Made by a program: the position numbers and the translations under genes
The notes under the pieces: model-generated
What the model saw: the letters and a program-made list of their open reading frames with translations, nothing else
Told to the model about the DNA's origin: nothing
Databases searched by the model: none
Shown: piece after piece, positions 1 through 64,000 of the stretch
Position numbering within the stretch: position 1 is the stretch's first letter
How the letters are laid out: each line of letters begins with the position of its first letter
Origin: Methanospirillum stamsii
GTDB taxonomy: Archaea > Halobacteriota > Methanomicrobia > Methanomicrobiales > Methanospirillaceae
Assembly (NCBI RefSeq): GCF_003173335.1
Contig: NZ_QGMZ01000008.1
Location: 62,001 to 126,000 of the forward strand
Direction of reading: 5' to 3'
DNA length: 64,000 bases

Positions 1-1047
1 ACCTCCTCCCGCAAACTAGACCACCTTCGAATTTGTCTGGATGAACCAATAGAATCCGGTAATACCGGTTTTGAAGATATCAGACTTGTCCATGAAGCAC
101 TCCCCGATATTGACATGGACAGTCTTTCTCTGAATACCCGGTTTCTCGGCCATGAATTAGGCTCTCCCCTTTTTATATCCGCAATGACCGGCGGGCATCC
201 GGAGACAAAAGAAGTAAATGCTGTACTTGCAGAAATTGCAGGAGAATTTGGTCTTGGCATTGGTGTTGGATCACAACGGGCTGCAATCGAAAACCCGGAT
301 CTTGCAGATACTTTTTCTATTGTCAGGGAAAAAGCCCCGGATACATTCATTGTAGGAAACCTGGGAATTGTTCAGCTTAAGGATCATGGCATTGATTGGG
401 CTGAACGTGCAGTTGAGATGATTGATGCAGATGCCCTGGCCATTCATCTCAATTTTTTACAGGAATCAATTCAGCCTGAAGGGGATCACGACGCCAGTGG
501 ATGTTTTACTGCTCTTCGTGAACTTTGCAGGGAACTGAAGGTTCCGGTAATTGTAAAAGAGACCGGTTGTGGTATTTCGTATGAAACCGGTCTGCGATGT
601 TACGGGGCTGGTGCTGCCTGCATGGATATCGGTGGATATGGGGGTTCTTCCTGGGCACTTATTGAAAGCCACCGGTCGGGGAGCGTTGCCGGCAAAGAAA
701 ACCTGCAACTCAAAGGACTTGGAGAACGGTTTGGAATATGGGGTATTCCGACCGCAGTGAGTTTATTCGAGATAGAGAAATGTAATGGACCGGTTATCGC
801 AAGTGGGGGAATAAGGTCCGGCATTGACCTTGCAAAAGCACTGGTTCTGGGAGCGGATCTGGCCGGAATGGCACTCCCGCTTTTAAAACCAGCATGCGAA
901 GGTCCAAAGGCCTTGCGAGAGGTTATCAGTACAATTCATCAGGAATTACGAATTTGTATGTTTCTCACTGGAAAATCCCGAATCTCCGAGTTACCTGAAG
1001 CCCGGTGGTATGTTACCGGCAATACACGGGATATGATAGAAAAATGA
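1..1047 (+). CDS. fni: Type 2 isopentenyl-diphosphate delta-isomerase, 5' end missing
   Basis: This FMN-dependent enzyme interconverts isopentenyl and dimethylallyl diphosphate in the archaeal mevalonate pathway in the cytoplasm. The frame is open from base 1, where the visible protein begins TSSRKLDHL, a typical N-terminal segment of the family. Only a few residues therefore lie outside the window, and the Met codon at 115 is internal. Visible family features are SAMTGG near the start, GSQRA, the glycine-rich GGYGGSSW stretch and the FMN phosphate-binding ASGGIRSG near the C-terminus. The gene is followed after 16 bases by RNase J and then by a prenyl synthase that uses its product, a common archaeal arrangement. 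The family assignment is firm. Confidence 0.93.
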   Translation, partial: TSSRKLDHLRICLDEPIESGNTGFEDIRLVHEALPDIDMDSLSLNTRFLGHELGSPLFISAMTGGHPETKEVNAVLAEIAGEFGLGIGVGSQRAAIENPDLADTFSIVREKAPDTFIVGNLGIVQLKDHGIDWAERAVEMIDADALAIHLNFLQESIQPEGDHDASGCFTALRELCRELKVPVIVKETGCGISYETGLRCYGAGAACMDIGGYGGSSWALIESHRSGSVAGKENLQLKGLGERFGIWGIPTAVSLFEIEKCNGPVIASGGIRSGIDLAKALVLGADLAGMALPLLKPACEGPKALREVISTIHQELRICMFLTGKSRISELPEARWYVTGNTRDMIEK

Positions 1048-1063
1048 CAAGGAGGAATTAACA

Positions 1064-2401
1064 TTGGATATTGAGATCCTTGCAGTGGGCGGATATAACG
1101 AATTTGGACGAAATATGACCGCCGTCCGCTGCGGAAAAGAAATAATAATATTTGATATGGGGATTCGGCTGGATTCCCTGATGATGCATCCGGAAATGGA
1201 ACTGGAAAATACTCATTCTCTGGATCTTATCCAGATGGGTGTTATCCCTGATGATACCGCGATGAATCAATTGGAAGGGACGGTGAAAGCAATTATCCTT
1301 TCACATGGTCATCTGGATCACCTGGGAGCAGTACCAAAACTTGCACATCGGTATAATGCTCCGATTCTTGGTACACCATACACAATTGAACTGGTAAAAC
1401 AGCAGATTGAAGGTGAAAAGAAGTTTGGTGTTAACAATAAATTAATCGCACTCAAATACGGGCAGAGATACAACATTTCGAACATTCTTTCGATGGAATT
1501 TGTCCGGACCCAGCACAGTATAATTGATACTGCAACGGTTGCTCTCTATACTCCAAAAGGTGCCATCATCTATGCCCTGGATTTCAAACTCGATAGGAAT
1601 CCGGTACTGGGAGAACCGCCGGATTTTGCGAAATTTAAGAAGATCGGAAATGAAGGGGTACTCTGCCTTATTACTGAATCTACGAATGTGAACCGGAAAG
1701 GCCGGTGTCCGAGCGAGCAGATTGCAAAAAGCATGGTCCGCGATGTGATGACAAGTTATGAGGATGATAAAAATGCAATCATTGTCAGTACTTTTGCCTC
1801 ACACATTGCCAGGGTAAAAACAATCGCAGAGTGTGCCAATGAAATTGGTAGAAAACCTCTCCTGCTTGGCCGTTCAATGGAACGGTATTGTGTAACTGCA
1901 GAACAGATGAAACTGGTCAGGTTCCCGGATACCACAAGTGTCTTTGGAAACCGCCGCGTGGTTGAACGAACCCTGCGTCGTCTGATTAAGACCGGAAAAG
2001 ATCAGTATGTTCCTATTGTTACCGGTCACCAGGGTGAGCCAGGTTCAATTCTCACCCGGATTGCCCAAAATGACACTCCTTACAGAATTGAGCGGGGAGA
2101 TAAAGTCATGATTAGTGCCCAGCTCATTCCGAACGACATGAACCGAGCCCAGCGGTACAGAATGTTTACTCTCCTCAAAGGGCAGGGAGCACGGTTATTT
2201 GATGAACTTCATGTGAGCGGACATGCGTATTGTGAGGACCATTACGAATTTATCCATCTCCTTAATCCACAGTACATTGTGTCGGCCCATGGTGGGATTG
2301 ACCTGACTTCCGAGTACCTGGACCTTGCAAGAGAGATGGGTTATACCCTGAACAAGGACTTTTTCCTGATGACAAATGGCCAGAGACAAAAACTGGCATA
2401 A
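1064..2401 (+). CDS. rnj: Archaeal ribonuclease J (metallo-beta-lactamase/beta-CASP)
   Basis: A 445-residue 5'-3' exoribonuclease/endonuclease of the aRNase J type, expected to act in mRNA turnover and rRNA maturation. The zinc motif SHGHLDH lies near residue 80. It is followed by further metallo-beta-lactamase elements (ALDFKLDRNP) and beta-CASP segments such as VSTFASHIARV and SAQLIPNDMNR, and the C-terminal SGHA and SAHGG match the family. Length is normal for the archaeal form without a C-terminal extension. The start is a TTG preceded by a strong Shine-Dalgarno GGAGG at 1051-1055, eight bases upstream. The stop overlaps the ATG of the next gene by one base, suggesting translational coupling with the prenyl synthase. 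Confidence 0.92.
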   Translation: MDIEILAVGGYNEFGRNMTAVRCGKEIIIFDMGIRLDSLMMHPEMELENTHSLDLIQMGVIPDDTAMNQLEGTVKAIILSHGHLDHLGAVPKLAHRYNAPILGTPYTIELVKQQIEGEKKFGVNNKLIALKYGQRYNISNILSMEFVRTQHSIIDTATVALYTPKGAIIYALDFKLDRNPVLGEPPDFAKFKKIGNEGVLCLITESTNVNRKGRCPSEQIAKSMVRDVMTSYEDDKNAIIVSTFASHIARVKTIAECANEIGRKPLLLGRSMERYCVTAEQMKLVRFPDTTSVFGNRRVVERTLRRLIKTGKDQYVPIVTGHQGEPGSILTRIAQNDTPYRIERGDKVMISAQLIPNDMNRAQRYRMFTLLKGQGARLFDELHVSGHAYCEDHYEFIHLLNPQYIVSAHGGIDLTSEYLDLAREMGYTLNKDFFLMTNGQRQKLA

Positions 2402-3378
2402 TGGAAACTGATTACATGGAGCTTGAGGCGTATCTGAAAAAGACTGCAGATGAGGTAAACAGCCTCCTGCAGAGTTGTTATGGTGATCCGAAAACCGCAC
2501 TGTCACAGGCAGCAAATCATCTGCTTTTTGCCGGTGGAAAACGTCTTAGGCCGGCTCTATTCAAACTTGCTGCAGATGCTGTAAGACCCGGCTCTTCAAA
2601 GATGATCATGCCTGCAGGTCTTTCTCTTGAAGTGACTCACAATTTTACTCTTATTCATGATGACATCATGGATAAGGATGAATACCGGCGTGGTCAGAAA
2701 ACTGTCCATACATTATGGGGAGAGCCTGCGGCAATTCTTGCCGGAGATGTGCTGTATGCACGGGCCTTCTCCCTGATCTGTCAGGCAGATGCTCCTGAAT
2801 CTCCGAAGGTCAGGGCAATTGCACTCCTTGCCAAAACCTGTGAGGATATCTGCGAGGGACAGCAGCAGGATATGTCCTTTGAAGAACGGGAAGATGTCAG
2901 CAGAGATGAATACCTTGAAATGGTGACCAAAAAAACCGGGGTATTATACGGGTCTGCTGCAGCTATAGGCGTTCTTTTATCTCAAGGAACTGATTCGCAG
3001 GTTGAGGCTCTCTATAATTATGGTTGTAAGATTGGTGCAGCGTTTCAGATCCAGGATGACCTGATTGACCTCATGGCTTCATCAGAAAAATCCGGAAAAG
3101 ACCAGGCTTCAGATATCCGGGAAGGAAAACAGACGCTGATTGCAATAACTGCCCGGGAAAAGGGTATTGACCTGAAACCCTGGCGTCGTCCTTTAAGCAA
3201 GGATGAAATTGCATCACTCATCTCCATGCTCACAGAAAAAGGAGTCATCAGTTCAGTTCAGAATGAGGCAGAGCAGATGATCACCTCTGCTGTGGAGGGT
3301 CTGTCTGTGCTGCAGGATACCGTTGAAAAGCACCTGCTTGTCGAACTGGCCTGGTTTTTTATCAGAAGGGATTACTGA
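2401..3378 (+). CDS. idsA: Polyprenyl (geranylgeranyl/farnesyl) diphosphate synthase
   Basis: A 325-residue short-chain trans-prenyltransferase that condenses IPP with allylic diphosphates to make C15/C20 chains for archaeal ether lipids. The first Asp-rich motif is HDDIMD followed by RRGQKTVH. The second is QIQDDLIDL in the middle of the protein, and the N-terminal GGKRLRP substrate-binding motif is present. Chain length cannot be fixed by eye; most archaeal IdsA enzymes make FPP and GGPP. The gene starts inside the RNase J stop region and its own stop overlaps the GluRS start by one base. The run from IPP isomerase to GluRS therefore reads as one operon. Confidence 0.92.
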   Translation: METDYMELEAYLKKTADEVNSLLQSCYGDPKTALSQAANHLLFAGGKRLRPALFKLAADAVRPGSSKMIMPAGLSLEVTHNFTLIHDDIMDKDEYRRGQKTVHTLWGEPAAILAGDVLYARAFSLICQADAPESPKVRAIALLAKTCEDICEGQQQDMSFEEREDVSRDEYLEMVTKKTGVLYGSAAAIGVLLSQGTDSQVEALYNYGCKIGAAFQIQDDLIDLMASSEKSGKDQASDIREGKQTLIAITAREKGIDLKPWRRPLSKDEIASLISMLTEKGVISSVQNEAEQMITSAVEGLSVLQDTVEKHLLVELAWFFIRRDY

Positions 3379-5063
3379 TGGACGAGGTACATTCAGTATT
3401 ACTGATAGCCGCTCTCTCCAATGCGGTAAAGCATAAGAGTGTTCCCTCTGCCGGAGCCGTTATGGGCGCCGTTATGGGGACTCACCCTGAAATGCGATCA
3501 AAAGCTGGTGAGATAAAAAGCCTCCTGGGTTCTGTTCTGAATGAAGTATCTTCGTTATCCCCTGAAGAACGGGAGATAAAGCTCCAGTCAATAGCTCCGG
3601 ATCAATATGGTGCTCTCTTTGAAAAGAAAGAGAAGAAGAAGACCGGTCTTCCTGATCTCCCTGGCAGTGAAGGGGGAGTTGTTATGCGGTTTGCACCCAA
3701 TCCTTCCGGACCGCTTCATCTTGGTCATGCACGGGCCGCATTTCTGAACGATGAATATATCCGGAGATATGGCGGTCGGTATATCCTCCGGATTGAAGAT
3801 ACTGATCCGAAACGGGTTGACCCTGAAGCGTATGATATGGTCCGGGAGGATATCGAATGGATGGGTCTTTCCATTACTGAAACCATCTTCCAGTCAGACC
3901 GTTTTTCAAAATATTACGACGTCGGCAGAGAACTCATTCAGAAAGGGCATGCATATGTCTGCCGGTGTGATAATGAAGTCTTTAAAGATCTGAAGATGCA
4001 TAAGGCGGCATGTCCCTGCCGGAGTCAGTCTCCTGAAGAGGCAATGGAACTCTTTGAGCAGATGCTGGAGGGAGCATTTGCCGAAGGTGAAGTTGGTGTC
4101 AGGCTCAGGACCGACCTGGACCATCCGGACCCTGCCATGCGTGATTATCCGCTGTTCAGGGTTCTGACTTCTACGCCTCATCAGCGGGTTGATGCGATTG
4201 TATATCCACTCATGAACCTCTCTGTTGCGGTTGACGATCACCTGCTTGGTATGACTCATGTCATTCGTGGCAAGGATCATATTGCCAATACGAGAAGACA
4301 GGAGTATATCTTCAGATACATGGGATGGGATACTCCGGTATACCGGCATTACGGCCGGATGGGTATCGAAGGTGTTGTCCTGTCCACCTCCCAGATGCGG
4401 GCAGGCATCCGGTCCGGTGAATATTCGGGATGGGATGATGTCAGGCTTGGAACTCTCCGGGCAATGGCTCGACGGGGTATTCAACCACAGGCCGTCAGGA
4501 ACGCGGTTTTGGAGATTGGAATTGGCGAGACAGATATCCAGTTCTCCTGGGAAAACCTCTATGCAAAGAACAAAGAGATCATTGACAGTACTGCTGACCG
4601 GTTCTTCTTTGTTCCTGATCCGGTAAAGGTCAGGGTAACCGGATCAGAGCCGGTTGTGGCAAAAGCCATGCGATATCCTGGAGATGAGTCCCGGGGTTAT
4701 CGTGAGATTCCCTTTCATGGTTCTATCTTCCTGCCTGGTGCAGAACTCTCATCCGGAGCAGAATTTCTCCGGCTAAAAGATCTCTTCAACATCCGTCTCT
4801 ATCATGAGGGAGACTGTGTCCGGGGAGAATATGCCGGAGATGACCTCCAGGAAGCACGGAGCAAAAAGGCCCCTATAATTCAATGGCTGCCTGAAACCCT
4901 TGCAAGTGCCTGTATTCTGAAATGTGCAGAAGGGGATATCAATGGTGTCTGTGAACCTGAAGCATTAGCAGAAAAGGACCGGATTGTCCAGTTTGAGCGT
5001 GTCGGTTTTGCCCGGATTGATACTCTGGGAGACCCTGCAGTGGCATATTATGCCCACCGCTAA
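3378..5063 (+). CDS. gltX: Glutamyl-tRNA synthetase (archaeal type)
   Basis: A class Ic aminoacyl-tRNA synthetase of 561 residues that charges tRNA-Glu. In archaea, which generally lack GlnRS, it also charges tRNA-Gln for the GatDE amidotransferase. An archaeal/eukaryotic N-terminal extension of about 95 residues precedes the catalytic core. The HIGH-like motif is PSGPLHLGHARAAF, followed by RIEDTDPKR. The KMSKS-equivalent is the degenerate LSTSQMRAGI, as is usual for archaeal GluRS. The C-terminal half looks like the beta-barrel anticodon-binding domain of the GlnRS-like group rather than the bacterial helical type. It is the last gene of the rightward operon and converges on speE, with only nine bases between the two stops. 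Confidence 0.94.
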   Translation: MDEVHSVLLIAALSNAVKHKSVPSAGAVMGAVMGTHPEMRSKAGEIKSLLGSVLNEVSSLSPEEREIKLQSIAPDQYGALFEKKEKKKTGLPDLPGSEGGVVMRFAPNPSGPLHLGHARAAFLNDEYIRRYGGRYILRIEDTDPKRVDPEAYDMVREDIEWMGLSITETIFQSDRFSKYYDVGRELIQKGHAYVCRCDNEVFKDLKMHKAACPCRSQSPEEAMELFEQMLEGAFAEGEVGVRLRTDLDHPDPAMRDYPLFRVLTSTPHQRVDAIVYPLMNLSVAVDDHLLGMTHVIRGKDHIANTRRQEYIFRYMGWDTPVYRHYGRMGIEGVVLSTSQMRAGIRSGEYSGWDDVRLGTLRAMARRGIQPQAVRNAVLEIGIGETDIQFSWENLYAKNKEIIDSTADRFFFVPDPVKVRVTGSEPVVAKAMRYPGDESRGYREIPFHGSIFLPGAELSSGAEFLRLKDLFNIRLYHEGDCVRGEYAGDDLQEARSKKAPIIQWLPETLASACILKCAEGDINGVCEPEALAEKDRIVQFERVGFARIDTLGDPAVAYYAHR

Positions 5064-5072
5064 AAAATTTTA

Positions 5073-5948
5073 TTAGGAAATTATTTTTTTCAGGTACTCG
5101 GGCAGGGCAAACACTGCTTCATGAGTAGACCCGTTGTAAAATTGCAGGTGGGAAATTTCTCTGTGTTTAATTATTTCTTCTACCATTGCTTTGCTCATGT
5201 TCCGTGGATCAGTGGTGTCTGAAGCACAGGCCATGCCCCAGAGGCTTCCATATAACGGAATGTAGACAAAGTACGGGGCTACAATGGAGAACACACCTTC
5301 AAGGTTTTTGACAAGCCCTGAAACACGTTCAGGAGCAAATACCGGTGGTCCGATATGGAGCGTAAATAATCCTCCCGGACGTAACAAGGCTTTACACTCT
5401 GCCATGAACTTCGGTGAGTAAAGTTCTGCAGCCGGACCAAGCGGGTCTGTCAGGTCAAGAACGATAAGATCAAACAGTTCACCCTTTTGTGGTCCAATCT
5501 CCCGGACATACTTGAGTCCATCCTCAATCAGAATTTCTATCCGGGGATCATCAAGTGATCCATGGTGAACAGCCTCAAAATATTTTCTTGAGAGGGAAAC
5601 AACAGCCTGGTCAAGTTCAACAAGAACTACCCGTTCAATAGTCGGGTGTTTGAATATCTCATCTGCTGATCCACCATCACCACCCCCGATAATAAGAACA
5701 TCTTTTGGATGAGGGTGAGAGACAAGGGCGGGATGGATCATATTTTCATGGTAAAAGAATTCATCCCGTTCGGATGTCATGAAATATCCGTCAAGCCTGA
5801 ATAACTTACCAAGTTCCGGAGTATCCCAGACCTCGTAACTCTGATAGGGCGTTTCTCCCTGTTCAAGAAGAGTTCCTTTCCGAAAGAAAAATCCACTGTT
5901 TTTATTCAATGATTCAGAGAGATAATCAGAAAAAGAAGAAGTATCCAT
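5073..5948 (-). CDS. speE: Spermidine synthase (aminopropyltransferase)
   Basis: A 291-residue cytoplasmic enzyme that transfers an aminopropyl group from decarboxylated SAM to a polyamine acceptor. The glycine-rich nucleotide-binding motif is IIGGGDGGSADEI. The catalytic/acceptor loop is DLTDPLGPAAELYS, and YHENMIHPAL before the Rossmann core matches the family. The acceptor (putrescine, agmatine or longer amines) cannot be read from sequence. The gene lies three bases downstream of speD, which makes its aminopropyl donor, so the two form a dedicated polyamine operon. Confidence 0.93.
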   Translation of the reverse strand: MDTSSFSDYLSESLNKNSGFFFRKGTLLEQGETPYQSYEVWDTPELGKLFRLDGYFMTSERDEFFYHENMIHPALVSHPHPKDVLIIGGGDGGSADEIFKHPTIERVVLVELDQAVVSLSRKYFEAVHHGSLDDPRIEILIEDGLKYVREIGPQKGELFDLIVLDLTDPLGPAAELYSPKFMAECKALLRPGGLFTLHIGPPVFAPERVSGLVKNLEGVFSIVAPYFVYIPLYGSLWGMACASDTTDPRNMSKAMVEEIIKHREISHLQFYNGSTHEAVFALPEYLKKIIS

Positions 5949-5951
5949 GGA

Positions 5952-6350
5952 TTATTCTGCTGCCACCATGACAGCGTTAATCTCTCCCCTGATTACCTCG
6001 CGGCTGGCGATTTCTCCGGGAGAGAGAGCACTTGTCACTTCATTAAAAGTCTGCCTTGCCCGTTCACTATTATCCCGGCTGTAATTGCAGACATAGACAT
6101 CAAGAGTCACCCCGTTATTTTCCGGCCAGGTATGGATGGCAAGATGAGATTCTGCCAGGACCACGTTACCCGTGACTCCTGCTTTATTTCCATTTTCATC
6201 CATAAACTGGTGGAAATATGTTCCAAGCGGGGTAAGACCAGCGTTCACACATGCTTCTACACAGAGTTTCTCTAGTTTGCGTTGATCACAGAGAAGATCA
6301 GCAGTGCAGGTGCAACGATACATATCAGCAATTAGATGTAGTCCATTCAT
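5952..6350 (-). CDS. speD: S-adenosylmethionine decarboxylase proenzyme
   Basis: A small prokaryotic pyruvoyl enzyme that decarboxylates SAM to supply aminopropyl groups. Self-cleavage is expected before the serine of AESHLAIHTWPE, where that Ser becomes the pyruvoyl group; the following His and the C-terminal VYVCNYS region fit the family. The frame extends upstream to 6422, but the ATG at 6350 is preferred. It has GGAGGG at 6358-6363 with seven-base spacing, and MNGLHLIADMYRC matches normal SpeD N-termini. This gives 132 residues, within the usual range. The gene is the first of the speD-speE pair, behind an AT-rich upstream region. Confidence 0.92.
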   Translation of the reverse strand: MNGLHLIADMYRCTCTADLLCDQRKLEKLCVEACVNAGLTPLGTYFHQFMDENGNKAGVTGNVVLAESHLAIHTWPENNGVTLDVYVCNYSRDNSERARQTFNEVTSALSPGEIASREVIRGEINAVMVAAE

Positions 6351-6536
6351 TCGCCATCCCTCCTGTAAGGTTGTAGGGTGGTCCCTTGAGAGAGACCAGT
6401 GGGTATAAGAATGCGATAGCAATAAAGATAAAGGTATTTAGTAAACAAAAAGATTTAAATCGAGATAATGGGATTCAGAAAAAGATTTTCAGGTCTTTTT
6501 TTAAAAAATCAAAGAATATTCAATAGAATCTGATTT
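6351..6536. promoter_or_regulatory. AT-rich region between the lig stop and speD start
   Basis: This holds the speD leader and presumably its promoter, since lig ends at 6537 on the same strand. Read on the minus strand it has a possible TATA element, TTTAAATC, around 6450-6458. It also has T-rich stretches near 6490-6510 that could terminate lig transcription. No small gene or convincing RNA structure was seen. This is an inference from composition only. Confidence 0.3.
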
Positions 6537-8183
6537 TCAACTCTCATTTTGGACTTTGTGTGTTTGTATATAGCGATCCGTGACATCTTCTGTTGTATTT
6601 GCCTCTTTGATGTCTTTATCTTCTCGCAGCTCAATAAATCTCGGGAACCGGAGAGCATATCCTCCCTCATAATTCGGACTTTTCTGAATCTCGGAATACC
6701 CAACCTCAAACACAAGCCTTGGTTCAAAATAAACCATCTTTCCATCTTTCCGCAAGATATCATCCTGAAGCGTATCATGAAGCCATGCTAACTGTTCATC
6801 AGAAAATCCGGTTGCTACTCTGCTTATGGGGATTAATTTTTCTTCGTCCCTGACAGAAAGAAGGAAGGATCCAAATACATGGGCACGTTTTCCCTCCCCC
6901 CATTCAGCCCCGGTCACTACAAGGTCCAGGGTATCTGCTTCCGGTTTTATCTTTACCCAGTCTTTTCCCCGGACTCCCGGAGTATACCGTGAATCCTGTA
7001 ATTTTAACATTACTCCTTCATGACCTGCATCAAGAGCTGCATGGTAATAGGCCTCTATCTCTGATTCATTGTCTGAAACAAGCTGAGGGGTTACGAAATT
7101 TCCTGCTACCTTACACAATTTCTCTCTTCTGATGTGAAACGGGAGATCAATGAGCATCCTGCCGTCAAGATACAGGATATCAAATAGGTTCGGGAGCATC
7201 GTGATCGCATCTGCTGCTTCTGCGACATTGTGTTTTCTTCGAAATCTTCGAAGTACTGTCTGGAATGGAAGCGGGCGGCCATCTCTTACTGCAATCACCT
7301 CTCCGTCAACGATAATATCATCCGGAAGAGCATCATTGAGAAGTGTAACCACATCCGGCATTGCTGCAGTCACTTCCTCAAGCCTGCGTGAATACATCCT
7401 GCACCTTCCGTTTTGTTTATGAAACTGGAACCGTGCTCCGTCATACTTGTACTCAACGGCTACCGGATTTCCACTCTCAAGGACTCCGGAAATGGTTCCC
7501 TGCCGTGCAAGCATCATTCGTACCGGATGGAAGGGGACCAGTCTGACTGATTGTAATGCAGTTTCACCCTGTTTTGCCAGGAGGGCTACTTCTCCCATAT
7601 CATTTCGTACCTGGTTTGCATACTCAACAAGGTCTGGGTTTACTGAAAATGCCCGGGCGATGGCTTCACGGAGGTTTCCGTCACCAATACCAATCCGGAA
7701 ATCTTCCAAAAGGATAGCGGTGATATAATGCCCTTCAAGGGGGGATGCATTAGAGAGAAGTCGCTGGATAACCCGCACTTTTTCTTTTTGTGATCTTCCC
7801 CCTTCTGTTACTGAGATCTCAAGAAGGGCCGCCATGATATCTGAAAGGGAGAGTTCAACGGTGAAAAAGGAGGTCTGGGATTTTTGAGAGAGCAGGTCTT
7901 CAACTGCTGCTCCGGCATCTCCAACCCGGCTGAGACGATCGATTATTTCATCCCGTTTCTTGCCTGTTACGTATGCCACAGCTTCATAGAGGAGATTTGG
8001 TCCGACCCCGAGTTTTTGTCCGCTCCATTCCGGAAATGGTTTTCCGAGAATCAGCCTGCAGAAATGAGGCAGGTCTTCTTCAGAAAGGGAGCAAATAGTC
8101 TCTGACAAAAGTGCGATGGTATCAAGTCTCCCTGATATCTTCTCCAGTCTGCTGCATAATTCTGCAAAATTTAAAAATAGCAT
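6537..8183 (-). CDS. lig: ATP-dependent DNA ligase
   Basis: A 548-residue replicative and repair DNA ligase of the archaeal/eukaryotic type. The N-terminal third is the helical DNA-binding domain, with RIGIGDGNLREAIARAF visible. The adenylation motif I is EYKYDGARFQFH, with Lys as the AMP acceptor. Further nucleotidyltransferase motifs are DGEVIA, ILYLDG, EGVMLK and WVKIKPEADTLD, followed by an OB-fold region ending in VFEVGYSEIQKSPNY. Length is normal for archaeal ligase I. The gene starts three bases after the stop of the upstream metallo-beta-lactamase gene, so the two are probably cotranscribed. Confidence 0.94.
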   Translation of the reverse strand: MLFLNFAELCSRLEKISGRLDTIALLSETICSLSEEDLPHFCRLILGKPFPEWSGQKLGVGPNLLYEAVAYVTGKKRDEIIDRLSRVGDAGAAVEDLLSQKSQTSFFTVELSLSDIMAALLEISVTEGGRSQKEKVRVIQRLLSNASPLEGHYITAILLEDFRIGIGDGNLREAIARAFSVNPDLVEYANQVRNDMGEVALLAKQGETALQSVRLVPFHPVRMMLARQGTISGVLESGNPVAVEYKYDGARFQFHKQNGRCRMYSRRLEEVTAAMPDVVTLLNDALPDDIIVDGEVIAVRDGRPLPFQTVLRRFRRKHNVAEAADAITMLPNLFDILYLDGRMLIDLPFHIRREKLCKVAGNFVTPQLVSDNESEIEAYYHAALDAGHEGVMLKLQDSRYTPGVRGKDWVKIKPEADTLDLVVTGAEWGEGKRAHVFGSFLLSVRDEEKLIPISRVATGFSDEQLAWLHDTLQDDILRKDGKMVYFEPRLVFEVGYSEIQKSPNYEGGYALRFPRFIELREDKDIKEANTTEDVTDRYIQTHKVQNES

Positions 8184-8186
8184 GAT

Positions 8187-9044
8187 CTATAAGGTGATTG
8201 TAATCTTCCAGCAATCATCAGGACATTGTTCCCTGCAGCACCCTTTTGGTTTTCTGTGTGATGGTCTGGTACTGGTATCGATAGATGATGCGGCAAAGAG
8301 GTCTACATCATCTGCAGTAAGTCCGAGTGATTCATGAGCCTTCCGGATGGCAAGACTGGGTTCATTATTTTCTTCGGAGAGATGAGCAAGTATGGCACAT
8401 TGAATGGACTGGGAAATTTCAGCAAGGACTTTTCCAGCATCTTCATTTGACAGGTGCCCATGGGATGATGCAATTCTTCGTTTCAGAAATACCGGGTATG
8501 GCCCGGTTTCAAGCATATGAGGGCAATGGTTCGATTCAAGGACAATCCCGTCAGACCTTTTTATCATCTCAAGCATTCCTGATGTGACTACTCCCGTATC
8601 TGTGCAGTAACAAAGACAGACTCCGTTTTCTTTTATCAGGAATCCACAGGGATCAGTCGCATCATGTGAAACAGAGAATGGGGTAACTTCAAACGATTCG
8701 GTCCTGAATGTATCTCCCGAATGCACTGACTGGTGGGGAAAGTTCCGTTTTGACTGTATCATCCGAAGGGTTGTATCCAGGGTGCCGCTTGTCCCATATA
8801 CCGGAACCTTAAGAGCATTCCCCAGTGGTCCCAGTCCTCTTACATGGTCCACATGTTCATGGGTTATGAGAATCCCCTCAATCAGATCACGGTTTCCACC
8901 CGCTTCCTGAAGTCTTCCCAGTTTGTTTTTTGTACCCAGGATTTCACGGGCTGATCGACCGGCATCAATGATAAGGGCACCGGAAGACCCCTCAATATAT
9001 GTACAGTTGCCCTTGCTTCCGCTGGCAAGGACTGATATCTTCAT
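8187..9044 (-). CDS. MBL-fold metallohydrolase (YycJ/PhnP-like) with cysteine-rich C-terminal tail
   Basis: A 285-residue metallo-beta-lactamase fold hydrolase. SGSKGNCTYIEG and LIIDAG at the N-terminus and the metal motif THEHVDHVRG resemble the YycJ and PhnP subgroup, which contains nucleases and cyclic-phosphate phosphodiesterases. Further metal ligands are likely in the NHCPHM and SSHGHLSNED segments. The substrate is unknown. The unusual part is the last 23 residues, which follow a Ser/Thr/Pro-rich linker and contain GCCREQCPDDCW, four cysteines in eleven positions. This could bind a metal or be a modification site. The neighbours are DNA ligase downstream and a radical SAM/SPASM gene about 70 bases upstream on the same strand. 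Confidence 0.82.
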   Translation of the reverse strand: MKISVLASGSKGNCTYIEGSSGALIIDAGRSAREILGTKNKLGRLQEAGGNRDLIEGILITHEHVDHVRGLGPLGNALKVPVYGTSGTLDTTLRMIQSKRNFPHQSVHSGDTFRTESFEVTPFSVSHDATDPCGFLIKENGVCLCYCTDTGVVTSGMLEMIKRSDGIVLESNHCPHMLETGPYPVFLKRRIASSHGHLSNEDAGKVLAEISQSIQCAILAHLSEENNEPSLAIRKAHESLGLTADDVDLFAASSIDTSTRPSHRKPKGCCREQCPDDCWKITITL

Positions 9045-9114
9045 GGTATACTGGTTTTGGATTGCATGCTCATAAGTGGTGGGGCATAAGAAACACTCAA
9101 TCCCAAAAAAAGGT

Positions 9115-10233
9115 TCACGGAATTATCTCGCAACCATTGAATTTTTCATGAGCAAAGTCTTCAATCGTCAGACTGCCGGATTTTATGAGTTCCTGTATTT
9201 CAGGAAGGATGCCGGTTATCGCATCATAAAGTGTCCGGACAGTCAGGTACACAAGATCAGCTCCTTCTTTTGGCCAGGGTCTCATGATGGCAGAATACAG
9301 GCACCTGCCTCCACAAAAATCAAGAATATCACAGGTTTCGCATCTGCCTTTTACCGGGATGACAGAGAGGGTATCAGGTCTGGAACTGGTAATGGAACCT
9401 GCATAAAAGTCTTTCATGCCTATCATGATTGGACAGGGTGCAATATTCCCGTCTGTCAGGATGGTGTAATTTGCATATCCTGATCCACACCGAAGCCTGG
9501 TTTTTTGTCCACGCAGAAGGTCTTCAACCGGATCAATAAATGGATACCACTTCGGGACTTTTCCGGTTTCTTTAATGATATTTACCCAGTCCTGAATCAG
9601 CAGCTGTAATCCGGGAATGTATGATTCCCTGGCCCATGTACCAAAGGAGCGAAGGGAGTAATCATTCCAGAAGTTTGCATCCATCTGCCAGTGAATGGAT
9701 GAAAATGAATAGTCCGGGTTATTTGCAAGATAACGAACGGCATCCCTGATATTTGTCCGTTCAGTCACGGTCATCCGTGCAATCAGTTCATTTTTAAATC
9801 CGTTTGCAAGAATATGTGAGATATTTTCCATTACACGGCGGTATGTTCCTTTTCCCCTTCCGTCATCCGTTGTTTTTTCATCACCATCAATGGAGATGAG
9901 TATGGTTTCAAACCGGTTGATGATATCCGGAGAAAACCGGTGAAGAAGGGTTCCGTTCGTCTGGATCATGAATCTTGATACCGGAGCCTCTTCCATGATT
10001 CTGCATATCAGGTCCGGACGGAGAGTTGGTTCACCCCCTATAAAAGTAAGGACTGCATCAGGGTCAGCAGATAAAAACCTGTACAAATCATTGAAATTCC
10101 AGGTAATATCAGCGGGTATTGATTCATCGATGAAGATATCATCTCGTTTTAGTTCAGGAGTATCGAATATTTTCCCCCTGCAGTATTGACAGAACAGGTT
10201 GCATGAGTCGGTAAGATACAGGTGAAAGTACAT
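9115..10233 (-). CDS. Radical SAM protein with SPASM domain, putative peptide-modifying enzyme
   Basis: A 372-residue radical SAM enzyme. The start at 10233 gives MYFHLYLTDSC; an in-frame Met at 10257 would add eight residues that spoil the usual beginning. The SAM-binding 4Fe-4S motif is CNLFCQYC (Cys 11, 15, 18). GGEPTLRP is the conserved GGEP glycine motif, and LISIDGDE fits the barrel. The C-terminal third has the cysteine pattern of a SPASM domain: RCGSG, APCP, CETC, CGGRC. From memory this resembles archaeal families named as putative peptide-modifying enzymes (AF0577/Mhun_1560-like), which was not checked. No obvious short precursor-peptide gene lies beside it. Confidence 0.82.
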   Translation of the reverse strand: MYFHLYLTDSCNLFCQYCRGKIFDTPELKRDDIFIDESIPADITWNFNDLYRFLSADPDAVLTFIGGEPTLRPDLICRIMEEAPVSRFMIQTNGTLLHRFSPDIINRFETILISIDGDEKTTDDGRGKGTYRRVMENISHILANGFKNELIARMTVTERTNIRDAVRYLANNPDYSFSSIHWQMDANFWNDYSLRSFGTWARESYIPGLQLLIQDWVNIIKETGKVPKWYPFIDPVEDLLRGQKTRLRCGSGYANYTILTDGNIAPCPIMIGMKDFYAGSITSSRPDTLSVIPVKGRCETCDILDFCGGRCLYSAIMRPWPKEGADLVYLTVRTLYDAITGILPEIQELIKSGSLTIEDFAHEKFNGCEIIP

Positions 10234-10339
10234 GAAAAGTCTATATACGTAGATCATCAGACTGCATGAACCTAATGAGCAGACTCAACTCATAAATGTC
10301 TTATAACCAGATGACTATATCTATGAATACTAGGAAATC

Positions 10340-10717
10340 ATGGCATATCGTGTTCTTCTCATGGATGACGAACCGGCAATTTGTGAAATAACCGGCATTC
10401 TTCTCAAAAAACTAGGATATGATCCGACCATAACCATGACTGGGGAAGAGACACTGAATATATATAATCAGGCACTTTTAGATGGTGTTCCCTATGACGT
10501 AATTATTCTTGACCTCACGGTTCCCGGGGGTATGGGCGGTCGTGAGGTTATTCAGCAAATCAGAGAGCACGATAAGGAAGTAAAGGTACTGGTATCCAGT
10601 GGTGACTTGTCTGATCCTGCGATTATTTCATTTACCGATTATGGATTTTCAGGTGTCCTGGCCAAACCATATAATAAAGCTGCACTTGATCAGGCGATAA
10701 AAAGTGTTCTCTCCTAA
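10340..10717 (+). CDS. Single-domain response regulator (CheY-like receiver)
   Basis: A stand-alone 125-residue phosphoreceiver with no output domain. The acidic pocket is MDDEP (Asp9, Asp10). The phosphoacceptor is Asp58 in DVIILDLTVPG, followed by the switch residue region VLVSSGD and the conserved lysine in AKPYN (about Lys109). Such proteins normally relay phosphate from a hybrid or separate histidine kinase. A kinase gene lies about 1 kb downstream on the other strand and has its own overlapping receiver, so the cognate kinase is uncertain. The next gene, 15 bases downstream on the same strand, encodes a membrane-anchored nuclease-like protein and is probably cotranscribed. Confidence 0.9.
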   Translation: MAYRVLLMDDEPAICEITGILLKKLGYDPTITMTGEETLNIYNQALLDGVPYDVIILDLTVPGGMGGREVIQQIREHDKEVKVLVSSGDLSDPAIISFTDYGFSGVLAKPYNKAALDQAIKSVLS

Positions 10718-10732
10718 AGACCCCTCTGTAAT

Positions 10733-11269
10733 ATGAATCTGACTCTTGATTCAGTTTATCTTTCATATTTTGTATATTTCCTTCTCATTGTTATCATTCT
10801 CCTGTTGATTGTACTATTCCTGATCTCACATCGTGCAGAGAAGCATGCCAAGGATCTTTTTGCGACCTGGAAAAAAGAAGAGTTCAATCGCATTCATGAC
10901 TGGCTGATGAAGGAGGCTGATGCCCGGGCACAAGTGCAGGCACAGGCATTATTCAAAGAATGGAAATCAGACGAGGAGCAAAATATCCGGCAGGATGCAG
11001 TAAAGAGATCCCATTCAGTATTAAAAGGTAAAATGACCGAACACCTCATTCCCTTTTTTTCAGAGTTTCCTTATAATCCCTCGGATGCCCGGTTTATTGG
11101 ATCTCCGCTAGATTTTATTGTTTTTGATGGTCTGTCCGAAGGATCACTAAAACAACTGGTTTTTGTCGAGGTAAAAACCGGCACCAGTTCCTTATCATCC
11201 AGAGAACGCTCGGTGGCAAGGGTGATAAAGGAAAAGAAAATTGAGTTTCAGGTAATCCGAAAAGAATAA
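10733..11269 (+). CDS. Membrane-anchored protein with Holliday-junction-resolvase-related endonuclease domain
   Basis: A 178-residue protein. Residues about 8-32 form one strongly hydrophobic segment (SYFVYFLLIVIILLLIVLF), followed by a charged, probably coiled-coil stretch of about 60 residues. The C-terminal 75 residues resemble the Endonuc_Holl family (endonuclease related to archaeal Holliday junction resolvase). Visible features are the FIGSPLDFIVFDG segment and VFVEVKTGTSSLS, whose E-x-K fits the PD-(D/E)xK nuclease core. A lone receiver is immediately upstream. Family membership is from memory of motifs; the role is unknown. Membrane tethering of such a nuclease-like domain is notable but may be usual in this family. 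Confidence 0.72.
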   Translation: MNLTLDSVYLSYFVYFLLIVIILLLIVLFLISHRAEKHAKDLFATWKKEEFNRIHDWLMKEADARAQVQAQALFKEWKSDEEQNIRQDAVKRSHSVLKGKMTEHLIPFFSEFPYNPSDARFIGSPLDFIVFDGLSEGSLKQLVFVEVKTGTSSLSSRERSVARVIKEKKIEFQVIRKE

Positions 11270-11279
11270 GAAAAATGCG

Positions 11280-11744
11280 CTATTCTTCCTGTCTGAACGG
11301 TTCAGGCGGAGTATTTACATTTCTCCAGTAATTAATAAGATCCCGGATAGTTTCGGCATATTTTTCAAACTGAACTGGTTTTACTACATAACTATTTACA
11401 CCGCATTTGTATGTTTCACCGATATCTGACTCCTGATCAGAAGAAGTGAATACCACAACCGGGAGTGTTTTAGTACGTTTGTCTTTTCTGATTGATTTAA
11501 GGACTTCATGGCCGCTGATAAGAGGCATCTTCAGATCAATGAATACCACTGATGGAAGTGATCCAGGATTATCTTTGTATATTCCCTTTTTATGAAGATA
11601 ATCCAGTGCCTCTCTTCCATCAAGAAAAACTCTGACCTGATCACCCATATTTATCCAGTCAACAACATTGAGAAACAATTCAACATCGTTCTGGTTGTCT
11701 TCGATTAGAAGTATTTCAAGCCTTCTTTCACCTATCGGTTCCAT
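11280..11744 (-). CDS. Response regulator receiver protein (Rcp1-like)
   Basis: A 154-residue receiver-only regulator. The acidic pair is in LLIEDNQND, the phosphoacceptor is Asp70 in VVFIDLKMPLISG, and the conserved lysine is in VVKPVQF. The extra loop before the phosphoacceptor and the LKMP signature match receivers that pair with HisKA kinases of phytochrome or PAS type. The frame extends to 11813, but the ATG at 11744 is chosen because it starts just before the fold and follows a purine-rich GGGGAAAG. Even so it overlaps the 3' end of the kinase gene by 17 bases, which argues for coupled translation and makes that kinase its likely partner. Confidence 0.88.
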   Translation of the reverse strand: MEPIGERRLEILLIEDNQNDVELFLNVVDWINMGDQVRVFLDGREALDYLHKKGIYKDNPGSLPSVVFIDLKMPLISGHEVLKSIRKDKRTKTLPVVVFTSSDQESDIGETYKCGVNSYVVKPVQFEKYAETIRDLINYWRNVNTPPEPFRQEE

Positions 11745-14517
11745 CTTTCCCCTGCAAAGTAAAATAAAATGTTGTTCCCCTTCCTTCTCCTGATTGTACC
11801 CAGATTCTTCCATGGTGCCTGAGGATGATCCTTTTTACCAATGCAAGACCCACTCCGGTTCCCTCAATATCCTGAGTTGGATCAAGTCGTGAAAAGACCT
11901 CAAAAACCTTGTCTGCATATTGCATATCAAATCCGATACCCTGGTCTTTGATATAGTAGATTATTTCTTTTTCTTTCTCATATGAACCAATCGTTATCAC
12001 TGGCGTCTGTTGTTCAGAGGTAAACTTTATACTATTGGATATGAGGTTATACCATACCTGTCTGATGAGTCCCACGTCACCTTTAGCAGGATGTAAATTC
12101 TCTATAGTTACTGAAATATCTTTCATACCGGGCTGGCTTGTCAGTTCGGTGATAACGCTTTTCACAAGTCCGCTCATATCGATGGACATGACCTGTAAGG
12201 GTTGCCTTGCTGTTCTTGAAAACCTGAGCAGATCCTGAATCAACCGGTCCATCGTCATTACCCCTTCACGGATCCGGCTAATCAGATACTTGCATTCTTC
12301 ATTCGAATCACCGTCTGTCTTCATGAGAAGCAGGTGTGAAAATCCGTCAATGGCCCGGACAGGTGCCCTGAGATCATGTGATACACTGTAGGCAAATGCA
12401 TCCATTTCATCAAGGGATGCCTTAAGATCGGCAGTCCGTTGTTCAACAACCTGTTCCAGGTTCTGATTGAGCTGTGTAAGAGCTATTTCAGCTTCTTTTT
12501 GTGCAGTAATATCCCGGATGATGGTTACGACAGTACTTACCGGTTCATCGCTGATGATGGGAATTTTTCTGGTTTCTATAAAAACCGGATTCTCCTTTTC
12601 AATGATATCCTCTGATACTATCATCTTCCCTTCCGAAAAGACCAATTCATAATCCTGGTGGTCCTTTTCAGTCATGTGAATGAGGATTTCAAAGAGGTTT
12701 TTTCCAACCGGATTATTGGTAATGGTATGTAGTCCGGTCTCACGTCCCTTTCTCCATTCATTACATATGATGATGGTATGATCCCGGTTTGTAACAAAAA
12801 CCCCGTCTTCCATTGCATTTACTGTCATTCGGTACAGGGCGTCAGAAGCATGAAGACTCTTTTCCAGTCTCTTAAGTTCGGTCAGATCCCTTCCAACTGA
12901 CTGATATTCGGTGATAATACCCTCTTTGGAGAAGATCGCCTGGTCTATCCATTGTACAAACCTAACGCTGCCGTCAGGGAGGATAATATGGTGTTCGTTC
13001 AGATGCATCGGATGTTCTGGTGTCAGTGATGCAAAATGTCTTGCAACATCTCCTTTTTCTTCCTTCGGGATGTCAGGAGTAAATAAACTTCCCAGGATTT
13101 CATCTGGGTTTTTCCCAAAAAATCTGCAGTATGCATCATTCACAAACAAATGTGTTCCATCCGGGGAGAAACGACAGATAAATTCTTTTTGTGTCTCAAC
13201 AACACTTCGGTATCTTTTTTCACTCTCCTGTACCTGCCGCTCTTTCTCCTGAACTTCTGTCAGGAGATCCCTGATATGTTCTTCTGCCTTTTGACGGTTT
13301 TTTAGTTCTTCCTGTAATTGTTCTTCCTGTTTACGAAGAGTCAGGATCTTATCTTTCAGCGTTATAACAAGGCTGTTGATTGATAGTTCAATCTGCTCTA
13401 ATTCCTGAATGTTACTCTTTCGTATGTGATGGTCAAGATCTCCTTTTGTAATCTGATTTATATCGCTGATCAGGTTCTTCACCGGATATGAAAAGAAGAT
13501 AAAAGTTTTCCAGACAATAACGAAGGCAGCCAGGAGAGTAATAAAAAGGATTATGATATAAATAAGCGTAGTTTCTACAATCTCTTTTTTTATTCTTTCC
13601 GTTGAATATACAACCCTGGCCTCAAGGTTCATCATTGGCGAGGATGGGTGAGTTGTATCGTAGATGGGCAGATAAAGATACGAATATTTTGTGTTATTCT
13701 TATCATCATCAATATATGTATTCTCTTTTTTAGCCAGAAGTGAAATGATATTTTTCTGGATATCATGTGAGATATTTTCCGGTACACCCTGGTCATTCCA
13801 TTCTGATACCATCTCACCTTTGTTATTGTAGAGTTCTACGGATTTTATATCGATATGCAATTGCGGCAGACTATTCAGGAGTTCAGCGTAGGAGATCTCG
13901 GATTCATGTGGTATGAATTTCTGGAAATTTCTACTGATCTCAAGGATATATCTGCCATCCGGAGTTCCTTGGTACGCAAATTTTCTGCTCGGTGCATCTT
14001 TTGCAAATCCCTTCACGGTCCGGTCTACGACGTACTCATTGTTTTCCCGAATCCTGGATAAGGTTTTAAAAAAAGTAGGGTATTTACTAAAGTCAAGTCC
14101 AATGTCCTGAGGAAATGTTGTCTTTTCAACAATACCGTCAGCGTTAATGATATAAAGATCCCAGGTACCCCCGAATGATGCATTGAATGTCTGCTGAAGT
14201 TGTGAGATGTTCATTTTTCTAACATCTCTATTCGATGACTCATATGATTCCAGAAATATATTCATTGCATTTTTAAGAGCTGGTTCAAAGGAATAGTCAT
14301 ACAGCATGATGCCTGCATCAATCCATCTGACAGATTTGTGCATTATCTGCTCGGTATGGTTTTGTTCAAGAACAAACTGTTTTTCTATCCGGTTTTTTTC
14401 ATCGATGTACCAGAGTGTGGTAATAGATATTATAGAAATAATCAGGATAACCAGAAGTAGAGCGGTAAACCTGCTGATAAGAGAAGATCTGTCGATAAAA
14501 AAATGACGCGTTTTCAC
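11728..14517 (-). CDS. Membrane sensor histidine kinase (extracytoplasmic sensor, HAMP, two PAS, HisKA, HATPase)
   Basis: A 929-residue sensor kinase. Transmembrane helices lie at about 15-37 and 316-341, enclosing an extracytoplasmic region of about 280 residues that looks like a Cache-type sensor. HAMP follows at about 342-395, a coiled coil at 395-432, and two PAS domains at roughly 433-560 and 570-690. The HisKA H-box is SVSHDLRAPV with phospho-His714. The ATPase domain has the N-box NLISNSIKFT, G1 DQGIGFD and G2 GTGVGLALV. All catalytic motifs are intact. The ligand is unknown. The stop overlaps the start of a receiver gene, so a two-component pair is likely. The promoter should lie in 14518-14704, shared with a divergent HTH-PAS gene. 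Confidence 0.9.
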   Translation of the reverse strand: MKTRHFFIDRSSLISRFTALLLVILIISIISITTLWYIDEKNRIEKQFVLEQNHTEQIMHKSVRWIDAGIMLYDYSFEPALKNAMNIFLESYESSNRDVRKMNISQLQQTFNASFGGTWDLYIINADGIVEKTTFPQDIGLDFSKYPTFFKTLSRIRENNEYVVDRTVKGFAKDAPSRKFAYQGTPDGRYILEISRNFQKFIPHESEISYAELLNSLPQLHIDIKSVELYNNKGEMVSEWNDQGVPENISHDIQKNIISLLAKKENTYIDDDKNNTKYSYLYLPIYDTTHPSSPMMNLEARVVYSTERIKKEIVETTLIYIIILFITLLAAFVIVWKTFIFFSYPVKNLISDINQITKGDLDHHIRKSNIQELEQIELSINSLVITLKDKILTLRKQEEQLQEELKNRQKAEEHIRDLLTEVQEKERQVQESEKRYRSVVETQKEFICRFSPDGTHLFVNDAYCRFFGKNPDEILGSLFTPDIPKEEKGDVARHFASLTPEHPMHLNEHHIILPDGSVRFVQWIDQAIFSKEGIITEYQSVGRDLTELKRLEKSLHASDALYRMTVNAMEDGVFVTNRDHTIIICNEWRKGRETGLHTITNNPVGKNLFEILIHMTEKDHQDYELVFSEGKMIVSEDIIEKENPVFIETRKIPIISDEPVSTVVTIIRDITAQKEAEIALTQLNQNLEQVVEQRTADLKASLDEMDAFAYSVSHDLRAPVRAIDGFSHLLLMKTDGDSNEECKYLISRIREGVMTMDRLIQDLLRFSRTARQPLQVMSIDMSGLVKSVITELTSQPGMKDISVTIENLHPAKGDVGLIRQVWYNLISNSIKFTSEQQTPVITIGSYEKEKEIIYYIKDQGIGFDMQYADKVFEVFSRLDPTQDIEGTGVGLALVKRIILRHHGRIWVQSGEGRGTTFYFTLQGKDGTDR

Positions 14518-14704
14518 CCTCTCCTGCTATGAATTGTCAGGCGCCCTGATATACGATAACCCGATGACTATATAGTAATTCATGTTATATGAAGTCCCGG
14601 CTGGCCGTAATTTATTTGGACGAGTAATTCTTACTTCATCTTTAATTGGGATATAATGGAAAAACCTGCTATTTTTAAATCAATCAGGAAATTTCCCATA
14701 AATT
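14518..14704. promoter_or_regulatory. Divergent promoter region between sensor kinase and HTH-PAS gene
   Basis: AT-rich intergenic stretch between two divergently transcribed signalling genes. A TATA-like ACTATATAGTAA lies at 14567-14578 and reads well on either strand; further AT-rich candidates lie at 14640-14690. No RNA gene was seen. Divergent layout means one regulator binding here could control both genes, but no clear operator repeat stands out. Confidence 0.35.
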
Positions 14705-14749
14705 TTGTGCATGGCATATGTTTATGTAACAAAGGTCCGAACAGGTATT

Positions 14750-16873
14750 ATGGTTGAGGAGGGGGAATTTCTAAACCGGATTCGTGGTTTGTTGAAAATT
14801 TACCCCAGAGGGCTGACAATTTCTGAAATATCGCAGCGTCTGAAATGTAATCGGAACTCTGTGGCGAAGTATCTTGAAATTCTCCAGATATCAGGAACTG
14901 TTGAGATGCAGCAGATGGGAGCTGCCAAGGTTTTTTATATCTCTCAGCGTGTTCCCATTTCCAGTCTTCTCGGTTTTACGAAAGAAGGAATAATGGTTCT
15001 TTCCAGTGATGGCAGGATTATCCAGATTAATGAACGCTTTTGTCGCATGTTTGACCTTGATGCAGGTTCTGTTTCCGGAATGTCATATGAGACATTATCT
15101 GAAGAAATTCTGCAGGCATTTTCTTTTCGTACGTATATCAGTTCAGATTCTGAATCAGAACATACGGCAGTTCTAACTTTTTGTAAGTATGACTGGTGCA
15201 GGTATTTTAAGGTAAAATATATTAAAACGGTCTTTGATGACGGAAGATCCGGCCTCACTGTTATTGTCGAGGATGTGACACTTGAAACTGAGATGGAAGA
15301 ACGCCTCCGGATGAGTGAAGCGAGATACCGTGGCATTGTTGAAGACCAGACTGAATTAATATGCCGGTATAATAAAGACGGGATTATTACATTTGCCAAT
15401 GGCGCATTCTGCCGGCTTTTTCAGATGAATCCGACAGAATTAATTACCCATTCTATTTTTGAGTATCTCATGCCTGATGCTGCTTTCCAGTTGAGGGATG
15501 GAATGAACTCCTGCTCTCCGTTTTCACCCGTTTTTGAAGTTGAATTTGAGTTAATCCCACCCGCTGGTGGATTAAGGTGGTATCACTGGGTGAACCGGGC
15601 ACTTAGTGATGAGAATGGAGCCTTAATTGAATTCCAGGGAGTTGGGCGTGATATCAATGACAGAAAACACACCGAACTGGAACTCCTGATAAAAAGCCAT
15701 GCAATGGATTCATCCATTGTTCCAATAGGCCTCGTGAGTCTTGAGGGTTGCATGACATATGTCAACCGGGCATTTCTGGACCTCTGGGGTTATAATGATA
15801 TCAACGATGTGATTGGTCTGCCTTTTGAACACTTCTCAAAGAGGAATGAGCCTTCATTTTCTGAAATAATCGGGAACAATCCGGGTATCCGGAAAAAAGA
15901 AGGGCATACTACTGATATTACCGGGATGAAACGGGATGGTTCACCCATTCATGCTACGGTTACGATATCCGGAGTGTATGATCAGACCAATGAACCTATT
16001 TGTCTGATCGCCTATTTTTATGACGTAACTCACTGGGTTAGGATGCTCCGTGAACTGGAGATAAAAGATACGGCAATTGCGTATTCCTATGAGGGGATGG
16101 CAATTATATCTCCGGAAGATGTGATAATGTATGCCAATCCTTCTTTTAAACGAATATTTTCACGGGTTCCTGATGGTTCTTTTGAGAACCGGTCAATTGA
16201 ATGGGGCATGAGTTTTTATCCGCAGATAATTGGTTCATTACCGGATATCCGTGCTGCCCTCAATGAAAAGGGGAATTACACCCGGGTCTTTACCGATATT
16301 GATGAAAAGGGTGCATGTCTCGTTATGCAACTCCATCTCTCCCGTGTTTTTGACAAGAATGGGTCGGTTTTATGTACGCTCATATCTGTTCTTGACATTA
16401 CAAATCAGAAAGCCATTGAAGAGTCACTTGCCCTGATGGTTGATCAGCTCGAAGGAACGGTAGAGCAGATTGGTGATCCCACTTTTATTATCTCCCGTGA
16501 CCGGATGGTTGTTGCCTGGAATGAAGCAATGGAAATCCTTACCGGTATCAGGAAGCGTGATGTTATCGGTTCGTTAAGGTACTCGGAAATTATCCGGAAC
16601 GTGTCACCTTCTCTTCCGGTTCTTGTTGATCTGTTTGACCTTTCTCCAAAGGATCTGATTCAACAGTACCCTCATGTATCACGAGTCGGCAACAGTTTTT
16701 ATGCTGAAGCATTTATCGCCGATTTTCAGGATGGAAAAGGCACATATGTCTGGGCAAAAGCTTCTCCGATTGTCGATACTTCCGGGAAAGTCATTGGCTA
16801 TATTCAGAATATAAAAGATATGACAAACTGGAAGAGGGCTGTTGAATCAGTTTCAAACAGAATATTATCTTAA
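14750..16873 (+). CDS. HTH regulator with five PAS domains, no kinase domain
   Basis: A cytoplasmic 707-residue protein if started at the ATG at 14750; an in-frame ATG at 14705 would add 15 residues. Residues 1 to about 75 form a winged-helix/HTH domain, with LTISEISQRLKCNRNSVAKYLEIL as the helix-turn-helix core (19 residues of it are diagnostic). About five PAS repeats follow, at roughly 80-190, 195-320, 325-440, 445-570 and 580-707. FQGVGRDINDRK and YIQNIKDMTNW end typical PAS/PAC units. There is no H-box or ATPase, so it is probably a DNA-binding one-component sensor rather than a kinase. This architecture is common in Methanomicrobia. Its 3' end overlaps a convergent HAD gene by nine bases. 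Confidence 0.83.
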   Translation: MVEEGEFLNRIRGLLKIYPRGLTISEISQRLKCNRNSVAKYLEILQISGTVEMQQMGAAKVFYISQRVPISSLLGFTKEGIMVLSSDGRIIQINERFCRMFDLDAGSVSGMSYETLSEEILQAFSFRTYISSDSESEHTAVLTFCKYDWCRYFKVKYIKTVFDDGRSGLTVIVEDVTLETEMEERLRMSEARYRGIVEDQTELICRYNKDGIITFANGAFCRLFQMNPTELITHSIFEYLMPDAAFQLRDGMNSCSPFSPVFEVEFELIPPAGGLRWYHWVNRALSDENGALIEFQGVGRDINDRKHTELELLIKSHAMDSSIVPIGLVSLEGCMTYVNRAFLDLWGYNDINDVIGLPFEHFSKRNEPSFSEIIGNNPGIRKKEGHTTDITGMKRDGSPIHATVTISGVYDQTNEPICLIAYFYDVTHWVRMLRELEIKDTAIAYSYEGMAIISPEDVIMYANPSFKRIFSRVPDGSFENRSIEWGMSFYPQIIGSLPDIRAALNEKGNYTRVFTDIDEKGACLVMQLHLSRVFDKNGSVLCTLISVLDITNQKAIEESLALMVDQLEGTVEQIGDPTFIISRDRMVVAWNEAMEILTGIRKRDVIGSLRYSEIIRNVSPSLPVLVDLFDLSPKDLIQQYPHVSRVGNSFYAEAFIADFQDGKGTYVWAKASPIVDTSGKVIGYIQNIKDMTNWKRAVESVSNRILS

Positions 16874-17563
16874 ACCGATTATCGAAAGGATATCGGAGAA
16901 AGAAGATATTGAGAAGTCTGCTGTAATTCCTTCTGAATACTTAAGGGGTAACCGGTTTCCATATTCTGCATGAACAGTGCACATTCCTGCCTCTTGTGCT
17001 GGTCTGATATCATTGACCAGGTTATCTCCGATTGCACATATCTGGTGGGGCTGAACCCGGAGTAGTGATGCTGCATGGAGGAACATTGCAGAATCCGGTT
17101 TTTTAAGTCCGGAATTGTCAGGTGTTACGAGACAGTCAAGAAACTCAGCTACCTGAATGTGTATGAGTCTCTCTTTTGCATGCTCGTTTGAAGCGTTGGT
17201 CACAGCTCCAACTTTTAGTCCTGCTTTATGAATCTGGAGTAGCGTTTCATAAACTCCGGGATAGGCTTTTATCGCCTCCATTTTTGCCTGGATATATGTC
17301 TGCACTGCTGTATTGAATAGTTCGGGGTTATAGATGTTCAGTTCTTCAAGGAAAGACTGGATTGCTTTTGGACTTTCCACTCCATAGGGTGAGAATAAAA
17401 ACGCTCTGATAAGGTCATCTGCAGAACCCTTACCTATAAGGGTAACAACCTTCTGACATGCTGCTTCTTTTGCCGCTCCAAAATCGTATAGCGTATTATC
17501 AAGGTCAACTATAACCGCCCTGAATCGCTGTGCTTCCCCGCGACATGCATTTGTTATTGTCAT
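16865..17563 (-). CDS. HAD-superfamily phosphatase
   Basis: A 232-residue haloacid-dehalogenase-type hydrolase. Motif I is VIVDLDNTLYDF, with the nucleophile Asp20 and acid/base Asp22. Motif II lies in VGAVTNAS, the motif III lysine in SGLKKPDSAM, and motif IV in IGDNLVNDI. The helical cap between motifs I and II suggests a type C1 small-molecule phosphatase such as a phosphoglycolate phosphatase or pyrimidine 5'-nucleotidase relative. The substrate is not readable. Its 3' end overlaps the convergent PAS gene by nine bases, and it diverges from the MFS gene across 63 bases. Confidence 0.86.
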   Translation of the reverse strand: MTITNACRGEAQRFRAVIVDLDNTLYDFGAAKEAACQKVVTLIGKGSADDLIRAFLFSPYGVESPKAIQSFLEELNIYNPELFNTAVQTYIQAKMEAIKAYPGVYETLLQIHKAGLKVGAVTNASNEHAKERLIHIQVAEFLDCLVTPDNSGLKKPDSAMFLHAASLLRVQPHQICAIGDNLVNDIRPAQEAGMCTVHAEYGNRLPLKYSEGITADFSISSFSDILSIIGLR

Positions 17564-17626
17564 GACCCTGTGTTCTCCCTTTGCATATCAGCGTTTCAGG
17601 GTAATAAGTGATACTTTCCAAGACAG

Positions 17627-18853
17627 GTGACAATAACAGGAAATGATATTCGAAAAAATCCTATAATAGGTATGGACTCTATTGATTCTTCCACTGGTTC
17701 AGGGAGGGATCAACGGTCAGTTTTTACTTCACTGTATGCTGCGGTATTCTCAACCATGCTTGGGATTGGAATAGTCGTTCCCCTTCTTCCGAGATATGCT
17801 GAAATGCTTGGGGCATCCGGGTTTGGAATAGGGATGATCTTCTCATCGTTTGCAATCTCACGGGCATGTGCCATGCCTTTTTTTGGCAGGTTTTCTGATG
17901 TGAAGGGAAGGAGAAAATTCATCATCACCGGACTCTTCTTATATCTTGTTTTCTCTCTGCTATATGTTCCTGCAGGTTCAGTTCTTGAATTATCCGGGAT
18001 CAGGTTTTTCCAGGGGATTGCATCAGCAATGGTCTTTCCCATTGCCATGGCATATATCGGTGATATTGCTCCGAAAGGTATGGAAGGTATGTACCTTGGC
18101 TCTTTTACCAGTTCCTTGTTTTTGGGGATGGGTTTTGGTCCTCTTTTAGGTGGTGTCCTGACTGATTATGCCGGAATGGATACCGCATTTATCGTAATGG
18201 CCGGACTGACTGGTGTTGCTCTGGTAACCTGCGTCTTTTTTCTTCCTGAGCACTCCGGTTCATCAGGAAAACCAAAACCATTTCTTCACCTTGTCTTGCA
18301 CCCGGGATTGAGAATTCCGTTTCTCTATCAGTTGATGAATGCATTTGCAAATGGGACATTTATGGTCTTCCTGCCCGTAATCGCAGCACATATCGGGAAT
18401 CTTTCGACCGGTGAAACCGGGCTTGTGATATCGATATCTATTCTTTCCACTGCACTCCTTCAGAAAATCTGTGGGACTCTTGCAGATAGGTTTGACAAGC
18501 ATTTTCTCATAGCAATGGGTTGTATTATTGTCGCTGTCGCACTTGCTTTGGTTCCAGGTTTTGAGGGTCTTTTTCCATATGTACTATTTGCCCTTCTTAT
18601 GGGAGTCGGTGGAGGAATTTCAATCCCGGCAATGTATGCCCTGGTCACGATAACTGGCAGAGAAGTAGGGCAGGGTTCTGCCATGGGCACGATTAACATG
18701 GTCATGAGTATTGGAATGATACTCTCTCCGCTCATTTGCGGGATGATAATGGATGAGATTGGAATAAGTTCTGTTTTTTATTTTTCTGCAGTAATTGTTA
18801 TCTTATCAATACCTGTTTACCTCTCAAGGGTTGATTTTCGAATATGCAGATGA
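17627..18853 (+). CDS. MFS transporter (drug/metabolite efflux-like)
   Basis: A membrane transporter of about 408 residues with twelve hydrophobic segments. The conserved loop 2-3 motif A is GRFSDVKGRRKF. The second half repeats the fold, with LADRFDKH at the equivalent position, and the motif C-like glycine-rich helix GMGFGPLLGGVL supports an antiporter-type efflux protein. The given start is a GTG; an ATG at 17672 would remove fifteen polar residues and is equally plausible, as neither has a strong Shine-Dalgarno. The substrate is unknown. It diverges from the HAD gene and is not clearly tied to any neighbour. Confidence 0.85.
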   Translation: MTITGNDIRKNPIIGMDSIDSSTGSGRDQRSVFTSLYAAVFSTMLGIGIVVPLLPRYAEMLGASGFGIGMIFSSFAISRACAMPFFGRFSDVKGRRKFIITGLFLYLVFSLLYVPAGSVLELSGIRFFQGIASAMVFPIAMAYIGDIAPKGMEGMYLGSFTSSLFLGMGFGPLLGGVLTDYAGMDTAFIVMAGLTGVALVTCVFFLPEHSGSSGKPKPFLHLVLHPGLRIPFLYQLMNAFANGTFMVFLPVIAAHIGNLSTGETGLVISISILSTALLQKICGTLADRFDKHFLIAMGCIIVAVALALVPGFEGLFPYVLFALLMGVGGGISIPAMYALVTITGREVGQGSAMGTINMVMSIGMILSPLICGMIMDEIGISSVFYFSAVIVILSIPVYLSRVDFRICR

Positions 18854-18920
18854 TGATTCCGGAGATATTGGAGAAGAGAACTATTTCTAAATAAAAAACA
18901 GACATCTCATTGGTACCCTT

Positions 18921-19400
18921 ATGATGATGAATAACAGGTTTTTTTTAATGGGAATTATGGCAATCCTGCTCATTGGGACTTTTTCTTGCTCTGCAAGTTC
19001 GGATCCGACAGTTATGCCCATTCAGCTTCAGCCGGATGCTTCAGCTCCCTATGAAGATGAAGACTTTCTCCTTGTGGTAACACCGGTAATTAATGGACTT
19101 AGTGATACTCAACTCAACATCTCTGAAAGAATGGATGCAACTTCTGCATACTACTCTGCTGCAGCGATGAAGGTCAGTCCGGAATTCTATCCCATTGGTT
19201 TGAATATTACCCGTCTGCTATTTTACCTGGGTTCAAGCTCAGAAGCCTTAGAAGAACTCGATAAAAGCAGTGGTCTTGGAACACACAATAGCGAGGTAAA
19301 AGATACGTTGAAAGCCCAGGCAAAAGCTGATTTAGAGGTAGCAGAGGAGGCCTGGCGCGGACTGACCATGATATACCCGAACAGTACCCTGTTTGGATAA
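18921..19400 (+). CDS. Small exported protein of unknown function
   Basis: A 159-residue protein I do not recognise. Residues 1 to about 22 form a signal peptide with a hydrophobic core (FFLMGIMAILLIGTF) followed by SCSASS. The cysteine could be a lipid-attachment site, though the preceding residues fit a lipobox poorly. The mature part has an acidic linker and then helices with a regular Ala/Leu pattern, suggesting a small helical or TPR-like fold. N-glycosylation sequons are visible (NIS, NIT, NST), consistent with surface exposure in an AglB-bearing archaeon. The next gene follows after 41 bases on the same strand. Confidence 0.6.
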   Translation: MMMNNRFFLMGIMAILLIGTFSCSASSDPTVMPIQLQPDASAPYEDEDFLLVVTPVINGLSDTQLNISERMDATSAYYSAAAMKVSPEFYPIGLNITRLLFYLGSSSEALEELDKSSGLGTHNSEVKDTLKAQAKADLEVAEEAWRGLTMIYPNSTLFG

Positions 19401-19441
19401 AACCAATATCTATTTTTTCCTGACAGGCGTTATTCCTGAGT

Positions 19442-20092
19442 ATGAACGCAGCTGATACGAATGAACTCGCGGAAGGCGCATATGGCTTTTTTGAGCTCTT
19501 TTTTGGAGGGCAGCTGCATCAGGAAAACAAATCGCTTTCCCGGATTGTTGAAAGTGGTGAATCATTTCAGGATCTTTTCAACGATATATTTGACCGTTTT
19601 AATGCTATTTATCCAAACCTTGTAGAACAACTGATGATTCAGTTTGGTTCCCGTGATGAAATTTACCGGATGATCCGTGAAGGTGAAGGAGTTATTCCCA
19701 GTAAAACCCTTCAGGCGAGGTGGATAGAACAGGAAGCCCCTAATTCATCAGGTAAAGCTGCAGATATTGAAAAGGCAGGCAAATGGCTAATATTTATTCC
19801 CCCTGATCAGGTGGATGATATCTGGCGGCAGATACGTGACCTGACCTGGGAAGGAGAATTAGGTATTTCTGCGAAGGTTTCAACTGCCAAACCCGATCCA
19901 GATGCGAGGGATGAGAGGAAAGTCATCTACGTATATACCGCGGATTGGGAAGATGAAGCGGATGTTATGCGGGTAAGAGAAGAATTACGCAAAATCGGAA
20001 TAACTGACAGAATCGGATACAAAAGAAATCTAGAAACTTTCAGGGGCGAGTACAGCGCGAGAGGAAAAAAAGTAACATTTTATTCAGCCTGA
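19442..20092 (+). CDS. Bles03/DUF1917-family protein (named in databases as putative phosphothreonine lyase domain)
   Basis: A 216-residue soluble protein. The C-terminal 110 residues carry the recognisable pattern of the Bles03 (DUF1917) family: KWLIFIPP, GISAKVSTA, VIYVYTADWED, VREELRKIGI and a terminal YSARGKK. Databases often label these as putative phosphothreonine lyase domain proteins, but I know of no demonstrated activity. The N-terminal 100 residues are acidic and helical, with FDRFNAIYPNL, and match nothing I recognise. The family call rests on memory of conserved blocks. The gene ends five bases before the convergent L40e gene. Confidence 0.65.
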   Translation: MNAADTNELAEGAYGFFELFFGGQLHQENKSLSRIVESGESFQDLFNDIFDRFNAIYPNLVEQLMIQFGSRDEIYRMIREGEGVIPSKTLQARWIEQEAPNSSGKAADIEKAGKWLIFIPPDQVDDIWRQIRDLTWEGELGISAKVSTAKPDPDARDERKVIYVYTADWEDEADVMRVREELRKIGITDRIGYKRNLETFRGEYSARGKKVTFYSA

Positions 20093-20096
20093 TTAA

Positions 20097-20243
20097 TCAG
20101 GCCTTTCTGTCTTTGTTCTTCGGGCGCAGGTACGCATACCCGCATTTCCTGCAGGTTGTTGCCCTGACCGGATTACGAGCATTACAGTGCATGCAAATCT
20201 TTACGTTTAATAATCTTGCTTCAGCCTCAGGAAAACGTGCCAT
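20097..20243 (-). CDS. rpl40e: Large ribosomal subunit protein L40e
   Basis: A 48-codon gene easily missed by length filters. The translation begins [20 protein letters not shown] and ends in a basic [10 protein letters not shown] tail. Four cysteines in a CMHC plus CRKC pattern form the zinc ribbon of archaeal L40e (eukaryotic homologues are made as ubiquitin fusions). Length and both zinc knuckles are exactly as expected. The ATG is at 20241-20243. A TATA box about 25 bases upstream suggests a nearly leaderless transcript independent of the preceding XTPase gene. It converges with the Bles03-like gene. The assignment is firm. Confidence 0.93.
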
Positions 20244-20263
20244 ATCATATCTCCAAATATCTG

Positions 20264-20275
20264 TCTTATATAGAG
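20264..20275 (-). promoter_or_regulatory. Probable TATA box of rpl40e
   Basis: On the minus strand these bases read CTCTATATAAGA, a near-consensus archaeal TATA element. Its centre is about 25 bases upstream of the L40e ATG, so transcription would start at or almost at the start codon. The GGAG just before the ATG would then lie outside the mRNA. Confidence 0.5.
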
Positions 20276-20316
20276 GGTCGTCTCCTCACATAAGGGTTAT
20301 GTCTTTTCACTCAGGT

Positions 20317-20856
20317 TCATTTCTCACAAAGCCAGTTACGCAAGGCATGAAAGCCTATCGCCCGGTGAGAAATCCTGTTTTTTTCTGCTTCACTCATCTC
20401 TGCAAGTGTCTTTCCATCGACTTCAAAGATAGGGTCATACCCAAATCCGCTGCAGCCTCGTGGAAGGACAATTTTACCGTTAATTCTCCCTGAAAAAGTC
20501 TTCTGACAGTCTTCATCATGGTACGCAATCCCGGTTTCAAAATATGCCGAGCGGTTTGCATATCCAGCCAGAAGAGTCAGTACTCCTGAATTTCCAATAG
20601 TGTTCTGGACATATGCAGCGCATGTTCCGGGAAATCCATTAAGCGCAGAGATGAAAAGACCGGTATCATCTGTTATTACCGGCCTTTGGAGGACAGAGTA
20701 TGCATATGCAGCTTTTCCGGCAGCCACATCCTGCACGTTATCTGCCCGGAGCTCGGGGATATCCAGTGATACCAGTTCAATCTCTGCTAGTCCGAGGAGA
20801 ATCCCCGCTGCTTCGCGTGCTTTATGCTCATTACTGGTAACAAAAGTTATTTTCAC
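20317..20856 (-). CDS. rdgB: XTP/dITP diphosphatase (RdgB/HAM1 family)
   Basis: A 179-residue nucleotide-sanitising enzyme that hydrolyses ITP, dITP and XTP to monophosphates. The diagnostic N-terminus FVTSNEHKAREA is present. VITDDTGLFISALNGFPGTCAA holds the metal/substrate motif, followed by FSGRINGKIV, GFGYDPIFEVDGKTLAEM and the C-terminal SHRAIGF. Length is normal. Its start overlaps the stop of the Kae1-Bud32 gene by four bases (ATGA-type coupling), placing it at the end of the information-processing super-operon. Confidence 0.94.
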   Translation of the reverse strand: MKITFVTSNEHKAREAAGILLGLAEIELVSLDIPELRADNVQDVAAGKAAYAYSVLQRPVITDDTGLFISALNGFPGTCAAYVQNTIGNSGVLTLLAGYANRSAYFETGIAYHDEDCQKTFSGRINGKIVLPRGCSGFGYDPIFEVDGKTLAEMSEAEKNRISHRAIGFHALRNWLCEK

Positions 20857-22415
20857 AAATATCTCCCCCTCAACTCGATTTCATGTTCCCGGGTAAGTAT
20901 TTCATCAGCTTCAGGCATTAATTCCCGGTATCCTTTCATAAATGATTTTTTCAAATTATCTGAGTCATTTGATGTACTTTCCAGGATCTGATACAGCACA
21001 TGAATGTCAACACCACGGTGTTCGATCTCTGATGAAGTTAAGGCCAGTCCGAAATCAATAAGCCAGAGTTTATTCCCCTGAACCAGAAAGTTGCAGGTAG
21101 TCAGATCGCCATGAATGATCTGCGATGAATGAAGTCTTCCAATCATTCTGCCCGTTTCTATCAGGGTTTCAGGTGTGAGATTCTCTTTGAGTTTCTGACC
21201 AATTATCCGTTCCATCACGATGGCATCATGGGTAATCTCCCGGATAATGGGAGTCCTGACACCCACTCTTCTGGCTTCTGAAATAAGGCGCGCCTCGGCC
21301 CTGGTTCGTTCATTAATGAGCCTTTTATCCAGTTCAGGATGCCTGTACCGTTTCGAAACTCTGGTTTTGGTTGCAGTGATATCAGTGAAGGATACAACCG
21401 CTTCTGCACCCCGGGTAGTGGCAGATTCTTCATGATTACCGGATACTACCGGTTCATCTCTCCAGGTGACCTCGACCTGATCTGCCCGAAATGACGGGTT
21501 TACACGGGAAAGTTCGACCGGAAGAGTACTGCCGCTCTCAAACATGATTTTTCCGGTATATGCAATCATTGCCCCGTTGTCTCCCAAGTATTGTGGAATG
21601 GGAACAGAGAAAGCGGCCCCCCGGTCGTCACACATCTCCCTGAGCATTGTCTGAAGCCGTTTATTTGCTCCTACTCCTCCGACAAGGATCATTTCATTCT
21701 TCCCTGTCTGTGAGAGGGCACGTTCGGTAACTTCAGTACACATAGCAAACCCGGTCTCCTGAAAACTATAACAGATGTCTTCAAGAGGTGCAGATGCATC
21801 TTTTGCCGCACTGACCAGCCCGGAAAATGCAAGATCCATACCTTTCACAGTATAAGGAAGAGGAAAATACGATCCCTGCCTGGCTAACCGCTCAATCTCC
21901 GGACCTCCCGGATGGGGAAGTCCCTGACTCCGGGCAAATTTATCTATCGCATTGCCTATTCCGATATCAAGCGTTTCCCCGAAGATCCGGTATCTTCCCT
22001 GCAAGTACCCGAGAACCTGAGTATTTGCACCACTTGCATAGAGGACGACCGGATCATCAAATCCTGATGCAAAGCGGCCGATCTCTACATGAGCAACGCA
22101 ATGGTTTACTCCGATCAGTGGTACCTTTAGCGACAGAGCAAGAGCTCTTGCTGCCGTTCCGACTATCCGAAGACAAGGACCAAGACCTGGACCCTGGGAA
22201 AAAGCAATTGCAACTGGCTTTGGGCCGTCATCGAGAACTTCCCCGATAACCCGGGTAATAACTGAAGCATGATGCTGAGCAGCTTCACGCGGATGAATAC
22301 CTCCCTGAACCGGTTTATAAGGATCTGAAACCAGTTTTATCAGGTCATCATCAAAAAGAGCAGCACTGAGGTTCCAGGCGGTTCCCTCGATCCCCAGTAC
22401 CGGTCCTGACTTCAT
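20853..22415 (-). CDS. kae1-bud32: Bifunctional Kae1-Bud32 fusion: tRNA threonylcarbamoyladenosine synthase subunit and associated kinase/ATPase
   Basis: A 520-residue fusion of two KEOPS subunits that make N6-threonylcarbamoyladenosine at tRNA position 37. Residues 1 to about 325 are Kae1: GIEGTAWNLS at the N-terminus, the metal-binding NHCVAHVEIGR, and the ASKH ATPase motifs GGVGANKRL and GDNGAMIAYTG. Residues about 330-520 are Bud32, an atypical small kinase with RLINERTRAEARL, MERIIG, IHGDLTTCNFLV and LIDFGLA. Fusion of the two is known in several euryarchaea, so it is not a sequencing artefact. It sits between rps27ae and rdgB, consistent with coordinated expression with translation genes. 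Confidence 0.95.
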   Translation of the reverse strand: MKSGPVLGIEGTAWNLSAALFDDDLIKLVSDPYKPVQGGIHPREAAQHHASVITRVIGEVLDDGPKPVAIAFSQGPGLGPCLRIVGTAARALALSLKVPLIGVNHCVAHVEIGRFASGFDDPVVLYASGANTQVLGYLQGRYRIFGETLDIGIGNAIDKFARSQGLPHPGGPEIERLARQGSYFPLPYTVKGMDLAFSGLVSAAKDASAPLEDICYSFQETGFAMCTEVTERALSQTGKNEMILVGGVGANKRLQTMLREMCDDRGAAFSVPIPQYLGDNGAMIAYTGKIMFESGSTLPVELSRVNPSFRADQVEVTWRDEPVVSGNHEESATTRGAEAVVSFTDITATKTRVSKRYRHPELDKRLINERTRAEARLISEARRVGVRTPIIREITHDAIVMERIIGQKLKENLTPETLIETGRMIGRLHSSQIIHGDLTTCNFLVQGNKLWLIDFGLALTSSEIEHRGVDIHVLYQILESTSNDSDNLKKSFMKGYRELMPEADEILTREHEIELRGRYL

Positions 22416-22420
22416 CAGGA

Positions 22421-22603
22421 TTACTTCTTAAATTCTGTGTAGCCGCATTTGCCACAGGTGACACGGTCTTTGTGTTCACCCATAAAAACACCGGGACCAC
22501 ACCGGGGACAATATCTTCTCTGGGGGACGGCGTTTGTACCATCAACTTTGAAATATGCTGACCGCTTTACTGCGTTCTTTTCTTTTTTGCCTTTTGCTGC
22601 CAT
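22421..22603 (-). CDS. rps27ae: Small ribosomal subunit protein S27ae
   Basis: A 60-residue zinc-ribbon ribosomal protein. The zinc site is CPRCGPG followed by [11 protein letters not shown], and the basic N-terminal 18 residues are typical (in eukaryotes this protein is the ubiquitin-fused S31). The start [10 protein letters not shown] fits archaeal homologues. It lies between rps24e and kae1-bud32 with short spacers, the standard archaeal order. Confidence 0.95.
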
Positions 22604-22618
22604 ATTTCCAAATCCCCC

Positions 22619-22957
22619 TTATGATGCCTCCGCAGCGTCACCGGACGGTGCATCCTGAGCATCTGCGCTGGTTTCTTCTTCTCCGCTCATTCCCCGTTTG
22701 ACGATATAATCAAGTTCGATCTTTTTCATGTCTTCCGGAGAAGTATAGACCCGTGCGTCACCTGAAACCTGTGTCAGGCCAAACCGGTTAGACAGGGATC
22801 CAATAACAAGCTGATTCTTGGGCGCATTTACCATGGCTGCAAGTTTCGCATGAATCATCTTTCTGGAGGGTGTTGCTCCATTAAATACAATGCTAAACGT
22901 GAGTTCTCTCCTGTTTAACAACGTATTTTCTATGTCTGATGTAATAGTAATCTCCAT
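22619..22957 (-). CDS. rps24e: Small ribosomal subunit protein S24e
   Basis: A 112-residue ribosomal protein. MEITITSDIENTLLNRRE at the start and FGLTQVSGDARVY in the middle are characteristic. The reading frame runs up to 22981, but the ATG at 22957 gives the family N-terminus and has AAGGAT upstream, so the longer form was rejected. The last 20 residues are Asp/Glu/Ser/Ala-rich and probably disordered, an acidic extension common in archaeal S24e. Immediately followed by rps27ae. Confidence 0.94.
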   Translation of the reverse strand: MEITITSDIENTLLNRRELTFSIVFNGATPSRKMIHAKLAAMVNAPKNQLVIGSLSNRFGLTQVSGDARVYTSPEDMKKIELDYIVKRGMSGEEETSADAQDAPSGDAAEAS

Positions 22958-22996
22958 AGAGATCCTTACAAGGTTATTCATGAGAGTTTAAATACA

Positions 22997-23500
22997 TCAT
23001 ATATTATGTGATGATTCACCCTCTTCGAAACAGTTGAAGAGGTCATGTGCCCGCATTTTTGTCTCATCAGTAACAAGGAGCATAACTACTCCCTCTCCTG
23101 GCTGACCATACAGGATTACCGTTCCTTTTGGTGCCTGCATTGCTAGCGGAACAACTGCCAGGTCTTCCTCACCTTCTACCTGGATGAAAGTTCCTGGTTT
23201 TTTGGCGGCAATGCATATTGCCTGAATAAGTTCATCAGTCAGCCCACCCGGGGGGTTTTGCACCATCATCTGATAGTAATGCGGGATTTCCACACCTGGA
23301 TAGGGATTTCTCATGGTGTGTCCATCAATAATTGCAACATCCGGTGGCCTTCCTGCTTTCAGCAGATTTGCTGTTACAACATCTCCCACACTGAATACTC
23401 CGGTTTTGGGTAAATATGGCAGGAGTTCATCGAACGAATAAAAAAGAGTACCAAATGGTTCTTTGAACAAATGGCGATGTTTATCAGGGAGTACTCGCAT
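22997..23500 (-). CDS. GTP-dependent dephospho-CoA kinase (archaeal, DUF359)
   Basis: A 167-residue enzyme of the archaeal DUF359 family, shown in Thermococcus to phosphorylate dephospho-CoA with GTP, the last step of CoA biosynthesis. SVGDVVTANLL, DVAIIDGHTMRNP and IQVEGEEDLAVVPL are the diagnostic blocks; the acidic residues in the last two are likely catalytic or metal-binding. VILYGQPGEGVVML near the C-terminus also matches. Its start overlaps the stop of spt4 by one base and rps24e follows closely. A coenzyme-A gene thus sits inside an RNA polymerase/ribosomal operon, a linkage I recall from many archaea. Confidence 0.88.
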   Translation of the reverse strand: MRVLPDKHRHLFKEPFGTLFYSFDELLPYLPKTGVFSVGDVVTANLLKAGRPPDVAIIDGHTMRNPYPGVEIPHYYQMMVQNPPGGLTDELIQAICIAAKKPGTFIQVEGEEDLAVVPLAMQAPKGTVILYGQPGEGVVMLLVTDETKMRAHDLFNCFEEGESSHNI

Positions 23501-23703
23501 TACCTGACCTTAAGCGCATATCTTCCGGGAAGTGAAATATTCATCCGGTGAGCTACTTCACTGTTTTCAGGATCAATGATGACCAGATATCCGGTCCAGT
23601 CTGCAGTAAGATTAGATGTTCCACAGATGGAACAGGCCGTCCCTTCAACGACCCGGTGGCAGTCACGACACACCATATGTTGTTTCTTCTTGCCCCCAGC
23701 CAT
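23500..23703 (-). CDS. spt4: Transcription elongation factor Spt4 (RNA polymerase subunit E'')
   Basis: A 67-residue zinc protein that partners Spt5 to make RNA polymerase processive. The zinc ligands are CRDC and CSIC in the N-terminal half, followed by LTADWTGYLVIIDPENSEVA, a classic Spt4 segment. Length is normal. It starts two bases after the stop of the Rpo7 gene, the conserved archaeal order. Confidence 0.94.
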   Translation of the reverse strand: MAGGKKKQHMVCRDCHRVVEGTACSICGTSNLTADWTGYLVIIDPENSEVAHRMNISLPGRYALKVR

Positions 23704-23705
23704 AT

Positions 23706-24278
23706 TCAGACCACGCTTTTTTCCTTCTGTTCATTTTTCATATCTTCTTCAAGCCAGACCAGATTTCCAAGTCCTGCCTGTCGCATGGTAAGGCCTATCT
23801 TACTTTCACGTGGTTCCCGTTCATTCAGACTTAATGTAACTACCCGCGCACGAACGGCCGAGCCGACATTCAGGTGTCTTCCTGAATCCTGGCAGATGAG
23901 CTGAGAGTTTTTTTCATCATAACTGATGTATTCATCAGATATCTGGCTGACATGAAGCATTGCATCAATAGGCCCGAGACTGATAAATGCTCCAAAACTG
24001 GTAGTTTCAACAACAATCCCTTCAACAACCTCCTGAAGAGACAAACGCAGTGCCAGTCCTTCAAAATCCACATCATAATAGACTGCCCCGTCTCCTGGAA
24101 CCATTTCACCTTCTCCAATTCGGAGAACTTTGGTTACGGCAATGAAAATACCAATTTCTTTATCAATACTTCCTTCCAGCTGCTCCTGCAGTACATCCAG
24201 AATAACGGTAGTCAGATCCTCTCCAAGCCTGTGGGGAGGTACCCGCACCTTGTCACTCAGTTCTAACCGGTAATACAT
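23706..24278 (-). CDS. rpo7: DNA-directed RNA polymerase subunit E' (Rpo7)
   Basis: A 190-residue stalk subunit, homologue of eukaryotic Rpb7, which with Rpo4 helps open promoters and bind nascent RNA. MYYRLELSDKVRVPP at the start is typical. GDGAVYYDVDFEGLALRL marks the tip domain, and the C-terminal half is an S1-type OB fold (GIVVETTSFGAFISLGPIDAM, residues 19 of which are diagnostic). It is preceded by the PIN gene and followed by spt4, the usual archaeal cluster. Confidence 0.95.
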   Translation of the reverse strand: MYYRLELSDKVRVPPHRLGEDLTTVILDVLQEQLEGSIDKEIGIFIAVTKVLRIGEGEMVPGDGAVYYDVDFEGLALRLSLQEVVEGIVVETTSFGAFISLGPIDAMLHVSQISDEYISYDEKNSQLICQDSGRHLNVGSAVRARVVTLSLNEREPRESKIGLTMRQAGLGNLVWLEEDMKNEQKEKSVV

Positions 24279-24282
24279 CGTT

Positions 24283-24660
24283 TTATCTCCGAATCAACTC
24301 TAATTTTTGTTTTCCTGAAAGTGATACAACAGGCAGCCCCTCTTTTAATATAAGATCACGGAGTCTGCGGTCATTTGTAACTACTCCACACCGGAGGTCT
24401 TTCGCACTATTGAAGATCTGTTCATCCGGTGTTCCATCTCCTGAAGAGGGAATGACCTCACAGCCTTTTGCAAACTGAAGGCCGAGGCGGGCTGCTGAAG
24501 CATTGTTACCCTTTCCTTTCGCCAGTCCTTCGAGTTCCCGGATAACAATTTCAGGGACTGCCATCCTGACTGATCCGAGCAGAAACCGGATCTCTTCAAA
24601 GAGGTCAATTTTAAATTGCGATGTCATCAGAAACGCATTGGTGTCGATGAGGATCGTCAC
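24283..24660 (-). CDS. PIN-domain nuclease (Fcf1/Utp24-like)
   Basis: A 125-residue PIN-domain protein. The acidic active-site residues are visible in ILIDTNAF (Asp), IRELEGLAKG (Glu), GTPDEQIF (Asp) and VVTNDRRLRD (Asp). The arrangement resembles the archaeal relatives of eukaryotic Fcf1/Utp24, nucleases thought to process rRNA. The frame is open to 24693, but the GTG at 24660 is preferred: it overlaps the aIF2-gamma stop as GTGA and starts the protein at the PIN fold. Position between aIF2-gamma and Rpo7 with no antitoxin gene supports an RNA-processing housekeeping role rather than a VapC toxin. Confidence 0.85.
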   Translation of the reverse strand: MTILIDTNAFLMTSQFKIDLFEEIRFLLGSVRMAVPEIVIRELEGLAKGKGNNASAARLGLQFAKGCEVIPSSGDGTPDEQIFNSAKDLRCGVVTNDRRLRDLILKEGLPVVSLSGKQKLELIRR

Positions 24661-25892
24661 TCGATCAGTGTCCCCATTCCGATGAGTCTCCATCTTCCCC
24701 CGACCTGTCTGCTAATTGCAATGGGTGAGCCGATACTTGCACAGACCGGACGTTTCAGGATAACTTCTGCAGCATCCTTTCTGGTATTACTAACAACACC
24801 GACGGTTACTGCAGTCCCGACTGACAACATCAGCGGTTCGCGTTGCTTGAGTGGTTCAATGGTAACTTCGCTGTTTGATCCAACGACCCGTTCCATGAGT
24901 TTTACTGAAAACCACATCTTCTCCCAGACCGGAGGCAGTTTGCCAACATGACCCAGTACCTGTCCGGCAAGCATGTCACTCTTTGTGATAGCAGGATCCA
25001 GTTTTGTTCCAATGGCAAGAAGACCGCCCGGAGTTGCAACATGGACTTTTTTCTGCCCTTTGTGGATCTCGGTTACCTTGGTGATGATGGGTTCCCACTT
25101 TGTCTTATTCTCAATCAGATTCTGGATTCCGGGTCTTATCTCAACCTCTGCTCCATCTTCCACAAGGCCCCTGATGAGTGATCCTCCGACGACTCCTCCT
25201 TTGACATCCTTCCAGCTGCAACCAGGCCGGTTCACATCAAATGACCGTGCAATAAGCATTACCGGGTCAGCTTCCGGATGACGTGAGGGCTCAGGAATAA
25301 TCTCGTCAAGAGCCTGGATTAAAGCCCAGATATTGATATTCTTTTGTGCTGAAACCGGAATTATCGGTGCATTCTCAGCGATTGTCCCCTTGACAAATGC
25401 CTTTATCTCTTCATAATTCCGGATGGCTTCCTTATGAGAGACGACATCAATTTTATTCTGGACAATGACGATCTTTTTGATCCCGACCAGTTCCAGTGCC
25501 ATGAGGTGTTCTTTCGTCTGGGGCTGCGGGCACCTGTCAGCTGCGGATATGACCAGCATTGCACCGTCCATAAGGGCTGATCCGGAGAGCATCGTTGCCA
25601 TCAGTGTTTCGTGGCCCGGAGCATCAACAAATGAAACGGCCCTGAATGGTTCTGTCTCACTTTCACACCGGGTACATTCCGGGGTTGTGGTAAGACCTTC
25701 AGGCCCGCGACATTTCCTGCACCGGTAGAAAACTGCGTCAGCATATCCAAGTCTGATGGATATTCCCCTTTTCATCTCCTCACTATGTCTGTCTGTCCAG
25801 ACGCCGGTGAGGGTATTTACCAGTGTGGTCTTGCCGTGATCGACATGACCGACTACACCGATATTTGTATTTGGAATTATATCTTCTGACAC
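24657..25892 (-). CDS. eif2g: Translation initiation factor 2 subunit gamma
   Basis: A 411-residue GTPase that delivers initiator Met-tRNA to the ribosome as part of the aIF2 heterotrimer. G1 is VGHVDHGKTTL, the switch region precedes VDAPGHET (G3), and NKIDVV is G4. A zinc knuckle with CRKC and CTRC is inserted after switch 1, as in all gamma subunits. Domains 2 and 3 are intact to residue 411. The start is a GTG with the strong upstream Shine-Dalgarno AGGAGGTT at 25905-25912. It is the first gene of the super-operon running left to rdgB. Confidence 0.95.
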   Translation of the reverse strand: MSEDIIPNTNIGVVGHVDHGKTTLVNTLTGVWTDRHSEEMKRGISIRLGYADAVFYRCRKCRGPEGLTTTPECTRCESETEPFRAVSFVDAPGHETLMATMLSGSALMDGAMLVISAADRCPQPQTKEHLMALELVGIKKIVIVQNKIDVVSHKEAIRNYEEIKAFVKGTIAENAPIIPVSAQKNINIWALIQALDEIIPEPSRHPEADPVMLIARSFDVNRPGCSWKDVKGGVVGGSLIRGLVEDGAEVEIRPGIQNLIENKTKWEPIITKVTEIHKGQKKVHVATPGGLLAIGTKLDPAITKSDMLAGQVLGHVGKLPPVWEKMWFSVKLMERVVGSNSEVTIEPLKQREPLMLSVGTAVTVGVVSNTRKDAAEVILKRPVCASIGSPIAISRQVGGRWRLIGMGTLIE

Positions 25893-26019
25893 CAGCTATT
25901 CAACCTCCTTACGTATTTCCATCGGATAATACTTATAGCCATAACCGCGTGCACACCCGGTTCCATGGGAACAATCTGGTGTGATGTTTCAATCGAGGTG
26001 GCTTTTTTATCCAATCTGA
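25893..26019 (-). promoter_or_regulatory. Leader and probable promoter of the aIF2-gamma super-operon
   Basis: On the minus strand this 127-base spacer contains GGCTATAAGTATTATCC near 25924-25940, a plausible TATA element. The Shine-Dalgarno AGGAGGTT follows it, ahead of the GTG start. No other gene was seen. The upstream DUF2098 gene could also read through, so this may be an internal promoter. Confidence 0.35.
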
Positions 26020-26313
26020 CTATCCTGCACCTGAACAGGTACTGTCAAGTGCCGGGTTTTCTTCAAGTGATTCTTCTTCAAGCCGGCGCCTTTCCCTCTC
26101 AAGACCTGCAAGTTGTTCATCACGACCGATTTCTTTTTTCGTCTTTATTGACAGTTCAGCAGGGATGAGTTGATCCAGTCGGTACAAGAGTTTGGTGGAA
26201 TCAAGTTCCGCAAACTGCCTGCCGTCTTTGGTGACTAGTCTGGTTACCAGTCCTGAAGAACCTGTCCGGGGATATCGGACCGCTGTTCCTGGTTCAATAT
26301 TCTCATGACTCAT
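26020..26313 (-). CDS. DUF2098-family protein
   Basis: A 97-residue protein of a small family found mainly in methanogens. The N-terminal 60 residues form a probable SH3-like barrel: GTAVRYPRTGSSGLVTRL followed by FAELDSTKLLYR, the conserved core of DUF2098. The remaining 40 residues are charged and helical. Function is unknown. It precedes the aIF2-gamma operon on the same strand and follows aglB by 27 bases. Confidence 0.75.
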   Translation of the reverse strand: MSHENIEPGTAVRYPRTGSSGLVTRLVTKDGRQFAELDSTKLLYRLDQLIPAELSIKTKKEIGRDEQLAGLERERRRLEEESLEENPALDSTCSGAG

Positions 26314-26340
26314 AAGCTATCTTTTTTACTCGACTACTGG

Positions 26341-28926
26341 TTATTTGATGATTCCGCCATTGATTTGATCTTCAGTGATGGAATATTCTGCCTTGGTCTT
26401 CACATTCCGGTACTTACCTGGGATGGTTATTGCCCCAATCGTCGTTTCTGTGGGATATGGGACAGTAAACGTTCCATTTTTACTCTCCGTACGATAGGTA
26501 AAAGCACGTCCTGCATTTGTTTTAATATCCAGTTCAAGTACTCCATCACCCGGAATTGTAGCACCTTTTACGTATTCGAAAATCTTCACATATCGAAGAT
26601 CAGCCATTTCCGCGGGGGTTGCCCTGGATTTGGACTCATAAATAAGCCGGTAATGGCCAAGAGATGATACCGGGCTGACCGGGTCGGTATATCCGAAATT
26701 GGTAAGAATTACATCATGATTTGGATTATCAGATGCATTGAATGCCTCCATGAGTGCCTTGCCTGCGGTATAATTTGTTTCAGATCCACCAACCACCACA
26801 GGGTTTGGAAGTCCTGAAGCTGAAGGTTTCATGTATTCGATGAAATAGACGTTTCCTGGCTCTGTATACGAACCATCAAAGTTGAACAGTCGTGATATCA
26901 TCGTCTGATAATACTCATCAGTCAGAATTGGGTAATTAACTCCTGACTTTGGATCATCCGGGTTCGGGAAGATAAAAGTTCGCTGATATGGATAAACACC
27001 GACATCTGGATCATCCCAGGTAGACATTGCCCAGAATTTCCCGGTATCCATCTCATAATCTGCAATCACGTATTTTGTACGTAAATTATCCAGTATTTGG
27101 TTTGCTTCACTTTCATTTTGTGTCATGAAAAACCGTGCAGATCCATTCGGACCGTTTACTCCGTACTGGAATGGATTCGCATTTGGCATTCGTTTTCCAA
27201 GGAAGGTGATAATATGACCATAATCCCACCATGACATGACTCCATATGCTTCATCTGGATAGGTGAAGTTCTTCTTATCATATATGGCATAATAGTCCAA
27301 ACCTGGATCCGGAGTATTTTTCTCAAGCCATTCGGTTGTTTCCCGCCAGTCCGGATTGAGGTTATATGCACTCATCATCATGTCCCTACCGAGTGCCTGG
27401 TATGAAAAGAGAAGGGCAAGAACAATGATGACAGCAAGGACAACATATGATATCCCTTTAACAGGTCCGGAAATTGCATGTGATTCCGGGAAGGACTGCT
27501 TTTCATGCCCTTTTACGGTCTTTTTCTTTGGACCCTGCTGTGATGTATGGTGCTGTGTCTCAAGGGTTTCAGAAGGTTTCTCTGAAGATGTACTAATTGG
27601 TTTTTTTATGAGATTCAGGGCAAATCCAACTGCAATTCCTGCAAGGATGGCAACCGGAACTGCAAGGTAGTATTCATATCTGATATGCTGCCATGTTGAA
27701 TAGAAGATAACCAGTGCCCATATCAGGGTAAAAGCATGTGAGGGACAGAGTTCTTTTCTGATCCGGTACAATAAAACCGCCGCTCCTGCTCCAAAAAGCA
27801 GTAGACTGTACTGGAATGTCCTCCATGCATCATCCCATGTCCAGGGACGTGCTTCCTGGATGGTTTTCCAGTGTATGTCATCGCTTCCGAAAAATCCGAT
27901 TGCATTTTCAATCAGGTACTTATACAAGTCAGGCAGGAGAACGGCAAGTAAAACAAGGCCCAGAATGGTAACTCCAAGAATGACCCCTACATAATACCAG
28001 TATGGTTTATCTCTGAGCTGGTATGAAAATCCGAATAATATGATATTGCCCAAAATAAGAAGAGAATATGCTATCGGATGGCCGATTGTATAATAGTTCA
28101 GTCCTCCCTCGGCATGAACTCCGATAATGAAGAAACCGATAATTGCGGTTAAAAATGTTATTGAATTAATAAATAGTGCAGATGCCCCGAGATGTCCGAG
28201 ATATCTCTGGATGATAAACCACACCGGGGTAAACATTCCGACAATAAGGGCAAATAGAATCATTGTCGGCATCAGGGAGAGGCCAAGAACATATGCCAGT
28301 CCACAGAGTAATCCCAGAAGGGCAGGAACCTTCCATGTTTCTTTATCTGCGATATCGACCGGATGTTTCCGACAATACACGAGTGCCGAGATATAACAGA
28401 GACAAAAGATGGTACTGAATAACACTTCACCCACGTGGTGATCCAGATACCCGTAATAAGACCGGAAGAAAAACTGTCCTGGTACGATGGCGATAAAAAA
28501 TGCTGCTACGATTCCTGCTTTCCAGTCTGCAATTCTGCTGACAAGAAGATACACTACCGGAACCATTAGGGCTGCCATTACGCAGGGAATAAAGAGGGAG
28601 ACTGAAATGAGATCCGGTCTTGTGACCGCTCCAGCCAGCAGGCAGACTGTTGCACCGATGAAGGGAAAGAGAGGTCCCCAGTGCATGGGCTGGCCGTTTG
28701 GAAAGAATGTCATCGGATCAAACCAGGAAACATTCGGGTAGTTGGCAATGACCTGTTCTATTCGTCTGAGCTGATAGGTCGGGTCATCCATTCCCACAAA
28801 TAACAGGACATCAGGGTTTCCTGAATATGCCGGGAGAGTTCGAATAATAAACGAAATGAGTGTCAGCAGGAGTACAGCAACTCCTAGTATGAGAGTGAAG
28901 GGGTTTAAAAATCTGGAATATTTCAT
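26341..28926 (-). CDS. aglB: Dolichyl-phosphooligosaccharide-protein glycotransferase (STT3/AglB)
   Basis: An 861-residue multi-pass membrane oligosaccharyltransferase that transfers lipid-linked glycans to Asn in N-x-S/T sequons of secreted proteins. The first acidic motif is GMDDPTYQLRR near residue 46, in the first external loop. About a dozen hydrophobic helices occupy residues 10-500, interrupted by a polar cytoplasmic loop of about 40 residues around 430-470. The hallmark WWDYGH sits in the soluble C-terminal half, followed by a beta-rich region. All features are intact. It lies next to two glycosyltransferases and an amino-sugar operon. The exported proteins in this window carry sequons and are plausible substrates. 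Confidence 0.95.
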   Translation of the reverse strand: MKYSRFLNPFTLILGVAVLLLTLISFIIRTLPAYSGNPDVLLFVGMDDPTYQLRRIEQVIANYPNVSWFDPMTFFPNGQPMHWGPLFPFIGATVCLLAGAVTRPDLISVSLFIPCVMAALMVPVVYLLVSRIADWKAGIVAAFFIAIVPGQFFFRSYYGYLDHHVGEVLFSTIFCLCYISALVYCRKHPVDIADKETWKVPALLGLLCGLAYVLGLSLMPTMILFALIVGMFTPVWFIIQRYLGHLGASALFINSITFLTAIIGFFIIGVHAEGGLNYYTIGHPIAYSLLILGNIILFGFSYQLRDKPYWYYVGVILGVTILGLVLLAVLLPDLYKYLIENAIGFFGSDDIHWKTIQEARPWTWDDAWRTFQYSLLLFGAGAAVLLYRIRKELCPSHAFTLIWALVIFYSTWQHIRYEYYLAVPVAILAGIAVGFALNLIKKPISTSSEKPSETLETQHHTSQQGPKKKTVKGHEKQSFPESHAISGPVKGISYVVLAVIIVLALLFSYQALGRDMMMSAYNLNPDWRETTEWLEKNTPDPGLDYYAIYDKKNFTYPDEAYGVMSWWDYGHIITFLGKRMPNANPFQYGVNGPNGSARFFMTQNESEANQILDNLRTKYVIADYEMDTGKFWAMSTWDDPDVGVYPYQRTFIFPNPDDPKSGVNYPILTDEYYQTMISRLFNFDGSYTEPGNVYFIEYMKPSASGLPNPVVVGGSETNYTAGKALMEAFNASDNPNHDVILTNFGYTDPVSPVSSLGHYRLIYESKSRATPAEMADLRYVKIFEYVKGATIPGDGVLELDIKTNAGRAFTYRTESKNGTFTVPYPTETTIGAITIPGKYRNVKTKAEYSITEDQINGGIIK

Positions 28927-29051
28927 TACATCACGTCCGATTTATTAAATGGGTCTGTGTTTTATGCAGGTTCACTAGTTTAGGAGGATTAGTGAGTTTG
29001 CATGATCAAATTTCATTTGAGTCAGAAATCTAATACGCAATATGCATCATT
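28927..29051 (-). promoter_or_regulatory. Spacer upstream of aglB
   Basis: This 125-base AT-rich spacer separates aglB from the upstream glycosyltransferase gene. It contains AT-rich candidates around 28940-28950 and 29025-29040 on the minus strand but no decisive TATA element. It is the longest gap in the glycosylation cluster, so aglB may have its own promoter. Confidence 0.25.
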
Positions 29052-30140
29052 TCAGATATTCTGGTTTTCAATACACGTGCGTACATATGTTATGAGTTGG
29101 TCCTTAAATATGTGATAATCAAATAACTCCGCTCTGTGTACACAATTACTTGCAAACTCCTCCGGATTTTCGTCTATCTTTCTTATCGCTGATGCAATTT
29201 CTTCAGGTTCCGGACCAACCAGAAGACCGGTCATGCCATCAACGACTGTTTCAAGATACCCCCCTTCTTTCACCGCCACTACAGGTTTTCCTGATGCCAT
29301 CGCTTCTAATGGCGTGATACCAAAGTCTTCATCGATTGCAGTGGTGATAAATCCTCTACAGGTGGAATATAACTGAAATAATCTCTCATCACTGACTGTG
29401 TTGAGGAAAATTACGTTCTTAGGTGCTGAGTTGACAATTTTTTCATACCGCGGATATATTTTTCCTGCAACGATGAGTTTTTTTGAAGGTAGCAGTCTGA
29501 ATGTTTCAATCTGTAGTTCGATTCTTTTCCATTTGTCAACACGAGTTACTGACAACCAGAAATCTCCGTATTCAAAATTGTGATATTCATTCAGATGCAC
29601 AGGCGGATAGAGTACTTTTGCATCCCGCTGGTATGTCTTCCATATTCTGTTTCTGGTATTATGAGAATTACAAGCGATATTTGTTACGTATTTTTTTACA
29701 AACCGCTGGTCCAGGAATCTGAAAAGATTCAGAATACTTATCATTAAGGGTTTTTTGATACCTGATAATTCATTAATGGAAGGATAATACATGTCATAAA
29801 AAACCCTTCTTGGAGTATGCATATAATATACATGAAAAACCTTGTGCACCAGATACCGAAGGGCCATATCATCCATGACAATAAAAAAGTCATATGGCAA
29901 TGATACATTTCTAAACATATTCATGCCAAAAAGTTGTTTTAATGGTTCATCCGGCAATTTTTTCTTTAATTGGTGAAAATGAACCTCCTGAGAGATTGGA
30001 TATACCTGAAAAAAATGAGAGTCAACACTCAGACATACAATGGTTGCATCAAGTGCCCGGGCAATATCTATCTCCAGCCTCTCTGCTCCTCCAGGAATGA
30101 TGAAATCCCGGCAGGTCAGCAGTGCAATCTTCATGCTCAT
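29052..30140 (-). CDS. Glycosyltransferase family 4 protein
   Basis: A 362-residue GT-B fold glycosyltransferase, cytoplasmic or peripheral membrane. The N-terminal domain starts MKIALLTCRDFIIPGGAERLE, where 18 residues suffice to identify the GT4 acceptor domain with its GGAER loop. The C-terminal donor domain has LSVTRVDKWKRIEL and the EX7E-type motif DEDFGITPLEAMASGKPVVA, followed by GGYLETV. It probably adds a sugar to a lipid-linked N-glycan precursor for AglB, given the adjacent gene. Donor and linkage cannot be told. Confidence 0.88.
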   Translation of the reverse strand: MSMKIALLTCRDFIIPGGAERLEIDIARALDATIVCLSVDSHFFQVYPISQEVHFHQLKKKLPDEPLKQLFGMNMFRNVSLPYDFFIVMDDMALRYLVHKVFHVYYMHTPRRVFYDMYYPSINELSGIKKPLMISILNLFRFLDQRFVKKYVTNIACNSHNTRNRIWKTYQRDAKVLYPPVHLNEYHNFEYGDFWLSVTRVDKWKRIELQIETFRLLPSKKLIVAGKIYPRYEKIVNSAPKNVIFLNTVSDERLFQLYSTCRGFITTAIDEDFGITPLEAMASGKPVVAVKEGGYLETVVDGMTGLLVGPEPEEIASAIRKIDENPEEFASNCVHRAELFDYHIFKDQLITYVRTCIENQNI

Positions 30141-30211
30141 TTTTTAAAATTCTTACCTTATTGTTGTTTTTGAAGATTCAATCCTGCGCTTTTTTCTTCT
30201 TCGTGTATTTT

Positions 30212-31360
30212 TTATGAAACAATCTCATTTGTATATCTGGTTGCTATCTCTTCCCATTTCATATCATGGGGCGGACTGTATGGCTTTGTTACCCGGTGTA
30301 AGAAAAGGTCTGCCATTGCATCTGAAAGACCAGGTACATCTAAAGGTTCAATAAAAGTTGTTCCATCATACGTACCAAGACTTTCTGTAAGCCCCCCGAC
30401 ATTGGATGCAATAATCGGGAGTCCATATGCAATACCGATGTGTGCAACTCCACTTTGAGATGCACGGGTGTATGGGAGAACCAGAATGTCTGCTGCAGAA
30501 AAGATATCCGGAATGTCAGTATCTGCAAGATATCTGTTATCCAGGATAATTTTATCCCGGACAAAAGATTGTTCAATTCTGGTTATTGATTCCTGATCTT
30601 CCCAGGCTTCTCCGGCAATGATGAGTACCGATTCATTCTGAATTTGGGATGGCAATTTTTCAAATGCCTCAATGAGGAAGGATACTCCCTTATATGGTCT
30701 TAAGAGGCCGAAAAAGAGAAAGATATATCTTCCGGACACCCCCAGTTTTTGTTTACTTGCTTCCCTGTCCAATACTGGATAATGGTCATATAGACCATGG
30801 GGGATAACGCAGATATCTGCCGGATGGATATCATACTGTGAGGCGATAAGATGGCGGTCATGTTCTGAATGGACCACATATTTTTTGGCCGCATTTCTAA
30901 TGATTCGCCCCATGCTTTTTGCATATAATCGGATGGGAAGAATTGCATATTCCAGGGGATCGACAACCTCATGGAATTCAATAATAAACCGGGTTTTTTT
31001 ACCAGATAACAGGATCAACGCCAGATACATATGTGCAACACTGGATGTCCACCATTCAAGGATGGTAACATCTGATTTCCGGATTACTCTGGCACATGAT
31101 GCCCATGAGAATGGGTTATACCAATCGAGGATTTCGTAGATATTTACCTGGTTGGAAATGCATACGTTAACTCCCGTCTGTCCGATTCGTTTCCATCCTG
31201 GAAACAGGCGTTTCGGGAGCATGTTGCGAAATAACATCGCATTTACCTGATTTTTAAGAGACAATGCATTACAAAGCCTGATGGTATAATAACTGATTCC
31301 TGATAAAAACCTGGTTGAGGGTCCGATGACAGAGATGGTAAGTTGCTTTTCTCTCTTCAT
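30212..31360 (-). CDS. Glycosyltransferase family 4 protein
   Basis: A 382-residue GT-B glycosyltransferase. The N-terminal domain contains IGPSTRFLSGISYYTIRL, and the C-terminal domain has FGLLRPYKGVSFLIEAF and the nucleotide-sugar region VLPYTRASQSGVAHIGIAYG followed by ASNVGGL. The EX7E motif is degenerate: Gly/Ala replace the usual first Glu in the SGVAH segment. Catalysis may therefore differ, though many GT4 enzymes vary here. Its start overlaps the glmS stop by four bases, which ties it tightly to UDP-amino-sugar production and suggests HexNAc transfer. Confidence 0.87.
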   Translation of the reverse strand: MKREKQLTISVIGPSTRFLSGISYYTIRLCNALSLKNQVNAMLFRNMLPKRLFPGWKRIGQTGVNVCISNQVNIYEILDWYNPFSWASCARVIRKSDVTILEWWTSSVAHMYLALILLSGKKTRFIIEFHEVVDPLEYAILPIRLYAKSMGRIIRNAAKKYVVHSEHDRHLIASQYDIHPADICVIPHGLYDHYPVLDREASKQKLGVSGRYIFLFFGLLRPYKGVSFLIEAFEKLPSQIQNESVLIIAGEAWEDQESITRIEQSFVRDKIILDNRYLADTDIPDIFSAADILVLPYTRASQSGVAHIGIAYGLPIIASNVGGLTESLGTYDGTTFIEPLDVPGLSDAMADLFLHRVTKPYSPPHDMKWEEIATRYTNEIVS

Positions 31361-33096
31361 TCTACGGTGACACTTTTTGCAAGATTCCTTGGCATGTCTA
31401 TTTCACGTCCAAGAGAGTCAGCAGTGTGATATGCCAACAATTGCAAAAGAACGGTGGTAGTCAGTACCTGTATCCATGGATGGGCCTCAGGAACCGGAAT
31501 TAAAATATCTGCAATATCATTGAGGTCAATATCATCCTGAATACCGAGAGCTATGAGTGGAGTACCTCTTGATTTCATCTCTTTCAGGTTACCCAGCATG
31601 ACCTCATAGGCGGTTCCCGGAACACATACTGCGATGACCGGAGTTTGGGGGGATAACAGGGCAAATGGACCATGTTTGAGTTCTCCTGCCGCATACGCTT
31701 CGGCATGAATATAAGAGATCTCTTTCATTTTCAGTGCCCCTTCCATCATAACCGGGTAAAAAACGCCTCTTCCTACATAAAAAAGATGCTCTGCATTACT
31801 ACAGAGATCAACAGCTTTTGATAGATCAGTGATTAAAATCTGCTCTATAGCCTGACGGGCATGTGAAAGAGCCTCAGTACATGTTCCTCCGGCAAGCAGG
31901 TTTATAACCTGCATTAAAACACCTACCTGCGCAATAAATGATTTTGAGGATGCTACGCTGATTTCAGGCCCGGCATGCATGAGGAGGGTATCATGGGCAC
32001 TGCGGGTTATTGAGCTGTTGAGCACATTGGTGACTGCAACGGTTTTCACGTTATTACAGATCCCCTTCTTAATTGCCGCCAGGGTATCTGCGGTCTCTCC
32101 ACTCTGGGAAACACCTATGATGACATCATTAAACGGAACTGCTGAATATTTATACTCTGATCCGAGTTCCAGCCTTACAGGGATGCCACAGGCAGATTCC
32201 AGGAGATATCTGAATATCATTCCGGCGTGATATGAACTACCACAGCCGACTACCATAATCGAATTCGCATTCAGGAGTGACTGGGGCAGAGTTTCTTCAG
32301 TTATTGAATGAATTGCATGGTGTATTACATCAGGTTGCTCAAAGATTTCCTTCAGCATGAAGTGGGGAAATCCGCTTTTCATCACGGTGTCCTGAGTCCA
32401 GGTTATCTCACTTATGGTTTTCTCAATGGGGCTATCTCCATTATAAATGGTATATTCCCCTGGCCTGATATCTGCAATATCACCATCATCCAGATAAATA
32501 ACCCGTGAGGTATACTCAAGGAGAGGAGTGATGTCAGATGCTGCAAATATCTCACCGTCTCCAATGCCCAGGACGAGCGGACTCTGGTTTCTCGCTGCGA
32601 TAATCCTCTCTTCCCCTGCTGAAATTACCAAAATAGCATATGATCCTGTCAGAAGTGGAAGAACACTCTTTACGGCATGCAGAAGATCATCAGAATATGC
32701 TTCTTCAATGAGATGGGCTATTACTTCGGTATCGGTCTCTGATCGAAAAATGTGGCCCCTTTCAATAAGATCACGTTTGAGTCCTGCATAATTTTCAATG
32801 ATACCATTATGAACAACTGCTATCTCTTCATTACAATCAAGATGGGGGTGAGCATTAATATCTGAAGGAATTCCATGGGTGGCCCACCTGGTATGACTGA
32901 TACCAAGAGTTCCCTGTAATGAATCTGGTAAGTTCGAAACGGCAGATACTTTCCCTGCCTTTTTATAGATAGAGATCTTTTCTGCAAGGGTTGCAATACC
33001 AAAAGAATCATATCCCCGGTATTCGAGCCTTTTCAGACCTTCAACAAGGACGGGTGCTGCAATTCGGAATCCGGCATACCCAAAAATGCCACACAT
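31357..33096 (-). CDS. glmS: Glutamine--fructose-6-phosphate aminotransferase (isomerizing)
   Basis: A 579-residue enzyme that makes glucosamine 6-phosphate from fructose 6-phosphate and glutamine. The start at 33096 puts MCGIFGYAG at the N-terminus, so Met removal exposes the catalytic Cys of the class II glutaminase; the GTG at 33102 would bury it and is rejected. Glutaminase residues are visible in HTRWATHG and SDTEVIAH. Two SIS sugar-isomerase domains follow (GCGSSYHAGM, SQSGETADTL, and SSKSFIAQVGVL), ending in LAKSVTVE. Placed between the glmU-like and GT4 genes with overlaps, it is the entry enzyme of this UDP-GlcNAc operon. Confidence 0.95.
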   Translation of the reverse strand: MCGIFGYAGFRIAAPVLVEGLKRLEYRGYDSFGIATLAEKISIYKKAGKVSAVSNLPDSLQGTLGISHTRWATHGIPSDINAHPHLDCNEEIAVVHNGIIENYAGLKRDLIERGHIFRSETDTEVIAHLIEEAYSDDLLHAVKSVLPLLTGSYAILVISAGEERIIAARNQSPLVLGIGDGEIFAASDITPLLEYTSRVIYLDDGDIADIRPGEYTIYNGDSPIEKTISEITWTQDTVMKSGFPHFMLKEIFEQPDVIHHAIHSITEETLPQSLLNANSIMVVGCGSSYHAGMIFRYLLESACGIPVRLELGSEYKYSAVPFNDVIIGVSQSGETADTLAAIKKGICNNVKTVAVTNVLNSSITRSAHDTLLMHAGPEISVASSKSFIAQVGVLMQVINLLAGGTCTEALSHARQAIEQILITDLSKAVDLCSNAEHLFYVGRGVFYPVMMEGALKMKEISYIHAEAYAAGELKHGPFALLSPQTPVIAVCVPGTAYEVMLGNLKEMKSRGTPLIALGIQDDIDLNDIADILIPVPEAHPWIQVLTTTVLLQLLAYHTADSLGREIDMPRNLAKSVTVE

Positions 33097-33098
33097 GC

Positions 33099-34265
33099 TC
33101 ACATCACCCGGGTTTTATCCGGAATAACCGTGCAGGAAAAATATTTTTCCGATCTTGAATCTATGACTACTTCATTGCCGACTATTGTGTTCTCAAAAAT
33201 CATGTTATGGGAGCAAAACACTCCATTGCCCATTATAACTCCACATGATGCACGGACCGGGATGGTATTGATAGTAATGAAACCCTCTTTATGTACGACC
33301 ATGGAATTCTCTCCAATCGTACAGCCATTACCAATTACTGATCCGCCGATACTACAATGTGATCCAATAACAACATCATTCATTAGGATAGATTTTTTTA
33401 TCACGGTGAATGGTTCCACGACAACCCGTGATCCGATACTACACCCTGATTCTATCACCGCATGTGGTCCGATATTACAGTCTTCACCAATTATTACCGG
33501 ACCAGATATTACCGTTCCCGGATGAATTTTTGTTCCTTTCCCGATTATTACCTTACCCCGGATGGTGGCTGATGCACTGATATTGCCTGATTTTTGGGGG
33601 ACAATGCTGCTTAACAACCTTCCATTCATCATAAGCAGATCCCAGGGGTATATTGCATCCTGCCATGAATGTGCTCTAACCGCAGCAATTTTTGTTCCCT
33701 GGTGGATTTCCTCCTCAATGACCTCGGTCAGACTATTATGGGATATGCGTGATATCAGGTCAGAACTAAGATAATACACCCCGCAACTTACCGTCATTCG
33801 GGTTGCATGTTCTGGTTTTTCAGTAATCCCTGTGACAAATTCTCCTTCTATTGTGACAACGCCAAAATTTGAAGGTTGTCTGTGAGTGGCATAGAGCAGG
33901 GAGTTTTTTGTTTTTACTATCTCCCTGATTGATTCAGCGTCAATAAAATTATCTCCGGGGATGACCAGTGCATCTCCCTTTATCATATTTCGTGCACAAA
34001 GCAGGGCATGGGCTGTTCCCATTTGTTCAGGCTGCTGGACAATCATCACCGGAAAACTGAGCCTGGCCAGATCTCTCATTACCTGTTCTTTCCGAAATCC
34101 GACCACAACAATAATATCACGGATTCCTGCTTTAACAAGAGAATTTATTGTATGTTCAAGGATTGGTTTGTTTGCAACCGGGATAAGAGCTTTTGGACGG
34201 TTCTGGGTAAGGGGACGAAGTCTGATTCCTTCTCCTGCAGCAAGGATAACCGCTTGAAGGCTCAT
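33099..34265 (-). CDS. GlmU-like sugar nucleotidyltransferase with divergent left-handed beta-helix domain
   Basis: A 388-residue protein. The N-terminal 230 residues form a nucleotidyltransferase (AVILAAGEGIRLRPLTQNRPK, with the LAAGxGxRxRPL signature; PGDNFID as the metal-binding Asp region). The C-terminal part has hexapeptide repeats (GKGTKIHPGTVI, GEDCNIGPHAVIESG) of a left-handed beta-helix. It lacks the ANL-type and DTRRRK acetyltransferase blocks present in its neighbour, ending instead in SCTVIPDKTRV. It is therefore more likely a uridylyl/thymidylyltransferase, or acetylates a different acceptor. It is the second of two tandem paralogues, with overlaps on both sides. Confidence 0.85.
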   Translation of the reverse strand: MSLQAVILAAGEGIRLRPLTQNRPKALIPVANKPILEHTINSLVKAGIRDIIVVVGFRKEQVMRDLARLSFPVMIVQQPEQMGTAHALLCARNMIKGDALVIPGDNFIDAESIREIVKTKNSLLYATHRQPSNFGVVTIEGEFVTGITEKPEHATRMTVSCGVYYLSSDLISRISHNSLTEVIEEEIHQGTKIAAVRAHSWQDAIYPWDLLMMNGRLLSSIVPQKSGNISASATIRGKVIIGKGTKIHPGTVISGPVIIGEDCNIGPHAVIESGCSIGSRVVVEPFTVIKKSILMNDVVIGSHCSIGGSVIGNGCTIGENSMVVHKEGFITINTIPVRASCGVIMGNGVFCSHNMIFENTIVGNEVVIDSRSEKYFSCTVIPDKTRVM

Positions 34266-35467
34266 TACCGAATCACCGTTTTATCCTCAATTTTTCCTTC
34301 AACAATTGCATGAGGTCCTATCCGGCATTGGTTACCGACAATTGATCCGACATTTACAGAACAGTTTATTCCAAACAGGACATCATCACCAATGACCGCA
34401 CCAAATTTTCTTCTTCTGGTGTCAATTCCCCCGATTACAATTGATGCTTTATCATGCCGGAGGTTGGCAACTTTTGTCCCTGCACCAAAATTACATCCGC
34501 TTCCAATTATGCTGTCACCAATATACGAAAAATGAGGGACGTTTGTCCTATTCATTATGATGGTATTTTTGAGTTCTGAACAATGGCCGATATGACAGTC
34601 ATTCCCGATGGTTGTGCCAGGTCTGATATATGCATGAGGGCCGATTTTGCAGTTCTCCCCGATAATACATGGACCTTCAAGATAAGTTCCGGACAAGATT
34701 ATTGTTCCGGACCCAATGGATACATTTCCTTTGATGAAAACTCCTTCCTCAATGATCCCCTCATGTTTCGAAGGTGTGGTTTTCATCATTTCTTCATGGA
34801 TTCCAAGGAGATCCCAGGGAGATCCCATATCTGCCCAAAAATCTATTAAAACTCCTCTCAAGTCCCCGTTTCTAATATAATACATTAATGCATCAGTGAG
34901 TTCGAATTCTCCACGGGGGGATGATGTGATGTTTTTCAGAAATTCAAAAATTTTTATGTCAAAGTGGTACAGTCCGGCATTTATCAGGGTACTTGGTGGA
35001 GTTGGAGATTTCTCAACAAGACCTGAAACCATGTCACCTGACAGGGTGACTGATCCATAATCCTGAGGGTGGGTGGATGTGCATACCGCCATAGCGGGAG
35101 CTGGAATATTAAGCACATTACGGACATCTTTGGATTTTAATACAATATCCCCATTCAGGAGAAGGAAGTCCTCCTTAACATGAGGAGATACGGTGAGCAG
35201 GGCATCACCTGTCCCAAGCTGGCGTTTTTGTGTAACGTACCAGATTGATATACATAATTTTGTTCCATCACCAAAGTAGTCCCTTATTGCTGACTCACCA
35301 TATCCGACAACAAGGATAAATTCAGATATCCCTGCATCCCTGACTTCACAAATAAGATGCTCGAGCATCGGTCTTCCTGCAAGCGGGAGCATCACTTTTG
35401 GTCGCGATCCGGTCAGCGGACGCATCCGTTTTCCTTCTCCTGCAGCAAGGATTACACAGACGGTCAA
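34265..35467 (-). CDS. Archaeal GlmU-type bifunctional sugar-1-phosphate nucleotidyltransferase/acetyltransferase
   Basis: A 400-residue protein with an N-terminal nucleotidyltransferase (ILAAGEGKRMRPLTGSRPK, LLNGDIVLKS as the acidic metal site) and a C-terminal left-handed beta-helix acetyltransferase. The helix carries the acetyltransferase signature FGAGTKVANLRHD and DTRRRKFGAVIGDDV, with hexapeptide repeats IGENCKIGPHAYIRPGT. It should convert glucosamine 1-phosphate to UDP-GlcNAc, the step after GlmM. It resembles the archaeal glmU equivalogs recalled from Methanocaldococcus and Sulfolobus. The start overlaps the glmM stop by four bases, and its stop overlaps the next gene by one. Confidence 0.88.
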   Translation of the reverse strand: MTVCVILAAGEGKRMRPLTGSRPKVMLPLAGRPMLEHLICEVRDAGISEFILVVGYGESAIRDYFGDGTKLCISIWYVTQKRQLGTGDALLTVSPHVKEDFLLLNGDIVLKSKDVRNVLNIPAPAMAVCTSTHPQDYGSVTLSGDMVSGLVEKSPTPPSTLINAGLYHFDIKIFEFLKNITSSPRGEFELTDALMYYIRNGDLRGVLIDFWADMGSPWDLLGIHEEMMKTTPSKHEGIIEEGVFIKGNVSIGSGTIILSGTYLEGPCIIGENCKIGPHAYIRPGTTIGNDCHIGHCSELKNTIIMNRTNVPHFSYIGDSIIGSGCNFGAGTKVANLRHDKASIVIGGIDTRRRKFGAVIGDDVLFGINCSVNVGSIVGNQCRIGPHAIVEGKIEDKTVIR

Positions 35468-36738
35468 TTTTTCACCTCATTTCGTGCAATTCTAACCATT
35501 TCCTCCCCTTTTTCCAGTAATTTTTTTGCAACGCTGGCAGTTTTTCCTTCGGCAGTAAATCTGATTTTTGGCTCTGTACCACTTGCCCGAACAAGACACC
35601 ACCCGTCTTCTTCTTCTATCCGGATGCCATCGGTTGGGTTTACTGCACCAAGAGCATATAGCATGTCCTGTGCATTTTCCAGGGAGAGAGAGGTTCTCAT
35701 GATTGGATAACTGGGAATGGATGCAATCTCTGAAGGTAAATCCCATTCTCCCGCCATCTCACAAAATAACGCGGCTGCAAATGGTCCGTCAGGACACCGT
35801 GATATTTGAGGAAATATCCATGCTCCGGAAGGCTCACCACCAAAATCCCCCCATCGCACAAGTTGTTCAGAGACAAATGCATCTCCGACCGGAGTTCTCC
35901 TGACCTCTGCCACCTCTTCTATTGCCATGGATGCATCGTATGTGGTAACCACCTGCTTTGCTCCCAGGTATTTCGTAAAAAGGATGAGCAGAATATCTCC
36001 GGGTATGAATGCCCCGTTTTTATCAAATGCCATCATCCGATCAGCATCCCCGTCATGTATAACGGCACATTCCACTCCGGTTTTTTTCACAAGAGGTGGT
36101 ATATATGTGAGATGTTCCGGGAGTGGCTCAGATGGTCTTACAAAGGTTCCGGAAACATTTGCATTCACAGCAATGGGTTTTGCACCCATGCCACTCAGAA
36201 GGTGAGGGGTGATGACAGAACCTGCTCCATTTCCACAGTCAACAAGAACCTTGAGGTTTTCTTTGATGTGTATTTTATCGGCAATTGCTTTTCGATGTAA
36301 CTCGATTGCTGGTATTGAATGTATTGTTCCCTGGTTTTTCCAGGTTCCCCAGAGAATATCCTCGATTTTTTCTTCTATCTCTTTCTGCTGAATTGCTGAA
36401 TATGATGAACCATCCGGATTGAAGAGTTTCATTCCGTTATATGGTTCAGGATTATGTGATGCTGTTACCACACATGCCGCATCGGTGTTCCTGCCTGCAA
36501 AGGCAATTGATGGGGTAGGGGCAATTCCCCCGTCAAATACCATGGCTCCGGCAGAACAGGCTCCTGCACAAAATGCTGATGACAGGAGGGGCCCGGTTGT
36601 GCGGGTATCTCTTCCGATTACAACCCTCCCATTTTTTGAACCAATTGCCTTTCCCACCTTTACTGCCAGTCTGATAAGATTCTCATCATATCTCCGGCGG
36701 ATTCCCGAAGAGCCGAATAGCATACCTGAATGGTTCAT
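35464..36738 (-). CDS. glmM: Phosphoglucosamine mutase/phosphomannomutase family
   Basis: A 424-residue alpha-D-phosphohexomutase that here should convert glucosamine 6-phosphate to glucosamine 1-phosphate. FGSSGIRRRYDE is the N-terminal signature. The phosphoserine loop is VVTASHNPEPYNGMK, the metal loop DGDADRMMAFD, and the sugar-binding loop GEPSGAWIFP, followed by the phosphate loop VRASGTEPKIRF. Archaeal family members can also act on mannose or glucose phosphates; the flanking glmU and glmS genes favour glucosamine. It overlaps both neighbours by four bases. Confidence 0.92.
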   Translation of the reverse strand: MNHSGMLFGSSGIRRRYDENLIRLAVKVGKAIGSKNGRVVIGRDTRTTGPLLSSAFCAGACSAGAMVFDGGIAPTPSIAFAGRNTDAACVVTASHNPEPYNGMKLFNPDGSSYSAIQQKEIEEKIEDILWGTWKNQGTIHSIPAIELHRKAIADKIHIKENLKVLVDCGNGAGSVITPHLLSGMGAKPIAVNANVSGTFVRPSEPLPEHLTYIPPLVKKTGVECAVIHDGDADRMMAFDKNGAFIPGDILLILFTKYLGAKQVVTTYDASMAIEEVAEVRRTPVGDAFVSEQLVRWGDFGGEPSGAWIFPQISRCPDGPFAAALFCEMAGEWDLPSEIASIPSYPIMRTSLSLENAQDMLYALGAVNPTDGIRIEEEDGWCLVRASGTEPKIRFTAEGKTASVAKKLLEKGEEMVRIARNEVKN

Positions 36739-37358
36739 TCTTCAGATGTTTGAAGGTTTGCTCTTCCATATGGGCAGAAATGATTGCATCCGAGGAAATA
36801 GGCTACTCCTGCTGTTGATGGTCCCAGGCATAGGAGTTTTTCAATGGGGCATTGTCCGATTATCTCACTATTATTATCAATAAGCCCGTCCCCGGTGATG
36901 AGAATGACATCCGCGTCATCAGGTTTGTCAACCAGATAACTTCCTGCCAGTTTTCTTGCATCCGGCATCTCTCCACAGCAAAAGACTTTTTTCCCTTTGA
37001 TCTGCCCGGACAGTGTCTCTCTGCAGGAGACATGCTGATCTTGGGAACAGGCGTGCAGTTTTCTGCTGACACATAAAAACCCGGCAACAGCATTTACGAT
37101 ACCTGCAGCTGCAGCACGTTGGGCCGGTTTTTTAAGGGTTGCATTTATCATGAAAGAGGCCTTTGTCGTTGCTTTTACTGGTTCTTCTGATACAAAAACT
37201 GCAGAACGGCCTCCGAAGAGAGTCTGGACCGGAACGCCATGTTCATATGCGCACTTTGTAAGGTCATAATCCGGTGTCAGAAAGACCGGACTTTCTTCGA
37301 TTCCACATTCTTTCATCATTGAAATTAATTTCTGCACTGCCTGATTGATTGGATGCAT
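36735..37358 (-). CDS. Unknown cysteine-rich protein in amino-sugar operon (weak DUF364 resemblance)
   Basis: A 207-residue protein with eleven cysteines that I cannot assign. The ATG at 37358 is chosen over an upstream Met at 37445 because it has GGAGAG upstream and avoids a long overlap with pcm. VILITGDGLIDNNS followed by LLCLGPSTAGVAYFLG looks like the C-terminal Rossmann-like half of DUF364 (a putative metal-chelation domain), but this is a weak impression. Notable cysteine groups are FCCGEMPD and GCNHFCPYG. Its stop overlaps the glmM start by four bases, so it is tightly coexpressed with UDP-GlcNAc synthesis. No signal peptide; probably cytoplasmic. Confidence 0.75.
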   Translation of the reverse strand: MHPINQAVQKLISMMKECGIEESPVFLTPDYDLTKCAYEHGVPVQTLFGGRSAVFVSEEPVKATTKASFMINATLKKPAQRAAAAGIVNAVAGFLCVSRKLHACSQDQHVSCRETLSGQIKGKKVFCCGEMPDARKLAGSYLVDKPDDADVILITGDGLIDNNSEIIGQCPIEKLLCLGPSTAGVAYFLGCNHFCPYGRANLQTSEE

Positions 37359-37362
37359 ATCT

Positions 37363-38019
37363 TTACTCTCCTTCTTCTTTCCACCCATACTCTCCAATGA
37401 GGGGGACAAATCGTACCGCCCCGAATTTCTCGGTGATAAACTCATTATTGAGTCTTGTAATGCGAATCAATTCCTGGATATTCTGGTCTCCGACCGGGGC
37501 CACAAGTCGTCCACCTGGTGCCAGTTCATTGATGAGTGGACAAGGGATTTCTGGTGTACCGGCGGTGATGAGAATTCCATCATAAGGACTCATGTCAGTG
37601 TATCCTACTGTCCCGTCACTGGTTATGATTCTGACATTTTTTATACCTGCATTCAGAAGGTTTTGTCTTGCCTGTGCGGCTACTTCTTCTATTCGTTCAA
37701 TGGATACCACATCTGCCCCGCATGTTGCAAGAATTGCTGCCTGGTATCCGGAACCGGTCCCAATCTCAAGAACGAGGTCACTTGGATTCGGGCTTAGGAG
37801 TTCTGTCATTACTGCAACAATGTATGGCTGGGATATTGTCTGTCCGCTCCCGATGGGAAGGGGGTAATCAGCATATGCTTCTCTTTGACAGGTTTGTGGG
37901 ACGAACAGGTGTCGGGGCACAGTACGCATGGCATCTAATACACGGGGATTTGAGACTCCCCTGGCCTGAATTTGTGTTCTGACCATATGTTCGCGTTCTG
38001 GTGCCCGGCTGGTATCCAT
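37363..38019 (-). CDS. pcm: Protein-L-isoaspartate O-methyltransferase
   Basis: A 218-residue SAM-dependent repair methyltransferase that methylates L-isoaspartyl residues in aged proteins. GSGQTISQPYIVA is the substrate-binding region, LEIGTGSGYQAAIL the SAM-binding motif I, and VSIERIEEVA the ribose-binding acidic strand. The post-I and motif II (DGILITAG) segments are intact. Length is normal for archaea. It lies three bases from the SufB/D gene upstream and four bases before the unknown gene downstream, and so belongs to the same transcriptional run. Confidence 0.94.
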   Translation of the reverse strand: MDTSRAPEREHMVRTQIQARGVSNPRVLDAMRTVPRHLFVPQTCQREAYADYPLPIGSGQTISQPYIVAVMTELLSPNPSDLVLEIGTGSGYQAAILATCGADVVSIERIEEVAAQARQNLLNAGIKNVRIITSDGTVGYTDMSPYDGILITAGTPEIPCPLINELAPGGRLVAPVGDQNIQELIRITRLNNEFITEKFGAVRFVPLIGEYGWKEEGE

Positions 38020-38022
38020 AAT

Positions 38023-39135
38023 TCAGAATCCTGATCGCTCTGCAGCATCGATGGCTGCATTAATCTGGTTTTGTAAGACGTCTGGCAACCCTTCAAGTTT
38101 TACATCCAGAAAACCCCGGATGATAGTGGCTGTTGCGGTCTCTTCATCAAGCCCGCGTGCCATCAGGTATTCAATCTCATCCCGTGCGATCTTCCCGACT
38201 GCTGCTTCATGAGAAAGTTCGGTGTCAACAACATCTCCTTTAATTTCCGGAATAGCATGAATGATACCGTCCCGGAGGATAAGTCCTTTACATTCGATAT
38301 GCCCTTTTGTTCCTTTCACAAGGCCGTCTATTCTGCCCCTTGAAAGAATGGTTCCTCCGGTGGTAATAGCACGGGTAATAAGCTCCGCACTTGTTCCTTT
38401 CGCTTCCAGGGTTGCGGTAGAGCCAAGATCCATAAAGGATCCCGGGGTACAGACAACAACACTGGAGAACCTTCCAACTGCACCCTCACCCTTTAACTGG
38501 CAGAGGGGTGCCATCTGGATCTTTCGTACCGGTTCCATGCAGACGTAATTGGAAAGGAAAACCCCGTTCTCTTCAACAATTGCAACTGACCGGGGAAATA
38601 CGGAGATATTTTTTCCCCAGTTATGGATCATAGTTGAAGTGACTTTCGCTCCTTTTCCTACGTAAATCTCGGTCACTCCAAGATGTGCACCACTGTTTCG
38701 ACCGGTAGAACTCGTACACCCTGAAATGATATGGAGCTCTGAATCCTCTTCAGCAATGATAATATTATGGACATGCTGAACAGCAGAGTCAGACATGAAA
38801 AGACAGGCCTGCAGGGGATAGATGCTTTTCGTTCCTTTTTTGGCGATAATTACAAATCCCTTGGGGTCAGGCCTTGATGCCACATACTTAGTGTATTTGT
38901 CTTTATCTTTCGGTATCGCTTTCCAGATATAATCACGAACCCATGGATATTTTTCAAGCGCCATGGAAAATGTCAGGAATTCAATCCCCTGACAGTCTGA
39001 TGTGATATGGCAGACATCCTGGTCCTTTTGGAAGAAACTACCTGATCTGTTCTTCATTTCCACTTCAAGACCGGTTAAGGCAAGTCTCTTCTGGTCATCA
39101 TCAGAGAGATCAGTCATCTGAATTGTGTCATGCAT
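38023..39135 (-). CDS. SufB/SufD-family Fe-S cluster assembly scaffold protein
   Basis: A 370-residue member of the SufB/D family, beta-helix proteins that build or hand over Fe-S clusters together with the SufC ATPase. The C-terminal core GTSAELITRAI, GRIDGLVKGTKGHIECKGLIL, SHEAAVGKI and YLMARGLDEETA is highly typical (19 residues of the long block suffice). Length fits the archaeal short form. No sufC lies next to it here, although in many archaea sufC is adjacent. It is followed within three bases by pcm, so it may be the first gene of the long amino-sugar transcript. Confidence 0.9.
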   Translation of the reverse strand: MHDTIQMTDLSDDDQKRLALTGLEVEMKNRSGSFFQKDQDVCHITSDCQGIEFLTFSMALEKYPWVRDYIWKAIPKDKDKYTKYVASRPDPKGFVIIAKKGTKSIYPLQACLFMSDSAVQHVHNIIIAEEDSELHIISGCTSSTGRNSGAHLGVTEIYVGKGAKVTSTMIHNWGKNISVFPRSVAIVEENGVFLSNYVCMEPVRKIQMAPLCQLKGEGAVGRFSSVVVCTPGSFMDLGSTATLEAKGTSAELITRAITTGGTILSRGRIDGLVKGTKGHIECKGLILRDGIIHAIPEIKGDVVDTELSHEAAVGKIARDEIEYLMARGLDEETATATIIRGFLDVKLEGLPDVLQNQINAAIDAAERSGF

Positions 39136-39189
39136 AATTCTGCCTTTCTTTCATTACGTTATACGTTCGTCCTCTTTATCACTCTCATA

Positions 39190-39987
39190 TTATGCTGGGT
39201 GATTTTCAGGGGAGTGAAATTTTTCTATAAGGTGGGGAAGTTCTGCAATGGAATGAATCGACAAATCCGGGGTCACTCCGCAGGTTTTTAATTCATCCTG
39301 TGAAAACTTTCCGGTAAAGGTTATAATTCCAATAAGTCCTGTATCCTGTGCTCCTTTAACATCAGTCCGGATATCATCTCCAATCATGGCCACATGAGAT
39401 GGATGAGTGCCAAGTTCACTACATCCATACCTGAAAAAGTTATGTGATGGTTTTCCCATTATGATCGCCTCTCGGCCGGACCCGTATTCAAGTGCTGAAA
39501 CGAAAGGTCCGGCACTCAAAGAAAGACCATCTGTATCTTTCCAGTACCGGTCCTTTTCTAGTGCGATGAACTCTCCGTTTCCGAGGAGGGAACGAAAGGC
39601 TGAATTCATAGATTCATAGGTGAATTGTTCGCCTGCATCACCAACAACCACGGTGGGTGCGAGAGGGTCATGGGTAATTCCGGCATCTGCAAAGTCATGT
39701 AATAGATCCCTGGTGATAAGCAGGTTACAGACCTTTATTTCTCTCTCCCGGAGATATTGTATCGCTGCCATTGCCGGTGTACAGATTTCATTCTCTAATA
39801 TTCTGACACCAAGGCGCTCTAGTTTTTTCCGGACATTGATACGCGACTTTCGTGTCCCGTTTGAGATATATCTATAGGGGACGCTCCTTTTCTGAAGAGA
39901 TCTGATCGCCTCTTCTGCCCCCGCGATAGGCTCATTTCCGGTGAATAGTGCCCCATCGATGTCAAGAAGAACTGCCTGTATCTGCAT
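39190..39987 (-). CDS. HAD-superfamily IIA phosphatase (NagD-like)
   Basis: A 265-residue HAD hydrolase of subclass IIA. Motif I is VLLDIDGALFTG near the N-terminus, motif II lies in RYISNGTRKSR, the lysine is in MGKPSHNFF, and motif IV is MIGDDIRTDVKGAQ. The C2a cap lies between motifs II and III. The start is placed at the ATG at 39987, giving MQIQAVLLDIDG; the frame continues to 40119, but that would overlap the tRNA-Gly gene. The substrate is unknown; relatives dephosphorylate p-nitrophenyl phosphate, nucleotides or sugar phosphates. Confidence 0.88.
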   Translation of the reverse strand: MQIQAVLLDIDGALFTGNEPIAGAEEAIRSLQKRSVPYRYISNGTRKSRINVRKKLERLGVRILENEICTPAMAAIQYLREREIKVCNLLITRDLLHDFADAGITHDPLAPTVVVGDAGEQFTYESMNSAFRSLLGNGEFIALEKDRYWKDTDGLSLSAGPFVSALEYGSGREAIIMGKPSHNFFRYGCSELGTHPSHVAMIGDDIRTDVKGAQDTGLIGIITFTGKFSQDELKTCGVTPDLSIHSIAELPHLIEKFHSPENHPA

Positions 39988-40045
39988 GATAAGATTGTTG
40001 GTCGTGTGGTCAGATATGCTATGATATCCGATCTCAATTAGATAT

Positions 40046-40054
40046 CTATTTATG
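40046..40054 (+). promoter_or_regulatory. Probable TATA box of the tRNA-Gly/tRNA-Val unit
   Basis: CTATTTATG lies about 30 bases upstream of the tRNA-Gly 5' end, the expected distance for an archaeal tRNA promoter whose transcript starts a few bases before the mature end. It overlaps the upstream region of the divergent HAD gene. Confidence 0.4.
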
Positions 40055-40082
40055 TGAGTATCGTGAACGTTATAGAGCATCT

Positions 40083-40153
40083 GCATCGATGGTCTAGAGG
40101 TATGACTTTGGCCTTCCAAGCCAATAGCTCGGGTTCGAATCCCGATCGGTGCA
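40083..40153 (+). tRNA. tRNA-Gly (anticodon TCC)
   Basis: A full cloverleaf can be folded by eye. The seven-pair acceptor is GCATCGA with TCGGTGC (one G-T pair), and the anticodon stem is TTGGC/GCCAA with loop CTTCCAA. This gives anticodon TCC, which reads GGA and GGG. The T stem is TCGGG/CCCGA with loop TTCGAAT. The discriminator is A and CCA is not encoded. No intron is seen. It is followed after 16 bases by tRNA-Val. Confidence 0.96.
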
Positions 40154-40169
40154 CTCTTTCTTTTATTGT

Positions 40170-40243
40170 GGGCTCGTGGTCTAGCTGGTTATGACGTCGC
40201 CTTCACACGGCGGAGATCCTGAGTTCGAATCTCAGCGGGCCCA
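40170..40243 (+). tRNA. tRNA-Val (anticodon CAC)
   Basis: The acceptor is GGGCTCG with CGGGCCC. The anticodon stem is TCGCC/GGCGG (terminal T-G pair) with loop TTCACAC, so the anticodon is CAC, reading GTG. The T loop is TTCGAAT. The discriminator is A, CCA is not encoded, and there is no intron. It is very probably cotranscribed with the tRNA-Gly just upstream. Confidence 0.96.
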
Positions 40244-40347
40244 TGAAGCGAATTTTATCTGGATATTACTATCATTTTTTTGACTTTTCAGTCTGAATAT
40301 TTCAATTTTACAATGCAATAGTCCTGATTCCGGACTTTAAAAAAAAG

Positions 40348-43300
40348 TTATGAAGAATTACCCTGGTTGCCTTCAGATGCAACTGATGCTACGGACGCCG
40401 GAATAACCGGGGTGATATCTCCCCCGGTGCCGGACCCGCTACTTCCTGCTGTCATCTGGGCAAGAACATATGATGTTCTTCCTTCAAGGACATTTACTAC
40501 CTGTTCCCATGGCTGGTAACCCGGAACTTCTATTCTTATGGTATGCTGACCCGGAGTTACCTGTGAAAGTGTCACCGGAGTTTGTCCTTGTGCAACTCCG
40601 TCAAGGAATGCAACCCCGTTACCTGGTAGTGATGAGATCATAACATACCCGTAAATAGGTGTCCACCATGAGGGATACAGGGCAGCAGTAACATAGGTTA
40701 CACTTCCTCCACCTCTGACCTCAACTGCCTGATTCCAGTCAAGATATCCGGTTGATGTTACACGGACCTGGTGAACTCCTGGTGCCACATCTGCAAGCCA
40801 GAGCGGACCGTTTCCGGAGAGCACTCCGTCCACGTAGACAGACCCTCCTGATGGGTATGTGTATACACTCAGAATACCATTCACGCTTGGCTGAAGTCTC
40901 ATATCTGCGACAACTTCAGTGGCCCTGTTAGAGGTGACCGGAACACTGACAATATAATCTGTGAATCCGGGTTTGGTTACTTTGAGCTGGTATACACCAG
41001 CCTGCAGGTTATCTACCCTGAAGGTCTGCAGGAATTTCGTCTCACCTTTCAGTACATTATCCAGATACACTGTCGAACGGTCAGGAGCATATATAATTTT
41101 TATCGAACCTGAACCAGCCGGTCCTGACTGGGTTGTAATGTAATCGGATTTGACTGCAGTATTTGAAGATGCCTGATTACTTGCCGTGAGTTTAACGGTA
41201 AACCGTCCGAGCTGCTGGTAGACATGGAGTGGGTTTGCCACCAAATCCGTGGTTCCATCCCCAAAGTCCCATGCCCACATGGTTGGTCCACCCTGTGATC
41301 TGTCACTAAACTGAACGGCGAGTGGAATATTTCCTGTGGTTGGTGTTCCCACAAAGTCAGCGATGATTCCTCCGGAAGATGAAACCGTGATGTACCCTTC
41401 TCTGACTTTGGTACTGGTTCCCCCGGTTTGTGAACTTGCGGTGAGTGTTACCGTGTATGTCCCTGCATTCTGATAGGTATGTGACGGATTTGCCACCAAA
41501 TCCGTGGTTCCATCTCCAAAGTTCCAAGCCCACATGGTCGGGCTTCCGGATGACAGGTCAGTGAACTGAACCGTCAGTGGAGCATTTCCGGTTGTCGGAG
41601 TTCCGGAAAAGTCTGCAACAATACCTCCTGAAGATGAAACCGTGATGTACCCTTCTCTGACTTTGGTGCTGGTTCCGCCTGTCTGTGAACTTGCCGTAAG
41701 TTTAACTGTGTAAGTTCCGGCATTCTGATAGGTATGTGATGGGTTTGCCAGCATTCCTTCTGTTGCCCCGTCTCCAAAGTCCCAACTCCACATGGTCGGA
41801 TTTCCGGTCGACAGGTCAGTAAACTGGACGGTGAGTGGAGCATTTCCGGTTGTCGGGGTTCCTGAAAAGTCTGCAACAATACCGGTTCCTCCACCAACGG
41901 AGATATAATTCTCCCGTTTCATGGTGTGAGAACCACCACTGTTTTTCACGGTAAGGGTGACGGTATACGAACCACCTGCACTGTACACGTGAGTCGGGTC
42001 AGATTCTGTCGATGTGGTCCCATCTCCAAAGTTCCAGAGGTAAGAGGTTGGTGGCCCGATTGAAAGATCGGTAAAGCTTACCGACAGCGGAGCCTGCCCG
42101 GACAGGGGTGTTGCTTCAAACATTGCCACCGGGGGAGGAATATCTCCTGTGACTGATATATAGTCGGTTTCGGTTTTGGTATTGGATCCGGCTGTATTTG
42201 ATGCGGTAAGACTTACGGTATATACTCCCGCTTCCTGGTAGGTATGTGATGGATTTGCTACCAAATCCGTGGTTCCATCTCCAAAGTCCCATGCCCACAT
42301 GGTTGGGCTTCCGGTTGACTGGTCAGTAAACTGGACGGTGAGTGGCTTTGGTCCACTCCGTTTATCCACGGTAAATGCAGCTGTCGGGCCTGAACCTGAC
42401 TGTGTAACGGTGATGTATCCCTCTTTTGTCTTTGTACTGGTACCTCCGGTCTGTGAACTTGCGGTGAGTGTCACGGTGTAAGTTCCCGGATTCTGATAGG
42501 TATGTGATGGGCTTGCCAGCATTCCCTCAGAGGTACCATCTCCAAAGTTCCAGTTCCACATCGTCGGACTACCGGTTGACAGGTCAGTGAACTGAACGGT
42601 GAGTGGAGCATTTCCAGAAGTGGGAACTCCTGAAAAGTCTGCGACTATACTGCCGGACTGTGTCACGGTGATGTATCCCTCTTTCGTCTTTGTACTGGTT
42701 CCTCCGGTCTGTGAACTTGCGGTGAGTGTCACGGTGTAAGTTCCCGGATTCTGATAAGTATGTGATGGGCTTGCCAGCATTCCCTCAGAGGTACCATCTC
42801 CAAAGTTCCAGTTCCACATCGTCGGACTACCGGTTGACAGGTCTGTAAACTGAACGGTGAGTGGAGCATTTCCAGAAGTTGGCACTCCTGAAAAGTCTGC
42901 AACAATACCACCTGACTGTGTCACGGTGATGAAATTATTTTTGGTAACCGTATAGTATCCGCCTAATGATCCGACGGTCATTTTTACGGTATATGTTCCC
43001 GGAGATTCGTAAACATGGGTTGGGTTTTTAATAACTGAACTTCCGCCATCTCCGAAATCCCAGGTCCAGACTGCCCATTCTGTTGTTGATGTATCGGTAA
43101 ACTGAACGGTGAGCGGAGCAGTTCCGGTGGTGGGTGTGGCGGTAAAATCAGCACCAAACGATCCTCCTACTGTCAGATCAAGCTCCTTAGCAGTTCCCGG
43201 TTCAAATGGAACCGTCTGATCCGCTTTATTCTCTCCGACATAAAATGAAATTGTCGAATTACTTGATTTTACGTCATCTTCCGTCGCAGCGACAACCAGT

Positions 43301-43542
43301 TTATCATCAAAGATACCATCCCCGCCATATAGCCCGGCGGTTGATAATACCAGTTGACCTCTGACCTGATCATTAATTTTTGCAACAAGTGTAGTGCCGG
43401 AAGCAGCGTCAGTTCCGTCTACCGTCACTTTACCATAAAATTCAGCAGGCAGTGGTGGTACTGCACTTACTGTAATCATTACGAGGCAAAGCAGAACTGC
43501 CAGCATCGCCGCCGGCCTGAGTATTCGAATCCCATCCATCAT
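40348..43542 (-). CDS. Exported PKD/PEGA multidomain surface protein
   Basis: A protein of about 1064 residues. The start MMDGIRILRP at 43542, preceded by GGGGATG, begins a signal peptide (AAMLAVLLCLVMITVSA); an upstream Met at 43674 would bury it. After an N-terminal beta domain of about 125 residues come eight PKD domains, each with the WxFGDG core and a HTY/HVY motif. Three PEGA domains follow near the C-terminus (VYLDNVLKG, VYVDGVLSG and AFLDGVAQG cores). PKD units 2 and 3 are identical over their visible length and nearly identical in DNA. The tail is short and Ser/Gly-rich with no membrane helix or sorting motif. Expected at the cell surface or secreted, perhaps in adhesion or sheath structure. 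Confidence 0.9.
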   Translation of the reverse strand: MMDGIRILRPAAMLAVLLCLVMITVSAVPPLPAEFYGKVTVDGTDAASGTTLVAKINDQVRGQLVLSTAGLYGGDGIFDDKLVVAATEDDVKSSNSTISFYVGENKADQTVPFEPGTAKELDLTVGGSFGADFTATPTTGTAPLTVQFTDTSTTEWAVWTWDFGDGGSSVIKNPTHVYESPGTYTVKMTVGSLGGYYTVTKNNFITVTQSGGIVADFSGVPTSGNAPLTVQFTDLSTGSPTMWNWNFGDGTSEGMLASPSHTYQNPGTYTVTLTASSQTGGTSTKTKEGYITVTQSGSIVADFSGVPTSGNAPLTVQFTDLSTGSPTMWNWNFGDGTSEGMLASPSHTYQNPGTYTVTLTASSQTGGTSTKTKEGYITVTQSGSGPTAAFTVDKRSGPKPLTVQFTDQSTGSPTMWAWDFGDGTTDLVANPSHTYQEAGVYTVSLTASNTAGSNTKTETDYISVTGDIPPPVAMFEATPLSGQAPLSVSFTDLSIGPPTSYLWNFGDGTTSTESDPTHVYSAGGSYTVTLTVKNSGGSHTMKRENYISVGGGTGIVADFSGTPTTGNAPLTVQFTDLSTGNPTMWSWDFGDGATEGMLANPSHTYQNAGTYTVKLTASSQTGGTSTKVREGYITVSSSGGIVADFSGTPTTGNAPLTVQFTDLSSGSPTMWAWNFGDGTTDLVANPSHTYQNAGTYTVTLTASSQTGGTSTKVREGYITVSSSGGIIADFVGTPTTGNIPLAVQFSDRSQGGPTMWAWDFGDGTTDLVANPLHVYQQLGRFTVKLTASNQASSNTAVKSDYITTQSGPAGSGSIKIIYAPDRSTVYLDNVLKGETKFLQTFRVDNLQAGVYQLKVTKPGFTDYIVSVPVTSNRATEVVADMRLQPSVNGILSVYTYPSGGSVYVDGVLSGNGPLWLADVAPGVHQVRVTSTGYLDWNQAVEVRGGGSVTYVTAALYPSWWTPIYGYVMISSLPGNGVAFLDGVAQGQTPVTLSQVTPGQHTIRIEVPGYQPWEQVVNVLEGRTSYVLAQMTAGSSGSGTGGDITPVIPASVASVASEGNQGNSS
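42397..42912 (-). repeat. Tandem near-identical PKD-coding repeat, two units of about 258 bp
   Basis: Bases about 42397-42654 and 42655-42912 are direct repeats that encode PKD domains 2 and 3. They differ at only about a dozen positions, which appear to be synonymous. Long shared runs include the segment at 42476-42590 matched at 42734-42848. Other PKD units in the gene are clearly more diverged. This indicates a recent duplication or gene conversion within the gene. Confidence 0.85.
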
Positions 43543-43754
43543 TACATCCCCTAAAGAAGCGTATTTTCCTGATGTGAAGATCAGGATTTGTAAGTTTCCT
43601 GAGTGTTTGAATATTGTACACAGGAGAGATAAGGATTGTGGAAGAAACCCTCTTTGAGTGGTTGTTATCGACAAAGGGCTATGCTGAAAAAATATCCTTT
43701 TTCAGGTATATTTGATAATGAATGTAAAAATACGGATAAAAATGGAAAAGAAAA
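43543..43754. promoter_or_regulatory. Spacer between PKD/PEGA gene and sepS
   Basis: A 212-base AT-rich spacer upstream of the exported protein, both flanking genes being on the minus strand. It should contain the sepS terminator and the PKD gene promoter. T-rich stretches on the minus strand near 43735-43760 could terminate sepS. No tRNA or other RNA gene was recognised. Confidence 0.3.
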
Positions 43755-45350
43755 TTAATTTTCTTCATTCTGAACAATCTCGGATCTGATTGTCAGAAAC
43801 ACGGGTCCTCGCACATCTGTTTTGAGATTATTATCGGTGATATATCTTCTTACCCATGGTTCAATTTTCAGGTTAATATCTCCAGGGAGCTTAGCCATTT
43901 TCACCTGCACGGTGGTTTCCATACCCTGACGTGCAGCATGCTCAATCTCTGCAGCTGCTTTCGAGGCCGCTGCAAACAGGTATGATATCCCGGTTGGAAT
44001 TCCGTTTTTGCGAACCTCCGCAAATTTTTCCGTATCCGGAACCCCGAGAACTGCTCCGTTGTAAATGAAGATTTCATTCAATGAAGCAGGTCCCAGAAGT
44101 TTGGCATTCTCTTCAGGTTCTTCAACAAAAACCCTCACCTGTGTATCCATAAGTTCTCCTTCAAAAACCTTGAATGAACAGGGGCCGTTTGCTGATCCCT
44201 GTGCTGTTGCCGTCTCCATGATAGATCGGACAAGGGTTTTTCCTGGTGTGGTCTCTGGTTCCTGGATTAATGACACTCCTCTTCCAAGTTCGGTATCTGT
44301 ATACCGGACCGGGAAAAATTGTGGGAAACAGAGTTCACGAACGTCCTTTGCCTTATTCATGATCATAGCCATTCGTTCAACTCCAAGGCCGAGGTTCATG
44401 ACCGGAATGCCGATTCCGTATTCTGATAGCGCGACCGGAGAATAGATCCCGAAGGTTGCAACCTCTACCCAACCATGATCCGGATGAGCAGCATACACTT
44501 CAGTCTGGGTATCAGGCATATAATACTTGGATCGCTTCTCATCAGGCCGGAATTGAAAATCCGTGTAACCGAATGCTGACAATAATGCCCGAGCAACGGC
44601 TTTTCCATCTTCAATGGTGACATCTTCACCAGCAACAACACAGGAAGCTGAATGATAACTCATCAATCGATGGGAGTCTTCTGCCTGTTCTCTTCTGAAA
44701 CACCGGTCAATGGAAAAGAGTCTGATTGGATGCGGGATTTTCTCCCAGACTGCTCCAAGAGTCTGGAACCATCCGCTTGTCATATGGGAACGGAGAGTCT
44801 GCCGTGAAGACTCCGGTTTTAACTCACGAAATTCCGGAAATACCTGGTCTAGGATATCCACCACTTTTGCATCATCAGTGTGGAGGACCACTGATAACTC
44901 ATATGTCAGTTCATCGCCGTCAATATCTGATTTTTTATAGGCATGGAGTGTTTTTCGTAAGGATTCTTCTTCATCTCCGGTCAGATCCCTTCCAAGAATT
45001 GTGTTAATTTTGGAAATTTGCTCCTTACCAATTCCGACATTCGGGCGGGGAAGGCCTCCGAGATAAAAAACCCGGTCCAGGACCGCCATTGCTTCAGGTC
45101 CGAACTGACGGTATACCTCCTGCTCATCAACGATTATGGGGTTTTCTGCTTCATCAAAACCGATGGCAAGATATGCTTCCCGGAGACGATGAATGGTTTC
45201 AAAAACCGGATGAACCCGTGCCCGTGAATATGTCAGACGGGGATAGAGGGACGATGCTGATGGAGGAGTAAGGACTGACGGACCTGCATGCCAGGCCGAT
45301 TCAAAGTCCTCTTTTCCCAGTTTTTTATAGTGTTCTGTATCAAATATCAT
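43755..45350 (-). CDS. sepS: O-phosphoserine--tRNA(Cys) ligase (SepRS)
   Basis: A 531-residue class II aminoacyl-tRNA synthetase that charges tRNA-Cys with O-phosphoserine, later converted to Cys by SepCysS. It is largely restricted to methanogens and relatives. Visible are the class II motif 2 region [19 protein letters not shown] (19 residues) and the motif 3 region [15 protein letters not shown]. The phosphoserine-binding part MTSGWFQTL also matches. The ATG at 45350 is chosen because GGAG lies ten bases upstream and the family starts MxFDTE; the extra upstream Met overlaps Taw1 further. Coupled to taw1 by a short overlap. This is the best taxonomic marker in the window. Confidence 0.93.
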
Positions 45351-46267
45351 GAATCTCGCTCCAGACAAATAACCCTTGAAAGGGTGTTTTCTCCCCGGAC
45401 TTTGTAAGAAAGATGGGGGAGCATCTGTTTCGTGAACTGCTCAATCTCTTCATGCAGGGGCATATGCTTAATCGTAAGTCTGCGCTGGCTGTATCCGACA
45501 TGCATGTATGCCTTCACCTCAACGAACTGTGCTCCGCTTTCCTGGATAATTCGTGCGTACCCGGCAGGATCCTGATCATTGATCCCCTTAACCAGGGTTA
45601 CCCGGATTGCAGTCCGGTTTCCTGCATCAGTCTCATGACCAAGGTCAGAGATACTTTCAAGAATCCTGTCCCAGTAATCTTCATCCGGCCTTGCAATTTT
45701 GAGATAGGTTTCCCGGTCCGGTCCGGTCAGGGAGATATACTTCTGATACGGATGGCAGTTTCTGAGAACCCCGGGCATTGTTCCGTTCGATACGAGGAAC
45801 GTTGTTCCTTCTGTCTGATTAAGGAGATCAATTAGTTCCGGGAGGTGTGTATACAGGGTTGGTTCTCCTGACAGTGATATTGCATACTGATCAGGACGAA
45901 GCGCTTCTTCCCATTTCTCCTTGGTGACCCGGTATGAGACTTTGTATCCTCCCAAGGCCTTTTTCTGAAGAAACGGAATCTTTGAAACGATATCGGCTGG
46001 AGATAACTCTTTTTCACCGATATACTCATGTTCAAACGAACGCCAGCAGAAAAGACACTTATGGTTACACCGGAGTGTTGGTGTCATCTGAACACACCGG
46101 TGGCTGGTTATCCCGTAGAACTGGTTTTTATAACACTGGTCGCCACCGGTAAGAGACCGTTTACACCAGAGGCATGGTTTTAATGCAGCTGAAGAATCAG
46201 GATGGAAAAACTGGTAACCCATTTTCCGGAGAACTTTCTCCGGAGGTTCACATGGCTCGGAGGGCAT
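45347..46267 (-). CDS. taw1: 4-demethylwyosine synthase (TYW1/Taw1)
   Basis: A radical SAM enzyme of about 306 residues that builds the tricyclic imidazopurine of wyosine at position 37 of tRNA-Phe. The SAM cluster motif is [11 protein letters not shown] second cysteine set ([17 protein letters not shown]) near the N-terminus supplies the additional Fe-S cluster typical of archaeal Taw1. [14 protein letters not shown] and [14 protein letters not shown] are family blocks. An alternative Met at 46315 would extend the overlap with argS from 20 to 68 bases. Its target tRNA-Phe gene is also in this window, at 61251. Confidence 0.93.
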
Positions 46268-47915
46268 CAATACCCAGGGTCTCCAGTGCTTCTTTGAGTG
46301 TATTTCTTGTTGCATCTACAAGGGTCAGCCTGCGGTTTCTGGTCTTTTCCTCTGCACGAAGAACCGGTTCTGCATGATAAAACGAGTTGAAAATGTCAGC
46401 AAGTTCACGGGCATAGATGGCAAGAAGATGCGGCTTTAGTTCATTCACCACATCATTGATGACTTTTGGAAACAGTGCAATCTGCTTTGCAAGCACAATT
46501 TCACCCTCTCCTTCTGCCTCGTAACATGGGGTGAAGGTTCCGGCCTTATCAAGAATACTGCAGGCCCGGGCATGAGCATACTGGATATATGGCCCGCTCT
46601 GTTTTTCAAAGTCCAATGCCTCTTTCCAGTCAAAGACTGTGCTCTTTTCCGGAATTGTCCGTACAATATCATATCTGATAGCCGAGATTGCTACTGCACT
46701 GGCAATCTTTTTTCGTTCAGTCTCGTCAAGTTCCGGTCTTCTGACGGTCACTTCTTCAAGTGCTCTCCTCTCGGTTTCAGCGATGAGTTCATCTGCAGAG
46801 ATAAATTTCCCTCTCCGGGTGCTCATTGAACCTTCAGGAAGTGAGACAAATTCAAAAAATACAATTTCAGGTGCTTTTTCTCCAAGGATATTCAGGGTAG
46901 CCTGGAGCTGGGTTCCGATCAGTTTGTGATCTGCACCAAGAATATCTATGACCCGGTCAAAATTGTGTCCCTTCCAGATATGAAACGCAAGATCACGAGC
47001 TGCGTATACACTGGTCCCGTCTGACCGCCTTAAAATGTAATTCTTCTCAAATCCATAATTGGTCAGGTCAAGGGAGAGCGTCTCCTCAATTTTCGCTTCA
47101 GGAAGATGTGATATCCGGGAGAGTAGTTTTTCAGTATCTCCGTTCCTGATAAAATCACTCTCATACACGAACCGGTCATGTTTTACCTGCATTGCAGCCA
47201 GGGTGTCTTTAAATCCGTCAAGGCATCGTTTGACCGGGATTTTAAACTGGCTGATGGTTTCCGGGTCTCCGGACTCCACTCGTTGCATGAGTTTGTCAAT
47301 CTCTTCATTCAATGTGGAATCTTTATCGAGGTTCTTGTTTGCTTCGATATAAACATCTGCAATCAGGTGGTCTCCCTTTCCTTCGGCATTGATATCAGCC
47401 CCCTGGGTTGCAATTCCCCAGGCAACGATTGCTATCTGTCTGCCCATGTCGTTGACGTAATACTGGACTTCAAGGGGGTATCCGGCTTTTCTGAAACACC
47501 GGGTTAACGTATCACCGATGATGGTATTTCTGATATGCCCAACATGAAGAGGACCATTCGGGTTTGCCGAGGTGTGTTCAAGAACTACCCGTTCTGATTT
47601 AGTCTGTCCTGCACCATATCCATCCCTGACTGCCAGGCTTAGGACATCAGAGCAGTATTTGTTACCAAAGATGAAGTTTACATACGGGCCGACTGCAAGA
47701 GTCGTGGCTCCCGTATCCTGCATTACCTGCTCACGAATTGCATTTACGATGTCTTTTGCAATTACTGCCGGTGCTTTTTTGTATTCTTTTGCCAGGCTGA
47801 ATGCAATGGTGGAGGCAACATCGGCATGATCCCCGCCGTCGGTGAGCATAGCATCCGCCTTTCCTGTGTGTTCACGGAGTATTGCCCCGATTTTATCACA
47901 TAATGTAAGGTACAT
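46248..47915 (-). CDS. argS: Arginyl-tRNA synthetase
   Basis: A 555-residue class Ia synthetase. The N-terminal Add-1 domain is present. The HIGH motif is NPNGPLHVGHIRN, and the KMSK region is the degenerate MSTRRGKFI, as expected since many ArgRS proteins lack a canonical KMSKS. The C-terminal anticodon-binding DALRD box appears as the terminal DALRAM, with YIQYAHARACSIL upstream. Length is normal. It overlaps taw1 at its 3' end, and its start shares one base with the stop of the aRF1 gene. Confidence 0.94.
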   Translation of the reverse strand: MYLTLCDKIGAILREHTGKADAMLTDGGDHADVASTIAFSLAKEYKKAPAVIAKDIVNAIREQVMQDTGATTLAVGPYVNFIFGNKYCSDVLSLAVRDGYGAGQTKSERVVLEHTSANPNGPLHVGHIRNTIIGDTLTRCFRKAGYPLEVQYYVNDMGRQIAIVAWGIATQGADINAEGKGDHLIADVYIEANKNLDKDSTLNEEIDKLMQRVESGDPETISQFKIPVKRCLDGFKDTLAAMQVKHDRFVYESDFIRNGDTEKLLSRISHLPEAKIEETLSLDLTNYGFEKNYILRRSDGTSVYAARDLAFHIWKGHNFDRVIDILGADHKLIGTQLQATLNILGEKAPEIVFFEFVSLPEGSMSTRRGKFISADELIAETERRALEEVTVRRPELDETERKKIASAVAISAIRYDIVRTIPEKSTVFDWKEALDFEKQSGPYIQYAHARACSILDKAGTFTPCYEAEGEGEIVLAKQIALFPKVINDVVNELKPHLLAIYARELADIFNSFYHAEPVLRAEEKTRNRRLTLVDATRNTLKEALETLGIDALRAM

Positions 47916-49186
47916 TAGTATCCGGTCCTGTATCTGAGAATTGCAGCTATGCCACCAAAAGCGGTGAATAACTGTGAACCTTCTTCAAAGTCATCAGAAA
48001 TGATGGCAACTTTACTATTTGACTGGTCTGCAAGGTATGTCAGTTCATCAACGATATCTGATGAGTCGGCAAGAACGAGAGGAGAAGTACAGGTCGGGCA
48101 GCTCCCGAGTTCTGTATCTTCTGCGTTCTCACCAGGTTTTACCTGAATTGTTTTTTGTTCTGTATATCCACATGCATCACACTTTATGGACAGTCTGCTT
48201 TTTCGTAATTTATCTGACAATAACAGCATATCGACTGCACCAATCTCCAGATTTGCCCGTATGGACTGCTCACCATATGCAGCAAGGCCATTGTCCTTCA
48301 CGAGCTCTTTGAAGAATCTATCCATGAGATGCTTTTCTTCAATTACTTCCTGTCCTTTGAGGGCATCTTCTGCAGCATCGACAAGTTCCGGAAGACCGCT
48401 TTCGTTTGTATAGGCAACATCAAAAAGTCCGAGAACTCTCTTCTGAACTTCGTGATGGAGGAAGTTACCCTCTTCAAACTCTTCTTTTGTCGGGGAGGGG
48501 CCACCTATCAGCAGTCCTTTAAACCGTTCAAAAAAGTCCTTTTCGCTTAAGAATATCTCGCTGGAACGCTCACCGACTTTTTTATAGAAATCATTGATGG
48601 CGATCAGACGAAGTCGTTCAAAACGGATACTTGACTGACCTCCTTTCCTCTGTTTTCCCGGAACCGTCGAGGTTGTTCCACCAATGGGATCAATTCTGTT
48701 TCCCCGTAAAAAGCCCCAGTATGCCTCTCGCCTGTCTATTACCAGAAGACCGTAAACGTATTTTTCCTCCAGCATATCACGTAGAGGTTCCAGTTCAAAA
48801 CGAGAACTGCACCTGTACAGATAGAGGCCCAGTGGTTCCGGGGGATTGACGATGTCACATTCAAGGTCCTGCCGGTCACCATGTTTGTTCACCGTTCCAC
48901 AAAAAACTGCGATTCCATTTTCCGGAGGTTTGGAATAATATTTTAATCTGGACAGAATACTGGATATTGCACTTTGAACATTCGTACGCGTCTGTTTTGA
49001 TTTGATGTTTGCACACTGGCCAAACTCGTCCCGAAGCTGGGCGGTTACATCATAGATCTGTTTATCTGGAGGAATGTACAGGGAGATTAACTCTGTTCCA
49101 CTACCTTCTTTTGCTTCCAGACGCTCAAGCATCTTTTTAAATTCATATTTCCGTCTTGCATCGTCCAGTTCAACCGCTTCGCTCAT
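47915..49186 (-). CDS. prf1: Peptide chain release factor aRF1
   Basis: A 423-residue archaeal/eukaryotic-type release factor that recognises all three stop codons. The NIKS decoding motif is in CANIKSKQTR, the peptidyl-hydrolysis GGQ is in KGGQSSIRFERLR, and domain 3 carries the zinc cysteines CDACGYTE and CPTC. Length and all motifs are normal. It heads the aRF1-argS-taw1-sepS run; upstream on the minus strand GCTTATAGTG near 49197-49206 could be its TATA element. Confidence 0.95.
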   Translation of the reverse strand: MSEAVELDDARRKYEFKKMLERLEAKEGSGTELISLYIPPDKQIYDVTAQLRDEFGQCANIKSKQTRTNVQSAISSILSRLKYYSKPPENGIAVFCGTVNKHGDRQDLECDIVNPPEPLGLYLYRCSSRFELEPLRDMLEEKYVYGLLVIDRREAYWGFLRGNRIDPIGGTTSTVPGKQRKGGQSSIRFERLRLIAINDFYKKVGERSSEIFLSEKDFFERFKGLLIGGPSPTKEEFEEGNFLHHEVQKRVLGLFDVAYTNESGLPELVDAAEDALKGQEVIEEKHLMDRFFKELVKDNGLAAYGEQSIRANLEIGAVDMLLLSDKLRKSRLSIKCDACGYTEQKTIQVKPGENAEDTELGSCPTCTSPLVLADSSDIVDELTYLADQSNSKVAIISDDFEEGSQLFTAFGGIAAILRYRTGY

Positions 49187-49261
49187 GAGACAATCCTACA
49201 CTATAAGCTGGTATATATTGACACCGGTTTGACTTAAGGTTCACCCCGATCATTTTCCGGG

Positions 49262-50149
49262 TTATGAATTCTGAAGGAAGGTGATAATGTGGTCATCAAC
49301 CTCCCTGTTTCCTCCATGGGTTCCGTTGAAAGAAATAAATATTGCCTTGTCTCCTGCTGCTCCCGCGAGTGCACGCCCATCTTCAAAGGGAATCACTGGA
49401 TCTTCAGGGGCATGGAAGATCATCACCGGTCTTGGAATGATTTCTGGTACCTGCACCTCTGGATCAATACTGAGCAGGAATTCTCTTACCGGGGAAGAGT
49501 ACTGATCGCCGATGTGTGAAAACCCGGAAGTTGAGATTCCCATATATCCGGCAAAACCCGGATCAGATCCTGCAGCAAGTGCGGCATATCTCCCCCCATT
49601 TGAATCCCCTACTGCATAGACCGGAACTGATGGAAAAATCCGGTGGATGTACTGCTGTGCTGATATCATATCTGCAGCAATAAGATACCACTGTGGCCAT
49701 TCTCCTTTTACAAAGAGTCCTGCGTCCCGTTCAATATCCATTGGATATCCGGGTGTAAGTCCCCCATTCCCCCGGACATCCATGATTAGAACAGCGATAT
49801 CATGAGCAGGATAGTATTTCATGTAATCAAGATAGCCGGATGCAGGATTATTGGCTCCCGGAGCCCAGATTAAAAATGCATTCGGCTTTTTTGGACTTAC
49901 CAATATCGCATGAACATCTCCTGCAAAACCTTTGAACATGAGATCTGTTACGGTCAGATTAGCATTCTTCTCCGTAACAGATTCCTGAACTTTTACTTCG
50001 GGGAAAGTGAACCGGATACTACCATCAGAAGAGAGGTTCCATGAACTCCCAATGGTTTCCTCCCCCGGTCCGCTGCAGCCCATAACAAAGGCTCCGGATA
50101 CAAGCGCAAAGAAAACAGCAATCAGGCGAATATCAGGCAAACTTTTCAC
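49262..50149 (-). CDS. Exported alpha/beta hydrolase, probable lipoprotein
   Basis: A protein of about 295 residues if started at the GTG at 50149, which gives a compact signal peptide [19 protein letters not shown] followed by AFVMGCSG, where Cys could be lipidated. Met codons at 50185-50188 would add thirteen polar residues and enlarge the overlap with the Nudix gene. The hydrolase fold shows VLIMDVRGNGG, the nucleophile elbow GDSNGG with Ser, a late acid region APEDPVIPFEDG, and His in NGTHGG. The substrate is unknown. It partly overlaps the 3' end of the upstream Nudix gene, suggesting coexpression. Confidence 0.78.
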   Translation of the reverse strand: MKSLPDIRLIAVFFALVSGAFVMGCSGPGEETIGSSWNLSSDGSIRFTFPEVKVQESVTEKNANLTVTDLMFKGFAGDVHAILVSPKKPNAFLIWAPGANNPASGYLDYMKYYPAHDIAVLIMDVRGNGGLTPGYPMDIERDAGLFVKGEWPQWYLIAADMISAQQYIHRIFPSVPVYAVGDSNGGRYAALAAGSDPGFAGYMGISTSGFSHIGDQYSSPVREFLLSIDPEVQVPEIIPRPVMIFHAPEDPVIPFEDGRALAGAAGDKAIFISFNGTHGGNREVDDHIITFLQNS

Positions 50150-50648
50150 CCAAGCACCGGAAGAAGATACAGATGGTTTTTGCATCAATAATTTCTCCGT
50201 TCAGAATCATCTCCCCGATTTTTGATGCAGAGAACCTGACCGGTTCAATGACCTCATCATCATCTGGTGAAAATTCACCGGATGGTGTAAGATCAATAGC
50301 CTCAAAAAGCCAGAGTTTTTCATCGGCAAAACCGGGAGTGGTATAGATAAAGCCACGAGGAATAAGGGTTTTTGCATCCATCCCGGTCTCTTCAATGAGT
50401 TCACGCCGGGCTGTATAAAGAGGGTCTTCCCCTTCTTCCATTGTTCCGGCAGGTGCTTCGAAGATATACTGGTTTATCGGGGCCCGCCATTGCCTGATGA
50501 GTAGAAAATTATCTCCTTCCCTCGGAAGAATGACAACTGCATCCCCCGGATGAACAACGACCATCTCCTTTTCCTTTCCATGAGGGAGCTGGAAAAGTCG
50601 TTTTTCCACCCATAACCTGCGTCCACGGTAAAGCTCCATAGATTTCAC
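50133..50648 (-). CDS. Nudix hydrolase (ADP-sugar pyrophosphatase-like)
   Basis: A 171-residue Nudix enzyme. The Nudix box runs [20 protein letters not shown] followed by TG, an intact G-x5-E-x7-R-E-x2-E-E pattern. The [10 protein letters not shown] context and the preceding [12 protein letters not shown] resemble ADP-ribose pyrophosphatases. Its start overlaps the queC stop by four bases. It may therefore be expressed with the preQ0 operon, but no metabolic link is obvious. Confidence 0.9.
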
Positions 50649-51307
50649 CGGTAGGGAATCGGGTCTTTGATCCCAATCTGCCTGAATGCCTCAAGTCTGA
50701 AGTGACATGAACCACAAACGCCGCAGGCCAAATCGTTTTCTGAATAACAAGACCAGGTATCCTCATATGGGACACCAAGATCCATTCCAATCTTCAGTAT
50801 TTCCATTTTATTAAGTCTGACAAATGGTGTTTTCAGAGCTATGCCTGATCCCGGCCTGGTTCCAAGTGTTATCACCTGCTGGAAAGCCTCAATAAATTCC
50901 GGCCTGCAATCAGGATATCCAGAATAATCAGATGCCTGGACACCTATGTATATTGCATCGGCACCCCGCGCTTCAGCAAAACTTGTCGCTACTGATAGAA
51001 GGTTGGCATTTCTGAATGGAACATACGTTTGTGGGACTCCTTCACCTGCTTCGTTGTGGGATTTTACCGGGATTTTGGAGTCGGTCAGGCTTGATGCTCC
51101 GACCGCTTTCAGATATGCAAGGTCTACATCCAGAAATTCCAGGGCATTGAGGTGGTGTGCTATTTGGTGTGCACATTCACGCTCTTTTTGTTCTGTACGC
51201 TGCCCATACGTAAAGTGGAGGGCAAGGATATCATATCCGTCATGTTTTGCAAGGTATGCAAGGGTGGATGAGTCCATTCCACCTGACAGGAGACAAACTG
51301 CTTTCAT
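50645..51307 (-). CDS. queC: 7-cyano-7-deazaguanine synthase
   Basis: A 220-residue ATP-dependent enzyme that converts 7-carboxy-7-deazaguanine and ammonia to preQ0, the precursor that archaeal TGT inserts at tRNA position 15 to make archaeosine. The PP-loop is [16 protein letters not shown] at the N-terminus, and the C-terminal zinc site is [15 protein letters not shown]. Length is normal. It follows queE by one base. Confidence 0.95.
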
Positions 51308-51308
51308 T

Positions 51309-51917
51309 TCAGGGCATTCCTATAAATTTGTGTAACTGGAGTTGCAATCGTGCCGGGAGGTTTTGTTTGAGGATATATGCTGCGATATGCTGATAATCAG
51401 TTCCATAGACTGGAGAAATAAAGATCTCAGCATGTATTGAATAATTCTCTATTACAGATTGTGCATAGGTAAGATCTTCATCCGTCCCTACAACAAACTT
51501 CACTGAATCTTTTGGTTTTAGGGCTGAAAGAAGGGTTAAATTACTTTTTTCACCTGATGAGGGGCATTTTACATCCATACATATTGATACCTCCTCCGGC
51601 AGCATGTCAAAAGGAATAGTTCCATTTGTCTCGATGCTTACCTTTTTTCCTGCCAAAATTAATCTTTCCGCAAGGTTTGCCACCTCATCAGACTGGAGCA
51701 GGGGTTCACCTCCGGTTATACAGACATACAATGGTTTTTCATTCAGTACCTGATCGACAAGCTGATCAACATTGAACTCTTCTCCCCCGGTTCTGCTTGC
51801 AGGGGTGTCGCAATAAGTACATGCGAGGTTGCAGCCTGCGAGACGGATGAAGACCGTAGGGTAACCGGAAGTTAGACCTTCTCCCTGGAGTGAAGAGAAT
51901 ACTTCAGCTATCTTCAT
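51309..51917 (-). CDS. queE: 7-carboxy-7-deazaguanine synthase (radical SAM)
   Basis: A 202-residue radical SAM enzyme that rearranges 6-carboxytetrahydropterin to 7-carboxy-7-deazaguanine. The start [14 protein letters not shown] at 51917 is the family N-terminus; a Met fifteen bases further upstream is rejected. The cluster motif here is CNLACTYC (a CxxxCxxC type), and TGGEPLLQ is the glycine motif. It overlaps queD by 14 bases. Confidence 0.94.
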
Positions 51918-52317
51918 GCCTGAGTTCTGCACATCCGGTCGGGGATTCCCAGACCCGGATTGTATCTACGATGATGTTTCTTCCACAATTCTGATACCTT
52001 CGTTCTATCTCGTCCCTGATAAGAAGGGCCAGAAGTTCACTTGTTGGGTCACCTGGTGTCGTAATGACATCATGAAATTCCTGGATACGCGGGACCATGG
52101 GGTCAGATTCATTGAGGATTATCTCATGATCATAATAATCCACGACTTCACGAATTTCATTATAGTCAACCAGAATATTTGTCTCCTTATCAGTGCAACC
52201 TGAGAGCCACACTTCCACTCTCCACCTGTGGCCGTGTAGATTATGGCATTTGCCCTGGTAATGCAAAAGCCGGTGGCTGGCATCAAATGAGACCTCTTTG
52301 TACAGTCTGATCTGCAT
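51904..52317 (-). CDS. queD: 6-carboxytetrahydropterin synthase
   Basis: A 137-residue zinc enzyme of the T-fold family acting on dihydroneopterin triphosphate, the first dedicated step toward preQ0. The N-terminus MQIRLYKEVSFDASHRL holds a zinc-ligand His. KCHNLHGHRW contains the catalytic Cys and two more zinc His, and the catalytic Asp/His are in NEIREVVDYYDHEIILNE (18 residues). Start at 52317 rather than the Met at 52365, which would add 16 unrelated residues. It leads the queD-queE-queC run and is divergent from rps12. Confidence 0.93.
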   Translation of the reverse strand: MQIRLYKEVSFDASHRLLHYQGKCHNLHGHRWRVEVWLSGCTDKETNILVDYNEIREVVDYYDHEIILNESDPMVPRIQEFHDVITTPGDPTSELLALLIRDEIERRYQNCGRNIIVDTIRVWESPTGCAELRHEDS

Positions 52318-52392
52318 ATGATCAGGTTGAACGTGGATACAACTATTATATTGCATAAGTGTCAACGTATACAGACAGGTTTCAAAGCCGAC

Positions 52393-52401
52393 ATATTATA
52401 T
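52393..52401 (+). promoter_or_regulatory. Probable TATA box of the rps12 operon
   Basis: ATATTATAT sits about 75 bases upstream of the rps12 ATG in the divergent queD-rps12 spacer. Transcription would begin near 52420, leaving a leader of about 50 bases that includes the GAGTGATG Shine-Dalgarno. The call rests on position and composition only. Confidence 0.4.
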
Positions 52402-52474
52402 CTGATTTGTCGCGCATTTGGATTCTTTTTCACCGGATTTAGGTGAATCTATCGAAGATTATCAGAGTGATGTA

Positions 52475-52903
52475 ATGGGACAGGGTAAATTTGCAGCACG
52501 TAAGTTAAAGCGTGACTCATCGAGATTTCGCTGGAGCGACCCGCATTTCGCAAGAACTGCCGGTGGTCTGAAACTTAAGTCAGATCCTCTGGAGGGCGCG
52601 CCCCAGGGCAGAGGTATTGTTCTTGAGAAGATTGGAGTTGAAGCAAAACAGCCAAACTCAGCTATCCGGAAATGTGTCCGTGTTCAGCTTATCAAGAATG
52701 GTCGTCAGGTATCCGCATTTGCGGTTGGTGACGGAGCAATCAACTTCATTGATGAACACGATGAAGTAGAAATCGAAGGTATCGGCGGTCGTCTCGGTCG
52801 TTCAATGGGAGATATTCCCGGGGTCCGGTTCGTGGTGACAAAAGTGAATAATGTCTGTCTCCATGAATTGGTTATAGGCAGGAAGGAGAAGCCACGCAGG
52901 TGA
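52475..52903 (+). CDS. rps12: Small ribosomal subunit protein S12
   Basis: A 142-residue decoding-centre ribosomal protein. The ATG at 52475 gives [20 protein letters not shown], the archaeal S12 N-terminus, and is preceded by GAGTGATG; an upstream Met at 52418 lacks support. The conserved loop [15 protein letters not shown] and the [18 protein letters not shown] segment (18 residues) are intact. Followed immediately by rps7 with an overlap at the GTGATC junction. Confidence 0.95.
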
Positions 52904-52908
52904 TCGTG

Positions 52909-53493
52909 ATGAGTGAAGAAGTATCTGCCCCGGCACGGCTCCTTTTTAACCGCTGGGACACAAGTGAGGTCGCTATTCGCGACCCGGGTATCGCCAGGTA
53001 CGTAAACCTGAACTCGATGATGGTTCCTCATTCCTGTGGAAGATTAACCCGCCAGGAATTCCATAAGGCAAATATGCTCATCGTCGAGCGGCTGATTAAC
53101 CAGCTGATGCGTACTGAAGTAAACACTGGAAAGAAGCAGCTTGCAATCCGCATCGTCAAGGACGCATTTGACATAGTCCACCAGAAGACCAAGAAGAATC
53201 CAATAGAAGTCCTCTGTGATGCTGTTGCAAATACCGGTCCGCGTGAAGAGACTGTTCGTCTCAAATATGGTGGTATCAATGTGCCAAAGTCCGTTGACAC
53301 TGCTCCGATGCGAAGAGTCAATACCGCAGTCGGATTAATTGCAGCAGGCGTGTATTCTGCTTCCCATAAAAAGAAGAAACCTGTCGCGAACGCCCTTGCT
53401 GAGGAACTCATTGCAGCCTCAAATGGGGATCCAAAGTGCTACTCTGTCGCAAAGCGTGAAGAACGGGAACGTGTTGCAAAGTCTGCACGGTAA
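52909..53493 (+). CDS. rps7: Small ribosomal subunit protein S7
   Basis: A 194-residue ribosomal protein at the head of the small subunit. MSEEVSAPARLLFNRWDT begins at the ATG at 52909, which has GGTGAT four to nine bases upstream overlapping the rps12 stop; in-frame GTG codons at 52900 and 52906 are less likely starts. NPIEVLCDAVANTGPREET and SVAKREERERVAKSAR at the C-terminus are typical. Followed by EF-2 after 43 bases. Confidence 0.95.
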   Translation: MSEEVSAPARLLFNRWDTSEVAIRDPGIARYVNLNSMMVPHSCGRLTRQEFHKANMLIVERLINQLMRTEVNTGKKQLAIRIVKDAFDIVHQKTKKNPIEVLCDAVANTGPREETVRLKYGGINVPKSVDTAPMRRVNTAVGLIAAGVYSASHKKKKPVANALAEELIAASNGDPKCYSVAKREERERVAKSAR

Positions 53494-53536
53494 AAAATAT
53501 CCCATTTCTGTTTTTTTAAAAAATTTCAGGTGAAAT

Positions 53537-55732
53537 ATGAGCCGAGGGAAGAAAACGGTCGAGCGCGTCATGCAGCTCATGAACCAGCCGGAAAGTATCA
53601 GAAACATTGGTATTGTTGCCCATATCGATCATGGTAAGACGACCCTTTCTGACAACCTTCTGGCCGGTGCAGGTATTATCAGTGGAGATCTGGCGGGAAA
53701 AGCCTGCTGGATGGATTCTGACGAAGAAGAACAGGCCCGTGGTATCACCATTGATGCATCAAACGTTTCGATGGTTCACGAGTATGGGGGAAAAGAATAC
53801 CTCATCAACATGATTGATACTCCCGGTCACGTTGATTTTGGTGGAGATGTTACCCGTGCCATGCGTGCTGTTGACGGAGCAGTCGTTCTTGTCGATGCAG
53901 TCGAAGGGACCATGCCTCAGACAGAAACTGTCCTTCGGCAGGCACTTAAAGAGCGTGTAAAACCTGTTTTATTCATCAACAAGGTTGACCGGCTTATCAA
54001 TGAGCTGCAGGTCGATGAAATGGAGATGCAGATCCGGCTTGGTAAGGTCATTGACAAGGTAAACAAGCTGATCAAGGGTATGAACGAGGAAATGTACAAC
54101 AATGGCTGGAAACTTGATGCTGCCGGTGGTACGGTTGCATTTGGTTCAGCGTTGTACAACTGGGCAATATCTGTTCCCTACATGAAAAAGTCCGGAATCT
54201 CCTTTAAAGAAGTGTATGAACACTGTAAAAAAGGAGAGATGAAGGAACTTGCAAAGAAGAGTCCCCTCTGTGAAGTCGTCCTTGATATGGTCGTATCCTT
54301 CCTTCCAAACCCAAAAATCGCTCAGCCACGCCGTGTTGGTGTTATCTGGCATGGTGATGTCAACACTCCTGAAGGCAAGGGTATGATGACCTGTGATCCA
54401 ACTGCACCAAGCTGTATGATGGTCACCGATATCTCCTTTGATCCTCATGCTGGTGAAGTTGCCACCGGACGTCTCTTCTCCGGAAAATTAACCCGTGGCG
54501 ATGAGATGTATATCATGGGAACTGCAAAAAAGGTAAACCGTCTTCAGCAGGTTGGTATCTTTATGGGTCCGACCAGAGTGGAGGTTCCGGAGCTTTATGC
54601 AGGAAACATCGCAGCAGTTACCGGTCTCAAAGATGCGGTCGTCGGTTCAACGGTTTCCAGCCTTATGGAAATGACTCCGTTCGAGTCACTTGAGCATTAC
54701 TCTGAACCTGTCGTTACTGTTGCAGTTGAAGCAAAGAACATGAAGGATCTCCCAAAACTTGTCGAAGTTTTACGACAGGTGGCAAAGGAAGATCCAACAC
54801 TTCGTGTCAATATTAATGAAGAGACAGGGGAGCACCTTATCTCTGGTATGGGGGAACTGCACCTTGAAATTATCACCGGACGTATCAAGCGTGATAAGGG
54901 TGTTGAGATCATCACTTCAGAACCAATTGTGGTGTACCGTGAGACCATCACCCAGGAACTCACTGATCCAGTAGAAGGGAAGTCTCCAAACCGCCATAAC
55001 CGGTTCTATTTCACTCTTCATCCACTTCCTGAGCATGTTGTTGAAATGATCAAGAGTCATGAAATTTCCATGAATCAGGAATCACTTGAGCGTCGTGACG
55101 CGATGGTCAAGGCCGGATTTGAGAAGGATGAAGCAAAAAGTGTCAAGGACATCTATGCAACCAACATCCTCCTTGATATGACAAAAGGTATTCAGTACCT
55201 GAATGAAACAATGGAACTTATCATCGACGGTATCCACGAAGCCCTTGATGGCGGGCCGCTTGCAGATGAGCCTGTCCAGAATATGCTCATCAAACTTGTT
55301 GATGTCAAGCTTCACGAGGATGCTATTCACCGTGGTCCGGCACAGGTTATTCCGGCAGTGCGGAGTGCAATCAAGGGTGGTATGCTTCTTGCAGGGGATT
55401 CCCTTCTTGAACCACTGCAGAAACTGCACATCACCGTTCCGCAGGATAATATGGGAGGTGCTACCTCACAGATCCAGAGCCGCCGCGGTCAGGTCTTTGA
55501 CATGGCAAGTGAAGGAGATACCATTACCGTAATCGGTAAGGCACCGGTTGCAGAACTCTTCGGGTTTGCCGGGGATGTCAGGTCAGCAACCGAGGGTCGT
55601 GCCATGTGGAACAGTGAATTCGCCGGATTTGAGATAGTTCCATCCGGTTCTGCGAAAGAAATTGTTCTGCAGATCCGTAAGCGCAAGGGGCTCAAGGAAG
55701 AGCTGCCTAAGCCCGCGGATTACCTTGCCTAA
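53537..55732 (+). CDS. fusA: Translation elongation factor 2
   Basis: A 731-residue translocase GTPase, archaeal/eukaryotic EF-2. G1 is [13 protein letters not shown]3 is [12 protein letters not shown], and G4 is NKVDRL. Domain IV carries the diphthamide loop, with the modified His expected in the [12 protein letters not shown] segment. The C-terminal domain V ([14 protein letters not shown]) is intact. The order S12-S7-EF-2 is the archaeal str operon, but no tuf or S10 gene follows; the next genes encode an exported orphan and a HEAT protein. Confidence 0.96.
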
Positions 55733-55913
55733 ATCCGCTCCCTTTTTTCATCACTCGATTAAATTAAATTTTTTATATTTATTTTTCTTTATAATGCTTA
55801 AATTTCGAATATTTTTCCATTAAAATTTAACAAGGTATATATGGATCACCGACGAAATTTTCGTGACCAATTTGACTACGGATGTGGTCAGTAATTTGAT
55901 GGGGTTGATCAAT
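55733..55913 (+). promoter_or_regulatory. AT-rich terminator/promoter region after EF-2
   Basis: Immediately after EF-2 comes CTCCCTTTTTTC (55738-55749), a plausible T-tract terminator. It is followed by about 90 very AT-rich bases with TATA-like TTTTTATATTTAT at 55769-55781 and GGTATATATGG near 55834-55844. Bases 55851-55864 form an imperfect palindrome around CGAAATTTTCG that could be an operator. The region probably drives the exported protein at 55914. Confidence 0.4.
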
Positions 55914-56753
55914 ATGGAAGCCTGTAAATTAAGGCGGATAAGCTTAACGCTTATTATCGTTTTACTGATGATTACGGGGTGGGCATCTGCAATCCGTCCC
56001 ACTTCAGCATTATATGATCAGACTGGGATTAGTACTACCATTGATGCTACATGTATCGGGACCTTTATCGTTGACCATGATATGGAATGGCACCAGTCGA
56101 GCAATGAGGGATCAAATCTGCTTGATCACAATCTGACAGATGGGGAGACCAGGGCAATTTTCACGTACACTGAAGATACCCTGGGAGCTGACGGGCAGAC
56201 GTTATACACCAAAGATTACAGTATGGACGGTTCAAATGTATCCCAGGGCAGAGATAATTTGAATGTCAGGCATACGGTGAATTTTGAGACTGATAATAGT
56301 GGAAGTCTGATCTGGGATGAACAGGGTACTATTACTGTGGATGGGGCATCCTCTAACAGTACTGACGTTGGACGTTGTGTCTTTGCCGGTGGAACCAATG
56401 CCGGATCAGCAGCATTCTCCGGAACAGTGGATGCAGGAAGCAGAATGAATGTCCGGGAAGTTGCAGCAGTGACAGAACTGAGTGGCAGGGCAATTTCAGA
56501 GAGTTCAACAGTGCCGGTAAACCTCCGGTATGGGTTTGATGCTCAGGGCCTCGGTACTGATGCAAATAATACCCTGGCGGTAGGTTCAGCGGAAGTATTC
56601 ATGAATACGAACTTTGTTACCGGTGATCCGGCTTCAACAGAGGACTGTTCAACTCCGACGAATGTTACAACGATGATTAAGGATCGTCAGAGAACAGTTG
56701 CAAGCGGATTGTTTGATCTCGCCCAGACACACGAATATACGTCGACTTACTAA
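55914..56753 (+). CDS. Exported protein of unknown function
   Basis: A 279-residue protein I cannot assign. The ATG at 55914 is followed by a textbook signal peptide (RRISLTLIIVLLMITGWASA); an upstream Met at 55863 would add 17 residues. The mature protein is Thr/Ser/Asp/Asn-rich, low in Lys and Arg, with beta-rich composition and several N-x-S/T sequons (NLT, NVS, NST, NVT). It is thus a likely AglB substrate at the surface. Only two Cys pairs are visible, possibly disulphides. No membrane anchor is seen. The AT-rich upstream region suggests strong independent expression. Confidence 0.65.
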   Translation: MEACKLRRISLTLIIVLLMITGWASAIRPTSALYDQTGISTTIDATCIGTFIVDHDMEWHQSSNEGSNLLDHNLTDGETRAIFTYTEDTLGADGQTLYTKDYSMDGSNVSQGRDNLNVRHTVNFETDNSGSLIWDEQGTITVDGASSNSTDVGRCVFAGGTNAGSAAFSGTVDAGSRMNVREVAAVTELSGRAISESSTVPVNLRYGFDAQGLGTDANNTLAVGSAEVFMNTNFVTGDPASTEDCSTPTNVTTMIKDRQRTVASGLFDLAQTHEYTSTY

Positions 56754-56777
56754 TCTCTTTTTTTCCTTTTTTTTATC

Positions 56778-57251
56778 ATGGTATCAGATAATATCGGGAT
56801 TTATTTGTCCGGACTTCGGAGTGCCGAGAAGGAAGTTCGTGCACTCAGCATGGAAAACCTTGTGAAAACCGGAACCTCTGCAGTTTCGGATCTACAAACG
56901 CTCCTTGAAGATGACAACTGGGTAATTCGGTATCGTGCCGCTGAAGCACTCGGGGGAATTGGTGATATTGGATCTATAGATCCCCTTATCCGGCTTACAT
57001 CCGACCCAAAAGATCATGTGAGGTACATGGCAACAAAATCACTGGGCAGAATGCAGGATCCACGGGTTGTCCCTGTCCTTACCCGGATGCTCTCTGATGA
57101 TCACTCATATACCCGGAGAATCGCGGCTGACGGGCTTTCTATGTCCGGTGATAATACTATTGTTGATTTATTACAGGAAGCAATGAAACATGAATCAGAT
57201 CCGGATGTTCATGCATCCTTATCAGCAGCAATAAAAAAGTTGGAAAAATAG
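56778..57251 (+). CDS. HEAT-repeat (PBS-lyase type) protein
   Basis: A 157-residue helical-repeat protein with about four HEAT units. Units read VSDLQTLLEDDNWVIRYRAAEALGGIG (in pieces), SIDPLIRLTSDPKDHVRYMATKSLGRM and VVPVLTRMLSDDHSYTRRIAADGL, each ending in the typical R-x-x-A-x-x-x-L pattern. Such proteins are scaffolds or lyase-like chaperones; no catalytic residues are visible. It has no signal peptide. It follows the exported protein by 24 bases and may share its transcript, and it converges on metG. Confidence 0.83.
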   Translation: MVSDNIGIYLSGLRSAEKEVRALSMENLVKTGTSAVSDLQTLLEDDNWVIRYRAAEALGGIGDIGSIDPLIRLTSDPKDHVRYMATKSLGRMQDPRVVPVLTRMLSDDHSYTRRIAADGLSMSGDNTIVDLLQEAMKHESDPDVHASLSAAIKKLEK

Positions 57252-57254
57252 AGT

Positions 57255-59249
57255 TTATCGGATTTTTGTTCCTGGAGACACGGGACTTATTGGGGTCAGA
57301 AGTGATGCTTCATCTCCGGCAGCAAGGATCATTCCATTACTCTCTATTCCAAAGATTTTCGCTGGTTTTAAATTGGTACAAACTACGACGTCTTTTCCAA
57401 CCAGATCTTCAGGTTTATGGAACTGGGCGATACCGCTGACAATCTGCCGTACTTCATCTCCAAGACTGACCTGCAGTTTCAGAAGTTTGGATGATTTGGG
57501 AACCGGTTCTGCAGAGAGAACTTTTCCGGTTTTCATCTCAACCTTTGCAAACTCGTCTATACTAATATGAGGGGTCTGTGGTTTTTTCTCTGCATCCAGT
57601 GCATCTACACGTTCCCTGAGTCTGCAATCAAAATCTGCTGTCATTTTATCATCAATTTTTGTAAATACAATGGATGGTGCGGGTAGTGACCCGGGTGTCA
57701 GGTTATTATTCAAATCTTCGAAGTTAGCATTTGAGATTTCTTCGCTTTGTCCAAGCTGACCCCATATGAGAGATGCCCGTTCCGGCATAACCGGTTCAAT
57801 CATGAGCACTAATGCCTTTGCCAGGTGCAGACAGTTGCACATAACCTGAGCCATTGCGATTGGATCAGTCTTTGCAAGTTTCCAGGGTTCTTTACTCTGA
57901 ATGTATGTGTTACCCCAGGCTGAAAGTAACAGGATACTATCTACGGCCCCTTTAAAATCAAAAGACTCAACAAGGGATGTTACCGTCTTAATGGTTTCAT
58001 GTATCCTGGTTTTTATCTCTTCTTCAACAGTTCCTTCCGGAACTCCTCCGAACTGTTTGTGCGAGAGATGAAGAGAACGGTAAATAAAATTCCCTAAATT
58101 ATTCACTACTTCATTATTGACCCGTTCCTGGAAGAGCTGCCAGGAGAAGTTCATCTCTTTGGTGTGGCTGGTATAGGTCAGCATATAATACCTGAGATAA
58201 TCAGCCGGAAGTCCCTGATCCAGGTAGTCCTCATTTGTCCAGACCACATACCCACGTGATTTTGAGAACTTATGGTCGTCAATTTTAAGCATTCCTGAAG
58301 CAACCACTGCATGTGGAATGCCATATCCGGCACCCTGGAGCATGGCAGGCCAGAAGATACAGTGATGGTATGTGATGTCCTGCCCGATGAAATGGGTAAC
58401 TCTCGTATTTTCCCCGCACCAGTAATCTTTCCAGTCTTTTCCTGCCTGTGCTGCCCATTCCTCGGTAAATGCAATATATCCAATGGGGGCGTCAACCCAG
58501 ACATACACTACCAGATTGTCATGTCCGGGGAATTTTACTCCCCAGTCAAGGGTCCGGGTGATACACCAGTCATGCAGGTCTTCATTTACCCAGCCCATTG
58601 CATAATTGATGGCATTATCCGTTCCTTTCAACTCACCAAGGTAGTTTTTCAGCCAGTCATGGAATCCGGATAGTTTAAAGAAGAAGTGTTCCTGTTCCCG
58701 GTACTCAGCACGACTTCCACAAATTTTGCAGGTAGGCTCAAGAATTTCTCCTGGTTCGAGATGTTTTCCACATCCCTGGTCACATTCATCTCCCCGTGCC
58801 GGTTTCTTACAGTACGGACAGATGCCCTCAAGGTACCGGTCAGGAAGGAATTTCTGACATTTTGTACAATATGCCTGCTGGATTACTTTTGGATACACAT
58901 ATCCCCGATCTATTAATCTTCCAACCAGGTGCTTTGCACGAGCGTGAGTTGCCGGATCATCGGTCATCCCAAAATGATCAAACTTCACCTGCATTTTTTT
59001 GAAGGTCTCTGCAAAATGAGTATGATATCGTTCGGAGAGAAGTCTTGGGGTTATTCCTTCTTTTTCTGCACTTACGACAATGGGTGTCCCATGATTATCT
59101 GAGCCGCAGATAAAGACCACCTCTTCCCCGGAATGACGCATGAACCTGACATAAAAATCAGCAGGCACATAAGTCCGGAGATGGCCAAGATGACAGGGGC
59201 CGTTGGTATATGGAAGGCCACAAGTTACAAGAAGTGGGCGGCTATTCAT
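57255..59249 (-). CDS. metG: Methionyl-tRNA synthetase with C-terminal tRNA-binding domain
   Basis: A 664-residue class Ia synthetase. The HIGH motif is in GPCHLGHLRTYVPADF and the KMSKS motif is KFSKSRGYVVW. Four CxxC-type knuckles (CTKC, CPYC, CDQGC, CKIC) form two zinc sites. The C-terminal 110 residues are an EMAP/Trbp111-like OB fold (VEMKTGKVLSAEPVPKSSKL, GMILAAGDE), which in some archaea is a separate gene. All motifs are intact. The upstream spacer 59250-59381 is GC-rich. Confidence 0.95.
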   Translation of the reverse strand: MNSRPLLVTCGLPYTNGPCHLGHLRTYVPADFYVRFMRHSGEEVVFICGSDNHGTPIVVSAEKEGITPRLLSERYHTHFAETFKKMQVKFDHFGMTDDPATHARAKHLVGRLIDRGYVYPKVIQQAYCTKCQKFLPDRYLEGICPYCKKPARGDECDQGCGKHLEPGEILEPTCKICGSRAEYREQEHFFFKLSGFHDWLKNYLGELKGTDNAINYAMGWVNEDLHDWCITRTLDWGVKFPGHDNLVVYVWVDAPIGYIAFTEEWAAQAGKDWKDYWCGENTRVTHFIGQDITYHHCIFWPAMLQGAGYGIPHAVVASGMLKIDDHKFSKSRGYVVWTNEDYLDQGLPADYLRYYMLTYTSHTKEMNFSWQLFQERVNNEVVNNLGNFIYRSLHLSHKQFGGVPEGTVEEEIKTRIHETIKTVTSLVESFDFKGAVDSILLLSAWGNTYIQSKEPWKLAKTDPIAMAQVMCNCLHLAKALVLMIEPVMPERASLIWGQLGQSEEISNANFEDLNNNLTPGSLPAPSIVFTKIDDKMTADFDCRLRERVDALDAEKKPQTPHISIDEFAKVEMKTGKVLSAEPVPKSSKLLKLQVSLGDEVRQIVSGIAQFHKPEDLVGKDVVVCTNLKPAKIFGIESNGMILAAGDEASLLTPISPVSPGTKIR

Positions 59250-59381
59250 TAAGGTACATTTTTGAAGATAATTCTATAAAATATACAGAGCATGAGTACC
59301 CCTGTTTTCCTTATTCCGTGACCGGCACGAGAATGAGGCTGGTCCTTGCGCAGGCTGGCACCATGAGGAGACCGGACACAA
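59250..59381. other. GC-rich intergenic segment, possible structured RNA or leader
   Basis: In the spacer between the divergent metG and an unknown gene, bases about 59317-59375 are strikingly GC-rich compared with other intergenic DNA here. They can fold: GACCGG with CTGGTC, the self-complementary CCTTGCGCAGG, and CTGG with CCGG. No C/D or H/ACA boxes were found. It could be a leader of the gene at 59382 or a small RNA. Confidence 0.25.
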
Positions 59382-60155
59382 ATGAGTAAAAAATATCCGT
59401 TAAAATCCATTTCACTCGGGTCAGAACCAGATATCCCGGTTATTTCTGACCTGAAAGATTTGATCTCCCGGCACCGGGGAATTGAGGCTGATCTGATTAC
59501 TTTTCAGATGTATCGGTCTTATTCTGCTCAGAAAGATGCAAAAATTGATGAGATGGGGGTTGGTGGAAGATACCTCCGTCCCCGGATTGAAAAGGCACTC
59601 TCATGGGATGAAGAAATGGGCCCTTTGGTCGAATCGAATGAAATTGTCCGTGATTACTCCATGCTAACAAAACATGAAGTGAGTATCCGGTCAGTGCATG
59701 AAAGTCCATCAGTTCTTTCATCTTCTCCTGCTCCGGAAAATGAAGATGCATTTGCTGAAATATGTCATTCTTTCAATCATTTACTGAGAACACTTCGTGA
59801 TAACAGGATAACCGGTCATGTCATTCACCTGACCTGCCCCCTCCCTCTTGAGATTGAACTTCTGGTAGGCCCGAAAAATGTGCTTTACATTCATGACCCA
59901 ACATCCGATATGCTTGAAGAATTTTTAGAATATTCACGGGATCTTATCCTTCCGGCAGATAAAATTTCACTCATGGATGACCTTATTGATCAGTATCAAA
60001 TCCGGACGATAACTCTTTGTAATGCATCAGAACGCGATATTTCGGGCATGATGCAGTATGTGGATTCTGACCATCTGAAGGTAGCAGGGTATTGTATCGG
60101 TTCGGAGGATGAATGCTGGAAAAAAATTAAGGGTTCTGCAGTTATTTCTCTATAG
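59382..60155 (+). CDS. Conserved-looking protein of unknown function
   Basis: A 257-residue soluble protein I do not recognise. The ATG follows GAGGAG at a rather long spacing. The protein has an N-terminal region with YSAQKDAKIDEMGVGGRYLR and a Ser-rich linker at about 105-118. A C-terminal domain of about 130 residues has alternating strands and helices (VIHLTCPLPLEIELLVG, VLYIHDPTSDMLEEFLEY, IRTITLCNASERDI), suggesting a small alpha/beta fold. No catalytic motif is evident. Codon usage looks like the neighbours. Its 3' end overlaps the convergent DHH gene by 14 bases. Confidence 0.65.
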   Translation: MSKKYPLKSISLGSEPDIPVISDLKDLISRHRGIEADLITFQMYRSYSAQKDAKIDEMGVGGRYLRPRIEKALSWDEEMGPLVESNEIVRDYSMLTKHEVSIRSVHESPSVLSSSPAPENEDAFAEICHSFNHLLRTLRDNRITGHVIHLTCPLPLEIELLVGPKNVLYIHDPTSDMLEEFLEYSRDLILPADKISLMDDLIDQYQIRTITLCNASERDISGMMQYVDSDHLKVAGYCIGSEDECWKKIKGSAVISL

Positions 60156-61119
60156 TGTCTGCATAACGTGCGATTTTTGTAAACCACCGGTTTCTTTTCA
60201 GGAGAAAAAGGAGTATTTTGTCTTTCAGGGTAAAGTTAAAAAACCCTCCCGCTGCATTGGGATGTCCGCCACCACCAAATTCCCTTGCTATTTTATGGCT
60301 GATTGGAGGGACAGATCGTATAGAGAATTTACCCGACTTCGATACCAGCACTTCGATATCTGATCCGAGTTCTTTCCGAAGGTATGCAGCGGTTTCACTA
60401 GGATATCCATACATCGGGGTTACTATGGTGCGGTATCTGGATCCCAGAATACTGGCCGCTTTTTTTGTCCGTTCCATGACCCGGTTCATCTCCCGCATGA
60501 TATCTTCATATTCACTCCGGATAAGTTTGTCATCAAATACCCCGAGCATTAACATGTCTCTGACATGTTCCCTGTTTTTATGTCGCTGGAGAACTAAGCC
60601 AAGAACTCCTGATCTCGGATCCTGGTGTTTCCAGAGGTCATAATCACACACCACCAGGGCAATTTCCTGGGTGATGATATCATCGGGAGTCAGGTCACTT
60701 GCACATATGCCACAGGCACATCTCCCGGTATCGATATGTAAATGATCTACAATACTTTTCACCAGCCCGATCTCATCTTCATGCCATCGGTGATGATCAC
60801 GCCATTCGATTCTCCATCCTTTCTGCCTGATTTTCCGGAGATGTGATTCAAGTCCCCGGCGGTATGAAAGGTCACTGATGGAGAGGGTATCTCCGTTTCC
60901 TGCAATCTGGGTGAATAACTCCAGGTATATGGGGAATTTACCTACCGAACTGAATATGGTGTGGACTCCTTCATTCCTGTACCTGATACGGTGAACTGCA
61001 TCTGCGCCGACTGCATCAAAATCATTGTGAGTAAGATGAACTACTTTTGCTGTCCGGAGGGCGATATCTGCAGTAATTTTAGCGATATCCGGTTGTGCAC
61101 TCCGTTTCCTGAAAAACAT
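60142..61119 (-). CDS. DHH/DHHA1-family phosphoesterase
   Basis: A 325-residue predicted phosphoesterase. The metal-binding motif I is HNDFDAVGADAVHR, the DHH motif is EWRDHHRWH, and the C-terminal DHHA1 domain ends with EFGGGGHPNAAGG. This combination occurs in nano-RNases, cyclic dinucleotide phosphodiesterases and archaeal RecJ-like proteins. The short length and single DHH-DHHA1 core favour an oligoribonuclease or cyclic-dinucleotide type. A cysteine trio CACGICASD lies in the middle. The gene is alone, converging on the unknown gene and preceding tRNA-Phe. Confidence 0.87.
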   Translation of the reverse strand: MFFRKRSAQPDIAKITADIALRTAKVVHLTHNDFDAVGADAVHRIRYRNEGVHTIFSSVGKFPIYLELFTQIAGNGDTLSISDLSYRRGLESHLRKIRQKGWRIEWRDHHRWHEDEIGLVKSIVDHLHIDTGRCACGICASDLTPDDIITQEIALVVCDYDLWKHQDPRSGVLGLVLQRHKNREHVRDMLMLGVFDDKLIRSEYEDIMREMNRVMERTKKAASILGSRYRTIVTPMYGYPSETAAYLRKELGSDIEVLVSKSGKFSIRSVPPISHKIAREFGGGGHPNAAGGFFNFTLKDKILLFLLKRNRWFTKIARYADTIEK

Positions 61120-61213
61120 CGGGATAATGTCGGTCTTCAGATGCCTTAATGGACGTGGTGTAGATGCATTGTCCGGTCATGCAAGAGGTGGTTGATCTCA
61201 ACATCAAAAGGAA

Positions 61214-61224
61214 AGTATTAATTA
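61214..61224 (+). promoter_or_regulatory. Probable TATA box of tRNA-Phe
   Basis: AGTATTAATTA lies about 30 bases before the tRNA-Phe 5' end, the expected archaeal tRNA promoter position. Upstream GGAAA could serve as a BRE. Confidence 0.4.
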
Positions 61225-61250
61225 TGCATGAATTCAATCTGTATAGTCGC

Positions 61251-61324
61251 GCCTCAGTAGCTCAGACTGGGAGAGCGCCAGACTGAAGATCTGGTTGTCC
61301 CCGGTTCAAATCCGGGCTGGGGCA
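61251..61324 (+). tRNA. tRNA-Phe (anticodon GAA)
   Basis: A complete cloverleaf is visible. The acceptor is GCCTCAG with CTGGGGC (one G-T), and the anticodon stem is CCAGA/TCTGG with loop CTGAAGA, giving GAA. The T arm is CCCGG/CCGGG with loop TTCAAAT. The discriminator is A, CCA is not encoded, and there is no intron. Its G37 is the target of Taw1, encoded at 45347. Accessory genes begin directly downstream. Confidence 0.96.
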
Positions 61325-61332
61325 TAGTTTTT

Positions 61333-61353
61333 GTAAAACACTTCGTGTTTTAC
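61333..61353 (+). terminator. Perfect 9-bp hairpin followed by T-tract, downstream of tRNA-Phe
   Basis: GTAAAACAC at 61333-61341 pairs perfectly with GTGTTTTAC at 61345-61353 around a TTC loop, and ATTTTTTAA follows at 61356-61364. This resembles a terminator for the tRNA. A recombination or operator site is an alternative, given the accessory genes that follow. Confidence 0.5.
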
Positions 61354-61488
61354 TCATTTTTTAACCACTCTATAAGATTGATTATATTATATTTCTTATC
61401 GTTCCAGCCCTGGATTATGAAATCCAAAGTACGACTTCATAACCGAAATTCGATGTATTGAAAAACCCTGTTCTATATTATCGATGTC

Positions 61489-61791
61489 GTGGGTGTTACC
61501 GAAGAATGGATCGATGGGAATGGTCATGTTTTTTCAGATGAGCCGGTAAGGTGGCTGGAGATGATCCGGGACCATATGGGAACTTCGCTCAGCATTGAGA
61601 TGGATGACCTGGATAATCAGCCATTTTCTGACCGGGGGGAGAGTAAAAGCGATACAACTCTTTCGGGCACAGTTACAACCGGTCATACAAGAGTTATCAG
61701 AGGTATTGGCCGGATAATCTTCAGGTATCCTTTTGAGAACAGAAAAACAATGAGTAAATACAGCACGGAGGAGATCAGTGACAGATTATGA
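61489..61791 (+). CDS. Unknown small protein upstream of HEPN/MNT pair
   Basis: A 100-residue frame beginning at GTG 61489, unassigned. The protein is acidic in its first 60 residues (VRWLEMIRDHMGTSLSIEMD, EMDDLDNQPFSD) and basic near the end. No Shine-Dalgarno is clear at the start, so the beginning is uncertain. Its 3' end overlaps the HEPN gene start by 14 bases, which supports real translation and coupling. An inverted repeat TTATGAA/TTCATAA lies about 50-75 bases upstream (61415-61442). It could be a third component of the toxin-antitoxin unit or a spurious frame. Confidence 0.45.
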   Translation: MGVTEEWIDGNGHVFSDEPVRWLEMIRDHMGTSLSIEMDDLDNQPFSDRGESKSDTTLSGTVTTGHTRVIRGIGRIIFRYPFENRKTMSKYSTEEISDRL

Positions 61792-62173
61792 GGAGATTGG
61801 AGACCGGTGGATTAAGCAGGCAGTCCATGATCTCCAGATTGCTGAAAAGAACCTTTCAATAGCAGGATTTGATTCGGCAGCGTTCTACTCTCATCAGTCT
61901 GTAGAAAAACTGCTCAAAGGGCTGATCTCGGTATCCGGTCGTTCCATCCCAAGAACCCATGATCTTGAACGACTTGGGGTTCTTCTCGAGTGTCCGGATG
62001 AGATCTTACCTGATCTTATCGACCTGATGGGTGATTACCAGACATCACGATATCCTGATATGAGCGAGGTGATCCCCTGTGAATACTATACCGAGGCTAT
62101 TGCAAGGGACCGGATCAGGAAGGCACAGAAGATATTTGCTGTGCTGTTATATCCTGATGGGAGTAATCCATGA
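61778..62173 (+). CDS. HEPN-domain protein (toxin-type ribonuclease candidate)
   Basis: A 131-residue HEPN protein. The start is a GTG with an excellent GGAGGAG at 61767-61773. WIKQAVHDLQIAEKNL and AAFYSHQSVEKLLKGL form the HEPN four-helix core. The RNase-like R-x4-6-H pattern is present as RSIPRTH. The Tyr two residues after that His, present in the R-x4-H-x-Y motif of HepT toxins inactivated by AMPylation, is absent (HDL instead). Its stop overlaps the nucleotidyltransferase start in an ATGA junction, so the pair is translationally coupled. Confidence 0.87.
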   Translation: MTDYEEIGDRWIKQAVHDLQIAEKNLSIAGFDSAAFYSHQSVEKLLKGLISVSGRSIPRTHDLERLGVLLECPDEILPDLIDLMGDYQTSRYPDMSEVIPCEYYTEAIARDRIRKAQKIFAVLLYPDGSNP

Positions 62174-62499
62174 TTGATCCGGTTATTGATCTGTTTAGAT
62201 CAGAGATACTTCCGAGACTTATTGAACTCTTTCAGCCTGAAGATGTAATCCTGTTTGGTTCACGGGTACAGGGAACAGCCCATGATGAATCAGATCTTGA
62301 TGTGATAGTGGTATCAGAGTCTTTCAAAGATGTTCCCCAGCATGAGCGGTTTCCCCTGGTCAGAAAAAGAATCAGAACAGGATATTCAATAGATTATCTC
62401 TGTTATACACCAGAAGAGTTTGAGCGTATGAAGACCAGATCAAGCGTTCTGGAGAGTGCATTAACTGGACCTCATCAGGCAGTACTTGGGACCGGGTAA
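62170..62499 (+). CDS. Minimal nucleotidyltransferase (MNT antitoxin-type)
   Basis: A 109-residue DNA polymerase beta-like minimal nucleotidyltransferase. The signature GSRVQGTAHDESDLD is an intact GS-x10-DxD, followed by VIVVS and a third catalytic Asp candidate in SIDYL. Such proteins neutralise HEPN toxins, in known cases by AMPylating them (MntA-HepT). Coupled to the HEPN gene by a four-base overlap. After its stop there is no further gene on this strand for several hundred bases. Confidence 0.88.
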   Translation: MIDPVIDLFRSEILPRLIELFQPEDVILFGSRVQGTAHDESDLDVIVVSESFKDVPQHERFPLVRKRIRTGYSIDYLCYTPEEFERMKTRSSVLESALTGPHQAVLGTG

Positions 62500-63092
62500 T
62501 GAAATTATTATATTGATGAATTTTATTTCATCCTCTAGATTTTATAAAATGATGATTATGTCGATATATATACTGATTGACCTCCTGTGAAAGGGATTTT
62601 CTGTGTTAATTCAAGGTGAACTGGGGAACCTGTTTCACCGGTGAGGGAGAACAGAATACAGTTTACCGACTGCCGAAAGCCTATTCCTGGGATCCCAGTA
62701 TGTATGACTTCTGGATATCAGACCGGTGGATGGCTGGCCCGACAAGAAACCGTGTATCGTCTGCGGGACAAAGCCCACCCATTACTTGGAACGAACGAAG
62801 GGAAAGACCCAACCGGGAACACTTCGCAAGGCCTGTTACCATCGGAGTTGACGATGAAGTCCAGCCAGCTTTGCACCATTCCCGGCTGGAGAGATGGACC
62901 GGTGCTTAACCAGTGGTGATTTCTGTGATGGTGATGCGATCGCCTGGCAGGATTCCCTGTGATCACACTTCGGGACGGGTGAGACCTGTTATTCCCAGCT
63001 CTGCGAGTCAGAGGTGAGAACGTGATGACTCGTCTGGTCTGCGTGCGATATTCCCGGGTGCGAAGACGGGTATTTAGGGGATCTGCATGAGT
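62500..63092. other. About 600 bases without a convincing gene
   Basis: No reading frame here is convincing, although the composition is not that of ordinary AT-rich spacer. Plus-strand frames of about 90 codons (62616-62909 and 62641-62919) overlap each other and match nothing I know. A third frame has a CIVCGTKPTHYLERTKGK stretch with two stops soon after. A plausible reading is decayed gene sequence. It also forms the abnormal C-terminal extension of hicB on the other strand. Confidence 0.4.
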
Positions 63093-63320
63093 ACTTTCAG
63101 GTATCTCAAGTGAGAAGGAGAGATTATCAGGAGTTTTATTATTCAGGAGTTTGCAGGTGGCGATTTTTATACGACTGGTAATACACCCGGCAATAGCTTC
63201 GTTGATAGACTCCAGAGCTTCTTCGAGGGTATCCCCTTCTGAAAGACAGCCTGGAAGTTCAGGACATTCCATGATGAAATGCCCTTCTTCATCTTTTTCA
63301 CAGAGGATGGTTAATTTCAT
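62718..63320 (-). pseudogene. HicB-family antitoxin with abnormal read-through tail, probably a damaged hicB
   Basis: Residues 1 to about 76 are a clear HicB/UPF0150 domain: MKLTILCEKDEEGHFIMECP, ELPGCLSEGDTLEEALESI and SRIKIA. HicB proteins of this size normally end soon afterwards, near 63090. Here the frame continues for 125 residues of low-complexity, Arg/His/Ser-rich sequence (RRSHHHHRNHHW) unlike a folded domain. Loss of the normal stop by deletion or frameshift is likely. No hicA gene was seen on either side, so this is an orphan. An AT-rich promoter-like stretch lies upstream at 63335-63365. Confidence 0.6.
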
Positions 63321-63422
63321 GGTAGTCAGGAAGATGCTAAAATTCTTTATATTATCTTATTTTCAGAGCAATAAACATCTTCCCTGAAAATATGGGATTC
63401 AATTTCAATTTGAAGTAAATAA
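63321..63422. promoter_or_regulatory. AT-rich spacer upstream of hicB
   Basis: Minus-strand AAGATAATATAAAG near 63344-63357 is a plausible TATA element for hicB. The rest up to 63422 is AT-rich with stops in all frames and no recognised feature. Confidence 0.3.
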
Positions 63423-64000
63423 CAGACAATCATAGGAAAGTATCGCTACGTAATATCACAGGAAGGGTATCGGATATCTCCGGATCTATCCGTTGGAAGA
63501 GACTTGTACAGTGACGTGTTGCGGGTTGGCTGGTCCGGAGTGAATACCAGGTCTTCGGCATAGGAAGCTCACGGGCATATTATCACCGGACCCGGATCCT
63601 ACAGAGGAGGAGAGAAAAAAATTTCTAGGTTTATACAGACCTGAAAGTGTAATGGCCTGACCTGGAAGGGTTCTTCCCCTCCGGAGGTTTGCGGTTGTTC
63701 GCGAGCATTTGTCCCGTTCGCTGGAGAAAGTGGGCCGGTTCCGGATGGAAGGAGAGATGATTGTGATATACCTGGACGGGATCGGATCGTTTCAGGTTGG
63801 GAAATCCCAGGTGATCTCGTTTCTTCTCCGGTTAGGAGAAGAGGTGATCCGGGACCGGGATGGGGGAGCAGTCGGGATGATGAGTCTGTCCGGGAGTGGG
63901 AGAGGAGTGAAGATGATGATTAAAGAGAGGTTGTATGTTGCTCCGGTCCGGAGGGTGAAACGGGTACTTGAAGGGAAGGAGAAGAAGGGGGCGGTGTTTG
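63423..64000 (+). pseudogene. Interrupted, coding-like region running off the window end
   Basis: Three coding-like stretches follow one another. Bases 63423-63560 are open in one frame (ending TRSSA, stop TAG). Bases 63544-63657 are open in a second frame (SPDPDPTEEERKKFLGLYRP). After an in-frame TGA at 63658 that same second frame continues open to the window end, 113 codons, with MEGEMIVIYLDG and KRVLEGKEKK. Possible starts in the last part are TTG 63709, GTG 63730 and ATG 63745, none with a strong Shine-Dalgarno. I recognise no family. Either this is a decayed gene with a frameshift and nonsense change, or the last part is a separate intact gene cut by the window end. Confidence 0.4.

Follow-up and report, generated by a model that had tools for sequence, protein, structure and literature searches.

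The described systems closest to the gene reported here, for whose product we use the working name DUFX, are the SMS machinery (SmsC-SmsB minimal SUF) and the DUF364 proteins. In the available text of PMC12192291, SMS consists of two proteins only, without a DUFX-like member. There, SmsCB of M. jannaschii is reported to bind a [4Fe-4S] cluster via three SmsC cysteines, to make clusters and to rescue E. coli devoid of isc and suf when sulfide is given, and neither a desulfurase nor an A-type carrier was found. The same source, from 2025, treats the distribution of clusters from SmsCB in the absence of a carrier as an open question and suggests direct transfer or Mrp. According to the accessible parts of two other papers, 311 out of 326 genomes from methanogens and alkanotrophs contain SufBC (PMC8351635), and M. 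acetivorans can dispense with it (PMC10500019); the accessible part of PMC12584684 holds nothing bearing on a DUFX-like partner. As for DUF364, the available text of PMC2954201 proposes that the proteins are enzymes, with a deep pocket lying between their domains, a function that was proposed and not tested, describes an acidic residue and a Thr/Asp motif as canonical pocket residues, and places tungstate and molybdate genes among the gene neighbours. Our search of the open-licence literature met no paper on the DUFX gene and none naming DUF4213.

DUFX is an uncharacterised protein encoded in the window, that is, the whole stretch of 64,000 nucleotides of Methanospirillum stamsii DNA analysed here (Table 1). 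Translation of its frame confirmed the length of 207 residues and the 11 cysteines given by a first-pass annotation and placed the cysteines at positions 18, 36, 96, 104, 112, 127, 128, 170, 177, 191 and 195; the groups FCCGEM and GCNHFCPYG that it had singled out both occur in the translation. The longest mechanical open reading frame starts at an ATG at 37445 and would give 236 aa. We prefer the ATG at 37358, because it is preceded by the Shine-Dalgarno-like GGAGAG, comes after the pcm stop (37365-37363) and is where the orthologues align from, their own starts in the alignment having been chosen by script.

Table 1. Features of the DUFX gene and of its neighbours in the window, in the direction of transcription.
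Feature	Coordinates	Strand	Remarks
SmsB/SufB-type scaffold	38023..39135	(-)	PF01458 135 bits; sole SUFBD_core match in this genome
pcm, protein-L-isoaspartate O-methyltransferase	37363..38019	(-)	between smsB and DUFX; TIGR00080 217.6 bits (cut-off 159)
GGAGAG, Shine-Dalgarno-like	37366..37371	(-)	7 bases before ATG 37358; read by eye from the sequence
DUFX	36735..37358	(-)	207 aa + stop; four-cysteine DUF364-related protein
C36 codon	37251..37253	(-)	Cys in 118/118; non-Cys in 8 aligned bridge proteins
C96 codon	37071..37073	(-)	Cys in 110/118; Gly in 8 aligned bridge proteins
C104 codon	37047..37049	(-)	Cys in 118/118; Cys in 13/13 bridge proteins
C112 codon (C104-x7-C112)	37023..37025	(-)	Cys in 118/118; Cys in 13/13 bridge proteins
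C195 codon (WCP/FCP near C-terminus)	36774..36776	(-)	Cys in 118/118; Cys in 13/13 bridge proteins
Archaeal GlmM-type protein	35464..36738	(-)	next gene downstream of DUFX; TIGR03990 425 bits, just under cut-off 439
Archaeal GlmU-type nucleotidylyltransferase/acetyltransferase	34265..35467	(-)	TIGR03992 528 bits (cut-off 292)
Second GlmU-type protein	33099..34265	(-)	TIGR03992 288 bits, just under cut-off 292
GlmS	31357..33102	(-)	TIGR01135 688 bits (cut-off 418)

By searching 199 genomes drawn from the class, every one of them listed as belonging to the same order (Methanomicrobiales) or closer, we found a DUFX match in 192, including all 135 near-complete genomes (≥90% complete, ≤5% contaminated). 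One match was present in 187 of these 192 genomes and two in the other five (G100, G126, G152, G168 and G195). DUFX belongs to the core genes of the order and is, because of these orthologues, a real gene far beyond chance. The named relatives, from 69 loci, belong to Methanoculleus, Methanoregula, Methanofollis and Methanolinea, other records being labelled Methanomicrobiales, Methanomicrobiaceae, Methanoregulaceae or only Euryarchaeota; a single-protein scan of the genome contigs with DUFX gave no relative. With a family profile, 96 of 392 genomes of the phylum had a match: 83 of these lie within the order, none with an E value above 2.2e-48, whereas the 13 outside it match only weakly. Four of these 13 were dropped, namely L083 and L087, which are other ORFs (the latter presumably a CobW-type GTPase), and G247 and G442, whose frames contain a stop; the remaining nine are eight proteins that we call bridge proteins and one canonical DUF364 protein (L091). 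Thus, the 309 genomes sampled from the phylum beyond the order gave no strong match, and when this is set against the distribution of SufBC in the available text of PMC8351635, DUFX does not count as a general component of SMS.

Gene linkage was counted at those 68 of 92 distinct loci whose flanks reached 5 kb or more upstream and 2.5 kb or more downstream; the other 24 were dropped for short flanks. Counting sequences and not independent events, we found smsC, smsB and a cyclase-family gene at 67 loci each, glmM (within 2 kb) at 62 and pcm at 60, in a set that leans to Methanoculleus and Methanoregula because the search was seeded from such sequences. First, the smsC-smsB gene run includes DUFX at all but one locus, and DUFX is tied to this pair slightly more than to glmM. 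The link to SufB/D drawn in the first-pass annotation is therefore stronger than first read, whereas the description of DUFX as locked into the GlmM operon is correct for the majority of loci, smsB and smsC being the tighter neighbours. Second, the cyclase-family gene, which lies upstream of DUFX, is equally tight, so that the linkage may be one of general operon conservation. The assignment of smsC is based on two examples matching TIGR01978 sufC with 184.5 and 205.7 bits, just under the cut-off of 212.8, and also on a three-cysteine tail; the operon cyclase was assigned from one example matching PF04199 with 83 bits.

In the window itself the SufB/D gene does lie upstream in the same run, as had been annotated, with pcm in between. 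Its product scores 169.5 bits against the NCBIfam SmsB model, far under the cut-off of 650, and the name SMS is used here because of the arrangement in two genes. In this genome smsC is on a different contig from DUFX, and the sole PF04199 match is on a third. We rejected the latter gene as the operon cyclase, as it is only distantly related to the operon-type enzyme (28% identity over 116 residues), and no close counterpart of the operon cyclase was found in the window genome. These locations indicate that DUFX, pcm, smsB and glmM stayed together here while smsC is apart.

The AlphaFold2 model of DUFX (24-row alignment, pLDDT 93.6, pTM 0.90) predicts two domains, one enolase-N-like and one resembling a shortened Rossmann domain. 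Foldseek alone, run against the PDB with this model, returned no match at E 0.001 and put unrelated folds at the top, so that DUF364 was singled out only by a second-look aligner. This aligner gave Z 10.4 for 3npg (175 residues aligned, 4.1 Å) and Z 10.1 for 3l5o (166 residues aligned, 3.4 Å), with the next row at Z 4.9; of 997 chains aligned, six reached Z 5 and all six reached 8, and only 3npg and 3l5o are shown above 4.9. Since the notes of the aligner state that best Z values of 7-8 are common by chance, the fold by itself is good, and not overwhelming, evidence for kinship with DUF364. Sequence comparisons with the canonical family were fainter. Pfam PF04016 (DUF364; gathering cut-off 23 bits) had no match to the window protein up to E 10 and matched weakly only 2 of 24 orthologues (best E 0.012), and the DUFX profile aligned to three canonical members with 88.2% probability and E 2.9e-6 over 102 columns only. 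We set aside PTS_EIIB_BC_N, which matched 6 of 24 members at a best E of 0.0035 over 30 residues and the window protein with 13.9 bits (cut-off 27.4), as well as six Pfam families each matched weakly by one orthologue, and three matches at E 0.8-1.1 from a PDB sequence search with the family profile, taken as chance.

The bridge proteins provide a firmer connection. This set comprises 13 proteins from other archaea of the phylum, the eight weak matches mentioned above and five found by a reverse search. They are the closest relatives of DUFX found and longer than DUFX (~245-275 aa), and the eight weak matches among them align to its profile in two or three pieces (alignments seen for five of these eight); 12 of the 13 score 32.2-59 bits against PF04016, above its cut-off, and L183 scores 19.1. 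By aligning the DUFX profile with eight bridge proteins in hhalign, we obtained a full-length match of 98.3%, E 1.5e-14, over 199 columns, while controls with reversed alignments and eight neighbour families reached at most 1.8%. In reverse, the bridge profile recovered the C-terminal part of DUFX in seven genomes of the order (E 4e-7 to 7e-6) and also picked up canonical DUF364 proteins. A bridge model (pLDDT 78.5) matched 3npg with Z 14.5 and 3l5o with Z 13.6, a less distinctive result because many Rossmann-fold proteins follow, from 11.2 and 9.6 down. The weak resemblance to DUF364 noticed at first is thus borne out both by fold and by a sensitive profile search that passes through the bridge subfamily, Pfam DUF364 itself remaining without a match. 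The relation is real but remote, and we consider it very likely that DUFX descends from DUF364.

With the solved structures of this family, which combine DUF364 (PF04016) and DUF4213 (PF13938) in 3l5o (Dhaf4260) and 3npg (PH1506), DUFX has in common the two-domain fold, a helix Asn and a loop Gly. It differs from canonical members by the lack of a Pfam match, a shorter Rossmann-like part and a C-terminus that stops short of the last canonical strands. Moreover, the columns of an N-x-T motif, kept in 8/8 aligned bridge proteins and in 2/3 canonical members (the canonical row L091 likewise lacks it), do not hold it in any of 8 DUFX rows, and the segment bearing the acidic residue is a gap in all 8. 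Hence, neither the acidic residue nor the Thr/Asp motif described in the available text of PMC2954201 was found in the DUFX alignment. Judged from these columns, which align remote sequences, the nucleotide-like pocket of DUF364 appears to have decayed in DUFX.

Cysteines were counted in 118 distinct sequences from 150 loci, leaving out the partial L168, L169 and L172; distinct sequences were used because the 46-locus alignment holds duplicates (for example, L012 and L034). Conservation in orthologues turned out to be divided: four of the 11 cysteines (C36, C104, C112 and C195) are invariant and C96 nearly so (Table 1), while the other six are variable. Cysteines make up 4 of the 9 fully invariant DUFX positions (hypergeometric P 0.0005 with phylogeny ignored). 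When the set was thinned to 37 sequences below 60% identity, the four were kept in 37/37 and C96 in 34/37. All five columns lack cysteine in the three aligned canonical DUF364 members. In the bridge subfamily, counting only rows of at least 210 letters (L186, L188 and L189 are among the fragments left out), we observed the C-x7-C pair and the C-terminal cysteine, of FC, WC or YC type, in 13/13 sequences, together with a cysteine at C212 in 9/13 that sets these proteins apart from DUFX. The invariance of four cysteines makes binding of a metal or Fe-S cluster by DUFX plausible, and we think it somewhat more likely than not that DUFX holds a cysteine-bound metal or cluster.

We also searched for other parts of Fe-S assembly. 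None of 61 genomes of the order had a match to A-type carriers (SufA/IscA, PF01521), while the same search recovered PF01521 in 9 of 14 named control genomes, M. acetivorans included. IscU/NifU_N is present in 48 of the 61 genomes, and the other 13 all carry DUFX. The window protein itself has no PF01521 match and has a DUF364-type fold, so that DUFX would resemble A-type carriers in the proposed job only, which is to hold and pass on a cluster.

The reading that we prefer, with a probability of about one in three, is that DUFX derives from DUF364, that its pocket has decayed, and that it keeps a cysteine site for a metal or Fe-S cluster in the service of SmsCB. The starting point would have been a DUF364 protein with cysteines that were already at work in a metal-sulfur site. 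In the ancestor of the order, the nucleotide-like pocket would have been lost and the gene taken into the smsC-smsB run; the C-x7-C pair between the two domains and the C-terminal cysteine would have been kept, and C36 and the near-invariant C96 added by DUFX. These cysteines may be ligands of a metal or, as seems likelier, of an Fe-S cluster, and DUFX may work with the adjoining SmsC2B2 scaffold as a carrier or acceptor of cluster or metal. We infer that the cysteines form one site, that this site holds iron or Fe-S, that SmsCB is the partner and in which direction transfer would run. Taken on its own, the role with SmsCB is a tentative proposal. First, in the available text of PMC12192291, M. 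jannaschii SmsCB functions without a DUFX-like partner, and in that of PMC10500019, SufBC is dispensable in M. acetivorans. Second, the nearest relatives of DUFX sit with Mo/W and nitrogenase-type genes and not with sms. Third, smsC of the window genome is on another contig, and an IscU/NifU-type scaffold also exists in most genomes of the order (48/61).

DUFX offers a concrete, purifiable candidate for the question of SMS cluster distribution that is called open in the available text of PMC12192291, and it could give the first biochemical handle on DUF364. We consider it unlikely that SMS has in DUFX its missing carrier or acceptor of clusters, a new Fe-S trafficking protein that replaces A-type carriers across the whole order. 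In that case DUFX would have been built from a DUF364 metal-handling protein by pocket loss with a three-to-five-cysteine site kept, and its Mo/W-linked relatives would represent an earlier offshoot of carriers that handle metal and sulfur through cysteines.

The strongest rival to the preferred reading is that DUFX handles Mo or W, binding molybdate, tungstate or a thio-form for formylmethanofuran dehydrogenase and similar enzymes. DUFX would then share the probable job of its cysteine-bearing DUF364 relatives, and its adjacency to sms would be incidental or reflect a need for sulfide. The three cysteines common to DUFX and all 13 bridge proteins fit this idea, as do the genes around the latter. 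At 10 of the 13 bridge loci, a plain count without background rate, we found at least one gene of Mo/W or nitrogenase type that passes the cut-off of a curated model: ModA (L081, L084, L086), ModB (L081, L082, L084), a nifV-type homocitrate synthase (L085, L088), nitrogenase component 1 (L089), FdhD (L090), MobB (L182) and molybdopterin oxidoreductase (L082, L090, L184). These neighbourhoods agree with the tungstate and molybdate neighbours of DUF364 in the available text of PMC2954201. On the other hand, no such gene was seen within 1.5 kb on each side at L183, L185 and L187, and none was noticed around DUFX when its neighbourhoods were looked over without Mo/W profiles. DUFX also lacks both the N-x-T motif that bridge and most canonical members keep and the acidic-residue segment. 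Overall, we judge Mo/W handling to be unlikely.

Alternatively, DUFX could be a small-molecule enzyme whose cysteines hold a metal or Fe-S cluster in the former cleft between the DUF364 domains. Its counterpart would be the cyclase-family hydrolase that adjoins it in most of the order. Such a pairing would account for the PF04199 gene upstream of DUFX at 67/68 loci, and it would be in line with the deep-pocketed enzyme family proposed in the available text of PMC2954201 and with two residues retained by DUFX: N89 aligns with the helix Asn in 3/3 canonical members, and in 2/3 a loop Gly stands in the column of G50. Yet DUFX retains neither the N-x-T motif nor the acidic segment, and in the window genome it is kept where no near equivalent of the operon cyclase was found, which makes the enzyme less likely; we hold it to be improbable.

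A structural zinc or disulfide protein that does not transfer metal, be it a scaffold, a chaperone or an assembly factor, would also be compatible with four invariant cysteines, which fit a structural zinc site, and with the fact that no catalytic signature was recognised in DUFX. Nevertheless, no conserved CxxC pair was seen in the 118 sequences, and the bridge proteins that share three of the cysteines are for the most part encoded beside genes of Mo/W and nitrogenase type. Strict anaerobes, in addition, seldom depend on disulfides. A purely structural role is therefore improbable in our estimate, and the metal or cluster site serving SmsCB is still the reading we favour. Weakest of all is the redox or metal-responsive regulator of amino-sugar synthesis suggested by the first-pass annotation, which we regard as very improbable: cysteines could sense redox or metal and glmM is downstream at 62/68 loci, but smsB is kept without glmM at six loci (L049, L093, L098, L100, L150 and L158) and glmM without smsB at only one (L036), the window protein matches no DNA-binding or regulatory family in Pfam or NCBIfam, and its fold is that of a metal-linked family.

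The overlap of four bases between DUFX and glmM, also annotated at first, exists if glmM starts at its first ATG (36738); a second possible ATG five codons downstream, which we take to lead to the usual GlmM amino end, would abolish it. As a conserved feature the overlap does not hold, since in 62 other loci ~20 to 470 nt separate the stop of DUFX from the aligned start of glmM.

Finally, the six variable cysteines of DUFX are found in 14 (C18), 33 (C127), 7 (C128), 3 (C170), 22 (C177) and 14 (C191) of the 118 sequences. From these counts and that at C195, FCCGEM, one of the two motifs to which attention had been drawn, is mostly lineage-specific in its cysteine pair, while GCNHFCPYG keeps its second cysteine only, C195 being invariant. 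Conversely, cysteines absent from the window protein are common in orthologues at column 20 (93/118) and column 43 (82/118).

DUFX, the 207-residue four-cysteine protein encoded between pcm and glmM, has relatives in a cysteine-bearing DUF364 subfamily, of which 13 members were examined outside the order (loci L081, L082, L084, L085, L086, L088, L089, L090, L182-L185 and L187). Its signature is HC-x7-C together with a C-terminal cysteine, and Mo/W, formate-dehydrogenase or nitrogenase-type genes lie close to 10 of the 13 loci. The subfamily appears to form a metal-handling branch of its own, as yet uncharacterised.

Besides DUFX, the window genome encodes two canonical DUF364 proteins, on contigs C52 (L101) and C29 (L102). 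From the reading of neighbouring ORFs, one of the two genes appears divergent from a putative DtxR/MntR-type metal regulator gene, and the other convergent with a putative metal- or siderophore-type ABC transporter.

The ATPase gene smsC adjoins smsB at 67 of the 68 other loci; in the window genome, it is found on a separate contig. Across the order, smsB and DUFX are almost always accompanied by a cyclase-family (PF04199) gene (67/68 loci). We found no close counterpart of this operon-type cyclase in the window genome, whose only PF04199 match shares 28% identity with it over 116 residues.

Coordinates of the features discussed (G000, window genome; C, contig; L, locus)
Feature	Coordinates	Remark
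Two GlmU-type nucleotidylyltransferase/acetyltransferase genes	window 33099-35467	in tandem
smsB	window 38023-39135	
1108-aa ORF	window 40348-43674	upstream of HAD-sms-glm run
smsC	G000:C44:24602-25336 (L204)	
Sole PF04199 match in window genome	G000:C23:3628-4146 (L212)	
Cyclase-family (PF04199) gene, example	L041:7804-8415	equivalent position in other loci

The 1108-aa ORF contains many near-identical repeats, read from the ORF as putatively of PKD type. Finally, the second GlmU-type gene scores slightly below the family cut-off, and the tandem pair is present in most of the loci listed.
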